64,000 nucleotides of DNA from Magnetococcales bacterium. GTDB lineage: Bacteria > Pseudomonadota > Magnetococcia > Magnetococcales > UBA8363. The notes under the pieces were generated by a model. It did not search any database. It was given only the letters and a program-made list of their open reading frames with translations, and had not been told where the DNA came from. The position numbers and the translations under genes were made by a program. The DNA lies in the NCBI GenBank assembly GCA_002753515.1, contig PEAK01000017.1, positions 1-64,000 of the forward strand. The letters run 5' to 3'. Shown piece by piece: positions 1 to 64,000 of the stretch. Every line of letters begins with the position of its first letter. Positions within the stretch are counted from its first letter, which is position 1.

Positions 1-2
1 TA

Positions 3-148
3 AACCGCAGCTATCTTGGGATGTGTAGTTATTGTCATCCTCGCGAAAGCGGGGATCCAGAGGACTTTCCTACCTCCCCTGACTTTCTGGATTCCCGCTT
101 TCGCGGGAATGACACTGGAAAACTACGTTTCCCGTGTTGGTTGCGGTT
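3..148 (+). repeat. MITE-like inverted-repeat element, copy A
   Basis: About 146 bp bounded by AACCGCA at 3-9 and TGCGGTT at 142-148, flanked by TA on both sides. Two hairpin-forming palindromes lie inside (about 36-60 and 88-113), each a GC-rich arm with a GAAAG or TTTCG centre. Copies at 21070-21216 (inverted) and 60526-60671 share both end sequences. It has no coding capacity; the open frames across it are by-products of the palindromes. It is probably a non-autonomous mobile repeat, but no transposase of the same ends is visible here. Confidence 0.8.
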
Positions 149-268
149 TAACAACCCATGACACGCCATACTATCGCCATTTGCAGCGATCAGGCAATAC
201 CATGTTATCGGTTTTTCAGTCGAACACGCCCCTCTTAAAGGCATTTCAGGGTGAGAAATTGAACAGAT

Positions 269-1837
269 TCAAGTCAAGAGGAGGCGTAACGCTGCCGCCA
301 CCCGCTCCACAACCTCGGACCAATCGCCGTGTCGCTTTTGGCGAAACAGACGCATGCTGGGGTACCAGGGGCTTTCTTCACGATGCAACAACCATCGCCA
401 ATCCGGGGTGAAGGGCAACAACGCCCAGGTGGGTCGTCCCAACGCCCCGGCAAGGTGTAACACTGCCGTATCCACGGCAATGACCAGGTCCAAGGTGTTG
501 ATGATTGCAGCGGTTTCGGCGAAATCGGTCAACCAGGGACTGGCATCGATGAAATGGTCGCACGGGGATAAAACGTCCAGATCCCCCGGACGTGCGGCAA
601 CTTGCAAACCAATCCACCAGATTCCGGTAAGGGAGAGTAATGGTTGTAGAAAGAGAGGATCCATCGATCTTTTTTGATCATCCTGGAAACCGGCGCTGCC
701 GCGCCATACCAGACCCACCCGCAAGGGTTGAGACCGGGCCAAAATATTTTGATGAATCGGCAAAGAAGGGGGGGCGGGGAACAGGTAGGGGATCGTGGTC
801 GGTATGGTTTCCAGGGTCGTTCCCAAAATATGCGGCAAGGACATCAAGGGGGCTTGGCAGGTACAGGGGGGGATCTGATCCTCACGGGTCACCAGTCGAT
901 CGACCCCGGATACTCCGGTGAACAAGCGCTCCAGGGGCTTGGGACAGCGCAGAACGACAGTGCCGCCGCGCTCTTTGACGTGTCGGGCAAAGCGCACGAA
1001 TTGAATACTGTCCCCCATCCCCTGTTCGCAGTGGAGCAGGACAGAGTTTCCATGAAGCGCCTTGCCGTCCCATAATGGTTCCTTACGGCCATGGCCCACA
1101 GTACCATTGCGGCGCCAACGCCATTCGTGATGCCGCCAACCTTCGGTAAAATTTCCTGTCAGCAACAAGGCCATCCCCAGGGCCAGATGGGCCTCAGCCA
1201 GGTTGGGGGCCAGCTTAAGGGCATGCTCGAAATGCGCCATGGCCCGGGGGAGTTCTCCCAATTCCACCGACAAACATCCGCGATTGGCCCAGGCGTCGGG
1301 ATAATCGGGTTTGGCTTTGAGCGCGTGGGTGAAACAATCGGCAGCATGTGCCAGCTCTCCCCGTCGCTGGCGAACCACCCCCAGGTTAGTCCAGGCTTCA
1401 TGGTTTCCCGGATTGAGCTGCAACGAATATTCATAGTGCTGTATCGCCTTTTCCCAGTGCCCCAGGGTGAGGTAGACGTTGCCCAGATTGGCATGGGCTT
1501 CGGGGAATTGGGGCTCCAAGGCCAAAGCGGCCAGCAAACGGGTTTCCGCTTCCGCGAGCCGGCCCATGCGTAGCAATACCGCGCCCAGGTTGGAGAGTGC
1601 CGGGGCAAACCCGGGTTGGATGGCCAAGGCTTGAGAAAAGCGATCCACCGCCTCCTGCCAACGTCCCTGGGCTTGCAGGACGATACCCAGATTGGAAAGG
1701 GCGATGTAATGATCGGGCTGAATATGCAGAGCCAGCAGGTATTCCTGGGCCGCCTGATCCAAAAGCCCTTGTTGCAACAGGGTATTGCCCCGGTTTTTAT
1801 GCTCTTGGGCCTGTTCCAGGAACGAGAAGGGTGCCAT
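269..1837 (-). CDS. TPR protein with C-terminal glycosyltransferase-9-like domain
   Basis: The N-terminal half (about residues 1-235) is a run of roughly six tetratricopeptide repeats with the usual alternating small and aromatic residues (ALSNLG, AHANLG, AWTNLG). The C-terminal half (about 240-520) begins WDGKALHGNSVLLHCEQGMG, the hallmark of TPR proteins that end in a heptosyltransferase-like (GT9-like) fold. Such proteins are usually annotated as TPR repeat proteins of unknown substrate; glycan transfer is only an inference. The frame can also start at a TTG at 1882 that directly follows the stop of the upstream Rpn gene. I chose the ATG at 1837 because the TPR region begins just after it; neither site has a strong ribosome binding site. 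It is probably co-transcribed with the Rpn gene upstream. Confidence 0.8.
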   Translation of the reverse strand: MAPFSFLEQAQEHKNRGNTLLQQGLLDQAAQEYLLALHIQPDHYIALSNLGIVLQAQGRWQEAVDRFSQALAIQPGFAPALSNLGAVLLRMGRLAEAETRLLAALALEPQFPEAHANLGNVYLTLGHWEKAIQHYEYSLQLNPGNHEAWTNLGVVRQRRGELAHAADCFTHALKAKPDYPDAWANRGCLSVELGELPRAMAHFEHALKLAPNLAEAHLALGMALLLTGNFTEGWRHHEWRWRRNGTVGHGRKEPLWDGKALHGNSVLLHCEQGMGDSIQFVRFARHVKERGGTVVLRCPKPLERLFTGVSGVDRLVTREDQIPPCTCQAPLMSLPHILGTTLETIPTTIPYLFPAPPSLPIHQNILARSQPLRVGLVWRGSAGFQDDQKRSMDPLFLQPLLSLTGIWWIGLQVAARPGDLDVLSPCDHFIDASPWLTDFAETAAIINTLDLVIAVDTAVLHLAGALGRPTWALLPFTPDWRWLLHREESPWYPSMRLFRQKRHGDWSEVVERVAAALRLLLT

Positions 1838-1882
1838 AAGGATCGGGTTGGAATCGGTTTGGATGGAGATTGCTAAAAACAA

Positions 1883-2848
1883 CTAAACCGCACCTGTTTT
1901 GTCCGAGAAAACATCGTCCAGGGACTGGGCATCGAAGATGCGGAGGCTCCAATCTTCCAAAGATTGAAGATCGGCTTTGGCAATTTTTTCATTGGCCCAC
2001 TCAGGTATGGTGCCGAAGCGGCGTTGTATTTGGCGCGTCAACATGGATGCGCCTTCTGCTTGGCGGCCTCGCTGTTCGCCAATCTGTTCACCTTCCTGGA
2101 GCCCTTCCCATTTGCCAGCACCATAGGTGGAGAGTACAAAACTTGCCTGGTCATGAAGCTCTTCCTGATAGCGCTCGTAGGCTTTGCGCTCGGTCTCTGG
2201 CAATTGCAGGACATCGAGCTTTTCTTTGGCCTTTTTCAGACCACGAGCCGTAAAATGATCACGGATATCGGAATTCTTCAAAAAATAAACCCACTCGTCC
2301 AGGGTATCGTGGGCGACATCATCAAAATTTTTCACTTTGATCAAGTAATGCTCTGGAAAGAGAGCGGCAACCGAAGGGCGTTGAAATAAGGCCTTCTGCC
2401 CTTCGTCCAACGCCAGTTCTTCCCGGGTGTGCAATCCCCTGAAAGAGGTAGTGCCCACATAGACATAATCGTTGCCACGTCCCAGATCAAAATAGAGGAT
2501 GCTGATGGTGATGATTTTGACAACATTGGCGTAAGGCGTACCTTCCGTCATATGTTCTGTGATGGTTTTGGCGGTGCTGAAGAGTAACCGCTGCAGGTAA
2601 TCCCACTCTCGTTCGTATTGCAATTCGACGATAACAATTTCATCCCGGGTGTTTTTGATCTTGAGATCGACACGGTTGAATTTGTCGTTGCGGGCTTCCC
2701 GATTGCTTTCGCTTTCCAAGAGTTCAACGATGCGTACATCCTCGCGAAGAAGTTCGCTGAGGAATCCTTCCAGGATTTCAAAATTGGCCTTGCTGCGCAG
2801 CAGGCGTTTCAAGGCCCAGTCGAAGCTGATCAACCGCCGTTGTGTCAC
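1883..2848 (-). CDS. Rpn family PD-(D/E)XK nuclease / putative transposase
   Basis: 321 residues. The N-terminal part (SFDWALKRLLRSKANFEIL, then VDLKIKN and VIVELQYERE) matches the PD-(D/E)XK nuclease fold of the Rpn/PDDEXK_2 family, with D in VDLKI and E-x-Q in VELQ as likely active-site residues. The C-terminal 60 residues resemble DUF4351 and end in DAQSLDDVFSDK, a tail shared with the second Rpn protein of this window. Rpn proteins are associated with RecA-independent recombination and are often multicopy. The GTG start at 2848 is set by an AGGAGG about 8 bases upstream. The element at 2868-3020 ends only a few bases before that ribosome binding site, so it may supply or block the promoter. 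Confidence 0.85.
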   Translation of the reverse strand: MTQRRLISFDWALKRLLRSKANFEILEGFLSELLREDVRIVELLESESNREARNDKFNRVDLKIKNTRDEIVIVELQYEREWDYLQRLLFSTAKTITEHMTEGTPYANVVKIITISILYFDLGRGNDYVYVGTTSFRGLHTREELALDEGQKALFQRPSVAALFPEHYLIKVKNFDDVAHDTLDEWVYFLKNSDIRDHFTARGLKKAKEKLDVLQLPETERKAYERYQEELHDQASFVLSTYGAGKWEGLQEGEQIGEQRGRQAEGASMLTRQIQRRFGTIPEWANEKIAKADLQSLEDWSLRIFDAQSLDDVFSDKTGAV

Positions 2849-2867
2849 TTTTGCAGGCCCTCCTTAG

Positions 2868-3020
2868 TTCTACTTTGTCACATTTCCAGTTCGGAGTTTG
2901 TGGCCTCTGGATTCCCGCTTTTGCGGGAATGACGGTTACCTTTTTTCAACGGATTTTCTGCTTCGTCATCCCCGCGAAAGCGGGGATCCAGAGCGTATAT
3001 TCTAATGTGACAAAGTAGAA
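2868..3020. mobile_element. 153 bp MITE-like element with 17 bp perfect terminal inverted repeats
   Basis: The left end TTCTACTTTGTCACATT (2868-2884) and the right end (3004-3020) are exact reverse complements. The tetranucleotide TTAG directly flanks both sides (2864-2867 and 3021-3024) and is a probable target-site duplication. The interior carries the same kind of GC-rich palindromic arms as the AACCGCA elements, but in the opposite arm order, so it is a distinct family. It is non-coding and sits between cobT and the Rpn gene. Confidence 0.75.
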
Positions 3021-3032
3021 TTAGAAACTCGA

Positions 3033-4085
3033 TCAATCTTCAACTCGAACCAGCGAGGAGCGAAAAAAGGAGATTTCTCTTTGAAGAAAACAGGCCATAC
3101 GCAGCATGGCAAAGGCAGCGGTTGCCCCGGTACCTTCCCCCATGCTGATATCAAGGTGTAACAATGGGGTGACATCCATGGCACGGATGACGGGCAACTG
3201 TCCGGGCTCCGCGGAACGGTGGCCAAAAAACAGCCATTCCTTGACCGAAGGGTGCAGGGATACGGCGACCAGGGCAGCGGTTGAGGCGGTCAAGCCATCG
3301 ACCAGGGCGGGTATTCCCATCTGTCCGCAGGCGATGAAGGCTCCCGCCAGTGCGGCGATGTCGAAGCCACCCAGGCGACGAACCGTCTGCAAAGCGCCAC
3401 TCAGGCCGGGTAAATGCAGGTTGAGGGCTTGGTTGATAACCTGGGCTTTTCTGGCCATTCCTTCGGCATCCAGACCGGAGCCGGGTCCGGCAACCGATTC
3501 GGGAGCAACCCCCAGTAACGCTGCGGCGACGGAGGCCGCCACGGTGCTTTTGCCGACGCCGATTTCGCCACCGATGATCATATGCATTCCGGCAGCAACG
3601 GCTCGTTGTACGGCATCCCGTCCGGCAGCCATGGCGTTGGCCAGTTGTTCCTCATCCATGGCGGGGCGGAAACGGATGTCGTTGGTCCCGGGACCTGCTG
3701 GTTGGTTGATCAATCCGTGGGCAGGGGCTGGTTCGCCAACCAAGCCGACGTTGATGATTTCCAGTTCCACGCCGAGATGGCGCGCCATGACGGCAATGGT
3801 GCTTTGTCCCTGCAAGGCACTCTGAACCATGGTCATCGACATGTGTTGCGGGTAAGGCGAAACATGGGCTGCGGCAACGCCGTGATCGGCTGCAAAAATC
3901 AAGATGCGTGCCGGGTCGGGATTGGGTTCCTGGGTGGCGTACAACCCCGCCAGCCGAATGACGGTTTCTTCGAGCAGTCCGAGAGCCCCCAAAGGCTTTT
4001 CCATGGTTTCCAAATGTTTCCGGGCCGCTTCTTGATCAGCATGCGAACAGGGACGGATAGGGTGATTGAGCCAGGATGCCGCCAC
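3033..4085 (-). CDS. cobT: Nicotinate-nucleotide--dimethylbenzimidazole phosphoribosyltransferase
   Basis: 350 residues, the usual CobT length. It transfers phosphoribose from nicotinate mononucleotide to dimethylbenzimidazole, giving alpha-ribazole phosphate for the lower ligand of cobalamin; cytoplasmic. Family motifs include FAADHGVAA near residue 66, TNDIRFRPAM, the GEIGVGKST loop near 175, and DISMGEGTGA close to the C-terminus, which holds the catalytic Glu. The loop normally reads GEMGIGNTT, so Lys-Ser here is unusual. The GTG start at 4085 has AGGAG 8 bases upstream. No other cobalamin gene and no recognisable cobalamin riboswitch lies next to it. Confidence 0.93.
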   Translation of the reverse strand: MAASWLNHPIRPCSHADQEAARKHLETMEKPLGALGLLEETVIRLAGLYATQEPNPDPARILIFAADHGVAAAHVSPYPQHMSMTMVQSALQGQSTIAVMARHLGVELEIINVGLVGEPAPAHGLINQPAGPGTNDIRFRPAMDEEQLANAMAAGRDAVQRAVAAGMHMIIGGEIGVGKSTVAASVAAALLGVAPESVAGPGSGLDAEGMARKAQVINQALNLHLPGLSGALQTVRRLGGFDIAALAGAFIACGQMGIPALVDGLTASTAALVAVSLHPSVKEWLFFGHRSAEPGQLPVIRAMDVTPLLHLDISMGEGTGATAAFAMLRMACFLQREISFFRSSLVRVED

Positions 4086-4240
4086 GGCATTACTCCTACT
4101 TGAGCGTAAGTCACATGAAAAATGAGGGCATTCTAGATTGCTTTTGATCCGTCATCAACCCTGGCCGGTAATTGTCATGGGACAGGGCGGTTGGAACGGG
4201 GTGGTTCCATGTTTGGATCAGATAGGGATCGGTATTGATC

Positions 4241-5242
4241 CTATCCCCATTGTTCCGGGCGGGGATTGAAGGTGAATTCTTTGGCAAAGCGTTGATAAGC
4301 TTCGATTTCATGGGCCGTATTCGCCCCGGGGGTGACGATGCGGAGCAACACGGTCTGGTTGCCAGGGGGATTGCCGGGCAGACCTTTGCCTTTGAGGGAG
4401 AGGCGTTGTCCCGATTGGCTTCCAGGGGGAATGCGCAGACGGACTTGCCCTCCCAGGGTGGGGACCGTGAGCTGGCACCCGAGCGCCGCTTCCCAGGGGG
4501 TGAGTGGCAGGTCCAGTTCGCAATCGCGTTCGTTAAGCCGGAACCAACGATGGGGGCTGATTTTAACAGTGATCAACCGTTCAGGTTCCTGTTTATTGGG
4601 ACCGCCGCCGATGCGGATGGTTTGGCCATCGGTTATGCCTGCGGGCAGGGTGACCACGATTTGTTTGACCCCCTGGGGTGTGCGCCATTCCAGGGAACGC
4701 TTGCATCCCTGGAAGGCTTCTTCCAGACTGATCTCCACCTGGGCATCGGGCTTGGCGGGGCGGGGCTCCGGGTTGTGGCCCGCTTGACTGCCACAACGAT
4801 GCCCGGTGGACCCGGAAAAATTTGGGTTGCCAAAGAATGGGAAACCACCCGAACGGGATCGGGCAAAAGGATTGTTACCGGCTGTTTGGCCAAAAAAGCG
4901 GTTGAAAATTTCTTCGATATCAGGGGAACTGCCGGCGCTGAAATCAAAACTGAAGCCTTGGCCCGATGCGCCACCGGCCTTGCCCTGCGGGCGGGATCGG
5001 CTGCCAGGGTTTTGCATGTACTGATAGAGAGTGTCGTATTCCCGGCGTTTTTCTTCGTCTCCCAAAATGTCGTAGGCTGCAGATATTTCCTTGAAACGCA
5101 CCTCACTGTCTGGATTTTTATTGATATCGGGATGGTATTCCCGAGCCAATTTCCGGAATATTTTTTTTATCTCCCCCTGGCCGGCGCTCGGCGGAACCCC
5201 GAGAATTTTATAATAATCTTTGAATTGCGATGGATCCATCAT
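4241..5242 (-). CDS. DnaJ-family co-chaperone, CbpA-like
   Basis: 333 residues. A J domain occupies about 8-72 (DYYKILGVPPSA, REYHPD with the HPD tripeptide that stimulates DnaK, then the FKEISAAYDIL helix). A Gly/Phe/Ser-rich linker follows (about 75-165), then the two beta-sandwich substrate-binding domains typical of CbpA and DnaJ C-termini (LEEAFQGCKRSLEW, VTLPAGITDGQTIRI, LPLTPWEAALGC). There is no four-repeat zinc finger, which separates it from canonical DnaJ. Tandem ATG codons open the frame; the upper one is used here. It is transcribed alone, divergently from the cNMP-GGDEF gene. A perfect-but-one hairpin (4221-4246) straddles its stop codon, but without a T tract. Confidence 0.88.
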   Translation of the reverse strand: MMDPSQFKDYYKILGVPPSAGQGEIKKIFRKLAREYHPDINKNPDSEVRFKEISAAYDILGDEEKRREYDTLYQYMQNPGSRSRPQGKAGGASGQGFSFDFSAGSSPDIEEIFNRFFGQTAGNNPFARSRSGGFPFFGNPNFSGSTGHRCGSQAGHNPEPRPAKPDAQVEISLEEAFQGCKRSLEWRTPQGVKQIVVTLPAGITDGQTIRIGGGPNKQEPERLITVKISPHRWFRLNERDCELDLPLTPWEAALGCQLTVPTLGGQVRLRIPPGSQSGQRLSLKGKGLPGNPPGNQTVLLRIVTPGANTAHEIEAYQRFAKEFTFNPRPEQWG

Positions 5243-5607
5243 GGTATTCAGCCCCCAAACGCTCGTAGTCGTTCACGGTGTTTTAGCGCACCATTGGCAG
5301 ATTTCTTGCGGCCATTTGGTAGTGGCTATCGGTTGTTGCATGGTTCACGTCTGCCTGTTTCACGGGTTGTCACTCGAAATTTCGTTTCGTTTACGCTATA
5401 AAAATGGACTTGTGAAATTCTATTGTGATGCACATGGTGTCTGATTGCCACTGTTTCAAGGGTGCGGATAAAAAAAAGTTGATTGTTTTGTCCTGTCGAT
5501 TGTTGGGGTATGCGCTTCCATTGACCCGGAACAACGCCACTACCCTTGCATGTTTGTGATTTTGTGTTGAATCGGTATGGCAGATTTCCTCGCAAAAGGA
5601 GGGCCCA
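5243..5607. other. Divergent intergenic region, no gene seen
   Basis: 365 bases between the CbpA-like and cNMP-GGDEF genes, which point away from each other, so it should carry both promoters. I see no convincing -35/-10 pair and no structured RNA. The only clear signal is the AAGGAGG ribosome binding site just before the GGDEF gene at about 5597-5603. Confidence 0.5.
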
Positions 5608-6561
5608 ATGGACCCGTTTGAGACGGCAGTTGCCGTGTCGCAAATGTTCCATGATATTGACCGGGATATTTTTATTGATGAGTTGCGAGCCTGTCCGCGG
5701 CGCTCGCTCGGTAACAATGAAGTCTTGATTCGTCCTGGCCAGGAGAATCATTCGGTCTATTTCCTTATTGACGGTTCCCTCTCCATTCACTTGGAAAAGC
5801 CCAAGAGTCAGCCAATACGCATTGTCCATCCGGGTGAAACCGTAGGGGAGCTGTCCATTATTGCCGCCACCCAGTCATCGGCCTACGTTTTAGGTTTGGG
5901 CCAGGCTGAAATGGTGGTCATGGACCAATCGTTGTTGTGGGAACTGGTGGAGCGGGAACCGAAAATTGCCCGTAATCTTCTCCTGGTTTTGTCGGGTTGG
6001 GTGGTCAAAAGCAACAAGCATACCGGGCAACAGTTGCGCACCTTGGAAACGTTGCAAGGTTTGGCGCGCATGGACGGTCTCACCGGGATTTACAATCGTC
6101 GATCTTTTGACGACATGCTGCATCGCTTTTTGCAGCGCAGTCAGCGTACCGGGCGCCCCATGGCCCTTGCCATGTTGGATGTTGATTTTTTCAAGCATTA
6201 CAACGACAGTCAGGGACATCAAGCGGGAGACCAGGCTTTGATCGCCCTGGCCAAGGTTTTGGGTCGTGCCATCCGTCCCTCCGATTTTGCCGCCCGGTAC
6301 GGTGGCGAAGAGTTTGCGTTTCTCCTGGCGGACGCATCCCTGGATGAGGCGGTTGTCATTGCGGAACGGGTGCGTTTGGCCGTCATGGAGCAAAAAATTT
6401 TCAGCCAGGATGGACAGCCCTTGCCGAGTATCACCGTATCCATGGGTTTGGCCCTTTCCGATGCCCAATCCAATCCCGAAAGCCTGATTGCCAAAGCGGA
6501 CCGTAATCTTTATCATGCCAAACAAAATGGGCGTAACCAATGTTGTTACCAGCGGGATTGA
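5608..6561 (+). CDS. Cyclic nucleotide-binding domain diguanylate cyclase (GGDEF)
   Basis: 317 residues, soluble. Residues about 15-130 form a cNMP-binding beta-barrel (VYFLIDGSLSIH, HPGETVGELSIIA). Residues about 150-315 are a GGDEF domain with LARMDGLTGIYNRRSF, DVDFFKHYND and the active-site loop GGEEF, so c-di-GMP synthesis from two GTP is expected. No RxxD inhibitory site is evident directly before GGEEF (the stretch is RPSDFAARYGGEEF, where RPSD lies nine residues upstream). The start is fixed by AAGGAGG six bases before the ATG. It probably couples a small-ligand signal to c-di-GMP, whose degradation could involve the EAL protein at 57376. Confidence 0.92.
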   Translation: MDPFETAVAVSQMFHDIDRDIFIDELRACPRRSLGNNEVLIRPGQENHSVYFLIDGSLSIHLEKPKSQPIRIVHPGETVGELSIIAATQSSAYVLGLGQAEMVVMDQSLLWELVEREPKIARNLLLVLSGWVVKSNKHTGQQLRTLETLQGLARMDGLTGIYNRRSFDDMLHRFLQRSQRTGRPMALAMLDVDFFKHYNDSQGHQAGDQALIALAKVLGRAIRPSDFAARYGGEEFAFLLADASLDEAVVIAERVRLAVMEQKIFSQDGQPLPSITVSMGLALSDAQSNPESLIAKADRNLYHAKQNGRNQCCYQRD

Positions 6562-6579
6562 CGGGTACGTCCCCCCTCC

Positions 6580-7437
6580 ATGAGTTCATTCAAGGCAAAT
6601 CGCCTGCTGGCGGTTGGATTGGTTCTGGTAGCGGGGTTCGGTTTTTCCATCGTCGCGGCGGTGGTCAAAGCGGTTAGCGTCGATCAGCACCCTTTCCAGC
6701 TCGTTTTTTTGCGAACTTTTTTCGGCTTGCTGTGGGTGACGCCCTTTTTGTTGCGCAAGGGATCCCGTTTCACCCTCTCCTCAGGGCATGTAGGCATGCA
6801 TTTGTTGCGCACCATGGCCGGAATCCTGGCCATGGGGAGCGCTTTTTATGCCTATTCGACCCTTCCTCTGGCTTTGGTCATCAGCATCAGCTTTTCGACC
6901 CCGTTGTGGATGATTGGTCTGGCCTGGTTTTTTTTACAGGAACGTCCCGGGTGGTCGGCGATTTTGGCCACGTTGGTTGGATTTGCCGGCGTGTTGCTCA
7001 TGTGTCGCGCCGAGTGGACCGCTTTCGATGCCGGCTGGGTTGCGGCGCTGTCGAGCCCGTTTTTTGAGGCTTTGGTACTGGTCCTCTTGAAACGGATGAC
7101 GGAGACCGAACCCATTTTGACGATTATTGCCACCTACGGCATTCTGGCATCGTTGTTTTGGCTGCCGGTGGCGGTATGGGTATGGCATCCCATGAGCGAT
7201 GAAAATCTTTTTTGGATGGTTGTGGTGGCTGGTATTGCCTCCCTTTCCCAGGCGGCTACTGTCAACGCCTATGCCATGGCCCCGGCGACCGTTGTGACCC
7301 CCTTGTATTATGTGCGCTTGATTTTCATCGTGACCATAGGGTATCTCTTCTTCCAGGAAGTACCGACCTGGACGACGTGTCTGGGGGCTGTCACCGTTAT
7401 CGGAAGCAATCTTTTTATTATCAAAAGTAAAGGATGA
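6580..7437 (+). CDS. EamA/DMT-family transporter
   Basis: 285 residues with about ten hydrophobic segments arranged as two EamA repeats (residues about 8-140 and 150-283). LLAVGLVLVAGFGFSIVAAV at the N-terminus and LYYVRLIFIVTIGYLFF near the end are typical of the drug/metabolite transporter superfamily. The inner-membrane substrate cannot be predicted from sequence. It starts 18 bases after the cNMP-GGDEF gene and its stop overlaps the next gene by ATGA, so the three genes probably form an operon. No strong ribosome binding site precedes the ATG. Confidence 0.88.
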   Translation: MSSFKANRLLAVGLVLVAGFGFSIVAAVVKAVSVDQHPFQLVFLRTFFGLLWVTPFLLRKGSRFTLSSGHVGMHLLRTMAGILAMGSAFYAYSTLPLALVISISFSTPLWMIGLAWFFLQERPGWSAILATLVGFAGVLLMCRAEWTAFDAGWVAALSSPFFEALVLVLLKRMTETEPILTIIATYGILASLFWLPVAVWVWHPMSDENLFWMVVVAGIASLSQAATVNAYAMAPATVVTPLYYVRLIFIVTIGYLFFQEVPTWTTCLGAVTVIGSNLFIIKSKG

Positions 7438-8252
7438 GGGACTTGTTTCGCTTCTCAAAGTCGCTTCGGTTTCCTGCTGGTCGCCTGATGTCGTTGGCGC
7501 TGGCTCTTGGGCTTTGGGTGATTCTGACACCCGGACAGGCTCGTTGCGTGGAATCCGAGGGACGTTTTTTGTTGGTTATGGATGCCCCGGGCCATCCGTC
7601 ATCGGCGTGGGATATGCTGAAAAAATCCAACTGGGTGGAAGGCGTGGTCAAAAATTTACAGGCCAGTTTTTCTTTGCCGCGCTCGTTAATCATCCACTTT
7701 GGCGATGGGCCGGGTCCCCGATACAGCCCCGAGCGCGTGGAGATCGGCATCCCTTACGCTTTTGTCGAAGAGGTCGCCAAACTGTTGGCTGATCGCAATG
7801 CCCACCCGGACGCCACCCGGTTGCAAAACGACACCCTGGATGTGGTGGAATGGGTGCTGTATCACGAATTGGCGCATGCGTTCATTGATTTGTACAACTT
7901 GCCGGTCCTGGGTCGGGAGGAGGATGCCGCCGATGCCTTGGCCACCCTTCTCGTGATCAGGCTGGTGGAAAACGGGGGTCACATGGCCCTGACGGCAGCC
8001 GATTTGCTGGCGCGCATCGCCGCCAACCTGCCCCATGCCGCCAAGACCTCCTTTTGGAGCGAACATACCCTGGACCAGCAACGTTTTGCCCAAGTGGTTT
8101 GCTGGGTGTATGGTAGTGATACAGCCACTTTCGCCCCCTTGATCGCTTCGGGGGCGCTGCCCCAACGCCATGCTTGGCGTTGTCCCGATGTTTTCGCTGT
8201 CATGGCGCAAGGTTGGCTGCGCTTGTTGGACCGCCATATCAAACCGGCATAA
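7434..8252 (+). CDS. DUF4344 putative metallopeptidase, exported
   Basis: 272 residues. The N-terminus has a positively charged stretch then a hydrophobic core and ATPGQARC-like cleavage region (about residues 1-38), consistent with a signal peptide. The zinc-binding motif HELAH near residue 143 followed by GREEDAADALAT resembles the HExxH...D arrangement of DUF4344 metallopeptidases. Substrate and role are unknown. Translationally coupled to the EamA transporter through a 4-base ATGA overlap. Confidence 0.82.
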   Translation: MRDLFRFSKSLRFPAGRLMSLALALGLWVILTPGQARCVESEGRFLLVMDAPGHPSSAWDMLKKSNWVEGVVKNLQASFSLPRSLIIHFGDGPGPRYSPERVEIGIPYAFVEEVAKLLADRNAHPDATRLQNDTLDVVEWVLYHELAHAFIDLYNLPVLGREEDAADALATLLVIRLVENGGHMALTAADLLARIAANLPHAAKTSFWSEHTLDQQRFAQVVCWVYGSDTATFAPLIASGALPQRHAWRCPDVFAVMAQGWLRLLDRHIKPA

Positions 8253-8329
8253 ATTGTTGCAGCTTTTTTCCTGGAAATCCAGTTAAACCAAGCCAAGACT
8301 TTGGATTGTTGGAAAATTGTCTGCATCCG

Positions 8330-8358
8330 TTGTAAGGAATGGTGATAGCGGGTATAGT
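8330..8358 (+). promoter_or_regulatory. Probable sigma-70 promoter of gltBD
   Basis: TTGTAA at 8330-8335 and TATAGT at 8353-8358 are separated by 17 bases, about 60 bases before the gltB start. Both hexamers match four or five positions of the consensus. The leader that follows shows no obvious attenuator. Confidence 0.55.
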
Positions 8359-8418
8359 GCCCTTGTAGGTGATGTGGTGATTGCATGTTTCCATCCTTAA
8401 ATAAACAGAGACGGCAGA

Positions 8419-11400
8419 ATGAAATTTTCCGGATATCCCAACAAAACCGGCCTCTACGATCCTCAGTTTGAACACGATGCCTGTGGCATTGGTTTTGTCG
8501 CCCAGATCAACGGCGAAAAGTCCCACCAGATCATCAAGACAGGTCTTGAAGTCCTGATCAACATGACGCATCGAGGGGCTTCGGGATCGGATCCCCTTAC
8601 CGGTGACGGTGCTGGCATCATGATTCAAATGCCGGATGCCTTCATGCGGCAGGAGTGTGAGGAACTTGGCATTGCGCTGCCCCCCGAGGGGGATTATGGC
8701 GTTGGTACCATCTTTTTGCCCAAAGACACCTTGCTGCGGGAATCCTGTTGTCGTCTGGTGGAGAAAACCATCACCGAGGAGGGGCAGTTGTTTCTGGGCT
8801 GGCGCGATGTGCCGGCGAGCGTGGATGCCCGCATCGGTTATACGGCCAAGGCATCGGAGCCCTCGGTGCGCCAGATCATTATCGGTGCGCGTAATCGCCC
8901 GGAAGATGCCGATGATTTGTGGATGGAGCGCAAGCTCTTCATCATTCGTCGCCGCATCGAAAAATTGGTGATGGGATACAGTGCCGAGGAAATCAAGGCC
9001 TTCCACATCTGTAGCCTCTCTTCCCGCACCCTTCTCTATAAAGGGATGTTTCTCGCCGACCAGTTGGGGGATTATTTCCCCGATCTGAAGGATCCCGCCA
9101 TGGTTACCGCCTTTGCCATGGTGCATCAACGCTATTCCACCAATACCTTTCCCACATGGCACTTGGCGCACCCGTTTCGCATGATATGCCACAACGGGGA
9201 GATCAATACGCTACGTGGCAACATCAACTGGATGCGTGCCCGCGAGGCGACCCTCTCCTCGCCGTTGTTCGGCAATGATATCAGCAAACTCTACCCCATC
9301 ATTCCCGAGGGGATTTCCGATTCCGCCTCCTTTGACAGGGCTGTGGAATTTTTAACCATTTCGGGTCGTTCCCTGCCCCATGCTATGATGATGCTGATTC
9401 CCGAGGCATGGGAAAATCACAAGCACATGGATCCGGATCGACGGGCATTCTATGAATTCAACGCCTCGATCATGGAACCTTGGGATGGTCCGGCAGCCGT
9501 GGCTTTTACGGATGGTCGCTATATCGGTGCCACCCTTGACCGCAATGGTCTCAGACCGGCGCGCTATATCGTGACCAAGGGGGGGATTTGTGTCATGGCC
9601 TCAGAGGCCGGCACCGTCACCGTCCCCCCGGAAGAGCAGCTTTACAGTTGGCGCTTGCAACCGGGACGCATGTTTGTCATTGATCTGAAAAAAGGGTGCA
9701 TCATTGAAGATCATGAAATCAAGGCGGAGATCGTCGGGTCCAAGCCATACCGCAAGTGGGTTGAGGAGGGGTTGGTACGCTTGGAAACGCTGCCGCCGGG
9801 GTCTGAGGAAGCCCGGGAGAGCGAACCATTGCACCTCAGGCAGGTTGTCTTTGGCTATAGCGAAGAGGATATCAACGTTCTTATCGCCCCCATGGGATTG
9901 AATGGCGAGGAACCCACCGGTTCCATGGGCAACGATGCCGCTTTGGCGGTACTTTCCGACCGTCCGATCTCGCTGTTCAATTATTTCAAACAATTGTTTG
10001 CCCAGGTTACCAACCCGGCCATTGACCCGATTCGTGAAGAGTTGGTCATGAGCTTGAACATGCAACTGGGTCCGGTTGGCAATTTGTTGGATGAATCCCC
10101 CAAGCATGTCAGGCGCATTGCGCTGGCACAGCCCATCCTGACCAATGCCGACCTGGAGAAGATCCGTGCTGTCGCTACCAGCGGCTTGAAGTCGGCCACG
10201 TTTTCGACCCTTTTTCCCAAGAGTCAGGGTGCCGGGGGTATGCGGCGCGCCCTGTCCGATTTGTTCACGCAGATTTCCCAGGCACTGACCCAGGGTGTCA
10301 ACCTGATCATTCTGAGCGACCGGGGTGTCAATGCCGAAAAAGTTCCCATTCCCATACTATTGGCCACTTCGGCGGTACATCACAACTTGATTCGTTCCGG
10401 GGACCGTACCAAGGCCAGTATTCTTGTTGAGACGGGCGAGGCACGGGAGGTCAATCATTTCGCCCTTTTGGTGGGTTACGGCGCCAACGCCGTCAATCCT
10501 TACCTGGTGTTTGAAACCATTGGCAAATTGTGTGACGACAAGCTGTTTTTTGGCGAGATGCCGGCCAAGACGGTGCAATACAACTACGTCAAGGCGATCA
10601 ACAAGGGTATGTTGAAGGTATTCTCCAAAATGGGGATTTCCACGCTGTTCAGTTATTGTGGTGCCCAGATTTTTGAGGCCATCGGCTTGGATCATTATGT
10701 GGTGGAACGGTATTTCACCGGGACGGTTTCCCGTATCCAGGGGATCACCCTGGACCAGATCGCCGAAGAGAGCATTCGCCGACATCAAATGGCCTATGGG
10801 GATCGGGTGTTGCCGGGGCAAACCCTGGATATTGGCGGTGACTACAAATATCGCCAGGGGGGGGAGCGGCACCTGTGGAATCCGGAAACGTTGACCAAAT
10901 TGCAGCATGCCACCCGCAGCAATGATTATCGTACCTTCAAGGAATTTTCCCGGCTGATCGACGAACAGGCGGAAGAGTTGTGTACGTTGCGTGGCTTGTT
11001 TCTGCTCAAGAAGGCCCATACACCGATTCCATTGGAGCAGGTGGAACCGGCGGCGGAGATTGTCAAACGTTTTGTCACCGGGGCCATGTCTTATGGGTCG
11101 ATCTCCAAGGAGGCCCACGAAACATTGGCGATTGCCATGAATCGCATTGGCGGGCAATCCAACACCGGTGAGGGGGGAGAGGATCCGGAGCGGTTTTCCC
11201 CCCGTCCCAATGGCGACATGGCCCGCAGTGCCATCAAGCAGGTTGCCTCCGGGCGTTTTGGCGTCAGTAGCCATTACCTGGTCAACAGTACCGAAATGCA
11301 GATCAAGATCGCCCAGGGGGCGAAGCCGGGTGAAGGGGGGCAGTTGCCCGGGTACAAGGTCAATGATGTCATTGCCAAGGTGCGCAACACCACCCCCGGG

Positions 11401-12954
11401 GTGACGTTGATTTCACCCCCGCCGCATCACGATATTTATTCCATCGAAGATTTGGCGCAATTGATCTTTGACCTGAAAAACGTAAACGCTTCGGCCCGTG
11501 TTTCGGTCAAGCTGGTGGCGGAAGTGGGTGTGGGTACGGTGGCTGCCGGTGTTTCCAAGGCGCACGCCGACATGGTGCTGATTTCCGGGGGGGATGGTGG
11601 TACCGGGGCCAGCCCTTTGAGTTCCATCAAACATGCGGGGATTCCCTGGGAGTTGGGTTTGGCCGAGGCGCAACAAACATTGGTGTTGAACGATTTGCGG
11701 GGCCGTATACGCTTGCAGGTGGATGGCCAGTTTCGGACTGGTCGCGACGTGGCCATTGCCGCGTTGCTCGGGGCTGAGGAGTATGGTTTTGCCACGGCAC
11801 CCCTGGTGGTGGAAGGGTGTGTCATGATGCGCAAGTGCCATTTGGGAACCTGCCCGGTGGGGATTGCGACCCAGGAGATGGAACTGCGCAAAAAGTTTAC
11901 CGGCAAGCCCGAATATCTGGTTAATTATTTCTTCTTCGTTGCCAATGAGTTGCGCGAAATCATGTCGGAGATGGGGTTCAGGCGTCTGGATGACATGATT
12001 GGCCGCGTGGATCGTATCCAAACCAATCGCGCCATCGAACATTGGAAAGCCAAAGGTTTGGATTTTTCCGCAATTCTGAAAAAACCCGATGTCCCGTCCA
12101 ATATTGCCACGCGCAAGGTACAGGATCAGGATCACGGGATCAGGAATGTGCTGGATCACAAACTGGTGGATCTGGCGTATCGGGCTTTTGATACGGGTGA
12201 GCCTTTGGAGATCCGCCTTCCCATCCGCAACACCGACCGCACGGTGGGTGCCATGTTGGGTGGGGAAATATCCAAACGCTTTGGCCTGAATGGGTTGCCG
12301 GAGAACACCATCAACATTCAGTTCAGTGGTGTCGCCGGGCAAAGTTTTGGTGCCTTCAATGTACGCGGCGTTTCTTTGAACCTTGAGGGATCGGCCAACG
12401 ATTATGTCGGCAAGGGGATGTCGGGCGGTCGCATCAGCATCCGCTTCCACCCCAGGGCGCAGTTGGTCCCCGAAGATAACATCATTGCCGGGAATACCAT
12501 CCTCTATGGGGCCACCGGTGGTGAGGCCTATTTCAGTGGTGTGGTCGGCGAACGGTTCGCGGTGCGTAATTCTGGAGCGGTTGCCGTGGTGGAAGGGTTG
12601 GGAGATCACGGCTGCGAATACATGACCGGCGGGATCGTCGTGGTGTTGGGCCGGACAGGTCGCAACTTTGCGGCTGGTATGAGTGGTGGTGTTGCTTATG
12701 TCCTGGATGCGGAAAAGCAATTCAAGGCTTTGTGCAACACCTCCATGGTGGCCCTGGAGCGTTTGGAGGAAAAGGATGATGACGTGGTGCGAACGTTGAT
12801 TACGAATCATCAACAACACACTTCGAGTCGGTTGGCGGGTCGTCTTTTAGCCGATTGGCATAATGTGCGCGAGCAATTCGTCAAGGTGATGCCCCATGAA
12901 TACCGAAGGGTCCTTGAGGAAATAAAAAAGAAGGAGGCCGTTGGTCATGGGTAA
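8419..12954 (+). CDS. gltB: Glutamate synthase large (alpha) subunit
   Basis: 1511 residues, the full family length. It releases ammonia from glutamine and passes it to 2-oxoglutarate to make glutamate. A short propeptide precedes Cys22 in HDACGIGF, the N-terminal nucleophile of the class II amidotransferase domain (about 22-430). The central domain follows, then the FMN-binding synthase domain (about 830-1210; GAMSYGSISKEAH, GGDGGTGASPLSS) with the 3Fe-4S cluster cysteines in CVMMRKCHLGTCPVGIA, and the C-terminal beta-helix (about 1270-1480). gltD follows with a short overlap. The complex acts in the cytoplasm in nitrogen assimilation. Confidence 0.97.
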   Translation: MKFSGYPNKTGLYDPQFEHDACGIGFVAQINGEKSHQIIKTGLEVLINMTHRGASGSDPLTGDGAGIMIQMPDAFMRQECEELGIALPPEGDYGVGTIFLPKDTLLRESCCRLVEKTITEEGQLFLGWRDVPASVDARIGYTAKASEPSVRQIIIGARNRPEDADDLWMERKLFIIRRRIEKLVMGYSAEEIKAFHICSLSSRTLLYKGMFLADQLGDYFPDLKDPAMVTAFAMVHQRYSTNTFPTWHLAHPFRMICHNGEINTLRGNINWMRAREATLSSPLFGNDISKLYPIIPEGISDSASFDRAVEFLTISGRSLPHAMMMLIPEAWENHKHMDPDRRAFYEFNASIMEPWDGPAAVAFTDGRYIGATLDRNGLRPARYIVTKGGICVMASEAGTVTVPPEEQLYSWRLQPGRMFVIDLKKGCIIEDHEIKAEIVGSKPYRKWVEEGLVRLETLPPGSEEARESEPLHLRQVVFGYSEEDINVLIAPMGLNGEEPTGSMGNDAALAVLSDRPISLFNYFKQLFAQVTNPAIDPIREELVMSLNMQLGPVGNLLDESPKHVRRIALAQPILTNADLEKIRAVATSGLKSATFSTLFPKSQGAGGMRRALSDLFTQISQALTQGVNLIILSDRGVNAEKVPIPILLATSAVHHNLIRSGDRTKASILVETGEAREVNHFALLVGYGANAVNPYLVFETIGKLCDDKLFFGEMPAKTVQYNYVKAINKGMLKVFSKMGISTLFSYCGAQIFEAIGLDHYVVERYFTGTVSRIQGITLDQIAEESIRRHQMAYGDRVLPGQTLDIGGDYKYRQGGERHLWNPETLTKLQHATRSNDYRTFKEFSRLIDEQAEELCTLRGLFLLKKAHTPIPLEQVEPAAEIVKRFVTGAMSYGSISKEAHETLAIAMNRIGGQSNTGEGGEDPERFSPRPNGDMARSAIKQVASGRFGVSSHYLVNSTEMQIKIAQGAKPGEGGQLPGYKVNDVIAKVRNTTPGVTLISPPPHHDIYSIEDLAQLIFDLKNVNASARVSVKLVAEVGVGTVAAGVSKAHADMVLISGGDGGTGASPLSSIKHAGIPWELGLAEAQQTLVLNDLRGRIRLQVDGQFRTGRDVAIAALLGAEEYGFATAPLVVEGCVMMRKCHLGTCPVGIATQEMELRKKFTGKPEYLVNYFFFVANELREIMSEMGFRRLDDMIGRVDRIQTNRAIEHWKAKGLDFSAILKKPDVPSNIATRKVQDQDHGIRNVLDHKLVDLAYRAFDTGEPLEIRLPIRNTDRTVGAMLGGEISKRFGLNGLPENTINIQFSGVAGQSFGAFNVRGVSLNLEGSANDYVGKGMSGGRISIRFHPRAQLVPEDNIIAGNTILYGATGGEAYFSGVVGERFAVRNSGAVAVVEGLGDHGCEYMTGGIVVVLGRTGRNFAAGMSGGVAYVLDAEKQFKALCNTSMVALERLEEKDDDVVRTLITNHQQHTSSRLAGRLLADWHNVREQFVKVMPHEYRRVLEEIKKKEAVGHG

Positions 12955-14377
12955 GGCAACGGGGTTTATGGAGATTAATCGGGAAACGCCCGAGGAACGG
13001 GATGTCCAGGAGCGTATTCGCGACTATAAGGAGTTGTATCTCCCCTTTTCCAACGAAAAGTTGCAGGAACAGGCGGCCCGCTGCATGGATTGCGGGGTGC
13101 CGTTTTGCCATTCCGGGTGTTCGCTGAACAATATCATTCCCCAGTGGAATGATTGGGTATATCGGGGACGCTGGGATTTGGCGGTGGAAACGTTGCACCG
13201 TACCAACAATTTTCCCGAATTCACCGGGCGGGTGTGCCCGGCCCCATGTGAGAGTTCCTGTGTGGTGGGAATCAATCGCGAACCCGTGTCGATTCGTGAA
13301 ATTGAGCGGGTCATTGCCGAAGAGGGATGGAAGCGAGGCTTGATCGTCCCGGTTCCCCCCCGGAAAAAGACCGGCAAGCGTGTCGTGATTGTTGGTTCGG
13401 GACCTGCCGGTTTGGCGGCGGCGCAACAATTGGCGCGACTGGGTCACGATTGTACCGTTTTGGAAAAAAATGAACAGGCGGGTGGATTGCTGCGTTTCGG
13501 TATCCCCGATTTTAAACTGGATAAATCGGTTATTGATCGCCGCTTGGGCCAATTGGTCGCTGAAGGGGTGACGATCCGGACGGGGGTTACCGCAGGTCGT
13601 GACCCCACGTTTGAACAACTGCGTCGTGATTATGATGCGCTGTTATTGTGTGGTGGGTCGGAGGTGCCGCGTGACTTACCTTTGCCGGGACGGGAGTTGC
13701 GAGGAATCCACTTTGCAATGGACTTCCTAACCCAGCAAAATCGCCGCATTGCGGGATCCCCTCTCGGGCAGGGGCCGGAAATTTTGGCGACGGGCAAACA
13801 TGTGGTGGTGGTGGGTGGCGGCGATACCGGTTCCGACTGTGTGGGGACTTCGGTGCGCCAGGGGGCGTTGAGTGTTACGCAAATCGAACTCCTTCCCAAA
13901 CCCCCGGCGGCACGGGCACCGGAAACACCATGGCCGCTGTGGCCCTATCAGTTGCGCACATCCTCTTCGCATCGCGAGGGGTGTACGCGACTGTGGAGTA
14001 TTCAAAGCAAAGGTTTTACCGGGGAATCGGGTCAGGTGCGGCAATTGGAGTGTGTTCGTCTGCTGTGGGAGCAAAAGGTGGATGGCGGGCAGTTGACGAT
14101 GAAAGAAGTGCCGGAGAGTTCGTTCTCCTTGAAGGCGGACCTTGTTCTCCTGGCCATGGGTTTTGTTCACCCGGAACGGGGGGGGCTGTTGCAGGATGTT
14201 GCCCTCGATTCCAGAGGCAATGTGGTGATCGACAAGAATCACATGACCAGTGTGGCCGGGGTGTTTGCCGCCGGCGACATGGCTACCGGGCAGTCTCTCG
14301 TGCTGAAGGCCATTGCCGGGGGACGCAGGGCGGCGCAGGGTGTGGACGCATGGTTGCGGCAGGGGGCGAACGTTTAA
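12947..14377 (+). CDS. gltD: Glutamate synthase small (beta) subunit
   Basis: About 476 residues. It oxidises NADPH and feeds electrons through FAD and iron-sulfur clusters to GltB. N-terminal cysteines (CMDCGVPFCHSGCSLNN, and CPAPCESSC) bind two 4Fe-4S clusters. Two Rossmann signatures follow, VIVGSGPAGLAAA near 148 for FAD and VVVVGGGDTGSDC near 287 for NADPH, and GVFAAGDMATGQSLV closes the FAD site. The ATG at 12947 is chosen because AGGAGG lies about 9 bases upstream; an in-frame TTG six bases earlier is less likely. It overlaps the end of gltB by 8 bases. Confidence 0.96.
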   Translation: MGKATGFMEINRETPEERDVQERIRDYKELYLPFSNEKLQEQAARCMDCGVPFCHSGCSLNNIIPQWNDWVYRGRWDLAVETLHRTNNFPEFTGRVCPAPCESSCVVGINREPVSIREIERVIAEEGWKRGLIVPVPPRKKTGKRVVIVGSGPAGLAAAQQLARLGHDCTVLEKNEQAGGLLRFGIPDFKLDKSVIDRRLGQLVAEGVTIRTGVTAGRDPTFEQLRRDYDALLLCGGSEVPRDLPLPGRELRGIHFAMDFLTQQNRRIAGSPLGQGPEILATGKHVVVVGGGDTGSDCVGTSVRQGALSVTQIELLPKPPAARAPETPWPLWPYQLRTSSSHREGCTRLWSIQSKGFTGESGQVRQLECVRLLWEQKVDGGQLTMKEVPESSFSLKADLVLLAMGFVHPERGGLLQDVALDSRGNVVIDKNHMTSVAGVFAAGDMATGQSLVLKAIAGGRRAAQGVDAWLRQGANV

Positions 14378-14400
14378 CGAAGAAACTTTCAGGTCATGGG

Positions 14401-14429
14401 TTGATGTTTGTCTCTGACTTTCATAAACT
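14401..14429 (+). promoter_or_regulatory. Possible sigma-70 promoter for zapB-like/zapA
   Basis: TTGATG (14401-14406) and TAAACT (14424-14429) are spaced by 17 bases in the short gap between gltD and the zapB-like gene. This is a moderate match only. Confidence 0.35.
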
Positions 14430-14476
14430 GTTGCCCACTGAAATGTTAACAATCTGAAATATTGGAGATGACGCTC

Positions 14477-14764
14477 ATGGAAGAACATGGATCAAATGCG
14501 TCAGGTCGGGGTAACTTACAGGACCTGTTGACCCAGTTGGAAAATCGCTGGGGAAGGATGGTGGAACTCGTTGGCAGGTTGCGTGAGGAGAATACCTTTC
14601 TTCAGGAACAGTTGCGCGATCGTGAGGAGAGGTCGGTTCAGCTTGAGGGCCAGCATCAGGAAGCGCAACGTAGGCTTGAGGATTTGCTCCGGGAAAAAGA
14701 CCAATTGGCCGTGCGTCTTGAAACATTGTTGGCCCAGATGAACACTTTTGAAAACACTCACTAG
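14477..14764 (+). CDS. ZapB-like coiled-coil cell-division protein
   Basis: About 95 residues, nearly all one predicted coiled coil (about 20-90; LENRWGRMVELVGRLREEN, then REERSVQLEGQHQEAQRRLE). Small coiled-coil proteins of the ZapB/TIGR02449 type are regularly encoded directly before zapA, which is the case here. ZapB links ZapA-decorated FtsZ to the chromosome terminus in enterobacteria; the function here is inferred from context and shape. The ATG at 14477 has GGAG about 9 bases upstream; earlier in-frame TTG (14462) and ATG (14468) lack a site. Confidence 0.65.
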   Translation: MEEHGSNASGRGNLQDLLTQLENRWGRMVELVGRLREENTFLQEQLRDREERSVQLEGQHQEAQRRLEDLLREKDQLAVRLETLLAQMNTFENTH

Positions 14765-14778
14765 GGACAACGGCAGCG

Positions 14779-15102
14779 TTGCTTAAGGCCATGTTGGATA
14801 CAGTGGAAGTGCGCGTTCATGGCCAAGTCTTCAAGATGCGCGCCAACTATGAGGAAGGCTATATCGAGCGGATTGCCGAGTATGTGGATGGGATCCTGGC
14901 TCAGTTATCGCGCAGCTTTGGCAGTCAGCCCGGTCATCGGTTGGCCGTCATGGCGGCGATACAAATAGCCGACACGCTTTTTCAGGAAAAGGCAAAAAAT
15001 GACGCCCGAAGCGTGCGGCAGGAAGAAACTGAAGAGGTGGAGGCGATACTGTCCCGATTGATCGTGGACAGTGACCGTCTCTTGGGACAAGATGGTAAGT
15101 AA
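14779..15102 (+). CDS. zapA: Cell division protein ZapA
   Basis: 107 residues. VEVRVHGQVFKMRANYEEGYIERIAEYVD at the N-terminus is the ZapA globular head, followed by AAIQIADTLFQEK and a C-terminal coiled coil. ZapA dimers or tetramers crosslink FtsZ protofilaments at the Z ring. The start could be the TTG at 14779 (AGGGA about 10 bases upstream) or the ATG at 14791; the protein differs by four residues. The next gene product is 6S RNA, as in gammaproteobacterial zapA-ssrS-ygfA. Confidence 0.9.
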   Translation: MLKAMLDTVEVRVHGQVFKMRANYEEGYIERIAEYVDGILAQLSRSFGSQPGHRLAVMAAIQIADTLFQEKAKNDARSVRQEETEEVEAILSRLIVDSDRLLGQDGK

Positions 15103-15275
15103 CCCCCTGCGGTGTTCGAGAGGACTGTCTTCCTCCTGAGCCGATAACTACGAGCCCTGGGATCCTGCGCTGTCCGTGGAGAGTCTGCTGTATTGCTGAC
15201 CGGAAGCGGTTATCGGGAGCCCACTTAATCCAAGGGTTCAGAGAGAGCGCGTCTAACGGCACATGTGGGGGGGTT
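15103..15275 (+). ncRNA. ssrS: 6S RNA
   Basis: The stretch shows the conserved 6S elements in order: a 5' C-rich closing strand with GTGTTCG (about 15103-15118), CTGAGCCGATA (about 15137-15147), a central unpaired region, CGGTTATCGGGAGCC, then CCAAGGGTTCA (about 15232-15242) and CTAACGGCAC before a 3' G-run that can pair with the 5' C-run. 6S RNA mimics an open promoter and sequesters sigma-70 RNA polymerase in stationary phase. The location between zapA and the 5-formyl-THF cyclo-ligase gene is the classic one. Exact ends are estimated; the 3' G-run overlaps the ribosome binding region of the next gene. Confidence 0.85.
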
Positions 15276-15278
15276 CCG

Positions 15279-15905
15279 GTGTACCAGGACAAAAAGGTAT
15301 TGCGTCGCCTGTTGCGTGAACGGCGCCAAGCCCTTTCCAGTCAGGAGCGCGCCCGGTTGAGTACGGCTATCTGCCGCTTTTGCCTGGAGCTTCCTTCCTA
15401 TGTGTGCGCCCGATCCATAGGTATCTACAGTCCCACCGATCATGAAGTTGATCCGGCTATTCTGATGGGCCACGCCATGGGGGAGGGCAAACGGGTCGCC
15501 CTGCCGGTGACCCAACCGGACCAGAAGCGGATGGATTTTGTTGTGTGGCGTGGTGCTTGGGAGGTCGGACCATGGGGTATTTTGCAACCCGAATGGTCGG
15601 GAAGGGCAGAGGATACGATTGCCCTGTTGGAACTGGATGTACTGTTCGTCCCCTTGGTTGGTTTTGATCGTTTGGGATATCGACTGGGGTACGGGGGCGG
15701 CTATTTTGATCGCTTTCTCGCCGGTACTACAGGGGAACGACCCTGTTTGATCGGGTTGGCTTATGGTTGTCAAGAGGTGGATGGCGTGCCTGTGGAACCC
15801 CATGATCTCAGGTTGCATCAGGTCGTGACCGAAGACGGGGTGCTTTCCATGGGGCTTGAAGCTGGTTGGGATGGATTGTGTCAATCATCCACAAAAATAA
15901 GTTGA
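15279..15905 (+). CDS. 5-formyltetrahydrofolate cyclo-ligase
   Basis: 208 residues. It converts 5-formyl-THF to 5,10-methenyl-THF with ATP, returning stored formyl-folate to one-carbon metabolism. Family features are RRLLRERRQALS near the N-terminus, SIGIYSPTDHEVD, the phosphate-binding loop GYGGGYFDRFL near residue 136, and the LIGLAY strand. The GTG start at 15279 follows a G-run that belongs to the 6S RNA 3' end, so the two features abut. This gene is ygfA/fau in enterobacteria, where it is processed together with 6S RNA. Confidence 0.92.
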   Translation: MYQDKKVLRRLLRERRQALSSQERARLSTAICRFCLELPSYVCARSIGIYSPTDHEVDPAILMGHAMGEGKRVALPVTQPDQKRMDFVVWRGAWEVGPWGILQPEWSGRAEDTIALLELDVLFVPLVGFDRLGYRLGYGGGYFDRFLAGTTGERPCLIGLAYGCQEVDGVPVEPHDLRLHQVVTEDGVLSMGLEAGWDGLCQSSTKIS

Positions 15906-16042
15906 TATTTTAAAATTTAACTTTTGTCCATTTTCCTGTCCATGGGTTTTGGTTTTTTTTGCCATGGGCATGACATGGTTAACCTGCAACGATCGCCGGA
16001 TTCCGCACAATTGGGGAGGGGGCGGTTTGGAGAGTGAAGGCT

Positions 16043-17602
16043 ATGAGTATATCCGCCCTTTTGGTCGGGTTGCTGTTGGGGGCGGCCGTATCTTTTGCGG
16101 TTGTTTTTTTCCGCCAGCGCGCCGTGCAACAAGCTGTTCGCCAGCGGGAAGAAAAAGCAGAGTTGCTGATCAAGGCCGCCGAGGAAAAAGCGGCCCATGT
16201 CGCCGGCGAGATTGAACTGCGCAACAAGGCGGAGCGTCTGAAGATAGAAGAGGAGACGCGGAGTAAATACCAGACCCTTGAGGATGAGCTGGCCAAGCAA
16301 AAAGGGCGCATGGACAAGCGCGAGGAACAATTGGACCGCAAGTTTGATCAGCTTGACCAGAGGGAACGGGAACAGGAGAAACGCCGCAAACAGTTGGATG
16401 ATTTGGCACAGTCGATTGGCCAGCAAAAGAAACAGCATGACGAATTGGTGCAGCAGGCCCAGAACCGTTTGGAGCAGGTTGCCGGCATGACGGGGGAAGA
16501 GGCCCGTTCACGGTTGATGTCCATGTTTGAGGACGAGGCGCGCAATGCCTCGGCCAGATTGTTCAAACAATTGGAGACCGAAACACGCGAAACTGCGGAT
16601 CGCAAGGCGCGGGAGGTGATTGCCACTTCGATTCAACGTTTGGCGGGGGAATTCGTTTCGGAACAGACGGTATCGGTGGTCGCCTTGCCTTCGGAGGAGA
16701 TGAAAGGGCGGATCATCGGGCGTGAGGGGCGCAATATTCGCGCCCTGGAGACGGCAACCGGTTGCGATTTGATCATCGACGATACACCGGAGGCTGTGGT
16801 GATTTCCGGGTTTAACCCGGTACGGCGTCAGGTAGCGCGGCAGGCATTGGAAGAATTGATCAGCGATGGCCGGATTCATCCGGCGCGTATCGAGAGCGTC
16901 GTTAAAAAAGCCGCCATCAATGTCCAGAATGAGATCAAGGAAGCGGGTGAAAAAGCCGTTTTTGAAGTTGGTCTGACCGATATCCATCCAGAAATTGTCA
17001 AACTTTTGGGTACGTTGAAGTTTCGGACCTCCTATACGCAAAATGTGCTGTCGCACTCTGTTGAAGTGGCCTTTATCTGTGGTGCCATGGCCGAGGAGTT
17101 GGGATTGAATGGTGCCATCGCCAGACGCTGTGGTTTGCTGCACGACATTGGCAAGGCGGTTGACCATGAAATGCAGGGATCGCATGCGGTCATTGGTGGC
17201 CAGTTGGCGAAAAAATATCGGGAAAAGCCGATCGTGGTCAATTCCATCTGGTCGCATCATTTTGATATCGAACCGACATCTGTCTACGGTCCCTTGACCA
17301 ATGCCGGGGATGCGCTGTCTGCGGCGCGACCTGGTGCCAGGCGTGAAAATGTGGAAACCTATTTAAAACGTCTGGAACAATTGGAGGAGATTGCCACCAG
17401 TTTCCATGGTGTTGAAAAAGCTTTTGCCATCCAGGCGGGCCGGGAGGTCCGTGTTGTCGTCCAGTATGACAAGGTCAGTGACGAGGGTTCCATGATGTTG
17501 GCGCGGGACATCGCCACCAAGGTGGAGAATGAGATGACCTATCCCGGGCAGATCAAGATTACCGTCATTCGCGAGATGCGCACGACCCACGTTGCCAATT
17601 GA
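16043..17602 (+). CDS. rny: Ribonuclease Y
   Basis: About 519 residues. Domains in order: one N-terminal membrane segment ([20 protein letters not shown]), a long charged coiled coil (about 25-190), a KH RNA-binding domain (about 205-270; [17 protein letters not shown]), and an HD metal-dependent phosphohydrolase domain (about 330-430; [20 protein letters not shown]). RNase Y is a membrane-anchored endoribonuclease that starts mRNA decay. The ATG at 16043 is chosen over the in-frame GTG at 16034 because it leaves a clean membrane anchor and has GAAGG upstream. Its 3' end overlaps the convergent Gx-transporter gene by 38 bases. Confidence 0.94.
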
Positions 17603-18152
17603 CCTTTCCCTGCTCCTGGCTGTTGGCGAGCCCGCCACGTTCAAGTCGTTGCAGGATGAAACAGGCAACCAGGCCATTAAAGAGCCCGGTTATCCAGGAG
17701 CCTATCAAAAACCAGGGCAATGCGGTAAACACCCCGGGATGGCCGATAATGAGTTCCTGCGCGACGAAAACCTGGGCTGTCATATGTGCCAGGGACGCGG
17801 GGATGGACAACCCCACCGGGCCAATCCGTAGCCTGGTGAGCCCAAGCACACCCATGGTGAGCAGTGCCGCCAATGCCCCTGACAAACCAAGAAAAAATGT
17901 GGGTGAAAAAAATGTTCCCATAATTAAGGATGAGGCGAAAACCCGCAGAAGCGCTACGCCGATGGCGGCACGCCAACCCAACTGCATCCAGGCTACCAAT
18001 ACAAAGATGTTGGCCAATCCGGGTTTGAACCAGGGACCGGGATAGGGCAAGCCGCTTTCCAATAGATGTGCCGTTACTGCGGCTGCGGACCAGTAGACCA
18101 CCTGGAGTTCAGGGCGCACTGTCAACGGTAGTGTTTCCGAATCCGGGTTCAT
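17565..18152 (-). CDS. Gx transporter family membrane protein
   Basis: 195 residues with about five or six hydrophobic segments. [44 protein letters not shown] and [19 protein letters not shown] are characteristic of the family once called heptaprenyl diphosphate synthase component I and now Gx transporters, ECF-S-like membrane proteins. It follows the NusG-II gene by an ATGA overlap and ends the rnf-linked minus-strand cluster. This pair is often found near ApbE and flavin-using electron-transfer proteins, so a role in flavin or quinone precursor export is an inference. Confidence 0.85.
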
Positions 18153-18559
18153 CGGATAATCCCGTCATACGTATCCTGGGCGGGCGTCATTTTTTCAGCC
18201 CTGTTGCCTTTGATTTGGATGACTATCCCGCAAGGAATGCAAGCCGTGACCTGGCCTGCTCTGTGTATCCAACCGGTCATGGTACCAACCAGTCTCGGGC
18301 TACGGTATTCCAATAATCGCACACGCCTGTCACGCACCTCCACCTGAACCGGTCCCAATTTGCCTTGAACCTGCGAAACCTTGTCACGGCCAAGTGGCCA
18401 TAGGGTTTCCTTCGCTTGTGCATCACGTATGACGACAATTTCTTCCCCGGAATCACCCAGCGTCTCAATGCATGCGCCCATGACCAACAGGGCGCACAGG
18501 AGTGCCAGCCATCGATCGGCAACATGGGTACAGCGAGTCCACGCCTCCAATGCTGTCAT
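18149..18559 (-). CDS. NusG domain II (DUF1312) membrane-anchored protein
   Basis: About 136 residues. One hydrophobic N-terminal segment (WLALLCALLVMGACIETL) anchors a periplasmic beta domain, with VRDRRVRLLEYRSPRLVG and GWIHRAGQVTACIPCGIVIQI matching the NusG-II/DUF1312 pattern. The first member of the usual SPC cysteine pattern is Arg here, while CIPC is kept. The start is the ATG at 18559, which overlaps the apbE stop by ATGA and has GGAGG just upstream; an ATG at 18574 is the alternative. Function unknown; it is regularly linked to Gx transporters. Confidence 0.75.
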   Translation of the reverse strand: MTALEAWTRCTHVADRWLALLCALLVMGACIETLGDSGEEIVVIRDAQAKETLWPLGRDKVSQVQGKLGPVQVEVRDRRVRLLEYRSPRLVGTMTGWIHRAGQVTACIPCGIVIQIKGNRAEKMTPAQDTYDGIIR

Positions 18560-19611
18560 GAACCCTCCAGCCATTGTCCTTTGAATCCGGGACTTTTCCA
18601 GCGCTCTCCATTTTCATGGACCAACATCCCTTCGACCCCATGGAGTTTTTCAATGAGCGCTTTTCCCTTGGCCATTCCCAGGACAAAAACCGCCGTACTC
18701 AGGGCATCAGCCTGGATGGATTTTGCGGTTTGAATGGATACGGATATCAAACCCGAACGGGAAGGTCGTCCGGTTTTGGGGTCAAGGATGTGGTGTTGTC
18801 GCTCCCCATTGGCCATGAAGAAGCGTTCATAATCTCCAGAAGTTGACATGGCCATATCTCCGGTAATTTCGGCAAAAGCCATGACTTTGTCGTGTTCCCT
18901 GGGATGTTGAATGCCAATTCGCCAAGGGGTGCCGCCCTTGGAACCGGCAATGATCATGTCGCCGCCAGCGACAATAAGGGCATTGGCGATTCCGGAACGT
19001 TTCAGGCTTTCCATGGCCAGATCCATGGCATACCCTTTGGCAATACCGCCCAAATCCAATTCGTAGGAAAAGCCTCCCCATTGGATCGCCTGGTTGCCAT
19101 GGGTGGATTGGACCCATTGGATGCCAAAGTCGGGTTGCTTGTTCCGTGCGTCGAGCCAGGCGGAAATTTTTTCCGTTTCCGGAATTTTCGCCTCTTCCGC
19201 GACACCGTTGCCAAATCCCCACAGGTCCAAAAGATAGCCAAGTCCGGGATCAAAAGCCCCGTCAGAGAGAGTTCTTATTTCCAGAGCTGCTTTGACAACG
19301 GTGACCCATTCCTCCGGAACATCCCACACCGTCCCTTTTTGGGCATGGTTGATCCTGGAGACCAGGCTTGATGGAATCTGTTTGCTGGCCCAGGATTCCA
19401 CCGCATTGATCTTGGCAAATACCAGGTTGACCCCATTATCATCTTCAGAGGCCGTGGTTCCCCATGTGGATACTTTCACCAGGGTTCCCATGGCCAAACG
19501 GGTGGTTGTGTGCAGTTCCTGATGAGATGGCCTTTTCCATACCAGCCAAAAGCACAGAAAGGCCAGCAACATCAGCAGAGGAATAGCTTTTTTCAAGTGA
19601 AGACCTCGCAT
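18556..19611 (-). CDS. apbE: FAD:protein FMN transferase
   Basis: About 351 residues. An N-terminal hydrophobic segment (IPLLMLLAFLCFWLVW) exports the enzyme, which covalently attaches FMN from FAD to Thr residues of target proteins. Family motifs: TTTRLAMGTLVKV, SLVSRINHA, GAFDPGLGYLLDLWGFG, LDLGGIAKGYAMDLA, NALIVAGGDM, and HHILDPKTGRPS. Likely substrates are RnfG (Thr169) and RnfD (Thr182) encoded in the same cluster. The ATG at 19611 follows GGAG; an ATG at 19629 overlapping the previous stop is also possible. Confidence 0.92.
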   Translation of the reverse strand: MRGLHLKKAIPLLMLLAFLCFWLVWKRPSHQELHTTTRLAMGTLVKVSTWGTTASEDDNGVNLVFAKINAVESWASKQIPSSLVSRINHAQKGTVWDVPEEWVTVVKAALEIRTLSDGAFDPGLGYLLDLWGFGNGVAEEAKIPETEKISAWLDARNKQPDFGIQWVQSTHGNQAIQWGGFSYELDLGGIAKGYAMDLAMESLKRSGIANALIVAGGDMIIAGSKGGTPWRIGIQHPREHDKVMAFAEITGDMAMSTSGDYERFFMANGERQHHILDPKTGRPSRSGLISVSIQTAKSIQADALSTAVFVLGMAKGKALIEKLHGVEGMLVHENGERWKSPGFKGQWLEGS

Positions 19612-19625
19612 GACTCCGTAACCTT

Positions 19626-20420
19626 TCATTGTGCAAGGGTGCTGATCCATGGAACCATAAGCAGACAGGACGGATACGCCATGAGGACGATATCACGCCA
19701 TCCGGGATGAAAGGCAATGGGTTTGGGAAGTGGCAGTCCGGTGAGAACCCCCTGTTTGCAGAGTTGATGTTCCTGAAACGCCATATCGGCCATCATGTCG
19801 GTAATGAACGAACTGGCCCGCTGCGTTAACAGGGTGATGGCCTGCGACCAGTGGGGTTTTTCTAAGTTATTGGCTGGATTGTCCCTTGTTTTATCGGCCA
19901 GCGTGAGCAGGCGACCTACGCAGGTCAGTGTCCATGACAGCAAGGTGGCCCATTTCAAGACGGGAATACCCCATTTGCCGAGAAAACCAAACAGCCCGGA
20001 TAATCCAGCTATCAATTCATCCGTGGAGGAAACCTGAACCAGGACAACGGCAAGGCAAGCCATGAGTCCCAAGCGGATCGCTTGATGGGCACCTACCATC
20101 AATCCTTCTGTACTGATCCATTGGGCGTAGGGCAGGAGTGCGCTTCCCGGGACGAAAAAACCGTGCAGAAGCAATAAAAAAAGAAAAAACAGGCGCATTC
20201 TCCAAAGTGGCAACAAAAAATCACGCCAGCTCATTCCCGCTATCCCGGGCAAGAACAACACGATCAGGGCAACATACCACCAGAGTATTGATGTTGCTTG
20301 GCCGACACGGGCAATGATGAGCGAAGCGATGATAAAAGCCGCCATGCGGCTGCGCGGATCACAACGATTGAGAAAACAATGGTTGGCAATTGGCGGCGAT
20401 GTCTCTGTTTTCCCAAGCAT
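19626..20420 (-). CDS. EcfT/CbiQ-like transmembrane transporter component
   Basis: 264 residues with about five hydrophobic helices. DPRSRMAAFIIASLIIARV, RLGLMACLAVVLVQVSSTDELI, then a long cytoplasmic region (TLADKTRDNPANNLEK, ITLLTQRASSFITDMM) match energy-coupling factor T components, although the Ala-Arg-Gly coupling signatures are not clear. No ATPase (EcfA) is encoded nearby. It lies between rseC and apbE in the rnf-linked cluster, where such proteins occur with flavin-trafficking genes. The function is therefore uncertain. Confidence 0.75.
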   Translation of the reverse strand: MLGKTETSPPIANHCFLNRCDPRSRMAAFIIASLIIARVGQATSILWWYVALIVLFLPGIAGMSWRDFLLPLWRMRLFFLFLLLLHGFFVPGSALLPYAQWISTEGLMVGAHQAIRLGLMACLAVVLVQVSSTDELIAGLSGLFGFLGKWGIPVLKWATLLSWTLTCVGRLLTLADKTRDNPANNLEKPHWSQAITLLTQRASSFITDMMADMAFQEHQLCKQGVLTGLPLPKPIAFHPGWRDIVLMAYPSCLLMVPWISTLAQ

Positions 20421-20448
20421 CTTATAAACGTTGCCAGGATTTTGGGTA

Positions 20449-20937
20449 TTAAATCTGTTCAGGTCCAGAATGTGAAGCTTCTTCGGGACACCCTGAAACG
20501 ACTTCGGTAATGATCGGCAGTCCCAAACCTGTGCGTTCCATTTGCCGGTTGCGCCATTTCAGCCAAAAAAAGACGAGCAACAGGGAAGAAGCACCTACAG
20601 CTCCTCCCAACCCTTCCGCGGCATCACTGGAGAGACCCCACGCACGTCCAAGATTTTGAAATAAAAACCCAAAAAAGAAAAGCACCAATATTGGAACGAT
20701 ATAGACCATGAAAGAAGATCGCAGGAATTGCGAGTCGGAAAGCTCGATGACGACCATATCGCCAACTTTGGCACCGATACGGTTTTCTGCCCGAACATGC
20801 ACTTCTCTGTTGCCCCCCCCCATGGAGAGTGTTGTGCATCCCGCTTCTGCATGACAGGAACCGCAGCCGCTCTTCTTTTTCCCAACCACCAAAGCCTGAT
20901 TGCCTTCCAGACCCATAACCAAAGCGTGTTCGCGCAT
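20449..20937 (-). CDS. rseC: SoxR-reducing system / RseC family protein
   Basis: About 162 residues. The cytoplasmic N-terminus carries CGSCHAEAGC, the CxxCxxxxxC pattern of RseC proteins, followed by two membrane segments (SSFMVYIVPILVLFFFGFLF and AVGASSLLLVFFWLKW). In E. coli RseC is encoded with sigma-E regulators and works with RsxABCDGE (Rnf) to keep SoxR reduced; in many other bacteria it is simply linked to rnf, as here. The ATG at 20937 has AGGAG eight bases before it; an upstream in-frame start at 21006 adds 23 residues that do not look conserved. Confidence 0.85.
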   Translation of the reverse strand: MREHALVMGLEGNQALVVGKKKSGCGSCHAEAGCTTLSMGGGNREVHVRAENRIGAKVGDMVVIELSDSQFLRSSFMVYIVPILVLFFFGFLFQNLGRAWGLSSDAAEGLGGAVGASSLLLVFFWLKWRNRQMERTGLGLPIITEVVSGCPEEASHSGPEQI

Positions 20938-21069
20938 GATCCTGAGCTCCTGATTCTGGTAAAACCATTCAAAGAGAGCAACGGTGCCCATCGCCAATTC
21001 GACCAAGCAACGACACGTTCCCGTTGTATAAACTCATGACATGGCGGGAAGGTACATCTGGAACTCTTT

Positions 21070-21216
21070 AACCGCAACCAGCGCGGGATACGTAGTTTTC
21101 TAGCGTCATCCCCGCGAAAGCGGGGATCCAGGGAGTCTACACACCTTTCCCTGACTTTCTGGATCCCCGCCTTCGCGGGGATGACAAGAACTGCGCATCC
21201 CAAGATAGCTGCGGTT
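21070..21216 (-). repeat. MITE-like inverted-repeat element, copy B
   Basis: 147 bp bounded by AACCGCA (21070-21076) and TGCGGTT (21210-21216), in the opposite orientation to copies A and C. Two GC-rich palindromes (about 21105-21131 and 21158-21185) can fold into strong hairpins in RNA. It lies between rnfH and rseC inside an otherwise tightly packed minus-strand gene cluster. Confidence 0.8.
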
Positions 21217-21234
21217 TACTTGAATAGATGATTC

Positions 21235-21519
21235 TCAGGAATCCTCTTCGGGTGCCGCACCTTTTGCGGCGCGTTCTTTTTTAGGGGGTTTCCCCAACGC
21301 CGGCCGATAGATTTCCACCCGATCCCCTGCAACAAGGGTGTGGGTCGGCTCAACGATTTTGCTGAAGATGCCCAGCTTACAGTTTTCCAGTTGGATGTGT
21401 GGAAATTTTCTTAAGATTCCTGAATGCTGCACCGCTTCCGCTGCGGTGATGCCATCCTTGGCCTCAAACTCAAGGACACTTTGTTTCTGTGCTTCTGCAT
21501 AGGCTACCGCGACTTTCAT
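21235..21519 (-). CDS. rnfH: RnfH family ubiquitin-like protein
   Basis: About 94 residues. MKVAVAYAEAQKQSVLEFE, then GITAAEAVQHSGILRKFP, KLGIFSKIVEPTHTLVAGDRVEIYRPA is the RnfH beta-grasp pattern. The protein belongs to the UPF0125/RnfH family, found in rnf operons and next to toxin genes; its biochemical role is not settled. The C-terminal tail is basic then acidic (KKERAAKG...EEDS). The ATG at 21519 has GGAG about nine bases upstream. It is placed directly after rnfE. Confidence 0.9.
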   Translation of the reverse strand: MKVAVAYAEAQKQSVLEFEAKDGITAAEAVQHSGILRKFPHIQLENCKLGIFSKIVEPTHTLVAGDRVEIYRPALGKPPKKERAAKGAAPEEDS

Positions 21520-21623
21520 CGAAAAACGCTCCACAAAGGGTTGGGCATCGTGGTCTCCGGGTGAGCTGGATTATACTCACGGTGGATCCGTGTTTTGCCG
21601 GGGAGGGCAAAACGCCGTGTGCA

Positions 21624-22238
21624 TCAGGCGGAAACCTGTTGCTTGGCCCGCTTGAGGTTGAACCATCTGACCGTCATCAAAATAAAACCCAGAACGATGA
21701 AGGCACCGGGAGGCAAGATAAAGCCAATAGCGGGATGGTACGAAGTTCCCATGACATCCATATCAAACCATTTGCCCGATCCCAGCAATTCGCGTACAGA
21801 GCCCAGGATGACCAAAGCCAAGGTAAATCCAAGACCGGTTGCCAAGCCATCAAACGCAGAAGCCAAGGCGTTATTTTTGCATGCAAATGCCTCTGCTCTG
21901 CCCAGGATGGCACAGTTGACCACAATGAGCGGAATGAAGATGCCCAGGACATGATGCAAATCGATAAAAAAGGCATTCATCAACAGGTCGATCATGGTTA
22001 CGAAGCTGGCGATGACAATGACGTAGGCCGGGATGCGGATATCATTGGGAATGAAGTTGCGAATCCAGGAAACCACGATATTGGAGCCAACCAGGACGAA
22101 CGTTGTTGCCAATCCCATCCCAATGCCATTGATGGCATTGGTAGAGACGCCCAACAACGGGCACATGCCCAACAATTGGACAAAGATGACATTATTGTCC
22201 CAAATGCCGTTTTTTATGATGGTACCGGTCTCACTCAT
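21624..22238 (-). CDS. rnfE: Rnf electron transport complex subunit E
   Basis: 204 residues with six hydrophobic helices (LLGMCPLLGVSTNAINGIG, LLMNAFFIDLHHVLGIFIPL, IVVNCAILGRAEAFACKN). It is an inner-membrane ion-translocation subunit of the Rnf complex, paired with RnfA, with which it shares the CPLLGVS and NC-x-LGRAE motifs. The Cys in MCPLLG and VNCAILG would bind the intramembrane iron centre found between RnfA and RnfE. It overlaps the rnfG stop by ATGA. Confidence 0.95.
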   Translation of the reverse strand: MSETGTIIKNGIWDNNVIFVQLLGMCPLLGVSTNAINGIGMGLATTFVLVGSNIVVSWIRNFIPNDIRIPAYVIVIASFVTMIDLLMNAFFIDLHHVLGIFIPLIVVNCAILGRAEAFACKNNALASAFDGLATGLGFTLALVILGSVRELLGSGKWFDMDVMGTSYHPAIGFILPPGAFIVLGFILMTVRWFNLKRAKQQVSA

Positions 22239-22864
22239 GGCTTTACCTCCTTGGCCACTTTTTCCACAGGAGTTGCCTGTGCGAAGAGTGTCTTTTCGTT
22301 TTCCACAAAATACTCCAATCCTCGTTTAACCGCTCCGACGATGGCGCGAGGGGTGATGGTTGCACCGGCAAATTGATCAAAATCGCCGGAATCTTTTTTC
22401 ACACCCCATTTGATGTTATTCAAAGTCTTGCCTTTGAAGGCATCGGGCCAACGGGTTGTCACGATCTTGTCACCCAGCCCGGGGGTTTCCTTGTGGGACA
22501 ATACCTGGATGCTGGTGATCGTTCCGCCCGTAGCCACGCCCATCATAATGGTGATGTCACCCGAATACCCATCGGGGGCTACAACGGTATAGGCGGCTCC
22601 AAGGTTGGTCGCCCCCTTGCGCCCACGGTAAATGGTCACGGGAGCCCCTTGTTTTTCCAAACGCTTGTCGTTGACAACAATAAAATCCCGATCGGGTTCA
22701 TTGTCGAATCCTTCAGGCAAAACCTGGCGCAACGCCTTTAACAGTTCCTGCCTTTTGGCTTCGGCGATGGGACCGCTCGTTACAGCGTCCGTCCCAGCCA
22801 GCATGGCGGTGGCAATGGCACCAACCACCATGAGAATCAGACCCATTCTGAAAAGATCAGACAT
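22235..22864 (-). CDS. rnfG: Rnf electron transport complex subunit G
   Basis: About 209 residues. One N-terminal membrane helix (MGLILMVVGAIATAMLAGTD) anchors a periplasmic FMN-binding domain. The flavinylation site is normally D/S-x-x-(S/T)-G-A-(S/T); here it reads DQFAGAT, so Thr169 remains the acceptor but the Ser/Thr three positions earlier is Ala. FMN is attached by ApbE, encoded in the same cluster. The ATG at 22864 has AGGAG seven bases upstream; the in-frame TTG at 22870 is less likely. Confidence 0.93.
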   Translation of the reverse strand: MSDLFRMGLILMVVGAIATAMLAGTDAVTSGPIAEAKRQELLKALRQVLPEGFDNEPDRDFIVVNDKRLEKQGAPVTIYRGRKGATNLGAAYTVVAPDGYSGDITIMMGVATGGTITSIQVLSHKETPGLGDKIVTTRWPDAFKGKTLNNIKWGVKKDSGDFDQFAGATITPRAIVGAVKRGLEYFVENEKTLFAQATPVEKVAKEVKP

Positions 22865-22887
22865 TACCAAACTCCTGGACGTTCATT

Positions 22888-23958
22888 TTAAACGTTTTTC
22901 TTGGCTTTTCCATAGACCACCGGATGGGTGTATTGATCCAATAGTGGGACTGTGGCGTTCATAATGACAATGGCAAAGGAGACACCCTCGGGATATCCCC
23001 CCCAGGTGCGAATGATGTAAGTCAATAACCCACACCCTGCACCAAAAATGATCTGTCCCAACGGCGTTACCGGGGAGGTGACCATATCGGTGGCCATGAA
23101 AAAGGCACCCAGAACCAAGCCGCCTGTTAACAGGTGAAACAGCGGATCGGGATATTTAGAGCCATTCACAATCCAGAAGATAGTGGCTGGAATCAAGGTT
23201 CCCGCGAACATGGAGACGGGAATGTGCCAGGAGATGATACGCTTTCTAATGAGATAGACCCCTCCCAAGGCCAGGGCTATGGCCGAAGTTTCTCCCAGCG
23301 AACCATTGATGAAGCCTGTGAAGGCGGAAAAATAACTGAACACATAATCCCCGCCCAGTGCCTCGCGTACTGATTTACCCATACCCACAACCACGTGGTA
23401 CTGTCCCAGGGGCGTGGCGGCGCTGATGGCATCCACCAGTTTGCCAGAGGCGAGATGACCGGTGGTGATGAGGGAGAGCGAATCCATGAAGGAGAGGGCT
23501 TTTTGACCGAACAAGCCTGTGGGTTGTGGCCAGGATGTCAGTTCAACGGGGAAGGAAATCAGGAGGAAGACGCGGGCGATGAGTGCCGGATTGAACATAT
23601 TGAAGCCCAATCCCCCATAGACGAATTTACCCAGCAAAATGGCGAAAACACCGCCCACGACACAGACCCACCATGGCGTGTGTGGCGGCAAGGTCAACGC
23701 CAGCAAGATTCCGGTCAAAGCTGCCGACATGTCGCCAAGAGGCGAAGGCCGGTTCCTGATTTTCATCATCAGGTATTCGGTGAGCATGGCGGTGGCGGTC
23801 GTGATGAGAAGGATCAGCAGAGCCGGCCAACCAAAAATCAGCACCGCCATCAGGGTGGCGGGCATTAATGCCAGGATCACCGTGTGCATGATCCGGGGGA
23901 TGGAATCTCCCGCATGGATGTGAGGAGAGGAAGTGAACAACAGGCTTGATGGACTCAT
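22888..23958 (-). CDS. rnfD: Rnf electron transport complex subunit D
   Basis: 356 residues with about ten membrane helices. SSPHIHAGDSIPRIMHTVIL opens the protein as in RnfD/NqrB, and DAISAAT (residues 176-182) followed by PLGQ supplies Thr182 for covalent FMN attachment. RnfD carries electrons from RnfC to RnfG and belongs to the ion-translocating part of the complex. It is followed after 17 bases by rnfG. Confidence 0.95.
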   Translation of the reverse strand: MSPSSLLFTSSPHIHAGDSIPRIMHTVILALMPATLMAVLIFGWPALLILLITTATAMLTEYLMMKIRNRPSPLGDMSAALTGILLALTLPPHTPWWVCVVGGVFAILLGKFVYGGLGFNMFNPALIARVFLLISFPVELTSWPQPTGLFGQKALSFMDSLSLITTGHLASGKLVDAISAATPLGQYHVVVGMGKSVREALGGDYVFSYFSAFTGFINGSLGETSAIALALGGVYLIRKRIISWHIPVSMFAGTLIPATIFWIVNGSKYPDPLFHLLTGGLVLGAFFMATDMVTSPVTPLGQIIFGAGCGLLTYIIRTWGGYPEGVSFAIVIMNATVPLLDQYTHPVVYGKAKKNV

Positions 23959-24069
23959 TGACCTTTCCGTTTCAGTTCCATAGTCTTTTGTGTGCGCATG
24001 ACGCGCCAGTGAATGAACGCTGCTTTCTTGCCGCTCTCATTGAATACCAGTGTACCATTTTCGAATTCG

Positions 24070-25608
24070 TTATACCTGCGCCTCGTTACCGGATTCAGCC
24101 GCAGGATTTTGCTTGTCGGCCTCTTTGCCAGATTTCTTCTTGGCGGCCATTTTTGCCTTCATTTCTTCTTTTTTACGTTCCTTTTCCTCTTTTTCCCTGG
24201 CCAGTCTATCCTCTCGAAGCTTGCTTCTCTGCTTGGTCAATTCCCGTTTTTTCTCTTCCCGATCTTTGGATTGAAGAGCCAGTTTTCCATACCGGAAATA
24301 ATGGACCAGGGGAACATTGGCTGGGCACACATAAGCACAGGAACCACATTCGATGCAGTCGAACAAGTCCGCTTTGGAGAGTTGGTCCAGTTGTTCGGTT
24401 TTGGCAAACCATGCCATGGTACAGGGAACCAATTGAATGGGGCAGGCATTGACGCAACTGCCGCACCGAATGCAGGAATGTTCGGGTTTTCCTGAGGATT
24501 CGTCCCGGGTCAAGGCCAGAATACCGGAACATCCTTTGACCACCGGGACATTGGTCTGGTGTAAGGCGAGCCCCATCATGGGTCCCCCCATGACCACTTT
24601 ATGGATATCGGGCTTCAATCCGCCGCAATGGGCAATGATGTCATCGACCTGGGTACCAATTAAAACTTCCATGTTGGCGGGTCGGGTAATACCTTTACCC
24701 GTAACCGTTACAATCCGCGAAACCAGTGGGCGGCCAAAACAAACAGCATCTCGAACCGCAACTGCGGTGGCCACATTATGAACGATGACACCAATATCGA
24801 TGGGAAGTTGTCTGGAAGGGACCTGACGTCCGGTAACCACTTCGATCAACTGTTTCTCGGAACCCTGGGGATACATGACCGGAAGGACGACGACACGTAT
24901 GGCAGCGGCGCTTTGGGAAGCTTCCGCAGCCACGGCATTTTGCATGGCGGCGATGGCCTTTGGTTTGTTGTCTTCGATACCGATGACGCATTCCTTGGTT
25001 TGCAATGCGTGAAGCATGATGCGGATTCCCTCGATGACATCCTTGGGGCGTTCCTCCATCAAACGGGCATCGCAGGTCAGGTAAGGTTCGCACTCCACGG
25101 CATTGATCAACAGGAGATCCACAACCTTGTCGCGTGGCGGGGATAATTTTACAAAACTTGGGAAGGTGGCACCTCCCAGGCCGACGACACCCGCGTTTTT
25201 GACCAGATCGCGAACGGCGACCGGTTCCAGGGACAGGGGATTGTCCACCCCTTTGAGTTGGGGATTCCATTGATCCTTGCCATCGGGTTCCATGATGGCA
25301 CACAACATGGTCAGCCCGGAAGGATGACCCACCACATGTTCCTCGATGGCGATGATGGTCCCGGAAGTTGGTGCATGAACCGTTGCGGAGATACCACCGG
25401 CGGCACCGCCAAGCAGGTCGCCTTTGAATACGGTATCGCCCACTTTGACAACGGGCTCGCTGGGTGCCCCCAAATGTTGGTGAAATGGCACGACAAGCCG
25501 TTTGGGCAAGGGCATCGGCTCGATGGCACAATGCTCGGAAAGTTCCTTGTGCCCGGGAGGATGAACACCCCCATGAAATTTCTTTAAGACGGATGCTACG
25601 ATACCCAT
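24070..25608 (-). CDS. rnfC: Rnf electron transport complex subunit C
   Basis: 512 residues, peripheral on the cytoplasmic face. The N-terminal region has the RnfC barrel-sandwich start (FHGGVHPPGHKELS), then the NADH/FMN-binding Complex1_51K-like domain (GLGGATFPSFVKLSPPRDK). A pair of 4Fe-4S sites lies around residues 380-430 (CIRCGSCVNACP and CIECGSCAYVCP). The C-terminal tail (about 445-512) is a lysine- and glutamate-rich, probably coiled, extension that is common in proteobacterial RnfC. It is the entry point for NADH electrons. Confidence 0.95.
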   Translation of the reverse strand: MGIVASVLKKFHGGVHPPGHKELSEHCAIEPMPLPKRLVVPFHQHLGAPSEPVVKVGDTVFKGDLLGGAAGGISATVHAPTSGTIIAIEEHVVGHPSGLTMLCAIMEPDGKDQWNPQLKGVDNPLSLEPVAVRDLVKNAGVVGLGGATFPSFVKLSPPRDKVVDLLLINAVECEPYLTCDARLMEERPKDVIEGIRIMLHALQTKECVIGIEDNKPKAIAAMQNAVAAEASQSAAAIRVVVLPVMYPQGSEKQLIEVVTGRQVPSRQLPIDIGVIVHNVATAVAVRDAVCFGRPLVSRIVTVTGKGITRPANMEVLIGTQVDDIIAHCGGLKPDIHKVVMGGPMMGLALHQTNVPVVKGCSGILALTRDESSGKPEHSCIRCGSCVNACPIQLVPCTMAWFAKTEQLDQLSKADLFDCIECGSCAYVCPANVPLVHYFRYGKLALQSKDREEKKRELTKQRSKLREDRLAREKEEKERKKEEMKAKMAAKKKSGKEADKQNPAAESGNEAQV

Positions 25609-25670
25609 ACCAAGATCCCCTTGGAATTAAGCATTCTGATTACAATGACATGGCCCAATCGTTACGTGTG

Positions 25671-26201
25671 TCAGTGCAGGACTTCCGGTTTCTTCCATGT
25701 CCAGGAATAGACGGTTGTCGGCACCGCAACCATTTCGATGCAATCCACGGGACACGGCTCGATACAGGCCTTGCATGCGGTACACATCTCTGTCACGACG
25801 GTATGCGACTGTTTGTTGGCCCCTATGATGGCGTCCACCGGACAAACCTTGATGCAGGCGGTGCAGCCAATGCAATCCTCTTCGCGGACAAAGGCCACTT
25901 TGGGGCCAGTATCCACTTCCATTTCCACCGGCTCGACGCCCAGCAAAGCGGCGATTTTTTCCATGACTTCGACGCCACCCGGGGCACAAAGTCCGATATT
26001 GGTTTCCCCTTGCTCGGCAATGGCCTCGGCGTAGGGGCGGCAACCGGGGAATCCGCAGTTTCCGCAATTGGTGGCGGGCAGCAACGCCGTCAGGTTATCC
26101 ACCTGGGGGTTGCCTTCCACATGGAATTTTTTGGCTGCGAACCCGAGCCCCAAACCAGCAGCCAATGCCAGACCACCCATACTCAGCACAGCCTCGATCA
26201 T
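25671..26201 (-). CDS. rnfB: Rnf electron transport complex subunit B
   Basis: 176 residues. One N-terminal membrane helix (VLSMGGLALAAGLGLGFAA) anchors a cluster-rich domain: CGNCGFPGC-x(20)-C for one cluster, then two ferredoxin-type sites CIGCTACIKVCP and CTACKACIEPCP. RnfB accepts electrons from ferredoxin. It sits between rnfA and rnfC in the usual order. Confidence 0.95.
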   Translation of the reverse strand: MIEAVLSMGGLALAAGLGLGFAAKKFHVEGNPQVDNLTALLPATNCGNCGFPGCRPYAEAIAEQGETNIGLCAPGGVEVMEKIAALLGVEPVEMEVDTGPKVAFVREEDCIGCTACIKVCPVDAIIGANKQSHTVVTEMCTACKACIEPCPVDCIEMVAVPTTVYSWTWKKPEVLH

Positions 26202-26250
26202 AATCTTTCCTTAATCTCATGGTAGATTTGGGAGACGATCAAACACGGCC

Positions 26251-26829
26251 TTATTTAACGATGCCTGAAAAGCCCATGAAAGCCAATGACAGCAAGCCGG
26301 CACTAATCAGAGAGATCGGTGATCCCTTGAGAAGCGCGGGTACATCCGAAAGATCGATACGTTCCCGCATGCCGGCGAAGAGGATGAGTACCAATCCGAA
26401 GCCAAGGCCCGCACCACATCCGTAAACGGATGCTTCAAGAAAGGAATGTCCTTTCTGAATGTTCAGGATGGCCACCCCGAGGACGCAGCAGTTGGTGGTG
26501 ATGAGGGGCAGGTAGATGCCCAACGCTGCGTACAAAACCGGACTGGCTTTGTGAATGACCATTTCGGTGAATTGAACCAGGGCGGCGATGATGAGAATGA
26601 AACAGATGGTACGCAGGTATTGAAGGCCCAGGGGTTCCAACATCCACCGCTCGGCGATCCAGGAAATCCCCGATGCTAACGTCATCACAAACACCACCGC
26701 ATAGGCCATCCCCAGAGCTGTTTCGACCTTCTTGGACACTCCGAGGAAGGGACAAATTCCCAAAAATTTTGTCAGAACAAAATTATTGACAAAAACGGTG
26801 CTAACAATCACAAGTATAATATCTATCAT
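26251..26829 (-). CDS. rnfA: Rnf electron transport complex subunit A
   Basis: 192 residues with six hydrophobic helices. [20 protein letters not shown] and [14 protein letters not shown] are the RnfA/NqrE signatures, with cysteines that can bind the intramembrane iron centre with RnfE. It is the first gene of the minus-strand rnf operon; its promoter must lie in the AT-rich region after 26830. No strong Shine-Dalgarno sequence is seen before the ATG. Confidence 0.95.
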
Positions 26830-26990
26830 ATTTTAACCCGTTTAATGTGTTTTATACACTTAAACAAATTTTCCAGCCGTACTGGAAGATCTTCTTTGCC
26901 AATCTACATCGTTGAACGTGATTTTACCATCGCAGAAAATGTTGTGCAATGAGGTAATATTGGCAATAAAAAAAAGATGGATGGTGGCCA

Positions 26991-27024
26991 GTTGAGATAA
27001 TAGTCAAGAAAATACAGTGGTTTA
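26991..27024 (+). repeat. 34-base direct repeat, left copy
   Basis: Matches 27127-27160 at 28 of 34 positions by eye, starting GTTGA and ending with TTTA, sharing ATAATA, TCAAG and ATACAGT. The copies are 136 bases apart in the rnf-pnt divergent promoter region. Confidence 0.6.
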
Positions 27025-27126
27025 CAACTACATTGACGAGGACGTTTTTCTGTAACTGATTGAAGTTTATAAAGTATCAATATCGGGTTAAGAAGTATTT
27101 AATAAAAAATCATTAGGTTAGGCCTT

Positions 27127-27160
27127 GTTGAAATAATATTCAAGCAGATACAGTACTTTA
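27127..27160 (+). repeat. 34-base direct repeat, right copy
   Basis: Second copy of the repeat at 26991-27024; the core TCAAG-x4-TACAGT is preserved. It may be a regulator site or a relic of a duplication. Confidence 0.6.
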
Positions 27161-27381
27161 AAATAAAGTTATCGTAATTGAATGTTTGTAACTTGTTGAT
27201 TTTTCAAATGTGTAAATTTAGTATAAAGTAGCCTTTATCCCGGTTTATCATTTGAAAACAAAATCGAACCTGTTAGACTCCAAAGCCAAGCATGAGAAAA
27301 CGAGCAGCAAGGGCTCGTTCACCAGGTAGACTAACCACAAGAAGCTTGGATCACAACAGCATCTAGGAGGATATTGAGGTT

Positions 27382-28959
27382 ATGAAAATCGGTATTCCCA
27401 GGGAGGTGTACCCAGCAGAAAACCGGGTCGCTGCGAGCCCTGATTCGGTACGCCTGTTAATCAAATTGGGTTTTTCGGTCATTGTGGAGTCGGGGGCGGG
27501 TAGCGAATCCCAATTCCTGGATGCCCACTACCAGGAGGCGGGGGCGGAAATCGTGCCCGATGCCGCCAGTGTTTGGGGAACCGCGGACATCATTTTCAAG
27601 GTCCGTGCCCCCATGGTACATCCGAAAACCAATAAAAATGAAGCGGAATTGTTGCGGAAAGGGACCACTCTGGTCAGCTTTATCTGGCCCGCGCAAAACA
27701 AGGAATTGATGGACCTTTTGGCTAGCAAGGGGGTCAATGTCCTGGCCATGGATTCGGTGCCGCGTATTTCCCGGGCGCAAAAATTGGACGCCTTGTCGTC
27801 CATGGCCAACATTGCCGGTTATCGCGCCGTGGTGGAAGCGGCCCATGCCTTCGGACGGTTTTTCACCGGCCAGGTCACGGCAGCCGGTAAGGTGCCTCCC
27901 GCCAAGGTTTTTGTCATCGGCGCGGGTGTCGCCGGTCTGGCCGCTATCGGTGCCGCTTCCGGCTTGGGTGCCATCGTCCGTGCCTCGGATACCCGCCCTG
28001 AAGTGAAAGATCAGGTCAAGAGCATGGGGGCGGAATTCGTTCAGCCCCAGTATGAAGAAGAGGGAACGGGTGTTGGTGGCTACGCCAAGGTCATGAGCGA
28101 AGCCTATCAAAAGGCCCAGTTGGAAATGTTCGCCAAGCAGGCGTTGGACGTGGATATCATTATTACCACGGCGCTGATCCCAGGCAAGCCAGCCCCCAAG
28201 CTGATCACCAAAGCCATGGTGGAAAGCATGAAACCGGGTAGCGTCATCGTCGACCTGGCCGCTGAACAGGGTGGCAACTGCGAGTTCACCGTCCCGGGGC
28301 AAAAGGTGGTGCATAACAATGTCACCATCATCGGTTACACCGACCTCCCCTCCCGTCTGGCCCGTCAGGCATCCAACCTGTATTCCACCAACCTGGTGCG
28401 TTTGACCGAAGAGTTGTGCAAAACCAAGGATGGTGTGATCAATATCAACTTTGACGATGAAGTCATTCGCGGTACCACCGTCATCAAGGAAGGGGAAATC
28501 ACCTGGCCGCCACCGCCTCCCAGGTTGTCTGCCGCCCCGGCCAAGCCAGCCCAGGCCGCCGCCCCGGTTCCCGAAGCCAAGAAAGGTGGGCATGGTCATG
28601 GACCGGGCGCCCCCGCCTCAGCCCTGGCCGTTACTGTCCAAGGTTTGGTCCTGGCCGCCATTTTTGGTTTGGTCGGTTATGGTGCCCCGACTTCTTTCCT
28701 GAATCATTTCACCGTGTTCGTCCTGGCCTGTTTCATCGGCTACATGGTGATCTGGAATGTGACCCCTGCCCTGCATACGCCGCTCATGAGCGTTACCAAT
28801 GCCATCAGTAGCATCATCGTCATTGGTGCCTTGATCCAAATATCCTCTCCCGGATTCGTCATTACCCTGTTGGCGGGATTGGCCATTGCCCTCACCGCCG
28901 TGAACATGTTTGGTGGATTTTGGGTGACTCAACGCATGCTGCGCATGTTCCAGAAATAA
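27382..28959 (+). CDS. pntA: NAD(P) transhydrogenase alpha subunit (fused form)
   Basis: 525 residues. The first 380 residues form the NAD(H)-binding domain I ([38 protein letters not shown], and the mobile RQASNLY loop). A Pro/Ala/Gly/His-rich linker (about 385-410) leads to the membrane segment with about four helices (about 415-520). This is the fused PntA type rather than the split PntAA/PntAB of alphaproteobacteria such as Rhodospirillum. With PntB it uses proton motive force to reduce NADP+ with NADH. AGGAGG precedes the ATG by about ten bases. Confidence 0.95.
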
Positions 28960-28973
28960 TAGGGAGAGACGCA

Positions 28974-30392
28974 ATGAAAGTAGAAATGATGACGGTCGCC
29001 TATATCGGCGCGACCATTCTGTTCATCCTCAGTCTTGGCGGATTGAGTAATCCTGAAACCTCCCGACGGGGTAACCTGTTTGGTATTATCGGCATGACCA
29101 TCGCCGTTGTGGCAACCTTGATGGGGCCGAAAATTACTGGTGTTGGTAACTTTGTTAACATCATGATCGCCATGGGTATCGGGGCGACGGTGGGTATCAT
29201 CGCCGCCATGCGCGTCCAGATGACGCAAATGCCGGAACTCGTTGCCTTGATGCACAGCCTTGTCGGCTTGGCCGCCTGCCTGGTGGGCTTCGCCAACTTC
29301 ATTGACCCTTCCCCCACCACCTTCACCGCTGCGGAGAAGACGATCCATGAGGTGGAAATTTATGTCGGCATCCTCATTGGTGCCGTCACTTTTTCCGGAT
29401 CCCTCATCGCCTTCGGCAAGCTGTCCGGCAAGATTGGTGGTTCGCCATTGTTGCTTCCGGCGCGCCATTTCCTCAACCTCCTGCTCTTGATTGGCGTCAT
29501 CTTGGTCGGTCGTTGGTTTTTGCATGCCGAATCAATTTCAGAGGGTATGCTTCCCCTGCTGATCATGACGGTTATCTCCCTGCTGTTCGGCGTCCATATG
29601 GTGATGGCCATCGGTGGTGCCGACATGCCGGTGGTGGTTTCCATGCTCAATAGCTATTCGGGTTGGGCTGCGTCAGCGACCGGGTTCATGCTGTCCAATG
29701 ACCTGCTAATCGTGGTGGGTGCTTTGGTGGGTTCTTCGGGTGCCATCCTGTCGTATATCATGTGTCGTGCCATGAATCGCCACTTTGTTTCGGTGATCGC
29801 GGGTGGTTTTGGTACCGGTACCGGCAAGTCACCTGCCAAAGGGGATGCGGCTGCTCCCCAGGGTGAAGTGCAACCGGTCAGCGCTGCGGAAACCGCCGAA
29901 TTGTTGCGCAATTCGGAAAGCGTCATTATCGTACCCGGTTATGGTATGGCGGTGGCACAGGCGCAGCATACCGTATGTGAAATCACGAAAATATTGCGTG
30001 ACAAGGGCATCAAGGTGCGCTTTGGCATTCATCCGGTGGCCGGACGTATGCCGGGCCATATGAACGTGTTGCTCGCCGAAGCCAGAGTCCCTTACGACAT
30101 CGTTTTTGAGATGGATGAGTTGAACGACGATTTCCCCAATACGGACGTTTCCATGGTGATCGGCGCCAACGACATCGTTAATCCGGCGGCCCAGGACGAT
30201 CCCGACAGTCCCATCGCTGGAATGCCAGTCTTGGAAGTCTGGAAAGCCAAAACCTCCATCGTCATGAAGAGGTCCATGGCTTCGGGGTATGCCGGTGTGG
30301 ACAATCCCTTGTTTTACAAAGAGAACAATAAAATGTTGTTCGGTGATGCCAAGAAAATGCTCGATGAGGTGTTGATCAACCTGTCCAAGTAG
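28974..30392 (+). CDS. pntB: NAD(P) transhydrogenase beta subunit
   Basis: About 472 residues. The first 260 residues hold about nine membrane helices; the C-terminal 180 residues are the NADP(H)-binding domain III ([48 protein letters not shown]). The ATG at 28974 is chosen because AGGGAGA lies just before it and matches the family N-terminus; the frame stays open 18 codons upstream within pntA, which is not meaningful. A clear terminator follows at 30428. Confidence 0.95.
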
Positions 30393-30425
30393 ATGTTTTT
30401 GGGAAGACTTGTCCCATAGCGTTTG

Positions 30426-30632
30426 TTACCGGGGGGTGTCCTGCCTCCCGGTTTTTTTTTTCATTAGGGTCAGTGGGGAACCCATCAAGGGGCGGGAAGC
30501 CTGTTCGTTAAAACCCGACTCAGAGTTTGCGAGAAACCGTTCGGCGACATCGAGGCCAGCAATATCGGCCAGATAGATGAAATGTTCTATGATATCGCGC
30601 TTTGCTTGTTCGTGTTGGTAGACCTTTGGCAT
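30426..30632 (-). pseudogene. ParE-like toxin, 3'-truncated
   Basis: 68 residues. KVYQHEQAKRDIIEHFIYLA and AGLDVAERFLANSESGFNEQASRPLMGSP are the N-terminal helices of RelE/ParE-type toxins, which normally run to about 95 residues. The conserved C-terminal strands are missing; the last dozen residues (KKKTGRQDTPR) are the complement of the pntAB terminator. The start overlaps the parD stop by one base. The toxin is most likely inactive. Confidence 0.75.
30428..30461 (+). terminator. Rho-independent terminator of pntAB
   Basis: ACCGGGGGG (30428-30436) pairs with CCTCCCGGT (30444-30452) around a 7-base loop and is followed by a run of ten T (30452-30461). It lies 35 bases after the pntB stop and overlaps the 3' end of the truncated parE frame on the other strand. 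Confidence 0.88.
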
Positions 30633-30892
30633 CAGCGCCGTGCTTGCCTGGATTCTAAAAGGGTAAGAGCCTCTTTACGAATGTTGCCCCATTCCGTCGA
30701 ATCCAGCTCACATTCATGGCTGTTCAGCCCCTCCAGCAATTTTGCCTCCAATTGTTCCTCGGCTTTGTGTTTTTCGTCGGCGCGAATGAGTTCACGCATA
30801 TATTCGCTGGAACTGCTGTAGCGCCCTTGGGCAACTTGCCCATCCACAAACTGTTTTAGAGATTCTGGCAGGGAAATATTGATATTCTGCAT
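30632..30892 (-). CDS. parD: ParD-like type II antitoxin (CopG/ribbon-helix-helix)
   Basis: 86 residues. MQNINISLPESLKQFVDGQV followed by GRYSSSSEYMRELIR is the ribbon-helix-helix DNA-binding part of ParD, and the charged C-terminus would wrap the toxin. AAGGAAGAA precedes the start. It should repress its own promoter; repeated GCCAAT boxes lie just upstream. The partner toxin gene is truncated, so this looks like a decaying module. Confidence 0.88.
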   Translation of the reverse strand: MQNINISLPESLKQFVDGQVAQGRYSSSSEYMRELIRADEKHKAEEQLEAKLLEGLNSHECELDSTEWGNIRKEALTLLESRQARR

Positions 30893-30919
30893 GGTGGTTC
30901 TTCCTTGATTCTGGCCGTG

Positions 30920-30955
30920 GCCAATGAGTCACCGCCAATGGGTAACACTGCCAAT
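30920..30955 (-). promoter_or_regulatory. Candidate parD operator, repeated GCCAAT boxes
   Basis: On the plus strand GCCAATGAGTCAC, GCCAATGGGTAAC and GCCAAT begin at 30920, 30934 and 30950. Short iterated boxes just upstream of a ribbon-helix-helix antitoxin gene are expected autoregulatory sites. Binding is not shown. Confidence 0.4.
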
Positions 30956-31032
30956 ATACAGAACCGAGCGCGACAGAACCAGTTCTTCTACTCAAAGAGT
31001 AGACGGCGACAGACTGGGTGCTTCTGCCGAAA

Positions 31033-32016
31033 TTAAAATTTCCTGGGTTGACCAAAGGCACCACCCGTTCTTCTGGAAACGGGTTTGCGTTCGGGTGTCG
31101 TCACGGGCTCTTCGACGGGGACATTGTTTTCAATCGTTGGCAATGGGGTTTCTGGCCAGACGGCATCCAATCTTTCCAGCAAACGTTCCAATTGGTATTC
31201 GGGGGCTCTGCGGGAAATTTTCACCTGCTTGGAACCGGTGATCGCCGCGATTTCCCCTTCCGATAGTCCGGCTTCCCGCATCATGGACATGGCTTCGGCA
31301 CGTAAATCGTCAAAGGCAATGCGTTTTAACCGGGCATTGGCCAGCACCTTTTTAAATACCCGATCCAAGGCATACGGTTTACGATCTCCGAAGCGACTCG
31401 GATCCCCATAAAAGAGCCAGTCGGTATCGCTGGGACGATCCTCCAGGTTCAGCGCCCGTTTGAAAAGCTTGACAGCCGTTTTCGTCAACGGTACCCGGCG
31501 TGGATCATTGAGTTGAATGCGTGGCACCGTACACACCCGTTGGGACACATCGACATCCTGGCATTTCAACAGCAGGAGTTCGTTTTTGCGCAGGCCGGTC
31601 TCCAGCACAATGCGCACAACCAAGCCGAGGATGGGATTTTTATAATGATCGCATGCTGCAACCAGGCGCAAGCGTTCCCCTGGTGCCAATCCGGAACTCC
31701 GACCCAAGGTTGATACAGGGTCCGTCAGGGCATTGGCAGGATTTCCCGCCATGGTCACTCCCCACTGCGTCATCGCGACGCGAAACAAATCCTTCAACAA
31801 TTCCAGATCTTTTTTGACGGTGGACAGGCTTGCTTCCTTCAGGCGCCCATCGCGGTAGCGACCCAATACCAAGGGGCTGACATCCTCCAGGGGGTGTGTC
31901 GCTTCCAACCGATCCAGGATAATGCGTGCCAGGCGCACATCCCGATCATGCCCTTGGGAAGATTTCTTCAGGGAAACTTCCGTTATATAACGATTGATCG
32001 CCTCTTCAAGAGTCAT
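31033..32016 (-). CDS. Tyrosine recombinase/integrase-like protein
   Basis: 327 residues. Residues about 1-100 resemble a core-binding SAM-like domain, and 105-280 the catalytic domain: IVLETGLRKNELLLL holds Arg143 of box A, TKTAVKLFKRAL follows, and Tyr274 could be the nucleophile (APEYQLERLL). The box B motif is normally HxLR but reads DDLR (Asp236...Arg239), and no His/Trp is seen between it and Tyr274, where ITGSKQVKISRR occupies the place of LGH. It may have reduced or altered activity. The 3' part is a Pro/Glu-rich tail (about 285-327). No attachment site or tRNA is recognisable nearby. Confidence 0.7.
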   Translation of the reverse strand: MTLEEAINRYITEVSLKKSSQGHDRDVRLARIILDRLEATHPLEDVSPLVLGRYRDGRLKEASLSTVKKDLELLKDLFRVAMTQWGVTMAGNPANALTDPVSTLGRSSGLAPGERLRLVAACDHYKNPILGLVVRIVLETGLRKNELLLLKCQDVDVSQRVCTVPRIQLNDPRRVPLTKTAVKLFKRALNLEDRPSDTDWLFYGDPSRFGDRKPYALDRVFKKVLANARLKRIAFDDLRAEAMSMMREAGLSEGEIAAITGSKQVKISRRAPEYQLERLLERLDAVWPETPLPTIENNVPVEEPVTTPERKPVSRRTGGAFGQPRKF

Positions 32017-32132
32017 CGTTAGGGATCCTCATGCAAAACGCTTGAAAACGATTGGCTAATGCGACGTTATTGTTTAGTCTAGGGTGATTTCAGTCTGCCA
32101 GACCATTCGCCGTTGGCGCAACCTTATCCACG

Positions 32133-32846
32133 ATGATGGCTCCTTCCATGCGACCAAATCGAACTTCTCCCCGGGTGGGGGGATTTACATTATTGGAAAT
32201 GGCCATGGTGCTATTAATCATGGGACTGCTCCTGGGTGGTTTCCTGGGTCCGTTGTCGGTTCGTCAGGAGGCCAACAAACGTCAGGAGGCGGATGCTTTA
32301 TTGCACACGATTCACGACAGTCTCGTGGGATTTGCCATTACCCGTGGATACCTTCCGTGTCCCGACCTCGATGGTGATGGGCGGGAAGATCGCAATGGCA
32401 ACCAATGTGTCGGTTGGCAGGACAACCAAGCCGTCCGTGTCGGGCAGTTGCCTTATGTAACCTTGGGTGCGGGTCGTTTGGATCCCTGGAACAATCGATT
32501 GACCTATGCCGTGGATACCGCCTTTACCGACAGTGGTTCGACTCCGCTTCCCAGGTTTACCTCAAGCGCATTTGGACGCATTGTTGTCAAGAACGGTATC
32601 GACCATACGCCGGCTTTGGTTCTGAGCCATGGGGCCAATGGTTTGGGGGCGGTTAACGCCATCAACCAACGTCAACAAAGCGCAACCAGTGTTTCGGAAC
32701 GGGAAAATGCGGACGGTAATGCCACTTTCATCCTGGATGATTATCGCGATTTAATTGACAATCCGTTTGACGACAGGATGACCTGGATTGCCCCCAACGT
32801 GCTGGCCTTGCGCCTGTTGCAGGCCGGTAAACCCTTATTGCCATGA
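32133..32846 (+). CDS. Type IV pilin-like (pseudopilin) protein
   Basis: 237 residues. The leader ends at Gly17 in VGGFTLLEMAMVLLIMGLLL, the prepilin peptidase site with Glu at +5 and a hydrophobic N-terminal helix. The rest is a periplasmic domain rich in Asp and Asn (DLDGDGREDRNGNQC) with few features recognisable to me. It could be a minor pilin or type II secretion pseudopilin and may work with the MshL-like secretin at 61015, which is an inference. No other pilin gene is next to it. Confidence 0.82.
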   Translation: MMAPSMRPNRTSPRVGGFTLLEMAMVLLIMGLLLGGFLGPLSVRQEANKRQEADALLHTIHDSLVGFAITRGYLPCPDLDGDGREDRNGNQCVGWQDNQAVRVGQLPYVTLGAGRLDPWNNRLTYAVDTAFTDSGSTPLPRFTSSAFGRIVVKNGIDHTPALVLSHGANGLGAVNAINQRQQSATSVSERENADGNATFILDDYRDLIDNPFDDRMTWIAPNVLALRLLQAGKPLLP

Positions 32847-32890
32847 AGGTGTTGTTGTAGTCGGCCCTGTTGTGTCGTTGGGGAAGCTTT

Positions 32891-34081
32891 TCAAGGGTTT
32901 TCTCGGGTGAATGCGACGGTGAAATGGAACGTGCTGCCCTGGCCTTCCACACTTTCCACCCAAATTTCTCCGCCCATCAGGGGAACGAAGCGTTTACAAA
33001 TCGTCAAACCCAATCCCAACCCGCCATGGGTACGCTGAAACGCCTTTTCCAGTTGGGTGAATTCTTGAAAGATAAACTCTTGCTTTTCCCTGGGGATACC
33101 GACGCCGGTGTCTTGCACCGAAAAGTGGATTATGTCGGTCGTGTCCGTCTGGGTTTTTCTGGCAACCGTTACGATGATTTCTCCCTGATTGGTAAAATTA
33201 ATGGCATTTTTCAACAAATGTCGCAACACCTGTTGCAATCGGCGATTATCGCCGGTGACCATGTCGGGGAGTTCTTCTTGGAAAACGGTGACCAGAAGTA
33301 AATTTTTCCCATCAGCTATGGGGGTGAACTCATGGATCAAGGCATCCAAGAGCTGTCTTAAGTGAAACGGTTCCACTTGCAGTTGAACGTCACTCGCTTC
33401 AACCTTGGCCAGTTCAATCATTTCGTTGATCAAGTTTAAGAGCGACATGGAAGCGGAGTTGATGATTTCCAAGTATTGCTCCCGCTCGTTTTGTGGCAGG
33501 TCGGGTTCGCCAAGAAAGGAGGAGAAACCGATGATGCTGTTCAAGGGATTGCGCAACTCATCGCTGATGACCGCGAGGAATTCATTCTTGGCGCGAATTC
33601 CCCCTTCGGCGGCCTCTTTACGGGACTCGGCAACATTTCTGGCTTCAATCAACTCTTGGGTGCGTTCCATGACCAATTCTTCCAGTTGGTCGCGATGACG
33701 CTTGAGTTCCAGGTGAATGGCAACACGTTGCAGGACGATACTGGCGTTGAATGGTTTGGTGATGTAGTCGACGGCTCCCAATTTCAACCCTTTGGTTTCG
33801 TCGGACACTTCTCGTTTGGCGGTAACGAAAATAACGGGGATATTCTGGGTGGCGGCATCCTCTTTCAATGCGGCACATACCTCGTAGCCGTCCATGTCTG
33901 GCATCATGATGTCCAGCAGGATCAAGTCAGGCGGTTTTTTTGAGTGGGCCACCTTGAGTGCCTGTGGGCCATTCATCGCTATGGCCCGGTCGTATTCATG
34001 GAGGATATCTTTCAGGACATCAATATTGGAGCGTTGATCGTCCACAATCAGGATTCGGGCCGGGGCTTTGGTTTGTGTCAT
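32891..34081 (-). CDS. Response regulator-histidine kinase-like protein lacking the phosphoacceptor His
   Basis: 396 residues, soluble. A receiver domain (1-125) has Asp57 in LLDIMMPDMDG and Lys in ITKPF. A coiled stretch (130-165) leads to the HisKA-like region, where the H box reads AVISDELRNPLNSI: residue 174, normally His, is Asp (codon GAT at 33560-33562). The ATPase domain (about 280-390) keeps NAINFTNQGE, DTGVGIP and GGLGLGLTI. It should therefore still bind ATP but not autophosphorylate in the usual way. It overlaps the hybrid kinase gene by ATGA, so the two probably act together. Confidence 0.9.
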   Translation of the reverse strand: MTQTKAPARILIVDDQRSNIDVLKDILHEYDRAIAMNGPQALKVAHSKKPPDLILLDIMMPDMDGYEVCAALKEDAATQNIPVIFVTAKREVSDETKGLKLGAVDYITKPFNASIVLQRVAIHLELKRHRDQLEELVMERTQELIEARNVAESRKEAAEGGIRAKNEFLAVISDELRNPLNSIIGFSSFLGEPDLPQNEREQYLEIINSASMSLLNLINEMIELAKVEASDVQLQVEPFHLRQLLDALIHEFTPIADGKNLLLVTVFQEELPDMVTGDNRRLQQVLRHLLKNAINFTNQGEIIVTVARKTQTDTTDIIHFSVQDTGVGIPREKQEFIFQEFTQLEKAFQRTHGGLGLGLTICKRFVPLMGGEIWVESVEGQGSTFHFTVAFTRENP

Positions 34082-37000
34082 GATGGTTTTCCGTTCAAGG
34101 CATGGCCCACCTGTCGTGCCAAATCCTGTAGCATAGCCATGGCGTTATCAAAATTGTAGTCTTCGACCTCGCTTTCAATGGCTTTTAACGTTTTCTTACA
34201 CGAAGCACTGGGTAACAAAGTGTGCAAGTGACCCAGGCATGTCGCAATTTCGATGCTGTTGGCATCCAACAATTCTTCCATTTCGTGCAGCACTGCCGCA
34301 ACGGCTTCGGCATCCTGGGTCGCGACACAATCGGTATTGGGCGGCGGGGTGGAGTCGTCCTCTTTCAATGTATCTTTTATGGCCATGTTTTCCAATACTT
34401 GTAGCCCTTCCAGGACGGGTGAAAGTTCTGCAATGAATCGTTCCACCGGTTCCCGCCAATCCTGGACGGTTTTATTACCGAGGAAGGATTCCAACTCCCG
34501 GGCAACTTGAGATAATTTTTCGGCGCCAATATTGCCGGCCACACCGATGGTGGCGTGTGCCAGTCGGGCGGCTTCCAAGCGATTGCCACTTTTAACGGTG
34601 GTGCGCAACTCTTCCGCGAGATGGAGTTGATCTTTGCGAAAGCGTAACAAGATACGAAAATAGAGTTTGGCGTTGCCTCCCAGACGTTCCAGGCCATCTT
34701 TCATGTTGATGCCGGAAACGGTGGGCAGGGTCAGTTGATTGTGTTTTAAGTTGGTGGCATCCGGTAGAACTTTGAGAGGTCCAATGACCTTAGTCAGAAC
34801 ACCATACATCCGTTCGGGGCGGATGGGCTTGGCAATATGGCCATTCATGCCGATTTCGATGCATCGTTTGCGTTCTGTTTCCAAGGCATGAGCGGTCATG
34901 GCGATGATCGGCAGGTTTTTAAACCGATCATCGTTGCGCAAAATCGTCGTGGCTTCAAAACCATCCATATCGGGCATCTGCAAATCCATCAGCACGGCAT
35001 CGTAGGAAAAATGCTCAATTTTATCAAGAGCTTCTCGTCCATTGTTGGCGATTTCCACCATCAATCCCACTCGTTCAAGCAATTCCCGAGCCACTTGCTG
35101 GTTGATCGCGTTGTCTTCCACCAGCAGAATACGTGCCCCACCGATCACTTCAGCAGTTTCATAGTCCTGAGCCAAGACTTTGGTGACCCGCCGCTCATTT
35201 CGCGGTTGTTCCTTGCCAAAGGCTGCCGAGATGGCTTGTACCAGGCGATTGTTGGTAATCGGTTTGTCCAGGCAAACATCAATACCTGCTTCATGGCTTT
35301 GTTGTTTGAACTTGTCTTCGCCGAAGGAGGTTAATAGGATGATTTTTGGAATCTTCGGTGGGGGCGTGGTTTCCCGAAGGGTCGAGATGATTTGATTAGT
35401 GATGGTGATGCCATCCATGTCGTTCAGGCTCCAATCGATCATCAGCAATTCGAAGGGATCCTTGCCATAGTTGGCTTTGAGCAGCAATGCCAACGCCTCT
35501 TCCATGGAACGCACCCCTTGCCCTTTGAGGGAGAGGCGTTCCAGCATGGATGGTACGATTTCCAGAATTAAATCATTGTCATCGAGTACCAGCGCTCGTT
35601 TACCGAACAAGTCCCCTGGCACCACCACTTTTTTGCGTCGATTCTTGGCGGCCACGGTTGCCATGACGTTGAAGGAGAAGACGCTACCCTGTCCGGGTGT
35701 ACTGGTCACCCAAATGCGGCCATCCATTCGTTCGACCAAGCGTTTGCTGATGGTGAGTCCGAGCCCGGTTCCGCCATATTTTCGCGTGGTGGAGCCGTCG
35801 GCCTGGACAAAGGGATTGAACAGTTTGGCGAGTCGGTCAGGGTCGATGCCAATCCCGGTATCACGGATACTGAAGGTTAATTGAACCTTGTTGTCCTCTT
35901 GTTCTTCGATGGTGGCGTGGACGACGATGGTTCCTTCATGGGTGAATTTGATGGCATTGCGGATCAGGTTGATCAACACTTGTTCGATACGCAGGACATC
36001 GCCAAAAAGGACCGAGTCGTATTCCACGGGTGGCATCAGGATGAGTTCCAGCCCCCGGTCAGAGACTTGTTTGCTGAACAGGTCGGCCAGGCGGTCAAAC
36101 AGATCGGAGATATCGAAGCGCACCGGATCCAGATCCATCTGGCCCGCTTCAATTTTGGAAAAATCGAGAATGTCGTTAATGATACCCATTAACGAGTGCG
36201 AGGCACCTTCGACTTTTTCCAGGTAATCGCGGATTTTGGGAGTCAGTTCGTTTTTCAGGGCCAGGTCGGTGAATCCCATGACGGCATTCATGGGGGTACG
36301 AATTTCATGGCTCATGTTGGCAATGAATTCGCTTTTGGCCTTGTTGGCGGATTCGGCTGCGCGGAGGGTCTCTTCAAGGGAACGTAACAATTGTTTACGG
36401 TCGGTGATATCTTGCAGGAAGGCGGTAAAGGTCAAATCATCTTTGAGTCGGACCGAGGTTAAAGCGACCTGGAGATCGACGATTTCGCCATTGGAACGTT
36501 TGCCGGGAATTTCAAAGCGTTTGCGCAGACCGCTGCTTTGACCACTCAAAATGTTGGCCACATGATCGGACATGCCATGCAGATGTTGATCTTTCAACTC
36601 GGGAGGAATGATGAAATCAGTCAAGTGACCGCCAACCACTTCCCGGAAGGTGTAGCCAAACAACGTTTCGGCTGCCGGGTTGAAATCGAGGATATCGCCG
36701 GTCGCATTGGTGGTGATAATGGCGTCCAGGGCATTTTCCAATACGGATGTGTGGCGCTTGACCAGTTTTTCCAGTTCTTGATGGCGTTCAATGATTTCAA
36801 TATTTTGCGTGACCCGGCACAGCAATTCTTCATTCTCGAAAGGTTTCACCAAAAAATCGTTGGCTCCCGCCTTGATGAACTGTACCGACAGGTCGCCATC
36901 GGCCACTGAAGAGAGTCCGATGACCGCCAGTTCGTCGCGGCTGTGGAAGGCGCGTACTTTTTTTAACAATTGAATGCCATCCAGACGGGGCATCTGGTAA

Positions 37001-37548
37001 TCGGTGATGACCAGATGGACCTGTTCCCTTTCCAAAATCTCCAATGCTTTCTGTCCATCTTCCGCCTGGAGTACTTCAAAGCCGTAGCGCTTGAGGAAGG
37101 TGACCAGCATGGAACGAACGCTGCGGGAATCATCGACGGCGAGAATGCGAATTTGTTTGTTTTTGCGAAAACGGCGGATGAAGTGGATGACGCCATCGAT
37201 GACACCAATGTTATCCTTGACGAAATAATCAAGGATCCCCTTGGCCATGATGCTGTCCTGCAGATCTTTTTTGTACATGCCGGTCAGGACGATGGCGGGA
37301 ATGCCTTTTTTTCGGATGAAGTCAACGATTTCGCCATTGGGGGCCCCGGGGATGTACAGGTCGAGGATGGCCAGCAGAAAGGGGGTTTTGGTTGCTTCGA
37401 CGACTTTGACGGCTTCCTCATAACTTTTGGCCAGGGTGACCGGGTGTTCCAATTGTTGGCGAATGGTTCCCAAGAGCAGGGATGCAAAGCTTCGGGAGTC
37501 TTCGACGACCAAGAGTGGTTCCAGGGATTCCTGAGTTGATCGGGTCAT
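34078..37548 (-). CDS. Multi-receiver hybrid sensor histidine kinase with Hpt domain
   Basis: About 1156 residues with no membrane segment, so cytoplasmic. Domains in order (approximate): receiver 1 (10-125), receiver 2 (132-250; LVITDYQMPRLDG), PAS (275-395), HisKA with His in NMSHEIRTPMNA (about 420), HATPase (530-645; FGDVLRIEQVLINLIRNAIKF, GGTGLGLTI), receiver 3 (665-785; MIDWSLNDMDG), receiver 4 (820-935; LMDLQMPDMDG) and Hpt (about 985-1070; ARLAHATIGVAGNIGA), then a further helical tail. The start is the ATG at 37548; a TTG at 37584 has no ribosome binding site. A complete phosphorelay is possible within this protein, and the neighbouring kinase-like protein may act as another output. 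Confidence 0.92.
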   Translation of the reverse strand: MTRSTQESLEPLLVVEDSRSFASLLLGTIRQQLEHPVTLAKSYEEAVKVVEATKTPFLLAILDLYIPGAPNGEIVDFIRKKGIPAIVLTGMYKKDLQDSIMAKGILDYFVKDNIGVIDGVIHFIRRFRKNKQIRILAVDDSRSVRSMLVTFLKRYGFEVLQAEDGQKALEILEREQVHLVITDYQMPRLDGIQLLKKVRAFHSRDELAVIGLSSVADGDLSVQFIKAGANDFLVKPFENEELLCRVTQNIEIIERHQELEKLVKRHTSVLENALDAIITTNATGDILDFNPAAETLFGYTFREVVGGHLTDFIIPPELKDQHLHGMSDHVANILSGQSSGLRKRFEIPGKRSNGEIVDLQVALTSVRLKDDLTFTAFLQDITDRKQLLRSLEETLRAAESANKAKSEFIANMSHEIRTPMNAVMGFTDLALKNELTPKIRDYLEKVEGASHSLMGIINDILDFSKIEAGQMDLDPVRFDISDLFDRLADLFSKQVSDRGLELILMPPVEYDSVLFGDVLRIEQVLINLIRNAIKFTHEGTIVVHATIEEQEDNKVQLTFSIRDTGIGIDPDRLAKLFNPFVQADGSTTRKYGGTGLGLTISKRLVERMDGRIWVTSTPGQGSVFSFNVMATVAAKNRRKKVVVPGDLFGKRALVLDDNDLILEIVPSMLERLSLKGQGVRSMEEALALLLKANYGKDPFELLMIDWSLNDMDGITITNQIISTLRETTPPPKIPKIILLTSFGEDKFKQQSHEAGIDVCLDKPITNNRLVQAISAAFGKEQPRNERRVTKVLAQDYETAEVIGGARILLVEDNAINQQVARELLERVGLMVEIANNGREALDKIEHFSYDAVLMDLQMPDMDGFEATTILRNDDRFKNLPIIAMTAHALETERKRCIEIGMNGHIAKPIRPERMYGVLTKVIGPLKVLPDATNLKHNQLTLPTVSGINMKDGLERLGGNAKLYFRILLRFRKDQLHLAEELRTTVKSGNRLEAARLAHATIGVAGNIGAEKLSQVARELESFLGNKTVQDWREPVERFIAELSPVLEGLQVLENMAIKDTLKEDDSTPPPNTDCVATQDAEAVAAVLHEMEELLDANSIEIATCLGHLHTLLPSASCKKTLKAIESEVEDYNFDNAMAMLQDLARQVGHALNGKPS

Positions 37549-37996
37549 GAGGGGGTCCGTTTGGCGTTTGCGAGCGTTCCACAAGAGGATGATGCCATGA
37601 TCATCACCCTCTTTTCAATTGTGCAAAATACCCTGTTTTCCGCTGGGACACACGTAAAATCGCAAGGTTGTGTGCTTGAAGATGGCTGTGTGGTTGGGGC
37701 GGGGTGGCGAACCGGGAAAAAGGGGGAGGGGTTGGAGGGATGGACGCAGATTGAGTGCGGATGGAGGGGTGGGTTTGCGTGCGGTAACGATTGCGGCAAA
37801 TTTTTCCCCCGTCGAAGGAATACTTTTGCCTAGTGGCGTCTTTTCTGCCTTGCCGTTTTGCGCGTAACAATCGATCCAATATTCTGTAACGTATTGTTCT
37901 ACAGTCGATATATTTTTTCCACCAATCTGGCAATCCGTTTGCGTTAGCAATGTTGCACGCGCTGGAATCTTCAACTGACTACTACGGAGCAAGGAA
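37549..37996. other. Intergenic region, no gene seen
   Basis: 448 bases between the hybrid kinase and the ankyrin gene. It is mixed in composition: a G-rich stretch (about 37690-37780) followed by an AT-rich stretch. A weak promoter-like pair (TTGCGC 37858-37863 and TATTCT 37880-37885, spacing 16) could serve the ankyrin gene. A minus-strand open frame crosses it but shows no family motif. Confidence 0.4.
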
Positions 37997-38395
37997 ATGA
38001 AAATTCCCGGATTGGCGATGGTAATACCTGGCATCATGTTTTCCAGCATTATTGATATTTCCAGTACGGACATCGCACCGGAACAAGGCAAGCAGGATGG
38101 ACAGGCTGCGACTGTGCATCATTGCGATGCCGTGGTACGTAACCCGGAAATCATGACCACATTACTTCTGCAAAATCGTCATCTTGATATTATGGATCTT
38201 CAGGGTCGCACAACGCTCATGTGGGCAGCCGAGAATGGTGAGACCGAACTCGTAAAAAAATTGCTGGCATCGGGGGCTGACGTCAACGCTTCGGACTGGT
38301 GGGGACGGACGGCTTTGAGCCTGGCGTTGGAAAAAGATTATCGCAAGATTATTGCCCTTTTGATTGAACATGGTGCCCATATCAGTGCTGGTTGA
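37997..38395 (+). CDS. Small ankyrin-repeat protein
   Basis: 132 residues. The last 70 residues form about two ankyrin repeats (GRTTLMWAAENGETELVKKL and GRTALSLALEKDYRKIIALL). The first 25 residues are hydrophobic (IPGLAMVIPGIMFSSIIDIS) and might be a signal or anchor. Ankyrin repeats mediate protein binding; the partner is unknown. AAGGAAATG gives the start. It stands alone in a region of accessory genes. Confidence 0.8.
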   Translation: MKIPGLAMVIPGIMFSSIIDISSTDIAPEQGKQDGQAATVHHCDAVVRNPEIMTTLLLQNRHLDIMDLQGRTTLMWAAENGETELVKKLLASGADVNASDWWGRTALSLALEKDYRKIIALLIEHGAHISAG

Positions 38396-38751
38396 TATGG
38401 TACGTGCGTCTGCTGATTGGTTGAGCTTGTTTGGTTGACCTTGTTCCGACTGCCCATCCCTTACCCCAACCTGCCGCCCTTTCCTTCTCTCTCCTTGTGA
38501 GAGGGCTTCAGGTGGGGTGGGGAGGGGGCAGGGCACGGACGAAAAAATTCCCCCGCTTTCTCCTCTTGATACATTTGCATGTCAACCTGCTTGGATCCCT
38601 GCGAACCCCATACCCCGTGTATCAAGGCTGGTAAAGAGGGGCAACCTGGGGTAAGGTGTGGGGGTGATTTCCCCAGTGCCTGATAAGAGTTGTTTTAATA
38701 AGTGACGGCGCTTACCGTTGGTTCTTGAGCCGTTGAAAGTTTGAGGAACAC
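38396..38751. repeat. Intergenic region with a pyrimidine/purine-rich inverted repeat
   Basis: 356 bases without a gene. ACCCCAACCTGCCGCCC (about 38463-38480) and GGGCTTCAGGTGGGGT (about 38504-38519) are imperfect reverse complements separated by a CT-rich loop, a structure resembling repetitive extragenic palindromes found in many proteobacteria. No second copy is seen in the window. Confidence 0.4.
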
Positions 38752-39210
38752 ATGTCCCTGTCCATCCATCCCGATTCCATTGAGCAAGCCCATGAACTCA
38801 TCGATATCCTCTATAATAATCTGGAGGACGGTACCATCAAGATGCAGGAAGCGGAGGATTTGGTTCAGGCCAACAAACGGGTAACCGAACTTTTGCTGCA
38901 ATCGGTGGAAAATATTTTGGGTACCATCGGCCAGATCAAGAAAGTTGCCAGTCAGACCAAACTGTTGGCCATAAACGCCGGTATTGAGGCGGCCCAGGCC
39001 GGTGATGCGGGACGCGGTTTCCTGGTGGTGGCCGAGGAGGTCAAGGAACTCTCCAGGCAAACATCCGCCGCAACGACCAACATCATTCGGGAAATTCAAG
39101 AAATTCAGGGCACTACCGACGAAGCGGCCATCAGTCTCAAAACGATGATCAAAAAAATTGATGAGGTCAAGCTGGCCAATCACCATGTGTTGTCGATCAT
39201 TGGCCGATGA
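38752..39210 (+). CDS. Soluble chemoreceptor signalling-tip protein (MCP fragment-like)
   Basis: 152 residues with no membrane segment. Residues about 55-115 contain the strongly conserved hairpin tip of methyl-accepting chemotaxis proteins (VASQTKLLAINAGIEAAQA, then RGFLVVAEEVKELSRQTS), where CheA and CheW bind. Sensor domain, HAMP and most of the methylation helices are absent. It is an intact short gene with GAGGAA before its ATG, so it is not obviously a remnant. Its stop lies 19 bases before the likely start of the DNA methylase gene. Confidence 0.75.
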   Translation: MSLSIHPDSIEQAHELIDILYNNLEDGTIKMQEAEDLVQANKRVTELLLQSVENILGTIGQIKKVASQTKLLAINAGIEAAQAGDAGRGFLVVAEEVKELSRQTSAATTNIIREIQEIQGTTDEAAISLKTMIKKIDEVKLANHHVLSIIGR

Positions 39211-39229
39211 AAGGAAAGAGGTACTTGTA

Positions 39230-41443
39230 TTGCCCATAGAAAATCAATTCGATGTTCCCTTCATTGCCCGAATGGCGTTGAAGGAGAAGCAGGTTCAACA
39301 GAACTACCGACCTATCATTGCCGTACATAAATGGTTTGCACGCCGTCCTGGGACCCTCTTTCGTGGCCTTCTGCTCAGTGAATTTGGTGAGGGACCGGTT
39401 GCCGATGCCTTCTTTCGTTCCCATACCTTTCCAGGCATCAAGGTGGCCGATCCGTTTATGGGTGGTGGAACACCCCTGTTGGAAGCCAATCGCATCGGCT
39501 GCGATGTTACCGGATTCGACATCAACCCCATGTCCGCTTGGATCGTGCATGAAGAGATTGAGCATCTCGATTTACCAGCCTACCATTCTACTGCCGAAGC
39601 CTTACTGTGCTTTTTGGAACAGAAGGTCGGCGGTCTGCAAACGACTTGTTGTACGCTTTGCGGCCACGCTTCAGCCCCTGCCAAAAGCTATCTGTGGGTC
39701 AAGACACTACCCTGTGAGGAATGTGGAAGGGATGTCAACCTTTTTCCTGGTTTCCTGGTAGCGAAGGATCGGCGTCACATAAAAAATGTTCTTCTTTGCC
39801 CGCAATGCGGAGAACTCTGCGAAGTTGACGATTCATCCGATCCGGGCACGTGCCGTGTTTGTCATGGTACTCTAGGCCTGGAAGGCGTAGCCAGGAAGGG
39901 GCATTGCAATTGTCATCATTGTGGACGGAGAAACACCTACCCCCGACCTGATGCAGGACCACCTGATCACCGGATGTTCGCCATTGAGTATCATTGTCAC
40001 CATTGCAAAGTGGGGCACAAAGGGCGGTTCTTTAAAAAGCCCGATCCAGGGGATCTGGAAGCGTATGCTTTGGCGGAACGTCAGTGGCAGGCGATGGAGG
40101 CCCGGTTTGTGCCTGTGGAAGACATCCCTTTGGGAGACGAGACGGGCCGGTTGCATCGGTGGGGTTATCGGCGCTACCGGGATATGTTCAATGCCCGGCA
40201 ATTGCTGGGTTTGGAATGGAGCGCCCGGTTTATTGAAAAGGTGGGTGACGCACGTATTCGGCGTGCTTTGGCTACAAATCTGTCGGATCTGCTGCGCTAC
40301 CAGAACATGCTTTGCCGTTATGATGTTATGGCGCTGAAGGCCTTGGACATCTTTTCCATTCATGGTTTCCCCGTGGGGTTGGTCCAGTGTGAATCCAACC
40401 TGCTTGGAATAGCGAATGGCCGGGGTGTCAACGTGGGCAGCGGTGGATGGCGGAACATCATCGACAAGTATTCTAAGGCCAAGGCGTATTGCGATCACCC
40501 ATTTGAAGTGGACCATCGCGGATCTCGTAAGGTCCAGATTCCCATTCATGGGGAGTGGATTGGCGAAGCCCGACTCAACGGCAAGGCGTTTTCTCCACGC
40601 CAAGTTCAGTTGCAGTGCCAAAGCGCCACAACTGCTGATCTGCCGGAAAACAGCCTGGATGCGGTTTTTACCGATCCCCCTTATTTCGGTAATGTGCAGT
40701 ACGGCGAATTGATGGATTTTTGTTTCGTCTGGTTGAAGCGTTTGGCCAGGGATGATTTGGCAAGGTGGGGTGGGGATACATCCAAGCATGCCGATGAGCT
40801 TACGGGCAATGTAACCCAGGAGCGAGGTCTTGAACATTTCACCACTGGGTTGTCCATGGTTTATTCCAGGATGGCCAAGGCGCTGAAACCCGGCGCTCCT
40901 CTAGCCTTCACCTATCATCATAACCGGCTGGAGGTCTATGGTGCGGTCGGCGTGGCTATCCTTGATGCTGGTTTGATCTGCTCGACTTCTATTCCCTGTC
41001 CTGCGGAAATGGGTGGCTCTATTCACATCCATGGAACAGGTTCATCCATCGTGGACACGGTCTTCGTTTGCCGTAAGCATGGCCATGTGGATGCCCGGCA
41101 ATTGTTCTACGATACCGAACAGTTGCTTGATATTGTTGACAGGGACCTCGAAGCTTTACGTCTGGGAGGTGTCCAGCCAACATTGGGCGATATTCGCTGT
41201 ATCCTGTTCGGTCATTTGACGCGCATGGGCGTTTGGAACCTGCGGAAAACGTGGGAGCCTGGCCTGACCGTCGAACAAAAGCTGCATAGATTTACTCAGG
41301 CACTTCAATGGCTCCCTGATTTTTCCAGAGTTCTTGACCGGGCTGGTAAGGAGCAAGATGATGATCGGCATCTCGGCGGTCTGTTTGCTGGTCGTCCTTC
41401 TCGTTCATCATCCCTGGAGGGCAATCATGCCGTTTCCTTTTGA
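39230..41443 (+). CDS. DNA methyltransferase with zinc ribbons (DUF1156-like)
   Basis: About 737 residues. FxGxG motif I occurs near the N-terminus (VADPFMGGGTPLLEA, about 72-86) and motif IV as TDPPYFGN near residue 480, the order of N6-adenine/N4-cytosine methylases. Between them lie several CxxC pairs (CTLCGH, CEECGRD, CPQCGE, CRVCHG, CHHCGR, CHHCKV, about 135-270), suggesting zinc ribbons. VHKWFARRPGTLFRGLLLSE near the start is typical of DUF1156 methylases. The TTG start at 39230 follows GGAAAGAGG by 8 bases; the open frame extends further into the previous gene. It overlaps the next nuclease gene by 17 bases, as modification and restriction genes often do. Confidence 0.8.
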   Translation: MPIENQFDVPFIARMALKEKQVQQNYRPIIAVHKWFARRPGTLFRGLLLSEFGEGPVADAFFRSHTFPGIKVADPFMGGGTPLLEANRIGCDVTGFDINPMSAWIVHEEIEHLDLPAYHSTAEALLCFLEQKVGGLQTTCCTLCGHASAPAKSYLWVKTLPCEECGRDVNLFPGFLVAKDRRHIKNVLLCPQCGELCEVDDSSDPGTCRVCHGTLGLEGVARKGHCNCHHCGRRNTYPRPDAGPPDHRMFAIEYHCHHCKVGHKGRFFKKPDPGDLEAYALAERQWQAMEARFVPVEDIPLGDETGRLHRWGYRRYRDMFNARQLLGLEWSARFIEKVGDARIRRALATNLSDLLRYQNMLCRYDVMALKALDIFSIHGFPVGLVQCESNLLGIANGRGVNVGSGGWRNIIDKYSKAKAYCDHPFEVDHRGSRKVQIPIHGEWIGEARLNGKAFSPRQVQLQCQSATTADLPENSLDAVFTDPPYFGNVQYGELMDFCFVWLKRLARDDLARWGGDTSKHADELTGNVTQERGLEHFTTGLSMVYSRMAKALKPGAPLAFTYHHNRLEVYGAVGVAILDAGLICSTSIPCPAEMGGSIHIHGTGSSIVDTVFVCRKHGHVDARQLFYDTEQLLDIVDRDLEALRLGGVQPTLGDIRCILFGHLTRMGVWNLRKTWEPGLTVEQKLHRFTQALQWLPDFSRVLDRAGKEQDDDRHLGGLFAGRPSRSSSLEGNHAVSF

Positions 41444-42479
41444 GATCCCTTTCGAGGAAGTCCGGGGAAATTTGGATCGTTATGTTGATGAAGTCTTCGG
41501 TTGCCTCCAGTCGGAATTTCTCGTATTGCCCAAAGGGCCAGGATTCGTTGAATACCCGCTTTTCGAGGAGGGATTTGAGGCACTGAAGAAGGCGACTGGG
41601 AATTTTCATGATTTTTCCCCCGAACGGGTTTATCATGTCGTTGTGACATACCCTATGGCTTTGATTCTTCTCCGCTGCATATTGGGTTTTACACCGCCGG
41701 AGTGGGCCTATGTGGCGACCCAAAGAACGGGGGTTGAAGTGACCCAGGGGGCTGTTCGTTCCTTGGATCGAAAGATCCGCATGAATCCTCGTGTTCCTCT
41801 TGGTGGGAAACGAGACGGACTGACCATGCAACGGGTGCAAGCCCTGGTTGAAACAGCCTGCGTCTTGTTGGTCGAAGGCGCACCATCGGTTCCAGACGAT
41901 AAGCTACACCGTCTGAACAAGGCCGATACCATGGCTGGCTTGGTAGGTCTGCGATCCATGGCTAATCTGGGTGTTCCCTATCCTGTTTTGCTTTATGAAC
42001 GATTTTTGGGACGTCCTTTCGCGGGACACCGGGACTCGGTGAGTGAATTGGTTGGTGATATGCTGGAAAACGCTATTGAGGAAGTTCTGCACCGAGCGGG
42101 AATCAGCTTCCGCAAGACCAAACGGGCACAACGTCTGCCAGGGTTTGATCAAGCGCCCGATTTTATTATACCCAATGAGTTCAACCCGAAGGTGATCATC
42201 GAAGCCAAACTGACGGAGGACGATGGCACGGCCCGTGACAAAGTGACTCGGGTGCAACATCTGAGTCAATTGAGTCTGGAAGGGCAGTCGTCGTATTCTC
42301 CGAAGTATGAGGTGATTGCCTGTATTGCTGGACGAGGATTCGGTGTACGGCGGGAAGATATGAAAAAGTTACTCTTGGCTACCCGTGGCAAGGTGTTCAC
42401 TCTGCAGAATATGAACCAACTGATCGATAAATCCTCGTTGAAATGTTTTCGTACTTTGAACTTGCCAGAATCCTTATAG
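41427..42479 (+). CDS. Putative PD-(D/E)XK restriction endonuclease
   Basis: 350 residues. Near residues 243-261, PDFIIP...VIIEAKL supplies the PD...E-x-K pattern of PD-(D/E)XK nucleases. The N-terminal 230 residues are helical and I do not recognise them. The ATG at 41427 has GGAGG six bases upstream and overlaps the methylase by 17 bases, so the two should be translated together. A type II-like restriction-modification pair is the simplest reading; the recognition sequence cannot be predicted. Confidence 0.65.
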   Translation: MPFPFEIPFEEVRGNLDRYVDEVFGCLQSEFLVLPKGPGFVEYPLFEEGFEALKKATGNFHDFSPERVYHVVVTYPMALILLRCILGFTPPEWAYVATQRTGVEVTQGAVRSLDRKIRMNPRVPLGGKRDGLTMQRVQALVETACVLLVEGAPSVPDDKLHRLNKADTMAGLVGLRSMANLGVPYPVLLYERFLGRPFAGHRDSVSELVGDMLENAIEEVLHRAGISFRKTKRAQRLPGFDQAPDFIIPNEFNPKVIIEAKLTEDDGTARDKVTRVQHLSQLSLEGQSSYSPKYEVIACIAGRGFGVRREDMKKLLLATRGKVFTLQNMNQLIDKSSLKCFRTLNLPESL

Positions 42480-42488
42480 GAGTATGAA

Positions 42489-42710
42489 TTGAAAATAGTT
42501 TCTATATTCAATAATAAGGGTGGCGTTGGAAAGACAACGCTGACTTTTCATTTGGCACATGCCTTGGCGGATATGGGGCACAAGACGCTGCTTATCGACC
42601 TGGATCTGCAGTGTAATTTAACTGTTCACGGTTTAGAATAGGAGGAGTTACATGATATATGTAAATCTGAGGATAAATTTAATGTTGTCTATAACTTCTG
42701 TGAGGGGGGT
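42489..42710 (+). pseudogene. ParA/MinD-like ATPase, broken
   Basis: Starting from TTG at 42489 (AGGAG just upstream), 50 residues include [20 protein letters not shown], the deviant Walker A motif of ParA ATPases, and [12 protein letters not shown]. An in-frame TAG at 42639 interrupts it. The frame then continues with EELHDICKSEDKF to about 42710, where similarity stops and the sequence becomes a minus-strand transglutaminase remnant. The gene lies directly behind the restriction-modification pair and is both interrupted and truncated. Confidence 0.75.
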
Positions 42711-42850
42711 GTTGTACTATTGCACAACATGTGTTGGCCGTTACCCTCTGTGACGAAGCGACCATTTGCGTGAAGAGGGGCTGGTTGCCAAGTGTCCAAG
42801 GAGTGCCCGCGATAGAAAAAAAACGAAGGGGTTCGGTTCGTTCTGGGTAG
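42689..42850 (-). pseudogene. Decayed copy of the 3' end of a DUF2126/transglutaminase gene
   Basis: The minus strand encodes RGHSLDTWQPAPLHANGRFV then TEGNGQHMLCN before a stop at 42689. The intact DUF2126 protein at 44104-47415 has EHGHTLGTWQTTPPPPASGRF then VPEGSGQLLLR in the same place. The DNA also matches around 44200-44310 with clear but incomplete identity, so this is an old or diverged duplicate. Confidence 0.6.
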
Positions 42851-42896
42851 TGATCGATTTTGGGAATAAGAGCGATATTTCCTTGAGAAATTGATG

Positions 42897-43931
42897 TCAC
42901 GCTTTGTCTGAGAAAACATCATCCAGGGATTGAGCGTCCAGAATACGGTCGGTCCATGTCTCGATTTCTTCCAAGGTAGCAACCTTCAATTTTTCTTCCA
43001 CCAAGTTCGGGAGGTTGGGACCGAGCTTCTTTTGGAGGAGACGAAGGAAAGTGAGAACGGCTTCCTCCCGTCGCCCTTTTTGCAGCCCTTTCTGCAGCCC
43101 TTTCTGCAGCCCTTCCATCTGTCCTTCCTGCCGTTCTTTCTGTAGCACTATCTGTGTCCATTTGTTATCTTTATTGGCGATAACATCTCGTGCAAATTGT
43201 GACATCATGTTTTCCTCCTCCTCCGGTCGAACTTGTCGGATAATTTCACGGATGGTTTGTTCGTCGTAGCTTCCATAGGTCTCAACGATGTAGCGAATGA
43301 TGACGTATTGCTCTTCCGGCACTTCTAAAAGAGCCTCGACCAGCAACTCTTTGATCTCCCTTTGCAGTCCCTCCCGAGTCGCATATTTTACCGCCAACAA
43401 CCAAGCTTTCAGACGGGGGTATTTGGACAACACACGGTCGTCGATCTTGCCAAGATCCATGACTACGAAGCGAAGGTTCAGAAGCCATGGTTTCCAACCT
43501 GCCTCAGTATCCACCAAAGCCAGAAATTCATCAGGGATACGCCACTCCGATGCCCCATGATAAAAGACAAAGGGGACGACAGGTGGCATTATTTCCCAGT
43601 CGGGATTGTCGCGTTCCCACTGTTTCCACCATTCGACCGTGTACTTGACAACTTGCCATCCTACCCGACGGTCTGGAAAGCTCTTATGCTCAATCAAAAC
43701 ATACAAAAGCGCTGTTCGACCTGTGATTGTTTTTGCCTGAAAAAGCCGATCAGTCAGATGACTGCGCAATTCCTCATCAACGAAAGATCCATTCACCAGA
43801 ATCGGAGGTTCAGGTGACAATAACGCGGATATCTCCTTTGGCAAGCGCTCGTGCAGCAGGTCTCCAGCTTTTCCTGGATCGGAAAGCAGAGCTTTTACGA
43901 ATCGGTCATGTGGCTGCGCGATATCGGTCAT
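42897..43931 (-). CDS. Rpn family nuclease / putative transposase
   Basis: About 344 residues. PHDRFVKALLSDPGKAGDLL and ALLYVLIEHKSFPDRRVGWQ are the N-terminal signatures of the Rpn (YhgA-like) family with a PD-(D/E)XK fold; E-H-K in IEHK is the likely catalytic part. Residues about 265-290 contain the repeat GLQKGLQKGLQKG from 12-base tandem repeats. The last residues DAQSLDDVFSDK match the tail of the Rpn protein at 1883-2848, although the N-termini belong to different subfamilies. It lies between two degraded segments, as if it came in with a rearrangement. Confidence 0.88.
   Translation of the reverse strand: MTDIAQPHDRFVKALLSDPGKAGDLLHERLPKEISALLSPEPPILVNGSFVDEELRSHLTDRLFQAKTITGRTALLYVLIEHKSFPDRRVGWQVVKYTVEWWKQWERDNPDWEIMPPVVPFVFYHGASEWRIPDEFLALVDTEAGWKPWLLNLRFVVMDLGKIDDRVLSKYPRLKAWLLAVKYATREGLQREIKELLVEALLEVPEEQYVIIRYIVETYGSYDEQTIREIIRQVRPEEEENMMSQFARDVIANKDNKWTQIVLQKERQEGQMEGLQKGLQKGLQKGRREEAVLTFLRLLQKKLGPNLPNLVEEKLKVATLEEIETWTDRILDAQSLDDVFSDKA
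43076..43111 (-). repeat. Three 12-base tandem repeats inside the Rpn gene
   Basis: CTTTTTGCAGCC, CTTTCTGCAGCC and CTTTCTGCAGCC follow each other without gaps. They encode the repeated GLQK units and keep the frame, so the copy number can change without breaking the gene. Confidence 0.85.
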
Positions 43932-44103
43932 TAACAAAGCCCTGGGATCAATGCATTCAAGAAATCATTTTTTAAGCCTATGGCCAACTACTGCATTGAT
44001 CTGTTGCACAGTCGTGCCCCAGACGAAATTGTCCCCGATTTTTCGGTTGTCGTCCACTGGAATCGTCCATAGCCATTCTGTGAGATTCTCCCTTGGAATG
44101 GGG

Positions 44104-47100
44104 TTATTGTTTGATGGAACCTGTTTTTCCCATGGGGAAGATGCGTCGCAGATCCAATGTTGTTGATAACTCCCGTGTGGTGGTCAGGGGGTCGTCGCGC
44201 AGTAAGAGCTGACCACTCCCTTCCGGTACGAAGCGGCCACTGGCGGGTGGGGGTGGGGTGGTTTGCCAGGTTCCCAGGGTGTGCCCATGTTCCCAAAAGC
44301 GGCTGAAACGTCGGGATTCCGCTTCCAGACCATTGATGGGGAAGGTATCGTAATGTCGTCCCCCCGGATGGGCGACGTGATAGGTGCATCCGCCAATGGC
44401 GCGCTGATTCCACAGATCGACGACATCGAAGACCAGGGGGGAGTGTACCGGCATCAGCGGGTGGAGTCCGGATGGGGGTTGCCAAGCCTTGAAACGGATG
44501 CCGGCAACGTATTCCCCGTTGATACCCGTGGAGCGCAGCGGTAGACGGTAGCCGTTGCAGCTCACCCCATGTCGCTCGGGGACAATTCCCGAAACTTTCA
44601 CCTGTAACCGTTCCACGGAAGAATCGACAAAGCGGGCGGTCCCTTGCCGGGTCGTTTCCTCACCCAAAACATGCCAAGGTTCCAAAGCTTGCCGCAATTC
44701 CAGGGTGACGGTCCCGTACTGAACCGATCCCAGCGTGGGAAAGCGAAAGGATAAAAACGGGTCGAGCCAGGATGGATCGAACGGATATCCGGCCCGGTTC
44801 ATCTCGTCGACCACGTGACGCAAATCGGATTCAACAAAGAAAGGGAGCATGAATTGATCATGCAAGGCACTGCCCCAGCGGATCAGGGGGTGACGATACG
44901 GTTGGCGCCAAAACCAGGCGACAAATATTCTGAGCATCAAGGCTTGCACCAGACTCATGTAGGCGTGCGGCGGCATTTCAAAGGCGCGCAATTCCAACAA
45001 ACCCAAACGCCCCGCATAGCCTTCGGGGGAATAGAGTTTGTCGATACAAAATTCGGCGCGATGGGTATTGCCGGTGAGATCGACCAGGAGGTGCCTCAGC
45101 AGGCGATCCGCCAGCCAAGGGCGTTGGTCTATCCTTTCGGGAATTTGGCTCAAGGCGATTTCAAGTTCATGCAAACTGTCCAGGCGTGCCTCATCGACCC
45201 GGGGGGCTTGGCTGGTTGGACCGATGAACAGCCCAGAAAACAGGTAGGACAAGCCCGGATGGTGTTGCCACCAGGTAATCAGGCTGGCCAACAGGTCGGG
45301 GCGTCGCAACAGCGGACTCAAAGAGGGATTGGGGCCGCCAATGGTCATGTGATTACCACCACCGGTGCCGGTATGTCGGCCATCGACAAGAAATTTTTCG
45401 GTTCCCAGGCGTGACAGTTTCGCCTCTTCGTACAGGGCGATGGTTTTGTCTTTCAGCGTGTCCCACGTGAGGGACGGATGGATGTTGACTTCGATGACCC
45501 CCGGATCGGGTGTTATGAAAAATCGTTGCAGGCGAACATCTTCGGGTGGCGCATACCCCTCCAGAATCGGGTCGATGCCGGTATGGGTGGCGGTGGTTTC
45601 GATAGCCTGAATGAGGGCGATGAAACTTTCCAGGCGCACCAAGGGGGGGAGGAATAAAAATAACTTGCCATCCCGCGGTTCCAGGGTCAGGGCGGTGCGG
45701 ACAAATCCCTGGCGGTGGCGTCCAACAGGGGGGCGACGGGGTAGGGGAACCTCGGGTGACAATGGGCAACGTTCGGCATCGACCGGACTCAGTCCGTGCT
45801 GATTCAGGCTATCCAAAGGCAAGCGCAATCCCATGGGCGAGTCGCCGGGGAGCAAAAAAATCTCATTTTGCCGCACCACCCAGGGACCGCTGATCCATTC
45901 ATCCGTATCCATATCGTGATCCAGGGGGAGGAGATACCCCACGGGTTGCCCCAGTCCCTGGTGTAACAACCGCGCCAGCCGTCGTCGTTCCAACGGATCC
46001 TTCAGGTTTGCGGTCATGGGATCGCAATCGGCAGGCAAGGTGGCTTCTTTCCAAAGGTGGTAGAACGGGTCTTCGTAAGCCGGTCTGATATAGCGATCAA
46101 TCCCCCCCAAGGCTCTTCCCAGTTCCCTCAGAAATCGTTGGGCGGCAGTGGCATCGAGTGATTTTTCCTGCTCGTTGAACAGATAGGGCCGGTTCCAAAG
46201 GGGGATGCCATCGGTACGGAAGAAACAGCCGTAGCGCCAACGCGGCAACTCTTCCCCTGGATACCATTTGCCTTGGCCCAGATGGAGCAATCCCCCCGGG
46301 GCGAAACGGTTCCGCAGTCGCAGCAACAGATCCAGGGCCAGGGTACGTTTGTGCAAGCCGTCTGCCGCTACGGTCCACTCCGGGGCGTCCATGTCATCGA
46401 TGGAGACGAAGGTGGGTTCGCCCCCCATCGACAGGTGGACCTCTCCCGCCGTCAATTCATCATCCACCTGGTGGCCCAAACAATCGATGGCCTGCCATTG
46501 TTCCTCGGTGTAAGGTTTTGTGGTTCGCGGAGTTTCCCGAATGCGGGTCACCGTGTTTTTAAATTTTAACTCAGTCTGACACGGATCGGTCAAACCACTG
46601 ACCGGGGCGGCACTCGCATAGTGGGGGGTGCAGGCGAGAGGGATGTGTCCCTCTCCGGCGAACAATCCCGAAGTGGGATCCAGACCCAACCAACCCGCCC
46701 CGGGGACATAGACCTCGCACCAGGCATGCAGATCGGTAAAATCCTGAGAGGGTCCGGAAGGTCCATCCAAGGATTTTTCATCGGCGGTCAATTGGATCAG
46801 GTATCCTGAAACAAAGCGTGCCGCTAAGCCCAGGTGCCGCATCGCCTGCACCAAGGTCCAAGCGCTGTCGCGGCAGGAGCCGGTTTTTTTACGCAACGTC
46901 TCCTCGGTCGTTTGCACCCCGGGTTCCAAGCGGATTGTGTAGCCGATTTCCTGCCACAGGTGGCGATTGATCGCGACCAAAAAGTCGATGGTTCTTATAT
47001 CCTTTTCAAGTTTGATCCCCTTTAGCCAGCGTTCCAACAGGGGGCTTTTTTCATCGATGACCAGGTAGGGGGCCAACTCCTCCCGTAATTCGGCAGCATA

Positions 47101-47415
47101 AGAAAAGGGAAAGGTCTGTGCCTCCTCTTCGAGGAAAAAATCGAAGGGATTGATGGTGATCATGGTGACCTTGATTTCCACATCCACGATGAGTTCCCGA
47201 CATTTTTCGGGAAATACCAGACGGGCGTTGTAGTTGCCGAACGGATCCTGGAGCCAGTTCATGAAATGGTTTTCGGGTTGCACCTTGATGGAAAAGGCTT
47301 CCAGAGGGGTACGGCAATGGGGTGCGGGTCGCAGGCGGAGTACATGGGGCGACAGGGTAATGAAACGGTCGTAGCGATAGTGGGTGTGATGGTGGATGAT
47401 AACGCCGATGCTCAT
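44104..47415 (-). CDS. DUF2126 protein with N-terminal transglutaminase-like domain
   Basis: 1103 residues. The N-terminal 300 residues are a transglutaminase-like cysteine protease fold: MSIGVIIHHHTHYRYDR, Cys in KKTGSCRDSAWTLVQAMRHL (about 182), His in DLHAWCEVYVPG (about 231), Asp in GLDPTSG. The rest is DUF2126 (IDCLGHQVDDEL, HLSMGGEPTFVSIDDMD, and GGGNHMTIGG). Such proteins are encoded with ATP-grasp and alpha-E proteins in predicted peptide-modifying systems. It overlaps the Anbu gene by ATGA, so both are translated from one message. The real substrate is unknown. Confidence 0.93.
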   Translation of the reverse strand: MSIGVIIHHHTHYRYDRFITLSPHVLRLRPAPHCRTPLEAFSIKVQPENHFMNWLQDPFGNYNARLVFPEKCRELIVDVEIKVTMITINPFDFFLEEEAQTFPFSYAAELREELAPYLVIDEKSPLLERWLKGIKLEKDIRTIDFLVAINRHLWQEIGYTIRLEPGVQTTEETLRKKTGSCRDSAWTLVQAMRHLGLAARFVSGYLIQLTADEKSLDGPSGPSQDFTDLHAWCEVYVPGAGWLGLDPTSGLFAGEGHIPLACTPHYASAAPVSGLTDPCQTELKFKNTVTRIRETPRTTKPYTEEQWQAIDCLGHQVDDELTAGEVHLSMGGEPTFVSIDDMDAPEWTVAADGLHKRTLALDLLLRLRNRFAPGGLLHLGQGKWYPGEELPRWRYGCFFRTDGIPLWNRPYLFNEQEKSLDATAAQRFLRELGRALGGIDRYIRPAYEDPFYHLWKEATLPADCDPMTANLKDPLERRRLARLLHQGLGQPVGYLLPLDHDMDTDEWISGPWVVRQNEIFLLPGDSPMGLRLPLDSLNQHGLSPVDAERCPLSPEVPLPRRPPVGRHRQGFVRTALTLEPRDGKLFLFLPPLVRLESFIALIQAIETTATHTGIDPILEGYAPPEDVRLQRFFITPDPGVIEVNIHPSLTWDTLKDKTIALYEEAKLSRLGTEKFLVDGRHTGTGGGNHMTIGGPNPSLSPLLRRPDLLASLITWWQHHPGLSYLFSGLFIGPTSQAPRVDEARLDSLHELEIALSQIPERIDQRPWLADRLLRHLLVDLTGNTHRAEFCIDKLYSPEGYAGRLGLLELRAFEMPPHAYMSLVQALMLRIFVAWFWRQPYRHPLIRWGSALHDQFMLPFFVESDLRHVVDEMNRAGYPFDPSWLDPFLSFRFPTLGSVQYGTVTLELRQALEPWHVLGEETTRQGTARFVDSSVERLQVKVSGIVPERHGVSCNGYRLPLRSTGINGEYVAGIRFKAWQPPSGLHPLMPVHSPLVFDVVDLWNQRAIGGCTYHVAHPGGRHYDTFPINGLEAESRRFSRFWEHGHTLGTWQTTPPPPASGRFVPEGSGQLLLRDDPLTTTRELSTTLDLRRIFPMGKTGSIKQ

Positions 47416-48185
47416 GCCGGTTCTCCCGTGGTGTCGACTCTGTGACGGTTTGCTTGTTCCCAGGTGAACTCGGGAAGCCTTTGGAACAGGCGTTTCAGGC
47501 CGTTATTCCAGCTTTTGCGCAAGGCGATCAGATAGGGGGTGTTTGCATCGAAACGGGCATGGATGCCCCCATCGATCTGATTTTTGCGATAGACCATCAG
47601 GTCCAGGGGGAGACCGACGGACAAGTTGGATCGCATGGCGGAATCCATGGAGACCAGGGCGCAACGGGCGGCATTTTCCAAGGAGGTTTCGTGGGTTATG
47701 ATACGATCCAGGATGGGTTTGCCATATTTGGTTTCGCCAATTTGCAAGAAGGGATTGTAGGGTGAGGGGGTGATGGGATTACCCTCGGGATAGATCAGGT
47801 AGAGCTGCGGAGCCTGACCGGCGATTTGCCCTCCCAGGATAAAGGTGGCATCGAAACGTGCTTCGGAATGAGCCTTGCTTGTATACTGTTCCTGAATGGA
47901 TATACTCAGTCGACCGATGTGATGGGCAGCCTCTTCCATATTGCCGACGTTGGCCAGTGAAGGGGTGTGACTGTCGTTGAATTGCGCCTCGCGTTGCAAA
48001 TGGCTGACCACCGCCTGGGTTGTTGCCAGATTACCGGATGACAGCAGGGCCATATGGCGTTCGTTGGCCCAGGTGAAGGCATGGGTTTTGGTATAACAGG
48101 CAATTTGGTCGACGCCGGCATTGGTACGTGAATCAGAAGCCAGAACGATGCCGTCATCCAGTAAAATTCCAACGCAATAGGTCAT
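47412..48185 (-). CDS. Anbu-type proteasome-like peptidase
   Basis: 257 residues from the ATG at 48185, which has AAGGAAAG six bases upstream. The N-terminus MTYCVGILLDDGIVLASDSR is the Anbu signature; Thr2 would be the nucleophile after removal of Met. Anbu is the bacterial relative of HslV and proteasome beta subunits. The open frame continues far upstream through the divergent ATP-grasp gene, giving a false longer protein. The gene is divergent from the ATP-grasp/alpha-E fusion 29 bases away, a shared control region. Confidence 0.92.
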   Translation of the reverse strand: MTYCVGILLDDGIVLASDSRTNAGVDQIACYTKTHAFTWANERHMALLSSGNLATTQAVVSHLQREAQFNDSHTPSLANVGNMEEAAHHIGRLSISIQEQYTSKAHSEARFDATFILGGQIAGQAPQLYLIYPEGNPITPSPYNPFLQIGETKYGKPILDRIITHETSLENAARCALVSMDSAMRSNLSVGLPLDLMVYRKNQIDGGIHARFDANTPYLIALRKSWNNGLKRLFQRLPEFTWEQANRHRVDTTGEPA

Positions 48186-48214
48186 GATACTTTCCTTGAT
48201 GAGGAGTTGCATGG

Positions 48215-50767
48215 GTGACAGGTATGTCTGAACCCGGTTCGGCAAGCTACGATGAGGCTTTTGCCGCGCCAGCGGAACCGAGGGGCCATTGGCGCCAGTT
48301 TTTTGATCATCTGTATGCGGGTGGTCCCGATCGACCGGGGCGCCTTTGGGATGAGGCCCGGCATCTGCTCCGTGAGTCGGGGGCGGTGTATGCTGTCGCC
48401 GCCGGCAAGACCACGCAACGCCGTCCTTGGCCGTTTGACCCCATCCCCTTGATACTGGATGGTTCGGAATGGCAGCGCCTGGAAGCGGGTTTGATCCAGC
48501 GCCACCATTTGTTGAACCTGCTGTTGCGTGATTTGTATGGCATGCAGCGGGTGTTGGCCGAGGGGATTTTGCCCCCCGAATTGATTTATGGCAGTGATGC
48601 TTTTTTGTTTCCCTTGTGGGGAGGCATGGCGCGCAAGGTGACCTTGTCGCTGTATGCCGCCGATTTGGTTCGCCTGCCGGATGGGCGTTTTCATGTGGTA
48701 TCGGATCGTACCCAGGCCCCTTCGGGTCACGGCTATGCCTTGCAAAACCGGCGTTTGTCGAATCGGTTGTACCCATCTCGCACATCCTTTGGCCCGGTAC
48801 AACCGTTGCAGCCGTTTTATCGCGGTTTGCGCAATGCCCTGACCAGTCTGACGCCGCAGACGGCGCAGACGGCGCACATCGTTCTGATGACCCCGGGACC
48901 GGCCAACGAAACCCATTTTGAACATACCCTCCTGGCCCATTCCATGGGGTTGACCCTGGCGCAGGGCAACGACATGACGGTGCGTAATGGCCGTTTGTGC
49001 TTGAAAACGTTGGGGGGATTGTTGCCTGTGGATGTGGTGTTGCGTCGGGTCGATGAAGCCTGGTGCGATCCCCTGGAATTGCGCGAGGACTCCCTTTTGG
49101 GGGTGGTTGGTCTGGTGCAGGTGGTGCGCGAGGGGCATACCGTCATGGCCAACCCCCTGGGGAGTGGCATCCTGGAAAACCTGGGATTGCATCCTTTCAT
49201 GCCGCAGCTTTGTCGTTTTTTTCTGGGTGAAACTCTTCATCTGGAAAATCCTGAAACGTTATGGTTGGGCCATGCCCCTTCATTGCGTCGTGTCCTGGAT
49301 TCGTGGCATGACAACTACTCGCCCTGGGCCATATTGCCGCTGCAACCCGATTATTCCCTGCCGGTGAACGGCTTGGCGCACGATCAAGCCTTGCGTGCGC
49401 ACCTTGCAACCCATCCGTCCCGTTATGTGGCCCGTTCCCTGGTACAACCTTCGCAGGTACCGGGGATTGATGCCCAGGGAATGTGCCGTCGTCACCTGTT
49501 GCTCCGGGCTTTTCTGCATCACGACGGCAACAATTCCCTGGTCATGCCCGGGGGCTTGGCCCGGGTATCTCCTTCAGCGGGTAGCGATGTGCTGTCCTCC
49601 CAGGGTGATCGCTATCCCTTTTCCCCCGCCCAGGGGGGCTCAACCAAAGACGTCTGGATCCTGGGTGCCAAGGAACAACCTTTCAGTGAATCCTCTTCGG
49701 GCACTTTGACCCAGGATTTGGCAGCGCATGCCGGTTTGCCCAGCCGCGTTGCCGAAAATTTGTTTTGGATGGGGCGCTATGCGGAACGTTCTGAAAGTGT
49801 CATCCGACTGTTTCGCGAAGCCACCACCCAGAGGGAAGAGGAGGAGTTCGGCCTCAACCCCGAACAACGTCGGTATTGCCGCAACCGACTGTTGACCACT
49901 TTGACCCACGTTACCGGTACCTATCCAGGGTTTACCGGTGCTGATGCCCAACTGCTTTTGACCAATCCCGATCATGAATTGCGTTCGGTGTTGCTTGACT
50001 TAAACCGGGTTGGTTCCCTGGCTTTTTCTCTGCAAGCCTTGATTCAGGCTGGTTTTTCCCTGCGCGACCGCCTTTCTTCCGACACCTGGGGGATCCTTGA
50101 TAATATCAGTACCCACCTGGGGCGTTGGCAGCGGCATCGTACGGATCCCATCAATCATCTTTTGTGGGATCTGGGCCCGCTGTTACAGGGATTGACCGCC
50201 CTGGCCGGGTTAACCTGGGAAAACATGATTCGCGACCAGGGATGGTTGTTCCTTGACCTGGGGCGGCGTCTGGAGCGGGCCATGTTTCTGGCGCAACTCC
50301 TGGAAAGTTGCCTGGGGGACGCGGCACCGCATGCCTATGAAATGGCCATGTTGGAGCGTCTCCTGGCCCTGAACGATGGATTGGAAAGTTTTCGCTTGCA
50401 TTTTCAAACCCGTTTGGAGATCGAAGCGGTGTTGGCCAAATTGCTTCAGGATGATACCGATCCGCGTTCGCTGGTCTTTCAGTTGACCCTGATGGAGGCG
50501 CATGCCCGGCAAACGCCCCGTTCTCCGGGACAGACGCTGTATCGCACCGCGTTGGGTCGCACGGTCTTTGAAAGCTTGGCCGCCGTTCGCCTGGCTGATG
50601 CGGACATGTTGGCCCGGGTCAATCCTGAAACACGTCGTCGCGATCACCTGATGCAATTGACCGAACGCATTCGCAATCTTTTGCCCATGTTTTCCGAAAC
50701 GGCGAGCAACAACTATTTCCGACATGCCGACTCTCCCTATCACCTTTTTACCGTTCGTAACTCATAA
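48215..50767 (+). CDS. Circularly permuted ATP-grasp type 2 protein fused to alpha-E domain
   Basis: 850 residues. Residues about 20-490 form a COG2308-type circularly permuted ATP-grasp domain (PFDPIPLILDGSEWQRLEAG, RNALTSLTPQT, FLGETLHLENPETLWLG, AQGGSTKDVWIL). Residues about 515-845 are an alpha-E helical domain (LPSRVAENLFWMGRYAERSE, FLDLGRRLERAMFLAQLL). The two parts are encoded separately at 52641-54107 and 51565-52641 in the same locus. ATP-grasp enzymes of this type probably ligate amino acids or peptides. GTG at 48215 follows GAGGAG by about ten bases; ATG 48224 is the alternative. Confidence 0.92.
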   Translation: MTGMSEPGSASYDEAFAAPAEPRGHWRQFFDHLYAGGPDRPGRLWDEARHLLRESGAVYAVAAGKTTQRRPWPFDPIPLILDGSEWQRLEAGLIQRHHLLNLLLRDLYGMQRVLAEGILPPELIYGSDAFLFPLWGGMARKVTLSLYAADLVRLPDGRFHVVSDRTQAPSGHGYALQNRRLSNRLYPSRTSFGPVQPLQPFYRGLRNALTSLTPQTAQTAHIVLMTPGPANETHFEHTLLAHSMGLTLAQGNDMTVRNGRLCLKTLGGLLPVDVVLRRVDEAWCDPLELREDSLLGVVGLVQVVREGHTVMANPLGSGILENLGLHPFMPQLCRFFLGETLHLENPETLWLGHAPSLRRVLDSWHDNYSPWAILPLQPDYSLPVNGLAHDQALRAHLATHPSRYVARSLVQPSQVPGIDAQGMCRRHLLLRAFLHHDGNNSLVMPGGLARVSPSAGSDVLSSQGDRYPFSPAQGGSTKDVWILGAKEQPFSESSSGTLTQDLAAHAGLPSRVAENLFWMGRYAERSESVIRLFREATTQREEEEFGLNPEQRRYCRNRLLTTLTHVTGTYPGFTGADAQLLLTNPDHELRSVLLDLNRVGSLAFSLQALIQAGFSLRDRLSSDTWGILDNISTHLGRWQRHRTDPINHLLWDLGPLLQGLTALAGLTWENMIRDQGWLFLDLGRRLERAMFLAQLLESCLGDAAPHAYEMAMLERLLALNDGLESFRLHFQTRLEIEAVLAKLLQDDTDPRSLVFQLTLMEAHARQTPRSPGQTLYRTALGRTVFESLAAVRLADADMLARVNPETRRRDHLMQLTERIRNLLPMFSETASNNYFRHADSPYHLFTVRNS

Positions 50768-50776
50768 AGGTCACGC

Positions 50777-51709
50777 ATGCGTTACCTGATTCGTCATACC
50801 ACCCGCTACCATTACCCGGAAGCGGTCACTTTGTGTCACAACCGGGTGATGTTGCAGCCGTCTGAACGGGATGACCAACATTGCCAGGGGTTTCACCTGC
50901 AAGTGGACCCCGAACCCAATATTATTCGTTCCTTTCAAGATTTTTTCGGTAATTCCATTCATTATTTTGAAATCCACAGGGCCCACTCCAAGTTGGAAAT
51001 CACCGCTTCGAGCGAGGTGATTCGTCATGTTGATCCGGGTTATGCCCTGCCCATGTCGCCTCCGTGGGAGGAGGTTCAGGCCAATCTGAGCGGAGCCGAT
51101 GCCCTCCTGGAGATTCGGCGCCAAACCTTGTTTGCCATGCCCTCACCTTTGGTTGCGTTACATCCCGAGCTACAGGTTTTGGCGGACCGGGTATTGACGC
51201 CACATCGTCCCTTGTTGGAGGCGGTGTTGGATTTAACCTTACAAATCCACCAATCTTTTGCGTATGCCCCGGGATCCACCTCCGTTTCCACGCCGCTGGT
51301 CCAGGTGCTGACCCAAAAGGCGGGTGTTTGTCAGGATTTTGCCCATGTTGCCATCTCCGTTCTCCGCTCCAAGGGTCTTGCGGCACGGTATGTCAGTGGT
51401 TATTTGGAGACCCAACCGCCACCAGGTCAACCCAGACTGCAAGGGGCCGATGCCTCGCATGCCTGGTTTGAGGTTTTGCTGCCCGGTGTCGGTTGGATCG
51501 GTTTTGATCCCACCAATGCCACGCTGGCCCGGCATCGTCACGTCATCCTGGCGGTGGGACGCGACTATGCCGACGTACCGCCTGTGAAAGGTGTTGTAAC
51601 CGGTGGTCGCAAACATCGGCTGAGTGTGGCGGTGGATGTCATTCCGTTGGACGAAGCGCCACTTTCCGCCCCAGCCGAAGGTGCGGGGGGTGTTTTTTTG
51701 ACCTCCTGA
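50777..51709 (+). CDS. Transglutaminase-like cysteine peptidase family protein
   Basis: 310 residues. MRYLIRHTTRYHYPEAVTL opens as in COG1305 proteins with the N-terminal beta domain. The catalytic triad is visible as Cys185 (KAGVCQDFAH), His228 (ASHAWFEV) and Asp244 (GFDPTNA). It follows the ATP-grasp/alpha-E gene by 9 bases with AAAGGT before its ATG. Residues about 263-310, including the conserved VGRDYADVPPVKG, lie in the stretch that is also read on the other strand as the end of the alpha-E gene. Confidence 0.93.
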   Translation: MRYLIRHTTRYHYPEAVTLCHNRVMLQPSERDDQHCQGFHLQVDPEPNIIRSFQDFFGNSIHYFEIHRAHSKLEITASSEVIRHVDPGYALPMSPPWEEVQANLSGADALLEIRRQTLFAMPSPLVALHPELQVLADRVLTPHRPLLEAVLDLTLQIHQSFAYAPGSTSVSTPLVQVLTQKAGVCQDFAHVAISVLRSKGLAARYVSGYLETQPPPGQPRLQGADASHAWFEVLLPGVGWIGFDPTNATLARHRHVILAVGRDYADVPPVKGVVTGGRKHRLSVAVDVIPLDEAPLSAPAEGAGGVFLTS

Positions 51710-52641
51710 TCAAAGTAGGTCCGGGTGATCGTCTGATGCAGTTCGCCCAGAAGTATTTGCAGCCCGTCCAGGAAATCGTGCAATCCGGTATTGTCGGCCA
51801 GCCGGGTGATATCGGCCAGGTAGAGGCGATCCTCGATGCGGGCGATGATCCCCTGGGCCATGTCGGCCCCCCCGATGAATTCCAAACATTGGGCGACTCC
51901 CGTGACCCCATAGCGAAACGCCCGGGGGAAGGCTTTGTCCTTGAGTAAAAAGGCCAGTACGTCCACACCACGGATGCGTGGTCGCACGCGTCTGCGATAC
52001 ATCTGATCGCCCGACAATGATTTCAACACCGTCAACCACAGGGCGTTACGAATGGGACGATCCACGACATCTTCCCGGGTTAGCATCAAAGCCCCGCGAA
52101 CATCCAGGATACGGGTGACCATATCGGCCCGTTCCAGATAGCGTCCCAGGCGAAACATGCTGAAGGTTTCGTCGCGAACCATGGTCGAATCCAAAAGGCC
52201 GATGATCATAAGGCATTCGTTGATGACCATTTCCAAAAATTCCAGGCGATTGGCCGGGTCAATATCCTGGGTGCAGGCGGATCGCGTTTTCAAAAACAGA
52301 CGATTGAGAAATTCCCATCCTTCCCGGGGAAACATTTCCCGCGTTGTGCGGAAATTTTCCCGGGCTTGCTGCAAGCCCCGCAAGATGGAACCGGGATACT
52401 CTTCGTCCCGAATCAAGAAGCTGGTGATTTGCTGTTCATCCGCCGAAAGGTGTCTTGCGAAAAACATCTCCCTGCTGCCGGTGATTGCCAGGAGCTGTTC
52501 CCAATTCATCGGGCGGATACGGCTGACCGGCGCCATATCCAGCATGGCATGATGCGTCGCCAAAACCAGGCGTGCGGTATCTTCGACCCGTTCCAGATAA
52601 CGGGCCATCCAGTAAATGTTTTCGGCAACACGCGAAAGCAT
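51565..52641 (-). CDS. Stand-alone alpha-E domain protein
   Basis: 358 residues. MLSRVAENIYWMARYLERVEDTARL is the alpha-E signature, and the helical domain runs to about residue 305 (LRLFQTITRTYFDQ-like end). The last 48 residues (311-358; KKTPPAPSAGAESGASSNG and following) are Pro/Ser/Thr-rich and antisense to the conserved C-terminus of the convergent transglutaminase gene, a 145-base overlap. They look like run-through sequence after loss of the normal stop. The start overlaps the ATP-grasp stop by one base. Confidence 0.9.
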   Translation of the reverse strand: MLSRVAENIYWMARYLERVEDTARLVLATHHAMLDMAPVSRIRPMNWEQLLAITGSREMFFARHLSADEQQITSFLIRDEEYPGSILRGLQQARENFRTTREMFPREGWEFLNRLFLKTRSACTQDIDPANRLEFLEMVINECLMIIGLLDSTMVRDETFSMFRLGRYLERADMVTRILDVRGALMLTREDVVDRPIRNALWLTVLKSLSGDQMYRRRVRPRIRGVDVLAFLLKDKAFPRAFRYGVTGVAQCLEFIGGADMAQGIIARIEDRLYLADITRLADNTGLHDFLDGLQILLGELHQTITRTYFDQEVKKTPPAPSAGAESGASSNGMTSTATLSRCLRPPVTTPFTGGTSA

Positions 52642-54107
52642 TATTTTCCCCTGTCGTTGTCGGCAATGACCCAGGTATCTTTGCTACCGCCCCCTTGAGA
52701 CGAATTGACCACGAATGATCCGCGCCGCAGGGCGACCCGGGTCAAGCCACCCGCGGTGACCCAGGAGCGTTCGCCGCTTAAAATGAACGGACGCAAATCG
52801 ACATGTCGGGGTTCAATTCTGCCATCCACCAGGGTTGGTACCGTTGAAGGCGTCAAGGTTTGCTGGCCGATGTAATTACGCGGGTTGGCCTCGATCAGCC
52901 CGACGAATTGATCGCGTTCCTGCTGTGTTGCGTGTGGCCCCATGAGCATGCCATAGCCCCCCGACTCGTTGGCGGGTTTGACCACCAGTTTATCCAGATT
53001 GGCCAGGACATGTTTCCTCTCCTTGGGGATGTGGCAGCGCCAGGTCGGAACATTGGGAATAATGGGATCCTGATCGAGATAATAGCGGATGATCTCCGAC
53101 ATATAGCTGTAAACCACCTTGTCATCGGCCACCCCGGTTCCGGGGGCGTTGGCCAATCCGACCCGTCCGCGTCTCCAGGCCCGGATCAGACCCGGGACAC
53201 CCAGCATGGAATCGGGTCGAAAGGCTTCGGGATCCAGGAAGTCGTCGTCGATGCGGCGATAGATCACATCCACCCGTTGCAGGCCATGAATGGTTTTCAT
53301 GGATACGGTATCCTCCTCATCGACCACCAAATCTTTGGCCTCGACCAGATCGACACCCATTTGCTGGGCCAGATAGGCGTGTTCAAAGTAGGCGGAGTTG
53401 AAAATACCCGGGGTCAACACCACAACTCTGGCTTTGTCGCCCGCTCGCGGTGAGAGGGAGGCCAGCATGTCGTACAGTTGGCTGGGGTAGTCGTCTACCG
53501 GCAAAATACGTTGATTATGGAACAATTCCGGTAATATGCGTTTGGTCAACATCCGGTTTTCCATCATGTACGATACCCCGGATGGTACCCGCAGGTTGTC
53601 TTCCAGGACGTACATGACCCCATCCTTGTCGCGCAGGAGGTCACTGCCGCAAATATGCGCCCAGGTATTGTATTTGGGCATCATGCCGCACAATTCGGGG
53701 CGCCAGTTTTTGGATTTCAGGACGACCTCGCCGGGAAAACGTCCATCTTTCAGTATTTTTTGCCCGTTATACAAATCATGGATAAAGGCGTTGAGTGCCT
53801 GAGTCCTTTGTATGAGACCCGCCTCCAGGCGACGCCATTCCGATTCCGCCATGCAGCGGGGAATGATGTCGAACGGCCAAGCGCGATCGATGTTTTCTCC
53901 CTGGGAATAGATGGTGAAGGTGATGCCAAAGTTGACGATGGTCATCTCCGCCACGTCTTGGCGCCGGCTTAATTCGTCTTGACCCAGGCGTTCCAGGTAG
54001 GACAAGAGCTGGCAAGACCCGGTCCCTCTCCGGGAGGAACTCATGTTGAGTTCGTCGTAAACCCCGTGGGTCAGATAGGAAATCGGTGTGTTGGGTAGTG
54101 CCATCAT
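52641..54107 (-). CDS. Circularly permuted ATP-grasp type 2 protein
   Basis: 488 residues. FDIIPRCMAESEWRRLEAGL, PELCGMMPKYNTWAHICGSD, RVPSGVSYMMENRML, and SSQGGGSKDTWVI are the COG2308 pattern. It is the stand-alone counterpart of the N-terminal half of the 850-residue fusion protein in the same locus. With the alpha-E gene behind it, it forms a minus-strand operon. A predicted amide-forming ligase; no target is known. Confidence 0.92.
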   Translation of the reverse strand: MMALPNTPISYLTHGVYDELNMSSSRRGTGSCQLLSYLERLGQDELSRRQDVAEMTIVNFGITFTIYSQGENIDRAWPFDIIPRCMAESEWRRLEAGLIQRTQALNAFIHDLYNGQKILKDGRFPGEVVLKSKNWRPELCGMMPKYNTWAHICGSDLLRDKDGVMYVLEDNLRVPSGVSYMMENRMLTKRILPELFHNQRILPVDDYPSQLYDMLASLSPRAGDKARVVVLTPGIFNSAYFEHAYLAQQMGVDLVEAKDLVVDEEDTVSMKTIHGLQRVDVIYRRIDDDFLDPEAFRPDSMLGVPGLIRAWRRGRVGLANAPGTGVADDKVVYSYMSEIIRYYLDQDPIIPNVPTWRCHIPKERKHVLANLDKLVVKPANESGGYGMLMGPHATQQERDQFVGLIEANPRNYIGQQTLTPSTVPTLVDGRIEPRHVDLRPFILSGERSWVTAGGLTRVALRRGSFVVNSSQGGGSKDTWVIADNDRGK

Positions 54108-54744
54108 ATTGAAAATCCTCGCTTTTGGAATGCCGGCGTTGGAGCCTTTATCTTTTATGTGTAAGTTTCAAATGCCATCAGACTGTTATCCGATGCGAAC
54201 CAATGATCTGCACCTTCCATAGGCAATCAGCTCACTTAATACTCTATAGGCAGAATGGATACCAAATTGGGAAGGCGTCTTCCCCTCTCTCGGGAAATCC
54301 AAAGGGCAAATGATGTCTGTTAATTATAAAATATTGAATATATTAAAAATTTATTAACAATTCCCAATATGGAATGGCAATCCTTGCCGGTACGGGTGCG
54401 GGTATCAATGCCGCAAAGGGGGGGGAAATTAATGAAAATCATTCCCTTCTTTGCCCCCAAATGCTCCAGGCTGCCTATAAATCAGTCTTTCGCTGCCGAT
54501 TAAAGAGGCAGGGGGTGGGCGTCTTTTTCAATAAATAGGGGATCCAGGGTGGTTGATTTTTATAAATAATATATAGAATCAAATATTTAAACGTTAAAAG
54601 ATCACTCTGGCCCCGATTTTGTTCTATATCCTGGCAGCGATCATTGCCGGGTCATGGTTGCTGGCAATTGCGTCCTTCAAGCGCGAATCGTGGTTACTCA
54701 GTGCATGAAAATAACGATAACAGGCACAACCTGGGAAAACGGCC
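54108..54744. other. Long AT-rich intergenic region
   Basis: 637 bases between the minus-strand ATP-grasp gene and the plus-strand kor genes, thus carrying both promoters. The stretch 54313-54360 and 54540-54600 is strongly AT-rich (TATAAATAATATATAG at 54560-54575). I see no -35/-10 pair with good spacing, no terminator and no structured RNA. Confidence 0.45.
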
Positions 54745-56487
54745 ATGGAAAAAAACGATCTTGTCATCCGCATCGCTGGTCATGGAGGTGAAGGGGTTAT
54801 TTCAACAGGTGATTTCATTGCGTCAGCCTGTGCCAGAGCCGGACAGGAAGTCTATACCTTCAAAACATTCCCCGCAGAAATCAAGGGGGGGTACGCCATG
54901 TATCAAGTGCGCACTTCTCCGGACAGGATTTACAATCCTGGTGATTCCTTTGATATTTTATGTGCTTTCAACCAGGAAGCCTATGATCTCAATCGTCATC
55001 TGTTGGTTCCAGGCACGGTGCTGGTTTATGACCAAACCGGGGATGATTTCGTCCCTGAAATTCCCCCGGGAGTGGTCGCTTACCCGGTTCCCATGTCGAA
55101 AATGGCCAAGGAACTCAAGTCCTATTGCTCCAAAAACATGGTGGCCCTGGGGGCTTTGTCGGTCTTGTTTCGCATTAACGAAGAGACGTTGATCGCTGTT
55201 CTGAGCGATAAGTTCAAAAAGAAGGGTGAAGAGGTTTTGGCGTTCAATCTTCTGGCGTTTCACCGGGGCAAGGCCTTGGTGGCCGATTGTCCGAAGAAGG
55301 ATCCTTGGTTCGTTCCCGAAGCCGGGGCACCCAAGGATGTCATTTTGATTTCTGGCAATGCGGGTGTTGGTCTGGGGGCGCTCCTGGGAAAGCTCGAATT
55401 TTTTTCCGCCTATCCCATTACCCCGGCAACGGAAATTGCCAAGTATGTTGCCACGCATCTGCCCAAGGTGGGTGGTGTGTTGATTCAGGCTGAAGATGAA
55501 ATCGCCTCATTGTCGCAGGTCCTGGGTGCGTCCTACGCCGGGAAACGGGCGATGACCGCCACCTCGGGTCCGGGATTGTCCCTGATGAGTGAAATGTTGG
55601 GGATGGCGGCCATGAGTGAAACGCCGGTGGTGGTTGTGGATGTGCAACGGGGTGGTCCGGCCACGGGTATGCCGACCAAGCATGAACAATCGGATTTGTT
55701 CTTGGCGGTTCACGGCAGCCATGGTGACGCCCCGCGCATCGTGCTGTCGGTCGAGGATGTCAGCGATTGCATCCATAGAACCGTGGATGCCCTCAATTTG
55801 GCGGATCGTTATCAATGTCCGGTGATTTTGTTGTCGGATGGCTCCCTGGCTTTTTCCACGCAAACAGTGCCGACCCCCAAACCGGAGGAGATCGAGATCG
55901 TAGAACGCAAACGATGGGATGGCGAGGGTGAGTATCAGCGCTATCAATGGTCGGAGGATGGGATTTCACCCATGGCGGATCCCGGGACGCCAAAGGCCAT
56001 GCACATGGCCACCGGTCTGGAACATGGACCAACGGGCGCCCCCAATTATGCCCCGGCGAACCATGATCGCATGCAACGCAAACGGTTTGGCAAACTGGAA
56101 ACAGTGGCCGATTTCATCGAGCCGGTGGAATGGGACGGCGAAGGTCCGGCTGATGTGGGCATCATCACCTGGGGCAGTACCATCGGGGTGGTTCGCGAAG
56201 CGGTGGCACGATTGCGCAGGGAGGGCATTCAAGTCAAAGGATTCTACCCCAAATTGATGGTTCCCATGCCCGTGGAACACTATGAGGCGTTTGCCAGCGA
56301 TTGCAAAAAGATTTTAGTACCCGAAGTCAATTTTCAGGGGCAGCTCTCATACATGATTCGTGCTGAGACCACCATTACCCCGATTCCGTTTACCCAATGC
56401 GGTGGTGTACCGTTTACACCGTTGCAAATTATGAACAAAGTCAAGGAGAACCTTGGATGGGATGTGTCATTGCCACAAAAAAAATGA
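54745..56487 (+). CDS. korA: 2-oxoacid:ferredoxin oxidoreductase, fused gamma-alpha subunit
   Basis: 580 residues. Residues about 1-185 are the gamma domain (VIRIAGHGGEGVISTGDFIA, FPAEIKGGYAMYQVR); about 200-570 the alpha domain (GNAGVGLGALLGKLEFFSAY, ITPATEIAKY, MTATSGPGLSLMSEMLG, VQRGGPATGMPTK). Together with the beta subunit it interconverts a 2-oxoacid and acyl-CoA with ferredoxin, in the citric acid cycle or, in reverse, in carbon fixation. 2-Oxoglutarate is the likely substrate by family, but the sequence does not settle it. No clear ribosome binding site precedes the ATG. Confidence 0.9.
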   Translation: MEKNDLVIRIAGHGGEGVISTGDFIASACARAGQEVYTFKTFPAEIKGGYAMYQVRTSPDRIYNPGDSFDILCAFNQEAYDLNRHLLVPGTVLVYDQTGDDFVPEIPPGVVAYPVPMSKMAKELKSYCSKNMVALGALSVLFRINEETLIAVLSDKFKKKGEEVLAFNLLAFHRGKALVADCPKKDPWFVPEAGAPKDVILISGNAGVGLGALLGKLEFFSAYPITPATEIAKYVATHLPKVGGVLIQAEDEIASLSQVLGASYAGKRAMTATSGPGLSLMSEMLGMAAMSETPVVVVDVQRGGPATGMPTKHEQSDLFLAVHGSHGDAPRIVLSVEDVSDCIHRTVDALNLADRYQCPVILLSDGSLAFSTQTVPTPKPEEIEIVERKRWDGEGEYQRYQWSEDGISPMADPGTPKAMHMATGLEHGPTGAPNYAPANHDRMQRKRFGKLETVADFIEPVEWDGEGPADVGIITWGSTIGVVREAVARLRREGIQVKGFYPKLMVPMPVEHYEAFASDCKKILVPEVNFQGQLSYMIRAETTITPIPFTQCGGVPFTPLQIMNKVKENLGWDVSLPQKK

Positions 56488-57335
56488 TGAAGCCGAGGGA
56501 TTATAAATCGGAGGTTCCCGTTGTTTGGTGTCCGGGTTGTGGACACTACGGTGTTTTGGATGCGATTTATCGTGCCCTGGCGGGGGCGGGCATTGAGCCC
56601 AGCCAATTGATTTCCATTTCCGGGATTGGTTGTTCTTCGCGGACGCCCTATTTTCTGCACTCTTACAAGATGCATACCCTGCATGGCCGGGCCGGGGCGG
56701 TGGCAACGGGGGCGCAATTGGCGCGCCCCGATCTGACGGTCATGGTGTTCGGCGGGGATGGGGATGGGTTTTCCATCGGTGGTGGCCATATGCCGCACAT
56801 GGCGCGTAAAAATGTCAATATGACCTATGTTCTTTTCGACAACGGCATCTATGGTTTGACGAAAGGGCAATATTCCCCGACATCACCATCCACGATGAAG
56901 GCTTATACCACACCGTATGGCAGTCCGGATGAACCCCTGAACCCGTTGCTGTACATGCTGACCTATGGGGCCACGTACGTTGCCCAGGGGTTTGCCGGCA
57001 AGCCCAGCGTGTGCGCCAAACTGATTCAGGATGGTTTGCAACACAAGGGCTTTTCTTACATTCACATACTCTCCCAGTGCCCTTCCTTCAATACGGTGGA
57101 TTCGGTGGAAACCTATCGGGAGGCGGTGGAACCCATTCCCGATGGTCATGACACATCGAACCTGGGTGCTGCCATGACCTTGGCTCGGGATGGCGTTGAC
57201 GGCGGCATACCCATGGGATTGCTGTACCAGATCACACGTCCAACACTCGATGAACGGATGCACGCCATTGTCCAGGGGGTGTCCGGTCACAAGGGATACG
57301 ATCTGAACCGGATTATCACTCTGAGTCGACCATGA
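56457..57335 (+). CDS. korB: 2-oxoacid:ferredoxin oxidoreductase beta subunit
   Basis: About 292 residues. WCPGCGHYGVLDAIYRALAG, ISGIGCSSRTPYFLHSYKMH and the thiamine diphosphate loop GDGDGFSIGGGHMPH are typical. Cys in CPGCG and GCSS could ligate a 4Fe-4S cluster. ATG 56457 has AAGGAG about nine bases upstream and lies within the end of korA; ATG 56484 overlapping the korA stop is the alternative. No dedicated ferredoxin gene is adjacent. Confidence 0.92.
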   Translation: MGCVIATKKMMKPRDYKSEVPVVWCPGCGHYGVLDAIYRALAGAGIEPSQLISISGIGCSSRTPYFLHSYKMHTLHGRAGAVATGAQLARPDLTVMVFGGDGDGFSIGGGHMPHMARKNVNMTYVLFDNGIYGLTKGQYSPTSPSTMKAYTTPYGSPDEPLNPLLYMLTYGATYVAQGFAGKPSVCAKLIQDGLQHKGFSYIHILSQCPSFNTVDSVETYREAVEPIPDGHDTSNLGAAMTLARDGVDGGIPMGLLYQITRPTLDERMHAIVQGVSGHKGYDLNRIITLSRP

Positions 57336-57375
57336 GTATTCGTTGGTTATTTTTGATGCGTTCACGGAGGTTCGC

Positions 57376-58731
57376 ATGTCTGCTCTACGTAAGGAGTTAC
57401 ACTATAGCGAAAGAAGTGGTGGGCGGGCGGCTCGCTTGGTGGGTGAGTCGATGACCCGACAAGATCGGTGGGCGGTGGGGCATTTCGCGGGATGCCGGTT
57501 GACCGGGGCGCTACAACCCATTTATTGCCTGTCGCACAAGCGACCCGTTGGTTACGAAGGTTTGATCCGACCGACGAATGCCACGGGTCGATCTTTTTCT
57601 CCCGGGGAGCTGTTTGGCAAGGCGGGGAATCCGGAACAGCTCATCCACCTGGACCGGCTGTGTCGGGCGGTGCATATCCATAACTTTGTCACACTGGGAT
57701 TGGAGACGGGATGGTTATTCCTGAACTTGAACCCCAATCTGTTTTGGACCTTTAAACGTTCCCGGGTCGCTTTCACCCTGGACCTGATGCATCATTTTGG
57801 CCTGGATCCCAGTCGGGTGGTGTTGGAAATCCTGGAAAAGTCGATCCCTGACGAGGAATTAATGGGTGAGTTGGTGGATCAATACCACGCCATGGGATGC
57901 TTGGTGGCCATCGATGATTTTGGCAGTGGTCAGGCCAATTTTGACCGTATTTGGCGTTTGCGGCCCGATATTGTCAAATTGGATCGTTCCATTATCGCCA
58001 ATGCGCTGCATAATGCGCATGCCAGACGCATCATTCCCGGATTGGTTTCCCTGCTGCATCAAGCGGGGGCCATGGTTCTCATCGAAGGTATTGAAACCCA
58101 GGATGAGGCCATGATCGCCTGGGATGCCGAGGCCGATTTCGTCCAAGGATTTTTGTTCGGTGTTCCGGTAACCAACCTGGAAACCATTCCGGCATTGACG
58201 GGGGAGACGGTTAAAAAAATGACCAAATCCTTTCGTCACCACTTGGTCGAAGAGGGTCAAAGGCAATTTGATGGGATTCGCCGCTATCTGGATATTTTGG
58301 AGGCATGGGTTGGCCGGGTTGCTTCTTTGGACGAATTGCGTCTCAAAGGGGGCGAAATGGTGGCGGTTGCCGGAGTGAAACGATGTTTCATCCTGAATCA
58401 ATGGGGTATTCAGGTTGGGCCGAATATTGCGGGTGATAAAACACCCCATTTCGCCCATATCGCCGGTGGCGAAGGGGCGGACTGGTCACGCCGTACCTAT
58501 TATCGACGTGCCGTGGGGCGCTCGGGAGCCATCCAGGTTGTCGGGCCGTATTTTTCCCAACCCGATGCCGCCATGTGTATCACCCTGTCCATCGCTTTGG
58601 AGATCAGGGGAGGGGGGACCTGGATTTTTTGTGCCGATGTGGAATGGAATGGTCCCGCCGACATGGTGGTTGGGGAAAATCGTTGCTTTTTGAGGGAGTA
58701 TGCCCGGCCTTGCAACGGAATGTCTGCTTGA
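57376..58731 (+). CDS. EAL domain protein (probable c-di-GMP phosphodiesterase)
   Basis: About 451 residues. The EAL domain (about 40-280) shows YEGLIRP in place of the EAL motif, LEILEKSIP, IDDFGSGQANFDRI, KLDRSIIANAL, IEGIET and QGFLFG, so most metal-binding residues are kept. A helical link follows, and the C-terminal 140 residues (about 305-450) look like a small-ligand Cache-type domain as in YkuI. Activity is plausible but not certain. The ATG at 57376 has GGAGG five bases before it. It is 40 bases after korB. Confidence 0.88.
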   Translation: MSALRKELHYSERSGGRAARLVGESMTRQDRWAVGHFAGCRLTGALQPIYCLSHKRPVGYEGLIRPTNATGRSFSPGELFGKAGNPEQLIHLDRLCRAVHIHNFVTLGLETGWLFLNLNPNLFWTFKRSRVAFTLDLMHHFGLDPSRVVLEILEKSIPDEELMGELVDQYHAMGCLVAIDDFGSGQANFDRIWRLRPDIVKLDRSIIANALHNAHARRIIPGLVSLLHQAGAMVLIEGIETQDEAMIAWDAEADFVQGFLFGVPVTNLETIPALTGETVKKMTKSFRHHLVEEGQRQFDGIRRYLDILEAWVGRVASLDELRLKGGEMVAVAGVKRCFILNQWGIQVGPNIAGDKTPHFAHIAGGEGADWSRRTYYRRAVGRSGAIQVVGPYFSQPDAAMCITLSIALEIRGGGTWIFCADVEWNGPADMVVGENRCFLREYARPCNGMSA

Positions 58732-58762
58732 ATACTTGGAAACGAATGAGCTGCAATTGTTT

Positions 58763-58849
58763 CCGGAAGAAATAGGGTGTTCTATCCGGGGGAGAGCTTT
58801 TTCCGGGGGGGATGCCTGGTAGGCAACCCATCCCCGGATTGAAGCTCTC
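58763..58849 (+). promoter_or_regulatory. Candidate structured RNA leader before DUF3050 gene
   Basis: Two hairpins can form. The second is nested: GAGAGCTT (58792-58799) pairs with AAGCTCTC (58842-58849), TCCGGGG and GATG (58802-58814) with CATCCCCGGA (58829-58838), and GCCT with AGGC at its tip. A smaller hairpin (CCGG...ATAG with CTATCCGG, about 58763-58790) precedes it. It could be a terminator of the EAL gene or a regulatory leader; I recognise no known riboswitch. Confidence 0.4.
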
Positions 58850-58875
58850 ATAACCAGATGGTCGGGAGAAGCGTG

Positions 58876-59655
58876 ATGAACCTTGGGGTATCCTTGGAAT
58901 CCATCCTGCCTTTGCGGGAGCAACTGAATCGGCACCCCGTGTATGCGGCGTTACACTCGTTGTCGGATCTCCGGCAATTCATGGCGCATCATGTTTTTTC
59001 GGTTTGGGATTTCATGTCGTTGTTAAAGTATTTGCAAGGTCGGCTGGCCCCGGTATCCATTCCGTGGGCACCTGTCGGCGACACCTCGGTCCGGCGTTTC
59101 ATCAACGACATTGTACTGGAGGAGGAGTCCGATATGGCTTTGCCTGATGCTTCGGGCAGGCCGTCCTATGCCAGTCATTTTGAACTCTATGTCCATGCCA
59201 TGCGCGAGGTGGGTGCGGATTGCGAACCGGCTATGCGATTCGCCGGGTTTGCGGCCAGCCATGGATTTTTGCAGGCATTGGCCAATTGGGGCGAGGACGT
59301 TCCTTCCGCAGCTAGGCATTTCATGATGCGTACCTTTGCTTTTATCGATACCGGCAAACCTCATATTGTCGCTGCGGCCTTTGCGTTAGGTCGCGAACAT
59401 ATCATTCCCCCGATGTTTCGATCCTTGTTACAAAAAATGGCGATCGATAAACACCAGGCCCCGACTTTTCATTATTATTTGCAGCGTCATATTCACCTGG
59501 ATGAAGACCATCATGGCCCCCTTTCCATGCGTATGCTGAATATTCTGTGCCAAGGGGATGATCGATTGATCGCTGAGGCTGAGGAAGCTGCTAGGCAGGC
59601 GCTAGAGGCACGGATTGCATTTTGGGATGGGGTCTTTGTCGCTTTGACGAGCTAG
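58876..59655 (+). CDS. DUF3050 protein, heme-oxygenase-like fold
   Basis: About 259 residues. [39 protein letters not shown] and [17 protein letters not shown] are the conserved histidine- and acid-rich helices of DUF3050, related to iron-dependent heme-oxygenase-like enzymes. The reaction is unknown. ATG 58876 has GGGAG about nine bases upstream; an earlier GTG at 58858 is less likely. Confidence 0.85.
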
Positions 59656-59774
59656 AGCCTGAATGCTTCCGTTAAACTACCTCTTAGTTTGAGCGCCAAT
59701 GCTTCAATAGTGCGGATATCGACCACCCCTGCCTGATGGCCTGACAGTCATCCACTCTCAACAATATTGGAGAA

Positions 59775-60122
59775 TCATGCCGCATGGAGAGGGATGATTT
59801 CCTTGCGCAATCGATCCAGTACCTTGCGTCTGGCAACATCCATGTCGTAATGAGTTTGCAACCCCAACCAATATTCTGGGGATTGGTTAAAAAACAATCC
59901 CAGACGCAAGGCCATCTCTGCCGTCACTGGACGACGACCATGAAGGATATGGCTGATCCGCATGGCCGAAACCCCCAGTGACTTGGCCAGAAGATAGTGG
60001 CGTATTTTCAATTCATCCACCATTTCTTTCAAAAATTCTCCAGGATGTGCTGGGGGAACAGGTTCACCGGTGGCGATGTCCGTTATGTCGAGATGATGAA
60101 TATCTTCGATGGAAATGGTCAT
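59775..60122 (-). CDS. higA: HigA-type antitoxin (XRE family)
   Basis: 115 residues. HPGEFLKEMVDELKIRHYLLAKSLGVSAMRIS...GRRPVTAEMALRL is the helix-turn-helix of HigA/VapI addiction antitoxins; the acidic N-terminal extension of about 20 residues is slightly long. It starts 9 bases after the toxin gene. HigA binds its own promoter and the HigB toxin. Confidence 0.93.
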   Translation of the reverse strand: MTISIEDIHHLDITDIATGEPVPPAHPGEFLKEMVDELKIRHYLLAKSLGVSAMRISHILHGRRPVTAEMALRLGLFFNQSPEYWLGLQTHYDMDVARRKVLDRLRKEIIPLHAA

Positions 60123-60131
60123 GTCGATTCC

Positions 60132-60413
60132 TCAATGGTAGTCCACGATTTCCACATCAAAAGCGTCCCTGTCAACGAAGCGGAAACAAACCCGCCATTG
60201 ATCATTGATACGAATACTCCATTGCCCCTTACGGTTGCCCGAAAGTTTCTCCAGGTGGTTGGATGGAGGGAGTAGAAGATCCTCCACACACAAGGCATGA
60301 TGGATTTGGATCGATCGCCTCCGGGTGCGCGGGACAATCTCTGCCGGAATCCCCTTGACGAAATGCCCCATGAAAAGGGCTGCACTTTTTTTATCGGCAA
60401 AGGTTTTGATCAT
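60132..60413 (-). CDS. higB: HigB-type mRNA interferase toxin
   Basis: 93 residues from the ATG at 60413. MIKTFADKKSAALFMG, LEKLSGNRKGQWSIRINDQW and RVCFRFVDRDAFDVEIVDYH are the family core; the Arg and His residues of the RelE fold are present. The toxin gene comes before the antitoxin, as in other hig modules. Upstream in-frame codons (to 60449) add no conserved residue. Both genes are intact. Confidence 0.92.
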   Translation of the reverse strand: MIKTFADKKSAALFMGHFVKGIPAEIVPRTRRRSIQIHHALCVEDLLLPPSNHLEKLSGNRKGQWSIRINDQWRVCFRFVDRDAFDVEIVDYH

Positions 60414-60525
60414 GGTTTGGATGATAAACAATATGTTTATTATTGTCAAACAGATTCTACGTCTTTTGGGATGGGGTTCTGGTCGCTTTGTCCCGCTAGA
60501 AAATTTTTCGTCTCGTCTTTATCTG

Positions 60526-60671
60526 AACCGCAGCTATCTTGGAATGTGCAGTTATTGTCATCCCCGCGAAAGCGGGGATCCAGAGAACCTTCCTACTTTC
60601 CCTGACTTTCTGGATTCCCGCTTTCGCGGGAATGACGCGGGAAAACTACGTATCCCGCGTTGGTTGCGGTT
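60526..60671 (+). repeat. MITE-like inverted-repeat element, copy C
   Basis: 146 bp bounded by AACCGCA (60526-60532) and TGCGGTT (60665-60671), same orientation as copy A and very similar along its full length. It sits between higBA and the secretin gene. Confidence 0.8.
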
Positions 60672-60847
60672 GAATAAAAGCTTTCTATATATATATCCAT
60701 TCATTAACACCTATAATCGTATTTAATTTTCCCTCCAAAGCCAAAATCACGCTTGATTTTTCATCGGCAGTGCCCTGATTGTCATTCCTAACTACGGGTA
60801 TCTTAAGATTTTTCCCTGTTTCTGGAATGGCTGTGTCGGCACGTTTG

Positions 60848-60877
60848 TTGCGATAAATCCACGAAGGCTGCTATACT
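60848..60877 (+). promoter_or_regulatory. Possible sigma-70 promoter of the secretin gene
   Basis: TTGCGA (60848-60853) and TATACT (60872-60877), spacing 18. The transcript would carry a leader of about 130 bases in which CCACG and CGTGG (about 60906-60951) and TGGCT/AGCCA (60956-60968) can pair. In the rest of 60672-61014 I see nothing. Confidence 0.45.
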
Positions 60878-61014
60878 CTTAAGTTAAGGAAAGTGAGCTG
60901 TAGGCCACGACGAGGTTCCGGGGAGACGAAGGGAAAGCTTTCTGACGTGGTTATGGCTTTGAGCCACAGTGCTTGTGCTGAAGGCGGATTGGGTCAACCT
61001 TTACCCGGATTGCA

Positions 61015-62763
61015 ATGCTTATGTTGGTTCGTTGGCATGTTATCGCACTTTTGACGTTTTTCCTCGTGGGATGTCAAAAACCACCGCTTCCGGTTTCTAC
61101 GGAACATTTGCAGAACAAGTCGGATCCCCGCCAAGTCAAGGAGGCGGATATACCCGACATTGTTCAGGCTACGCCCTATATTCCGCCACCCCATCCCGCT
61201 GAAGAAAAATATACCATTGTCGTGCTGGATGTCCCGGTGCGCGAAGTATTGTTCACCCTGACGCGCAATTCCCGTATCAACACCGATATTCACCCGGCTA
61301 TCGAAGGTAATGTGACGCTCAATGCGGTGGAACAAACATTACCGGCGATTCTCGACAGTTTATCTCGACAATTGGACTTTGTGTACGAATTCAAGGGCAA
61401 GGATTTGATCATCAAACCCGATTTGCCTTATTGGCACACCTACAAGGTGGATTATCTCAACATGAAGCGGGAACAGTCTGGAGGAAGCATGGATCTGGCA
61501 GTGGATTCGGGGTCGGGATCAGTTAAGGCGACTGGGACTGCCAGCATTAAATCCGAATTTGCGATGGATTTTTGGGATCCCATCGTGGGGGGAATTGGGA
61601 AAATTATCAAGGCGGATAGTGCGGAACGGGCTAAGAAAAAATCTGCTCGCAATACGGAAAAGACAAAAAGTGCTCAGGATCAAACAATGGATGTAGAAGA
61701 CGATCAGAAGAAAGATAAAGAAAAAGATAAAGAAAAAGATAAAGATAAAGATAAAGAAAAAGATAAGGTGGATGATGCTCTTATAATTCACAAAGCTACG
61801 GGAGTTATTGTCGTGTCTGCCACCAAAGCTCAACACCAACAGATTCAAGAATTTCTCGACAGGATTACAGAGACAGCCCACAAACAGGTTCTTATTGAGG
61901 CGACTGTTGTTGAGGTGTCGTTAAACGAATTTTATAATAATGGTGTTAATTGGAGCCGTGTCACCGAAGGGGTCATGGGTACTACTATAAATCAGGGAGA
62001 TAATTCCGTTGGTGCTGCGTCAATCTTTAATGGTGAGTCTGGGAAACCTTTTTTTACTATTCTCAGCAATATTAAAACGGGACAAAGTAGTGCTATCAGT
62101 GTAACCCTACAATTATTAAATGAATTTGGCGATGTATCTGTTCTTTCTAGTCCAAAGATAATGGCGTTAAACAATCAGACGGCAATCATGAAGGTTGGTG
62201 ATCAACATGTTTATTTTACAGCAGGGAAGAAAACTCTGAAAGAAGGGATGTCGCTTGATAAAACGACGGAAGATCCGCCTATTAAAAATGATGCGATGGA
62301 GGGGTTGGTTCTGTCGGTTACGCCTAATATAGAGGCATCGGGAATTGTTACTTTGCATGTCCGACCTGTACTTACAACGTTACGTGGGTATGCAACGTAT
62401 TCCGCTAGGGATGGTGTTACGGGTAGTTCCTCAAGTACGGATGTTCCAGAATTTTCGGTACGCGAGATGGATTCGGTTTTACGTGTTACTTCCGGGCAAG
62501 TTGTTATTTTAGGTGGATTAATGAAAGATTATGCTAAAAACCTGAAAACCAGTTTGCCTGGGTTGGGGGATGTGCCGTTTGCCGGTTATCTTTTTGGAAC
62601 CCAAAAACGGTCTTTTACAAAGACGGAACTGGCCATTTTTATTCGTCCGACGATCATTACCCCGGATACCCTCCGGGAAAAGATGGACAAGATGCACTTT
62701 TCCATGGACACCTTGGAAAAGGGATGGGTGCAGAAGCGTGGTCCGCTTCCGGCGTTGGAGTGA
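61015..62763 (+). CDS. MshL-like secretin of a type IV pilus or type II secretion system
   Basis: 582 residues. A lipoprotein-type signal (WHVIALLTFFLVGC, Cys about 20) leads to a secretin N-domain (about 65-130, VPVREVLFTLTRNSRINTD), an insertion, an N1/KH-like domain (about 255-310), and the secretin barrel (about 330-560) with VSVLSSPKIMALNNQTAIMKVG and VILGGLMKD. It forms an outer-membrane pore for pilus or secretion. Between the domains lies a Lys/Asp/Glu low-complexity stretch (about 222-255). The base composition of the 3' half is more AT-rich than the surroundings. A kinase gene follows after 3 bases. Confidence 0.88.
   Translation: MLMLVRWHVIALLTFFLVGCQKPPLPVSTEHLQNKSDPRQVKEADIPDIVQATPYIPPPHPAEEKYTIVVLDVPVREVLFTLTRNSRINTDIHPAIEGNVTLNAVEQTLPAILDSLSRQLDFVYEFKGKDLIIKPDLPYWHTYKVDYLNMKREQSGGSMDLAVDSGSGSVKATGTASIKSEFAMDFWDPIVGGIGKIIKADSAERAKKKSARNTEKTKSAQDQTMDVEDDQKKDKEKDKEKDKDKDKEKDKVDDALIIHKATGVIVVSATKAQHQQIQEFLDRITETAHKQVLIEATVVEVSLNEFYNNGVNWSRVTEGVMGTTINQGDNSVGAASIFNGESGKPFFTILSNIKTGQSSAISVTLQLLNEFGDVSVLSSPKIMALNNQTAIMKVGDQHVYFTAGKKTLKEGMSLDKTTEDPPIKNDAMEGLVLSVTPNIEASGIVTLHVRPVLTTLRGYATYSARDGVTGSSSSTDVPEFSVREMDSVLRVTSGQVVILGGLMKDYAKNLKTSLPGLGDVPFAGYLFGTQKRSFTKTELAIFIRPTIITPDTLREKMDKMHFSMDTLEKGWVQKRGPLPALE
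61711..61766 (+). repeat. AAAGAT/AAAGAA hexamer repeat within the secretin gene
   Basis: About nine in-frame hexamers encode alternating Lys-Asp and Lys-Glu. Any change in copy number keeps the frame. Confidence 0.8.
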
Positions 62764-62766
62764 GTG

Positions 62767-64000
62767 ATGCAAAGGGTGGCGGCTTGTCCACGTTGCGGTC
62801 TGGCTTATCGTGGCGTACCCGATGAGATGTTGGGGCAGCGCATGACGTGTCAGGAGTGCGGATGGCCGTTTGTGTTGACGGAATTGCCCGGGGGTGAAAC
62901 ACATCGGAGGGCGGGTTTGCTGGCGGGGGGGCATGCCGCGGGGGGCAAAGAGGAGAGTTTGGATGGCGTGCCGATCGACTGGCAGATCGGGGATGTGATC
63001 CTGGGCCTTTACAAGGTGGTCAGTCTCCTGGGCGTAGGGGGGATGGGTAAGGTTTACCGGGTGCATCATCTGGGATGGAATATGGATTTGGCGGTCAAAT
63101 GTCCCAAGGCGGAGATTTTGCAGGTTCCCGGGGCCGCTGAAAATTTTATCCTGGAGGCGGAGACCTGGGTCAAGCTCGGTCTGCATCCCAATACGTGCAG
63201 TTGTTATTATGTTCGCGAACTGGGGCGAACTCCCCGTTTGTTTGCCGAGTTCGTGACCGGCGGCGATTTGGAAGGGTGGATTAAAGGGGACAAAAAAAAG
63301 GGGGAAGCCCCGTTGCTGTATCGCGATGGTTCGGAGGCGTCGTTGGCCCGCATACTGGATATTGCCATACAGTTTGCCTGGGGCCTGGAGTATGCCCACA
63401 GTCAGGGGATGATTCACCAGGATATCAAACCTGCCAATGTGATGATGACCAGGGATGGCGTTGCCAAAGTGACCGATTTCGGACTGGCACGCATGGGGAG
63501 TGGCGTCGGTATCGGGGGCGGAACGGTGGCAGCGGCGGGATTGTCACCCCGTTGGTGTTCCCCGGAGCAGGCGGCGATGCATCCTTTGAATCACAAAACG
63601 GACATCTGGTCGTGGGGGGTGTCGATTTTACCCATGTTTCTTGGGAGCATCAGTTGGCGTAAGGGAACATTGGCACCCTCGGTGTTGCAAGGCTTTCGTG
63701 CCCGTGGTCTGAGAGGACCCGATGGCATCCCCCCGATGCCGGAGGTGCTGGCCGATCTTTTGGAACAGTGCTTTCAGGAGGACCCGGCGGCGCGTCCTAA
63801 GGATATGGCGGAAATTTCCCGTCGGTTGATCGATTGTTATCAATCCGCTGTCGGTACTCCGTATCCACGTTCCCTGCCCAAGGCCAGCAAGGCTTCGGCG
63901 GAAAGTTTCAACAATCGGGCCATTTCCCTGGTTGACCTGGAGCGCATATCCGAGGCGGATGATTTGTGGAACCAGGGTTTGGAGCGGCATCCCAATCATC
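62767..64000 (+). CDS. Serine/threonine protein kinase with zinc ribbon and TPR-like tail, partial
   Basis: At least 411 residues; the frame runs off the end of the window. The N-terminus has CPRCG...CQECG (about 8-32), a zinc ribbon. The kinase domain (about 78-360) has LLGVGGMGKVYRV (glycine loop), LAVKCPK (ATP Lys), HQDIKPANVMM (catalytic loop with Gln in place of Arg of HRD) and DFGLAR. The end (SFNNRAISLVDLERISEADDLW) begins a TPR-type region. The start is the ATG at 62767, three bases after the secretin stop. Substrates are unknown; translation coupling suggests a role in pilus or secretion control. Confidence 0.88.
   Translation, partial: MQRVAACPRCGLAYRGVPDEMLGQRMTCQECGWPFVLTELPGGETHRRAGLLAGGHAAGGKEESLDGVPIDWQIGDVILGLYKVVSLLGVGGMGKVYRVHHLGWNMDLAVKCPKAEILQVPGAAENFILEAETWVKLGLHPNTCSCYYVRELGRTPRLFAEFVTGGDLEGWIKGDKKKGEAPLLYRDGSEASLARILDIAIQFAWGLEYAHSQGMIHQDIKPANVMMTRDGVAKVTDFGLARMGSGVGIGGGTVAAAGLSPRWCSPEQAAMHPLNHKTDIWSWGVSILPMFLGSISWRKGTLAPSVLQGFRARGLRGPDGIPPMPEVLADLLEQCFQEDPAARPKDMAEISRRLIDCYQSAVGTPYPRSLPKASKASAESFNNRAISLVDLERISEADDLWNQGLERHPNH

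Follow-up and report, generated by a model that had tools for sequence, protein, structure and literature searches.

The window, that is the whole stretch of 64,000 nucleotides that was analysed, lies on a contig from a genome of 4.3 Mb and 97% completeness. On its forward strand lie two adjoining genes, one coding for a DNA methylase (M) and the other for a nuclease (R), whose coordinates and motifs are collected in Table 1. The TTG start of M aligns with the MSIE start of its relatives, indicating that the starts are homologous, and the start codon of R lies inside the end of M, the same nucleotides encoding both proteins. A copy of M and R with about 97% identity was found in a sister genome, a Magnetococcales MAG. 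The sequence-only reading of this region had described a methylase with motif I at its N-terminus, DPPY only near residue 480 and at least six CxxC pairs in between, overlapping by 17 bases a nuclease with a PD...ExK motif. All of these features were recovered, motif I as DPFMGGGT (M residues 74-81) and the remainder at the positions given in the table.

Table 1. Features of the methylase and nuclease genes, in window coordinates
Feature	Position	Strand	Remarks
M, Zn-ribbon DNA methyltransferase of the COG1743/DUF1156 type	39230..41443	+	737 aa, TTG start; 29 homologues
Motif I (SAM binding), DPFMGGGTP	39449..39475	+	M residues 74-82; DPFMGGG invariant in 29/29
Insert with six CxxC pairs	39650..40006	+	M residues 141-259; predicted to bind three zinc ions and to form part of the target-recognition insert
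Motif IV, DPPY	40673..40684	+	M residues 482-485; invariant in 29/29
R, PD-(D/E)XK nuclease	41427..42479	+	350 aa; N-terminal region helical and matching no known family
Dual-coding overlap, 17 nt	41427..41443	+	M ends ...AVSF*, R starts MPFPFE; 17 or 20 nt in 28/31 loci examined
R catalytic residues E214, PD244-245, ExK259-261	42066..42209	+	Invariant in 23 intact pairs and the Microbacterium homologue

The cysteine pairs of M (C141/144, 162/165, 190/193, 208/211, 228/231 and 256/259) are predicted to bind zinc, three ions in all. Eight of these cysteines, forming the four pairs 162/165, 190/193, 208/211 and 228/231, were invariant in the 29 homologues, and C141 was also present in every copy. 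The remaining C144, C256 and C259 were jointly present in 15 of the 29 copies and jointly absent in the other 14. It was considered that this might reflect repeated covariation, an idea that was rejected as the tree of M requires only one change, a single joint loss or gain. Since a haloarchaeal Hma-type methylase has all six pairs, the third zinc site is probably ancestral and would have been lost once.

Searches with M gave a match to the NCBIfam model NF042963 (DUF1156_antiphage; E 8e-28, far below its 1000-bit cut-off) and to the PADLOC models DUF1156_MTase, HmaB and PglXI, placing it among the PglXI/DUF1156/HmaB-type methylases at the family level, and the regions around motif I and DPPY matched DNA methylase families. 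Over residues 2-661 M is 30% identical to the haloarchaeal methylase, with the insert and cysteine pairs aligned; that protein matches HmaB and is encoded near a gene matching HmaC/DUF499. The AF2 model of M (pLDDT 65) showed weak Foldseek similarity to CcrM and other DNA methylases, and neither this model nor that of R, both only moderately confident, gave a match at E<=0.001. Elsewhere in the same genome a 990-aa open frame (G000:C104:944-1408) weakly matched M, with 26% identity over 141 aa, and is possibly a second COG1743-type methylase.

In a 2026 survey it was reported that the BREX-3 methylase contains, between core strands 2 and 3, a target-recognition insert of about 250 residues with a 4C zinc motif, followed at the C-terminus by a triad of HTH domains, and that BR methylases share this architecture, some with two 4C motifs (PMC12839542). 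Outside BREX, no protein homologous to this insert turned up in the survey (PMC12839542). A COG1743-DUF499-helicase system was also reported by Bell et al. in 2020 (PMC7641849). M has in common with the COG1743/DUF1156 methylases of these systems (the BREX type 3 PglXI/BrxXI, BR/DUF499 and Hma proteins) the N-terminal motif I, the large cysteine-zinc insert after the first core strands and a DPPY motif behind the insert, and its similarity to the Hma-type methylase is full-length. The sequence-only reading had regarded the pair with its zinc-ribbon methylase as unusual; its description of the architecture held, whereas the enzyme is not unique, since it is of the COG1743/DUF1156/BREX-3/Hma type. 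M does differ from these proteins in the six CxxC pairs of its insert, for which the survey gives mostly a single 4C motif and in some cases two (PMC12839542), and, at 737 aa, in lacking the C-terminal HTH triad (about 280-300 residues) of BREX-3 and BR methylases. It ends about 75 residues past the homologous region and has 737 aa, against 878 aa in the haloarchaeal methylase.

Given its 30% identity to the methylase of a haloarchaeal HmaC/DUF499 system, M might be a piece of a larger BREX-3/BR/Hma assembly of methylase, DUF499/HmaC ATPase and helicase-nuclease, in which R would be an accessory and the ATPase and helicase would be encoded elsewhere. We consider this very unlikely. The flanks of the pair vary from locus to locus, and in about 30 loci no recurrent ATPase/DUF499, helicase or PglZ partner was seen within about 3-9 kb, judging from the layout of open reading frames and the starts of their sequences. 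Instead of such partners there is a PD-(D/E)XK gene, which adjoins M always and overlaps it nearly always, and M lacks the C-terminal HTH extension of about 280 residues found in BREX-3 and BR methylases (PMC12839542). Plasmids of Acidiphilium, Tabrizicola and Rhodococcus were also found to carry COG1743-type methylases (L026:4129-7112, L028:1543-4493 and L029:4196-7049). These overlap an upstream ORF of 249-275 aa with the motif PDF...GYE[IV]KG, which had no usable Pfam match, and represent a second two-gene architecture with an apparently unrelated nuclease.

The nuclease R has the E...PD...ExK core of the PD-(D/E)XK superfamily, formed by E214, P244-D245 and the EAK at residues 259-261. R passed no Pfam, NCBIfam or PADLOC cut-off, its weak Pfam matches below cut-off being to TPD and PDDEXK_11, and in these three libraries neither R nor M matched an ATPase family. 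In line with the earlier statement that the first 230 residues of the nuclease are not recognised, no Pfam model matched the N-terminal region of about 200 residues, and about 145 residues of it, scanned alone against Pfam at E<=10, gave no match. The AF2 model of R (pLDDT 72) has a helical N-terminal half and an alpha/beta C-terminal half, and its weak Foldseek matches were to the folds of BstEII, EcoT38I and BsoBI, none of them under E 0.001. Sequence searches against solved structures with R and R profiles returned nothing meaningful. XamI, considered as a possible relative of R, was rejected because Pfam had no such match, and an HTH domain in the N-terminal region, a guess from Foldseek matches to POU domains and an HTH-like Microbacterium copy, received no support from Pfam.

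Remote relatives of R were found beside methylases of other kinds. On the Microbacterium plasmid pMspBDGP8A (L015:6964-8999) an R homologue, with 28% identity by tblastn and a profile probability of 99.7%, overlaps the gene of a 308-aa SPPY methylase. This methylase is an ordinary beta-class enzyme, unlike M, and the two genes are annotated as restriction-modification (a site-specific MTase and a hypothetical protein). As the R homologue adjoins this gene, the nuclease family of R also pairs with a beta-class methylase. More distant relatives at four loci (L094-L097) adjoin other methylases, either one or two per locus, and that of L094 is also next to an HNH gene. All three of the proteins scanned from these loci passed the Pfam DpnII cut-off and one of the three the RE_BanI cut-off, and their profile matched that of R with 97.2% probability over the catalytic region. 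Shared with the DpnII/MboI (PF04556) and BanI-type (PF24447) enzymes, which cut unmethylated DNA, are a [P/M/T]DF-I.P motif, an E-x-[K/N/S] strand and, further on, G.G[WF]. The N-terminal region of R is different from that of DpnII, and R has ExK in place of the ExN of the DpnII members compared. Neither the DpnII nor the RE_BanI model matched R or five of its homologues, and direct profile comparison of R with DpnII members gave a probability of 0.2%, which is not significant. For this reason we kept R out of the DpnII family and filed it as a putative PD-(D/E)XK nuclease with the mode of action of a type II endonuclease, its catalytic domain being linked to DpnII/BanI-type nucleases only via intermediates. 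R was not placed in a well-described family, the outcome that would have spoken against the sequence-only reading, as it had no direct match to a family model, and R may be regarded as a candidate new restriction endonuclease family. At one further locus (L113:1005-3451) the gene of a 480-aa methylase overlaps that of a protein of 334 aa, in which an R-like catalytic region was matched weakly.

When a genome collection was scanned with R, twelve loci were found, all with M directly upstream, in genomes labelled Magnetococcales, Nitrospira/Nitrospirales, Betaproteobacteria, Acidobacteria, Lentisphaerae, Syntrophomonadaceae, Chitinivibrionales and a delta proteobacterium. When about 1500 genomes were searched with profiles, matches came from 4 of 61 relatives, from 5 of 399 genomes of the same phylum (one of them weak) and from 7/300, 8/247, 10/246 and 6/237 genomes of four other groups, these last counts taking in fragments and distant domain-only matches. 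The pair is thus sporadic, occurring in about 1-4% of the genomes of each sampled group and in several bacterial phyla, and among seven other genomes of the genus one carries R. Three contigs of the viral collection IMG/VR carry the M and R pair, and the phage records gave no match to either protein. M was immediately 5' of R in every locus holding both genes. Among the 23 intact pairs identity ranged from 46 to 97% in M and from 42 to 97% in R, and the two were correlated (r=0.79; 0 of 2000 permutations). No catalytic motif residue varied among the 29 homologues of M or the 23 intact ones of R. Since the overlapping unit recurs in distantly related bacteria, chance pairing can be excluded. 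M and R form a conserved two-gene cassette, and its sporadic spread across phyla together with the IMG/VR contigs suggests that it is mobile. Near-identical cassettes were also present in two MAGs labelled delta proteobacterium and Betaproteobacteria (L012 and L013), either because the cassette was transferred recently or because of a binning error. Searches of the literature turned up no paper on this pair, and REBASE may already list such pairs as unnamed predictions.

A six-frame profile scan of the loci was used to score the decay of each gene. In six loci R was damaged and M intact: R had a stop at codon 13 in L004, had lost its C-terminus in L008, was frameshifted in L009 and L109, was cut at residue 195 in L093, and lacked residues 67-299 in L106. 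These account for six changes on the M tree. The reverse, an intact R with a frameshifted M, was seen only in L010, a MAG copy. The remaining decayed loci had damage to both genes (L011, L107, L110 and L111) or R fragments only (L112 and L114). Homologous transporter genes adjoin the cassette in two genomes, one with R intact (L104) and the other with R deleted (L106). Part of this argument is weakened by the chance that frameshifts in MAGs stem from faulty sequencing; less doubtful are the clean internal deletion of L106, on a large contig, the stop codon of L004 and the truncation of L093. If M protects against R, then R should be lost more often than M, as is seen here. It was also considered that R, whose N-terminal region has no family assignment, might be a modification-dependent (type IV-like) or abortive nuclease, with M marking DNA for R or controlling it. 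This is very unlikely in view of the six losses of R with M kept, against one in the other direction, and of the nearest recognised relatives of R, which are DpnII/BanI-type enzymes encoded beside methylases.

Downstream of R, as had been noted earlier, follows a broken ParA-like gene (42489-42641), which runs for 50 codons to a TAG, whereas the frame in the sister genome extends to 127 codons. It was rejected as a part of the system, being a remnant that, among the carriers examined, adjoins M and R in this genome and the sister genome alone and is absent beside carriers outside the genus. On the minus strand at 42671-42886 lies a remnant resembling the C-terminus of a neighbouring 1103-aa transglutaminase-like protein, and upstream of the cassette (37997-38392) a 132-aa ankyrin-repeat protein that matches PADLOC ankyrin models. 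No clean empty site could be shown within the genus, the flanking genes lying on different contigs in the relatives. These two remnants, and the decayed copies common in other loci, would fit a window copy that is itself a passive, inactive relic in a decaying region, with M at most an orphan regulatory methylase, yet this is the least likely of the alternatives, as both genes are open, their catalytic residues are intact and both are conserved in the sister genome.

The suggestion that this may be a poorly described type II-like system is the reading best supported by our results, and we consider it likely that M and R together make up a type II-like restriction-modification system that is compact and mobile. 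The reasons are the co-inheritance of the two genes, the kept overlap, the invariant motifs, the preferential decay of R, and the distant R homologue encoded with a beta-class methylase. As in known two-gene type II systems, one methylase and one nuclease are encoded by separate linked genes that are adjacent, overlapping and mobile, both with intact catalytic motifs, and it is R that is often lost; the differences are that the class of M is known from multi-gene defence and that the family of R is unnamed, and in the Microbacterium pair the methylase touching the R homologue is not M-like. Against a type II assignment stand the closest described relatives of M, the BREX-3, BR and Hma methylases, which belong to systems with effectors other than simple type II endonucleases, as well as the L010 copy and the moderate confidence of both AF2 models.

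In the type II-like system proposed here, M would be an N6-adenine DNA methyltransferase acting on a specific site of the host DNA, the DPPY motif and the closest families suggesting m6A as its product. Between the half that binds SAM (motif I) and the catalytic one (DPPY) lies the large zinc-ribbon insert, which most likely helps to read the target sequence. R, whose translation begins within the last codons of M, would act as a PD-(D/E)XK endonuclease, its helical N-terminal region probably recognising the site that M methylates. DpnII is known to cut unmethylated DNA (PMC4081073), and R would likewise cut DNA in which the site is unmethylated, with methylation by M protecting the host DNA. 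Site-specific cleavage, a shared recognition sequence and phage defence would then be the expected properties of the pair.

Thus, zinc-ribbon methylases of the BREX-3/BR/Hma kind are also found in a minimal cassette, as one of its two components. Tentatively, and with the odds somewhat against it, the cassette could be an evolutionary bridge between type II restriction-modification and BREX/Hma, the multi-gene systems having taken their methylase from it, or the reverse. R would offer a candidate restriction endonuclease family with a putative DNA-recognition part in its N-terminal region, and the cassette a small, directly testable system for the recognition target of the zinc insert.
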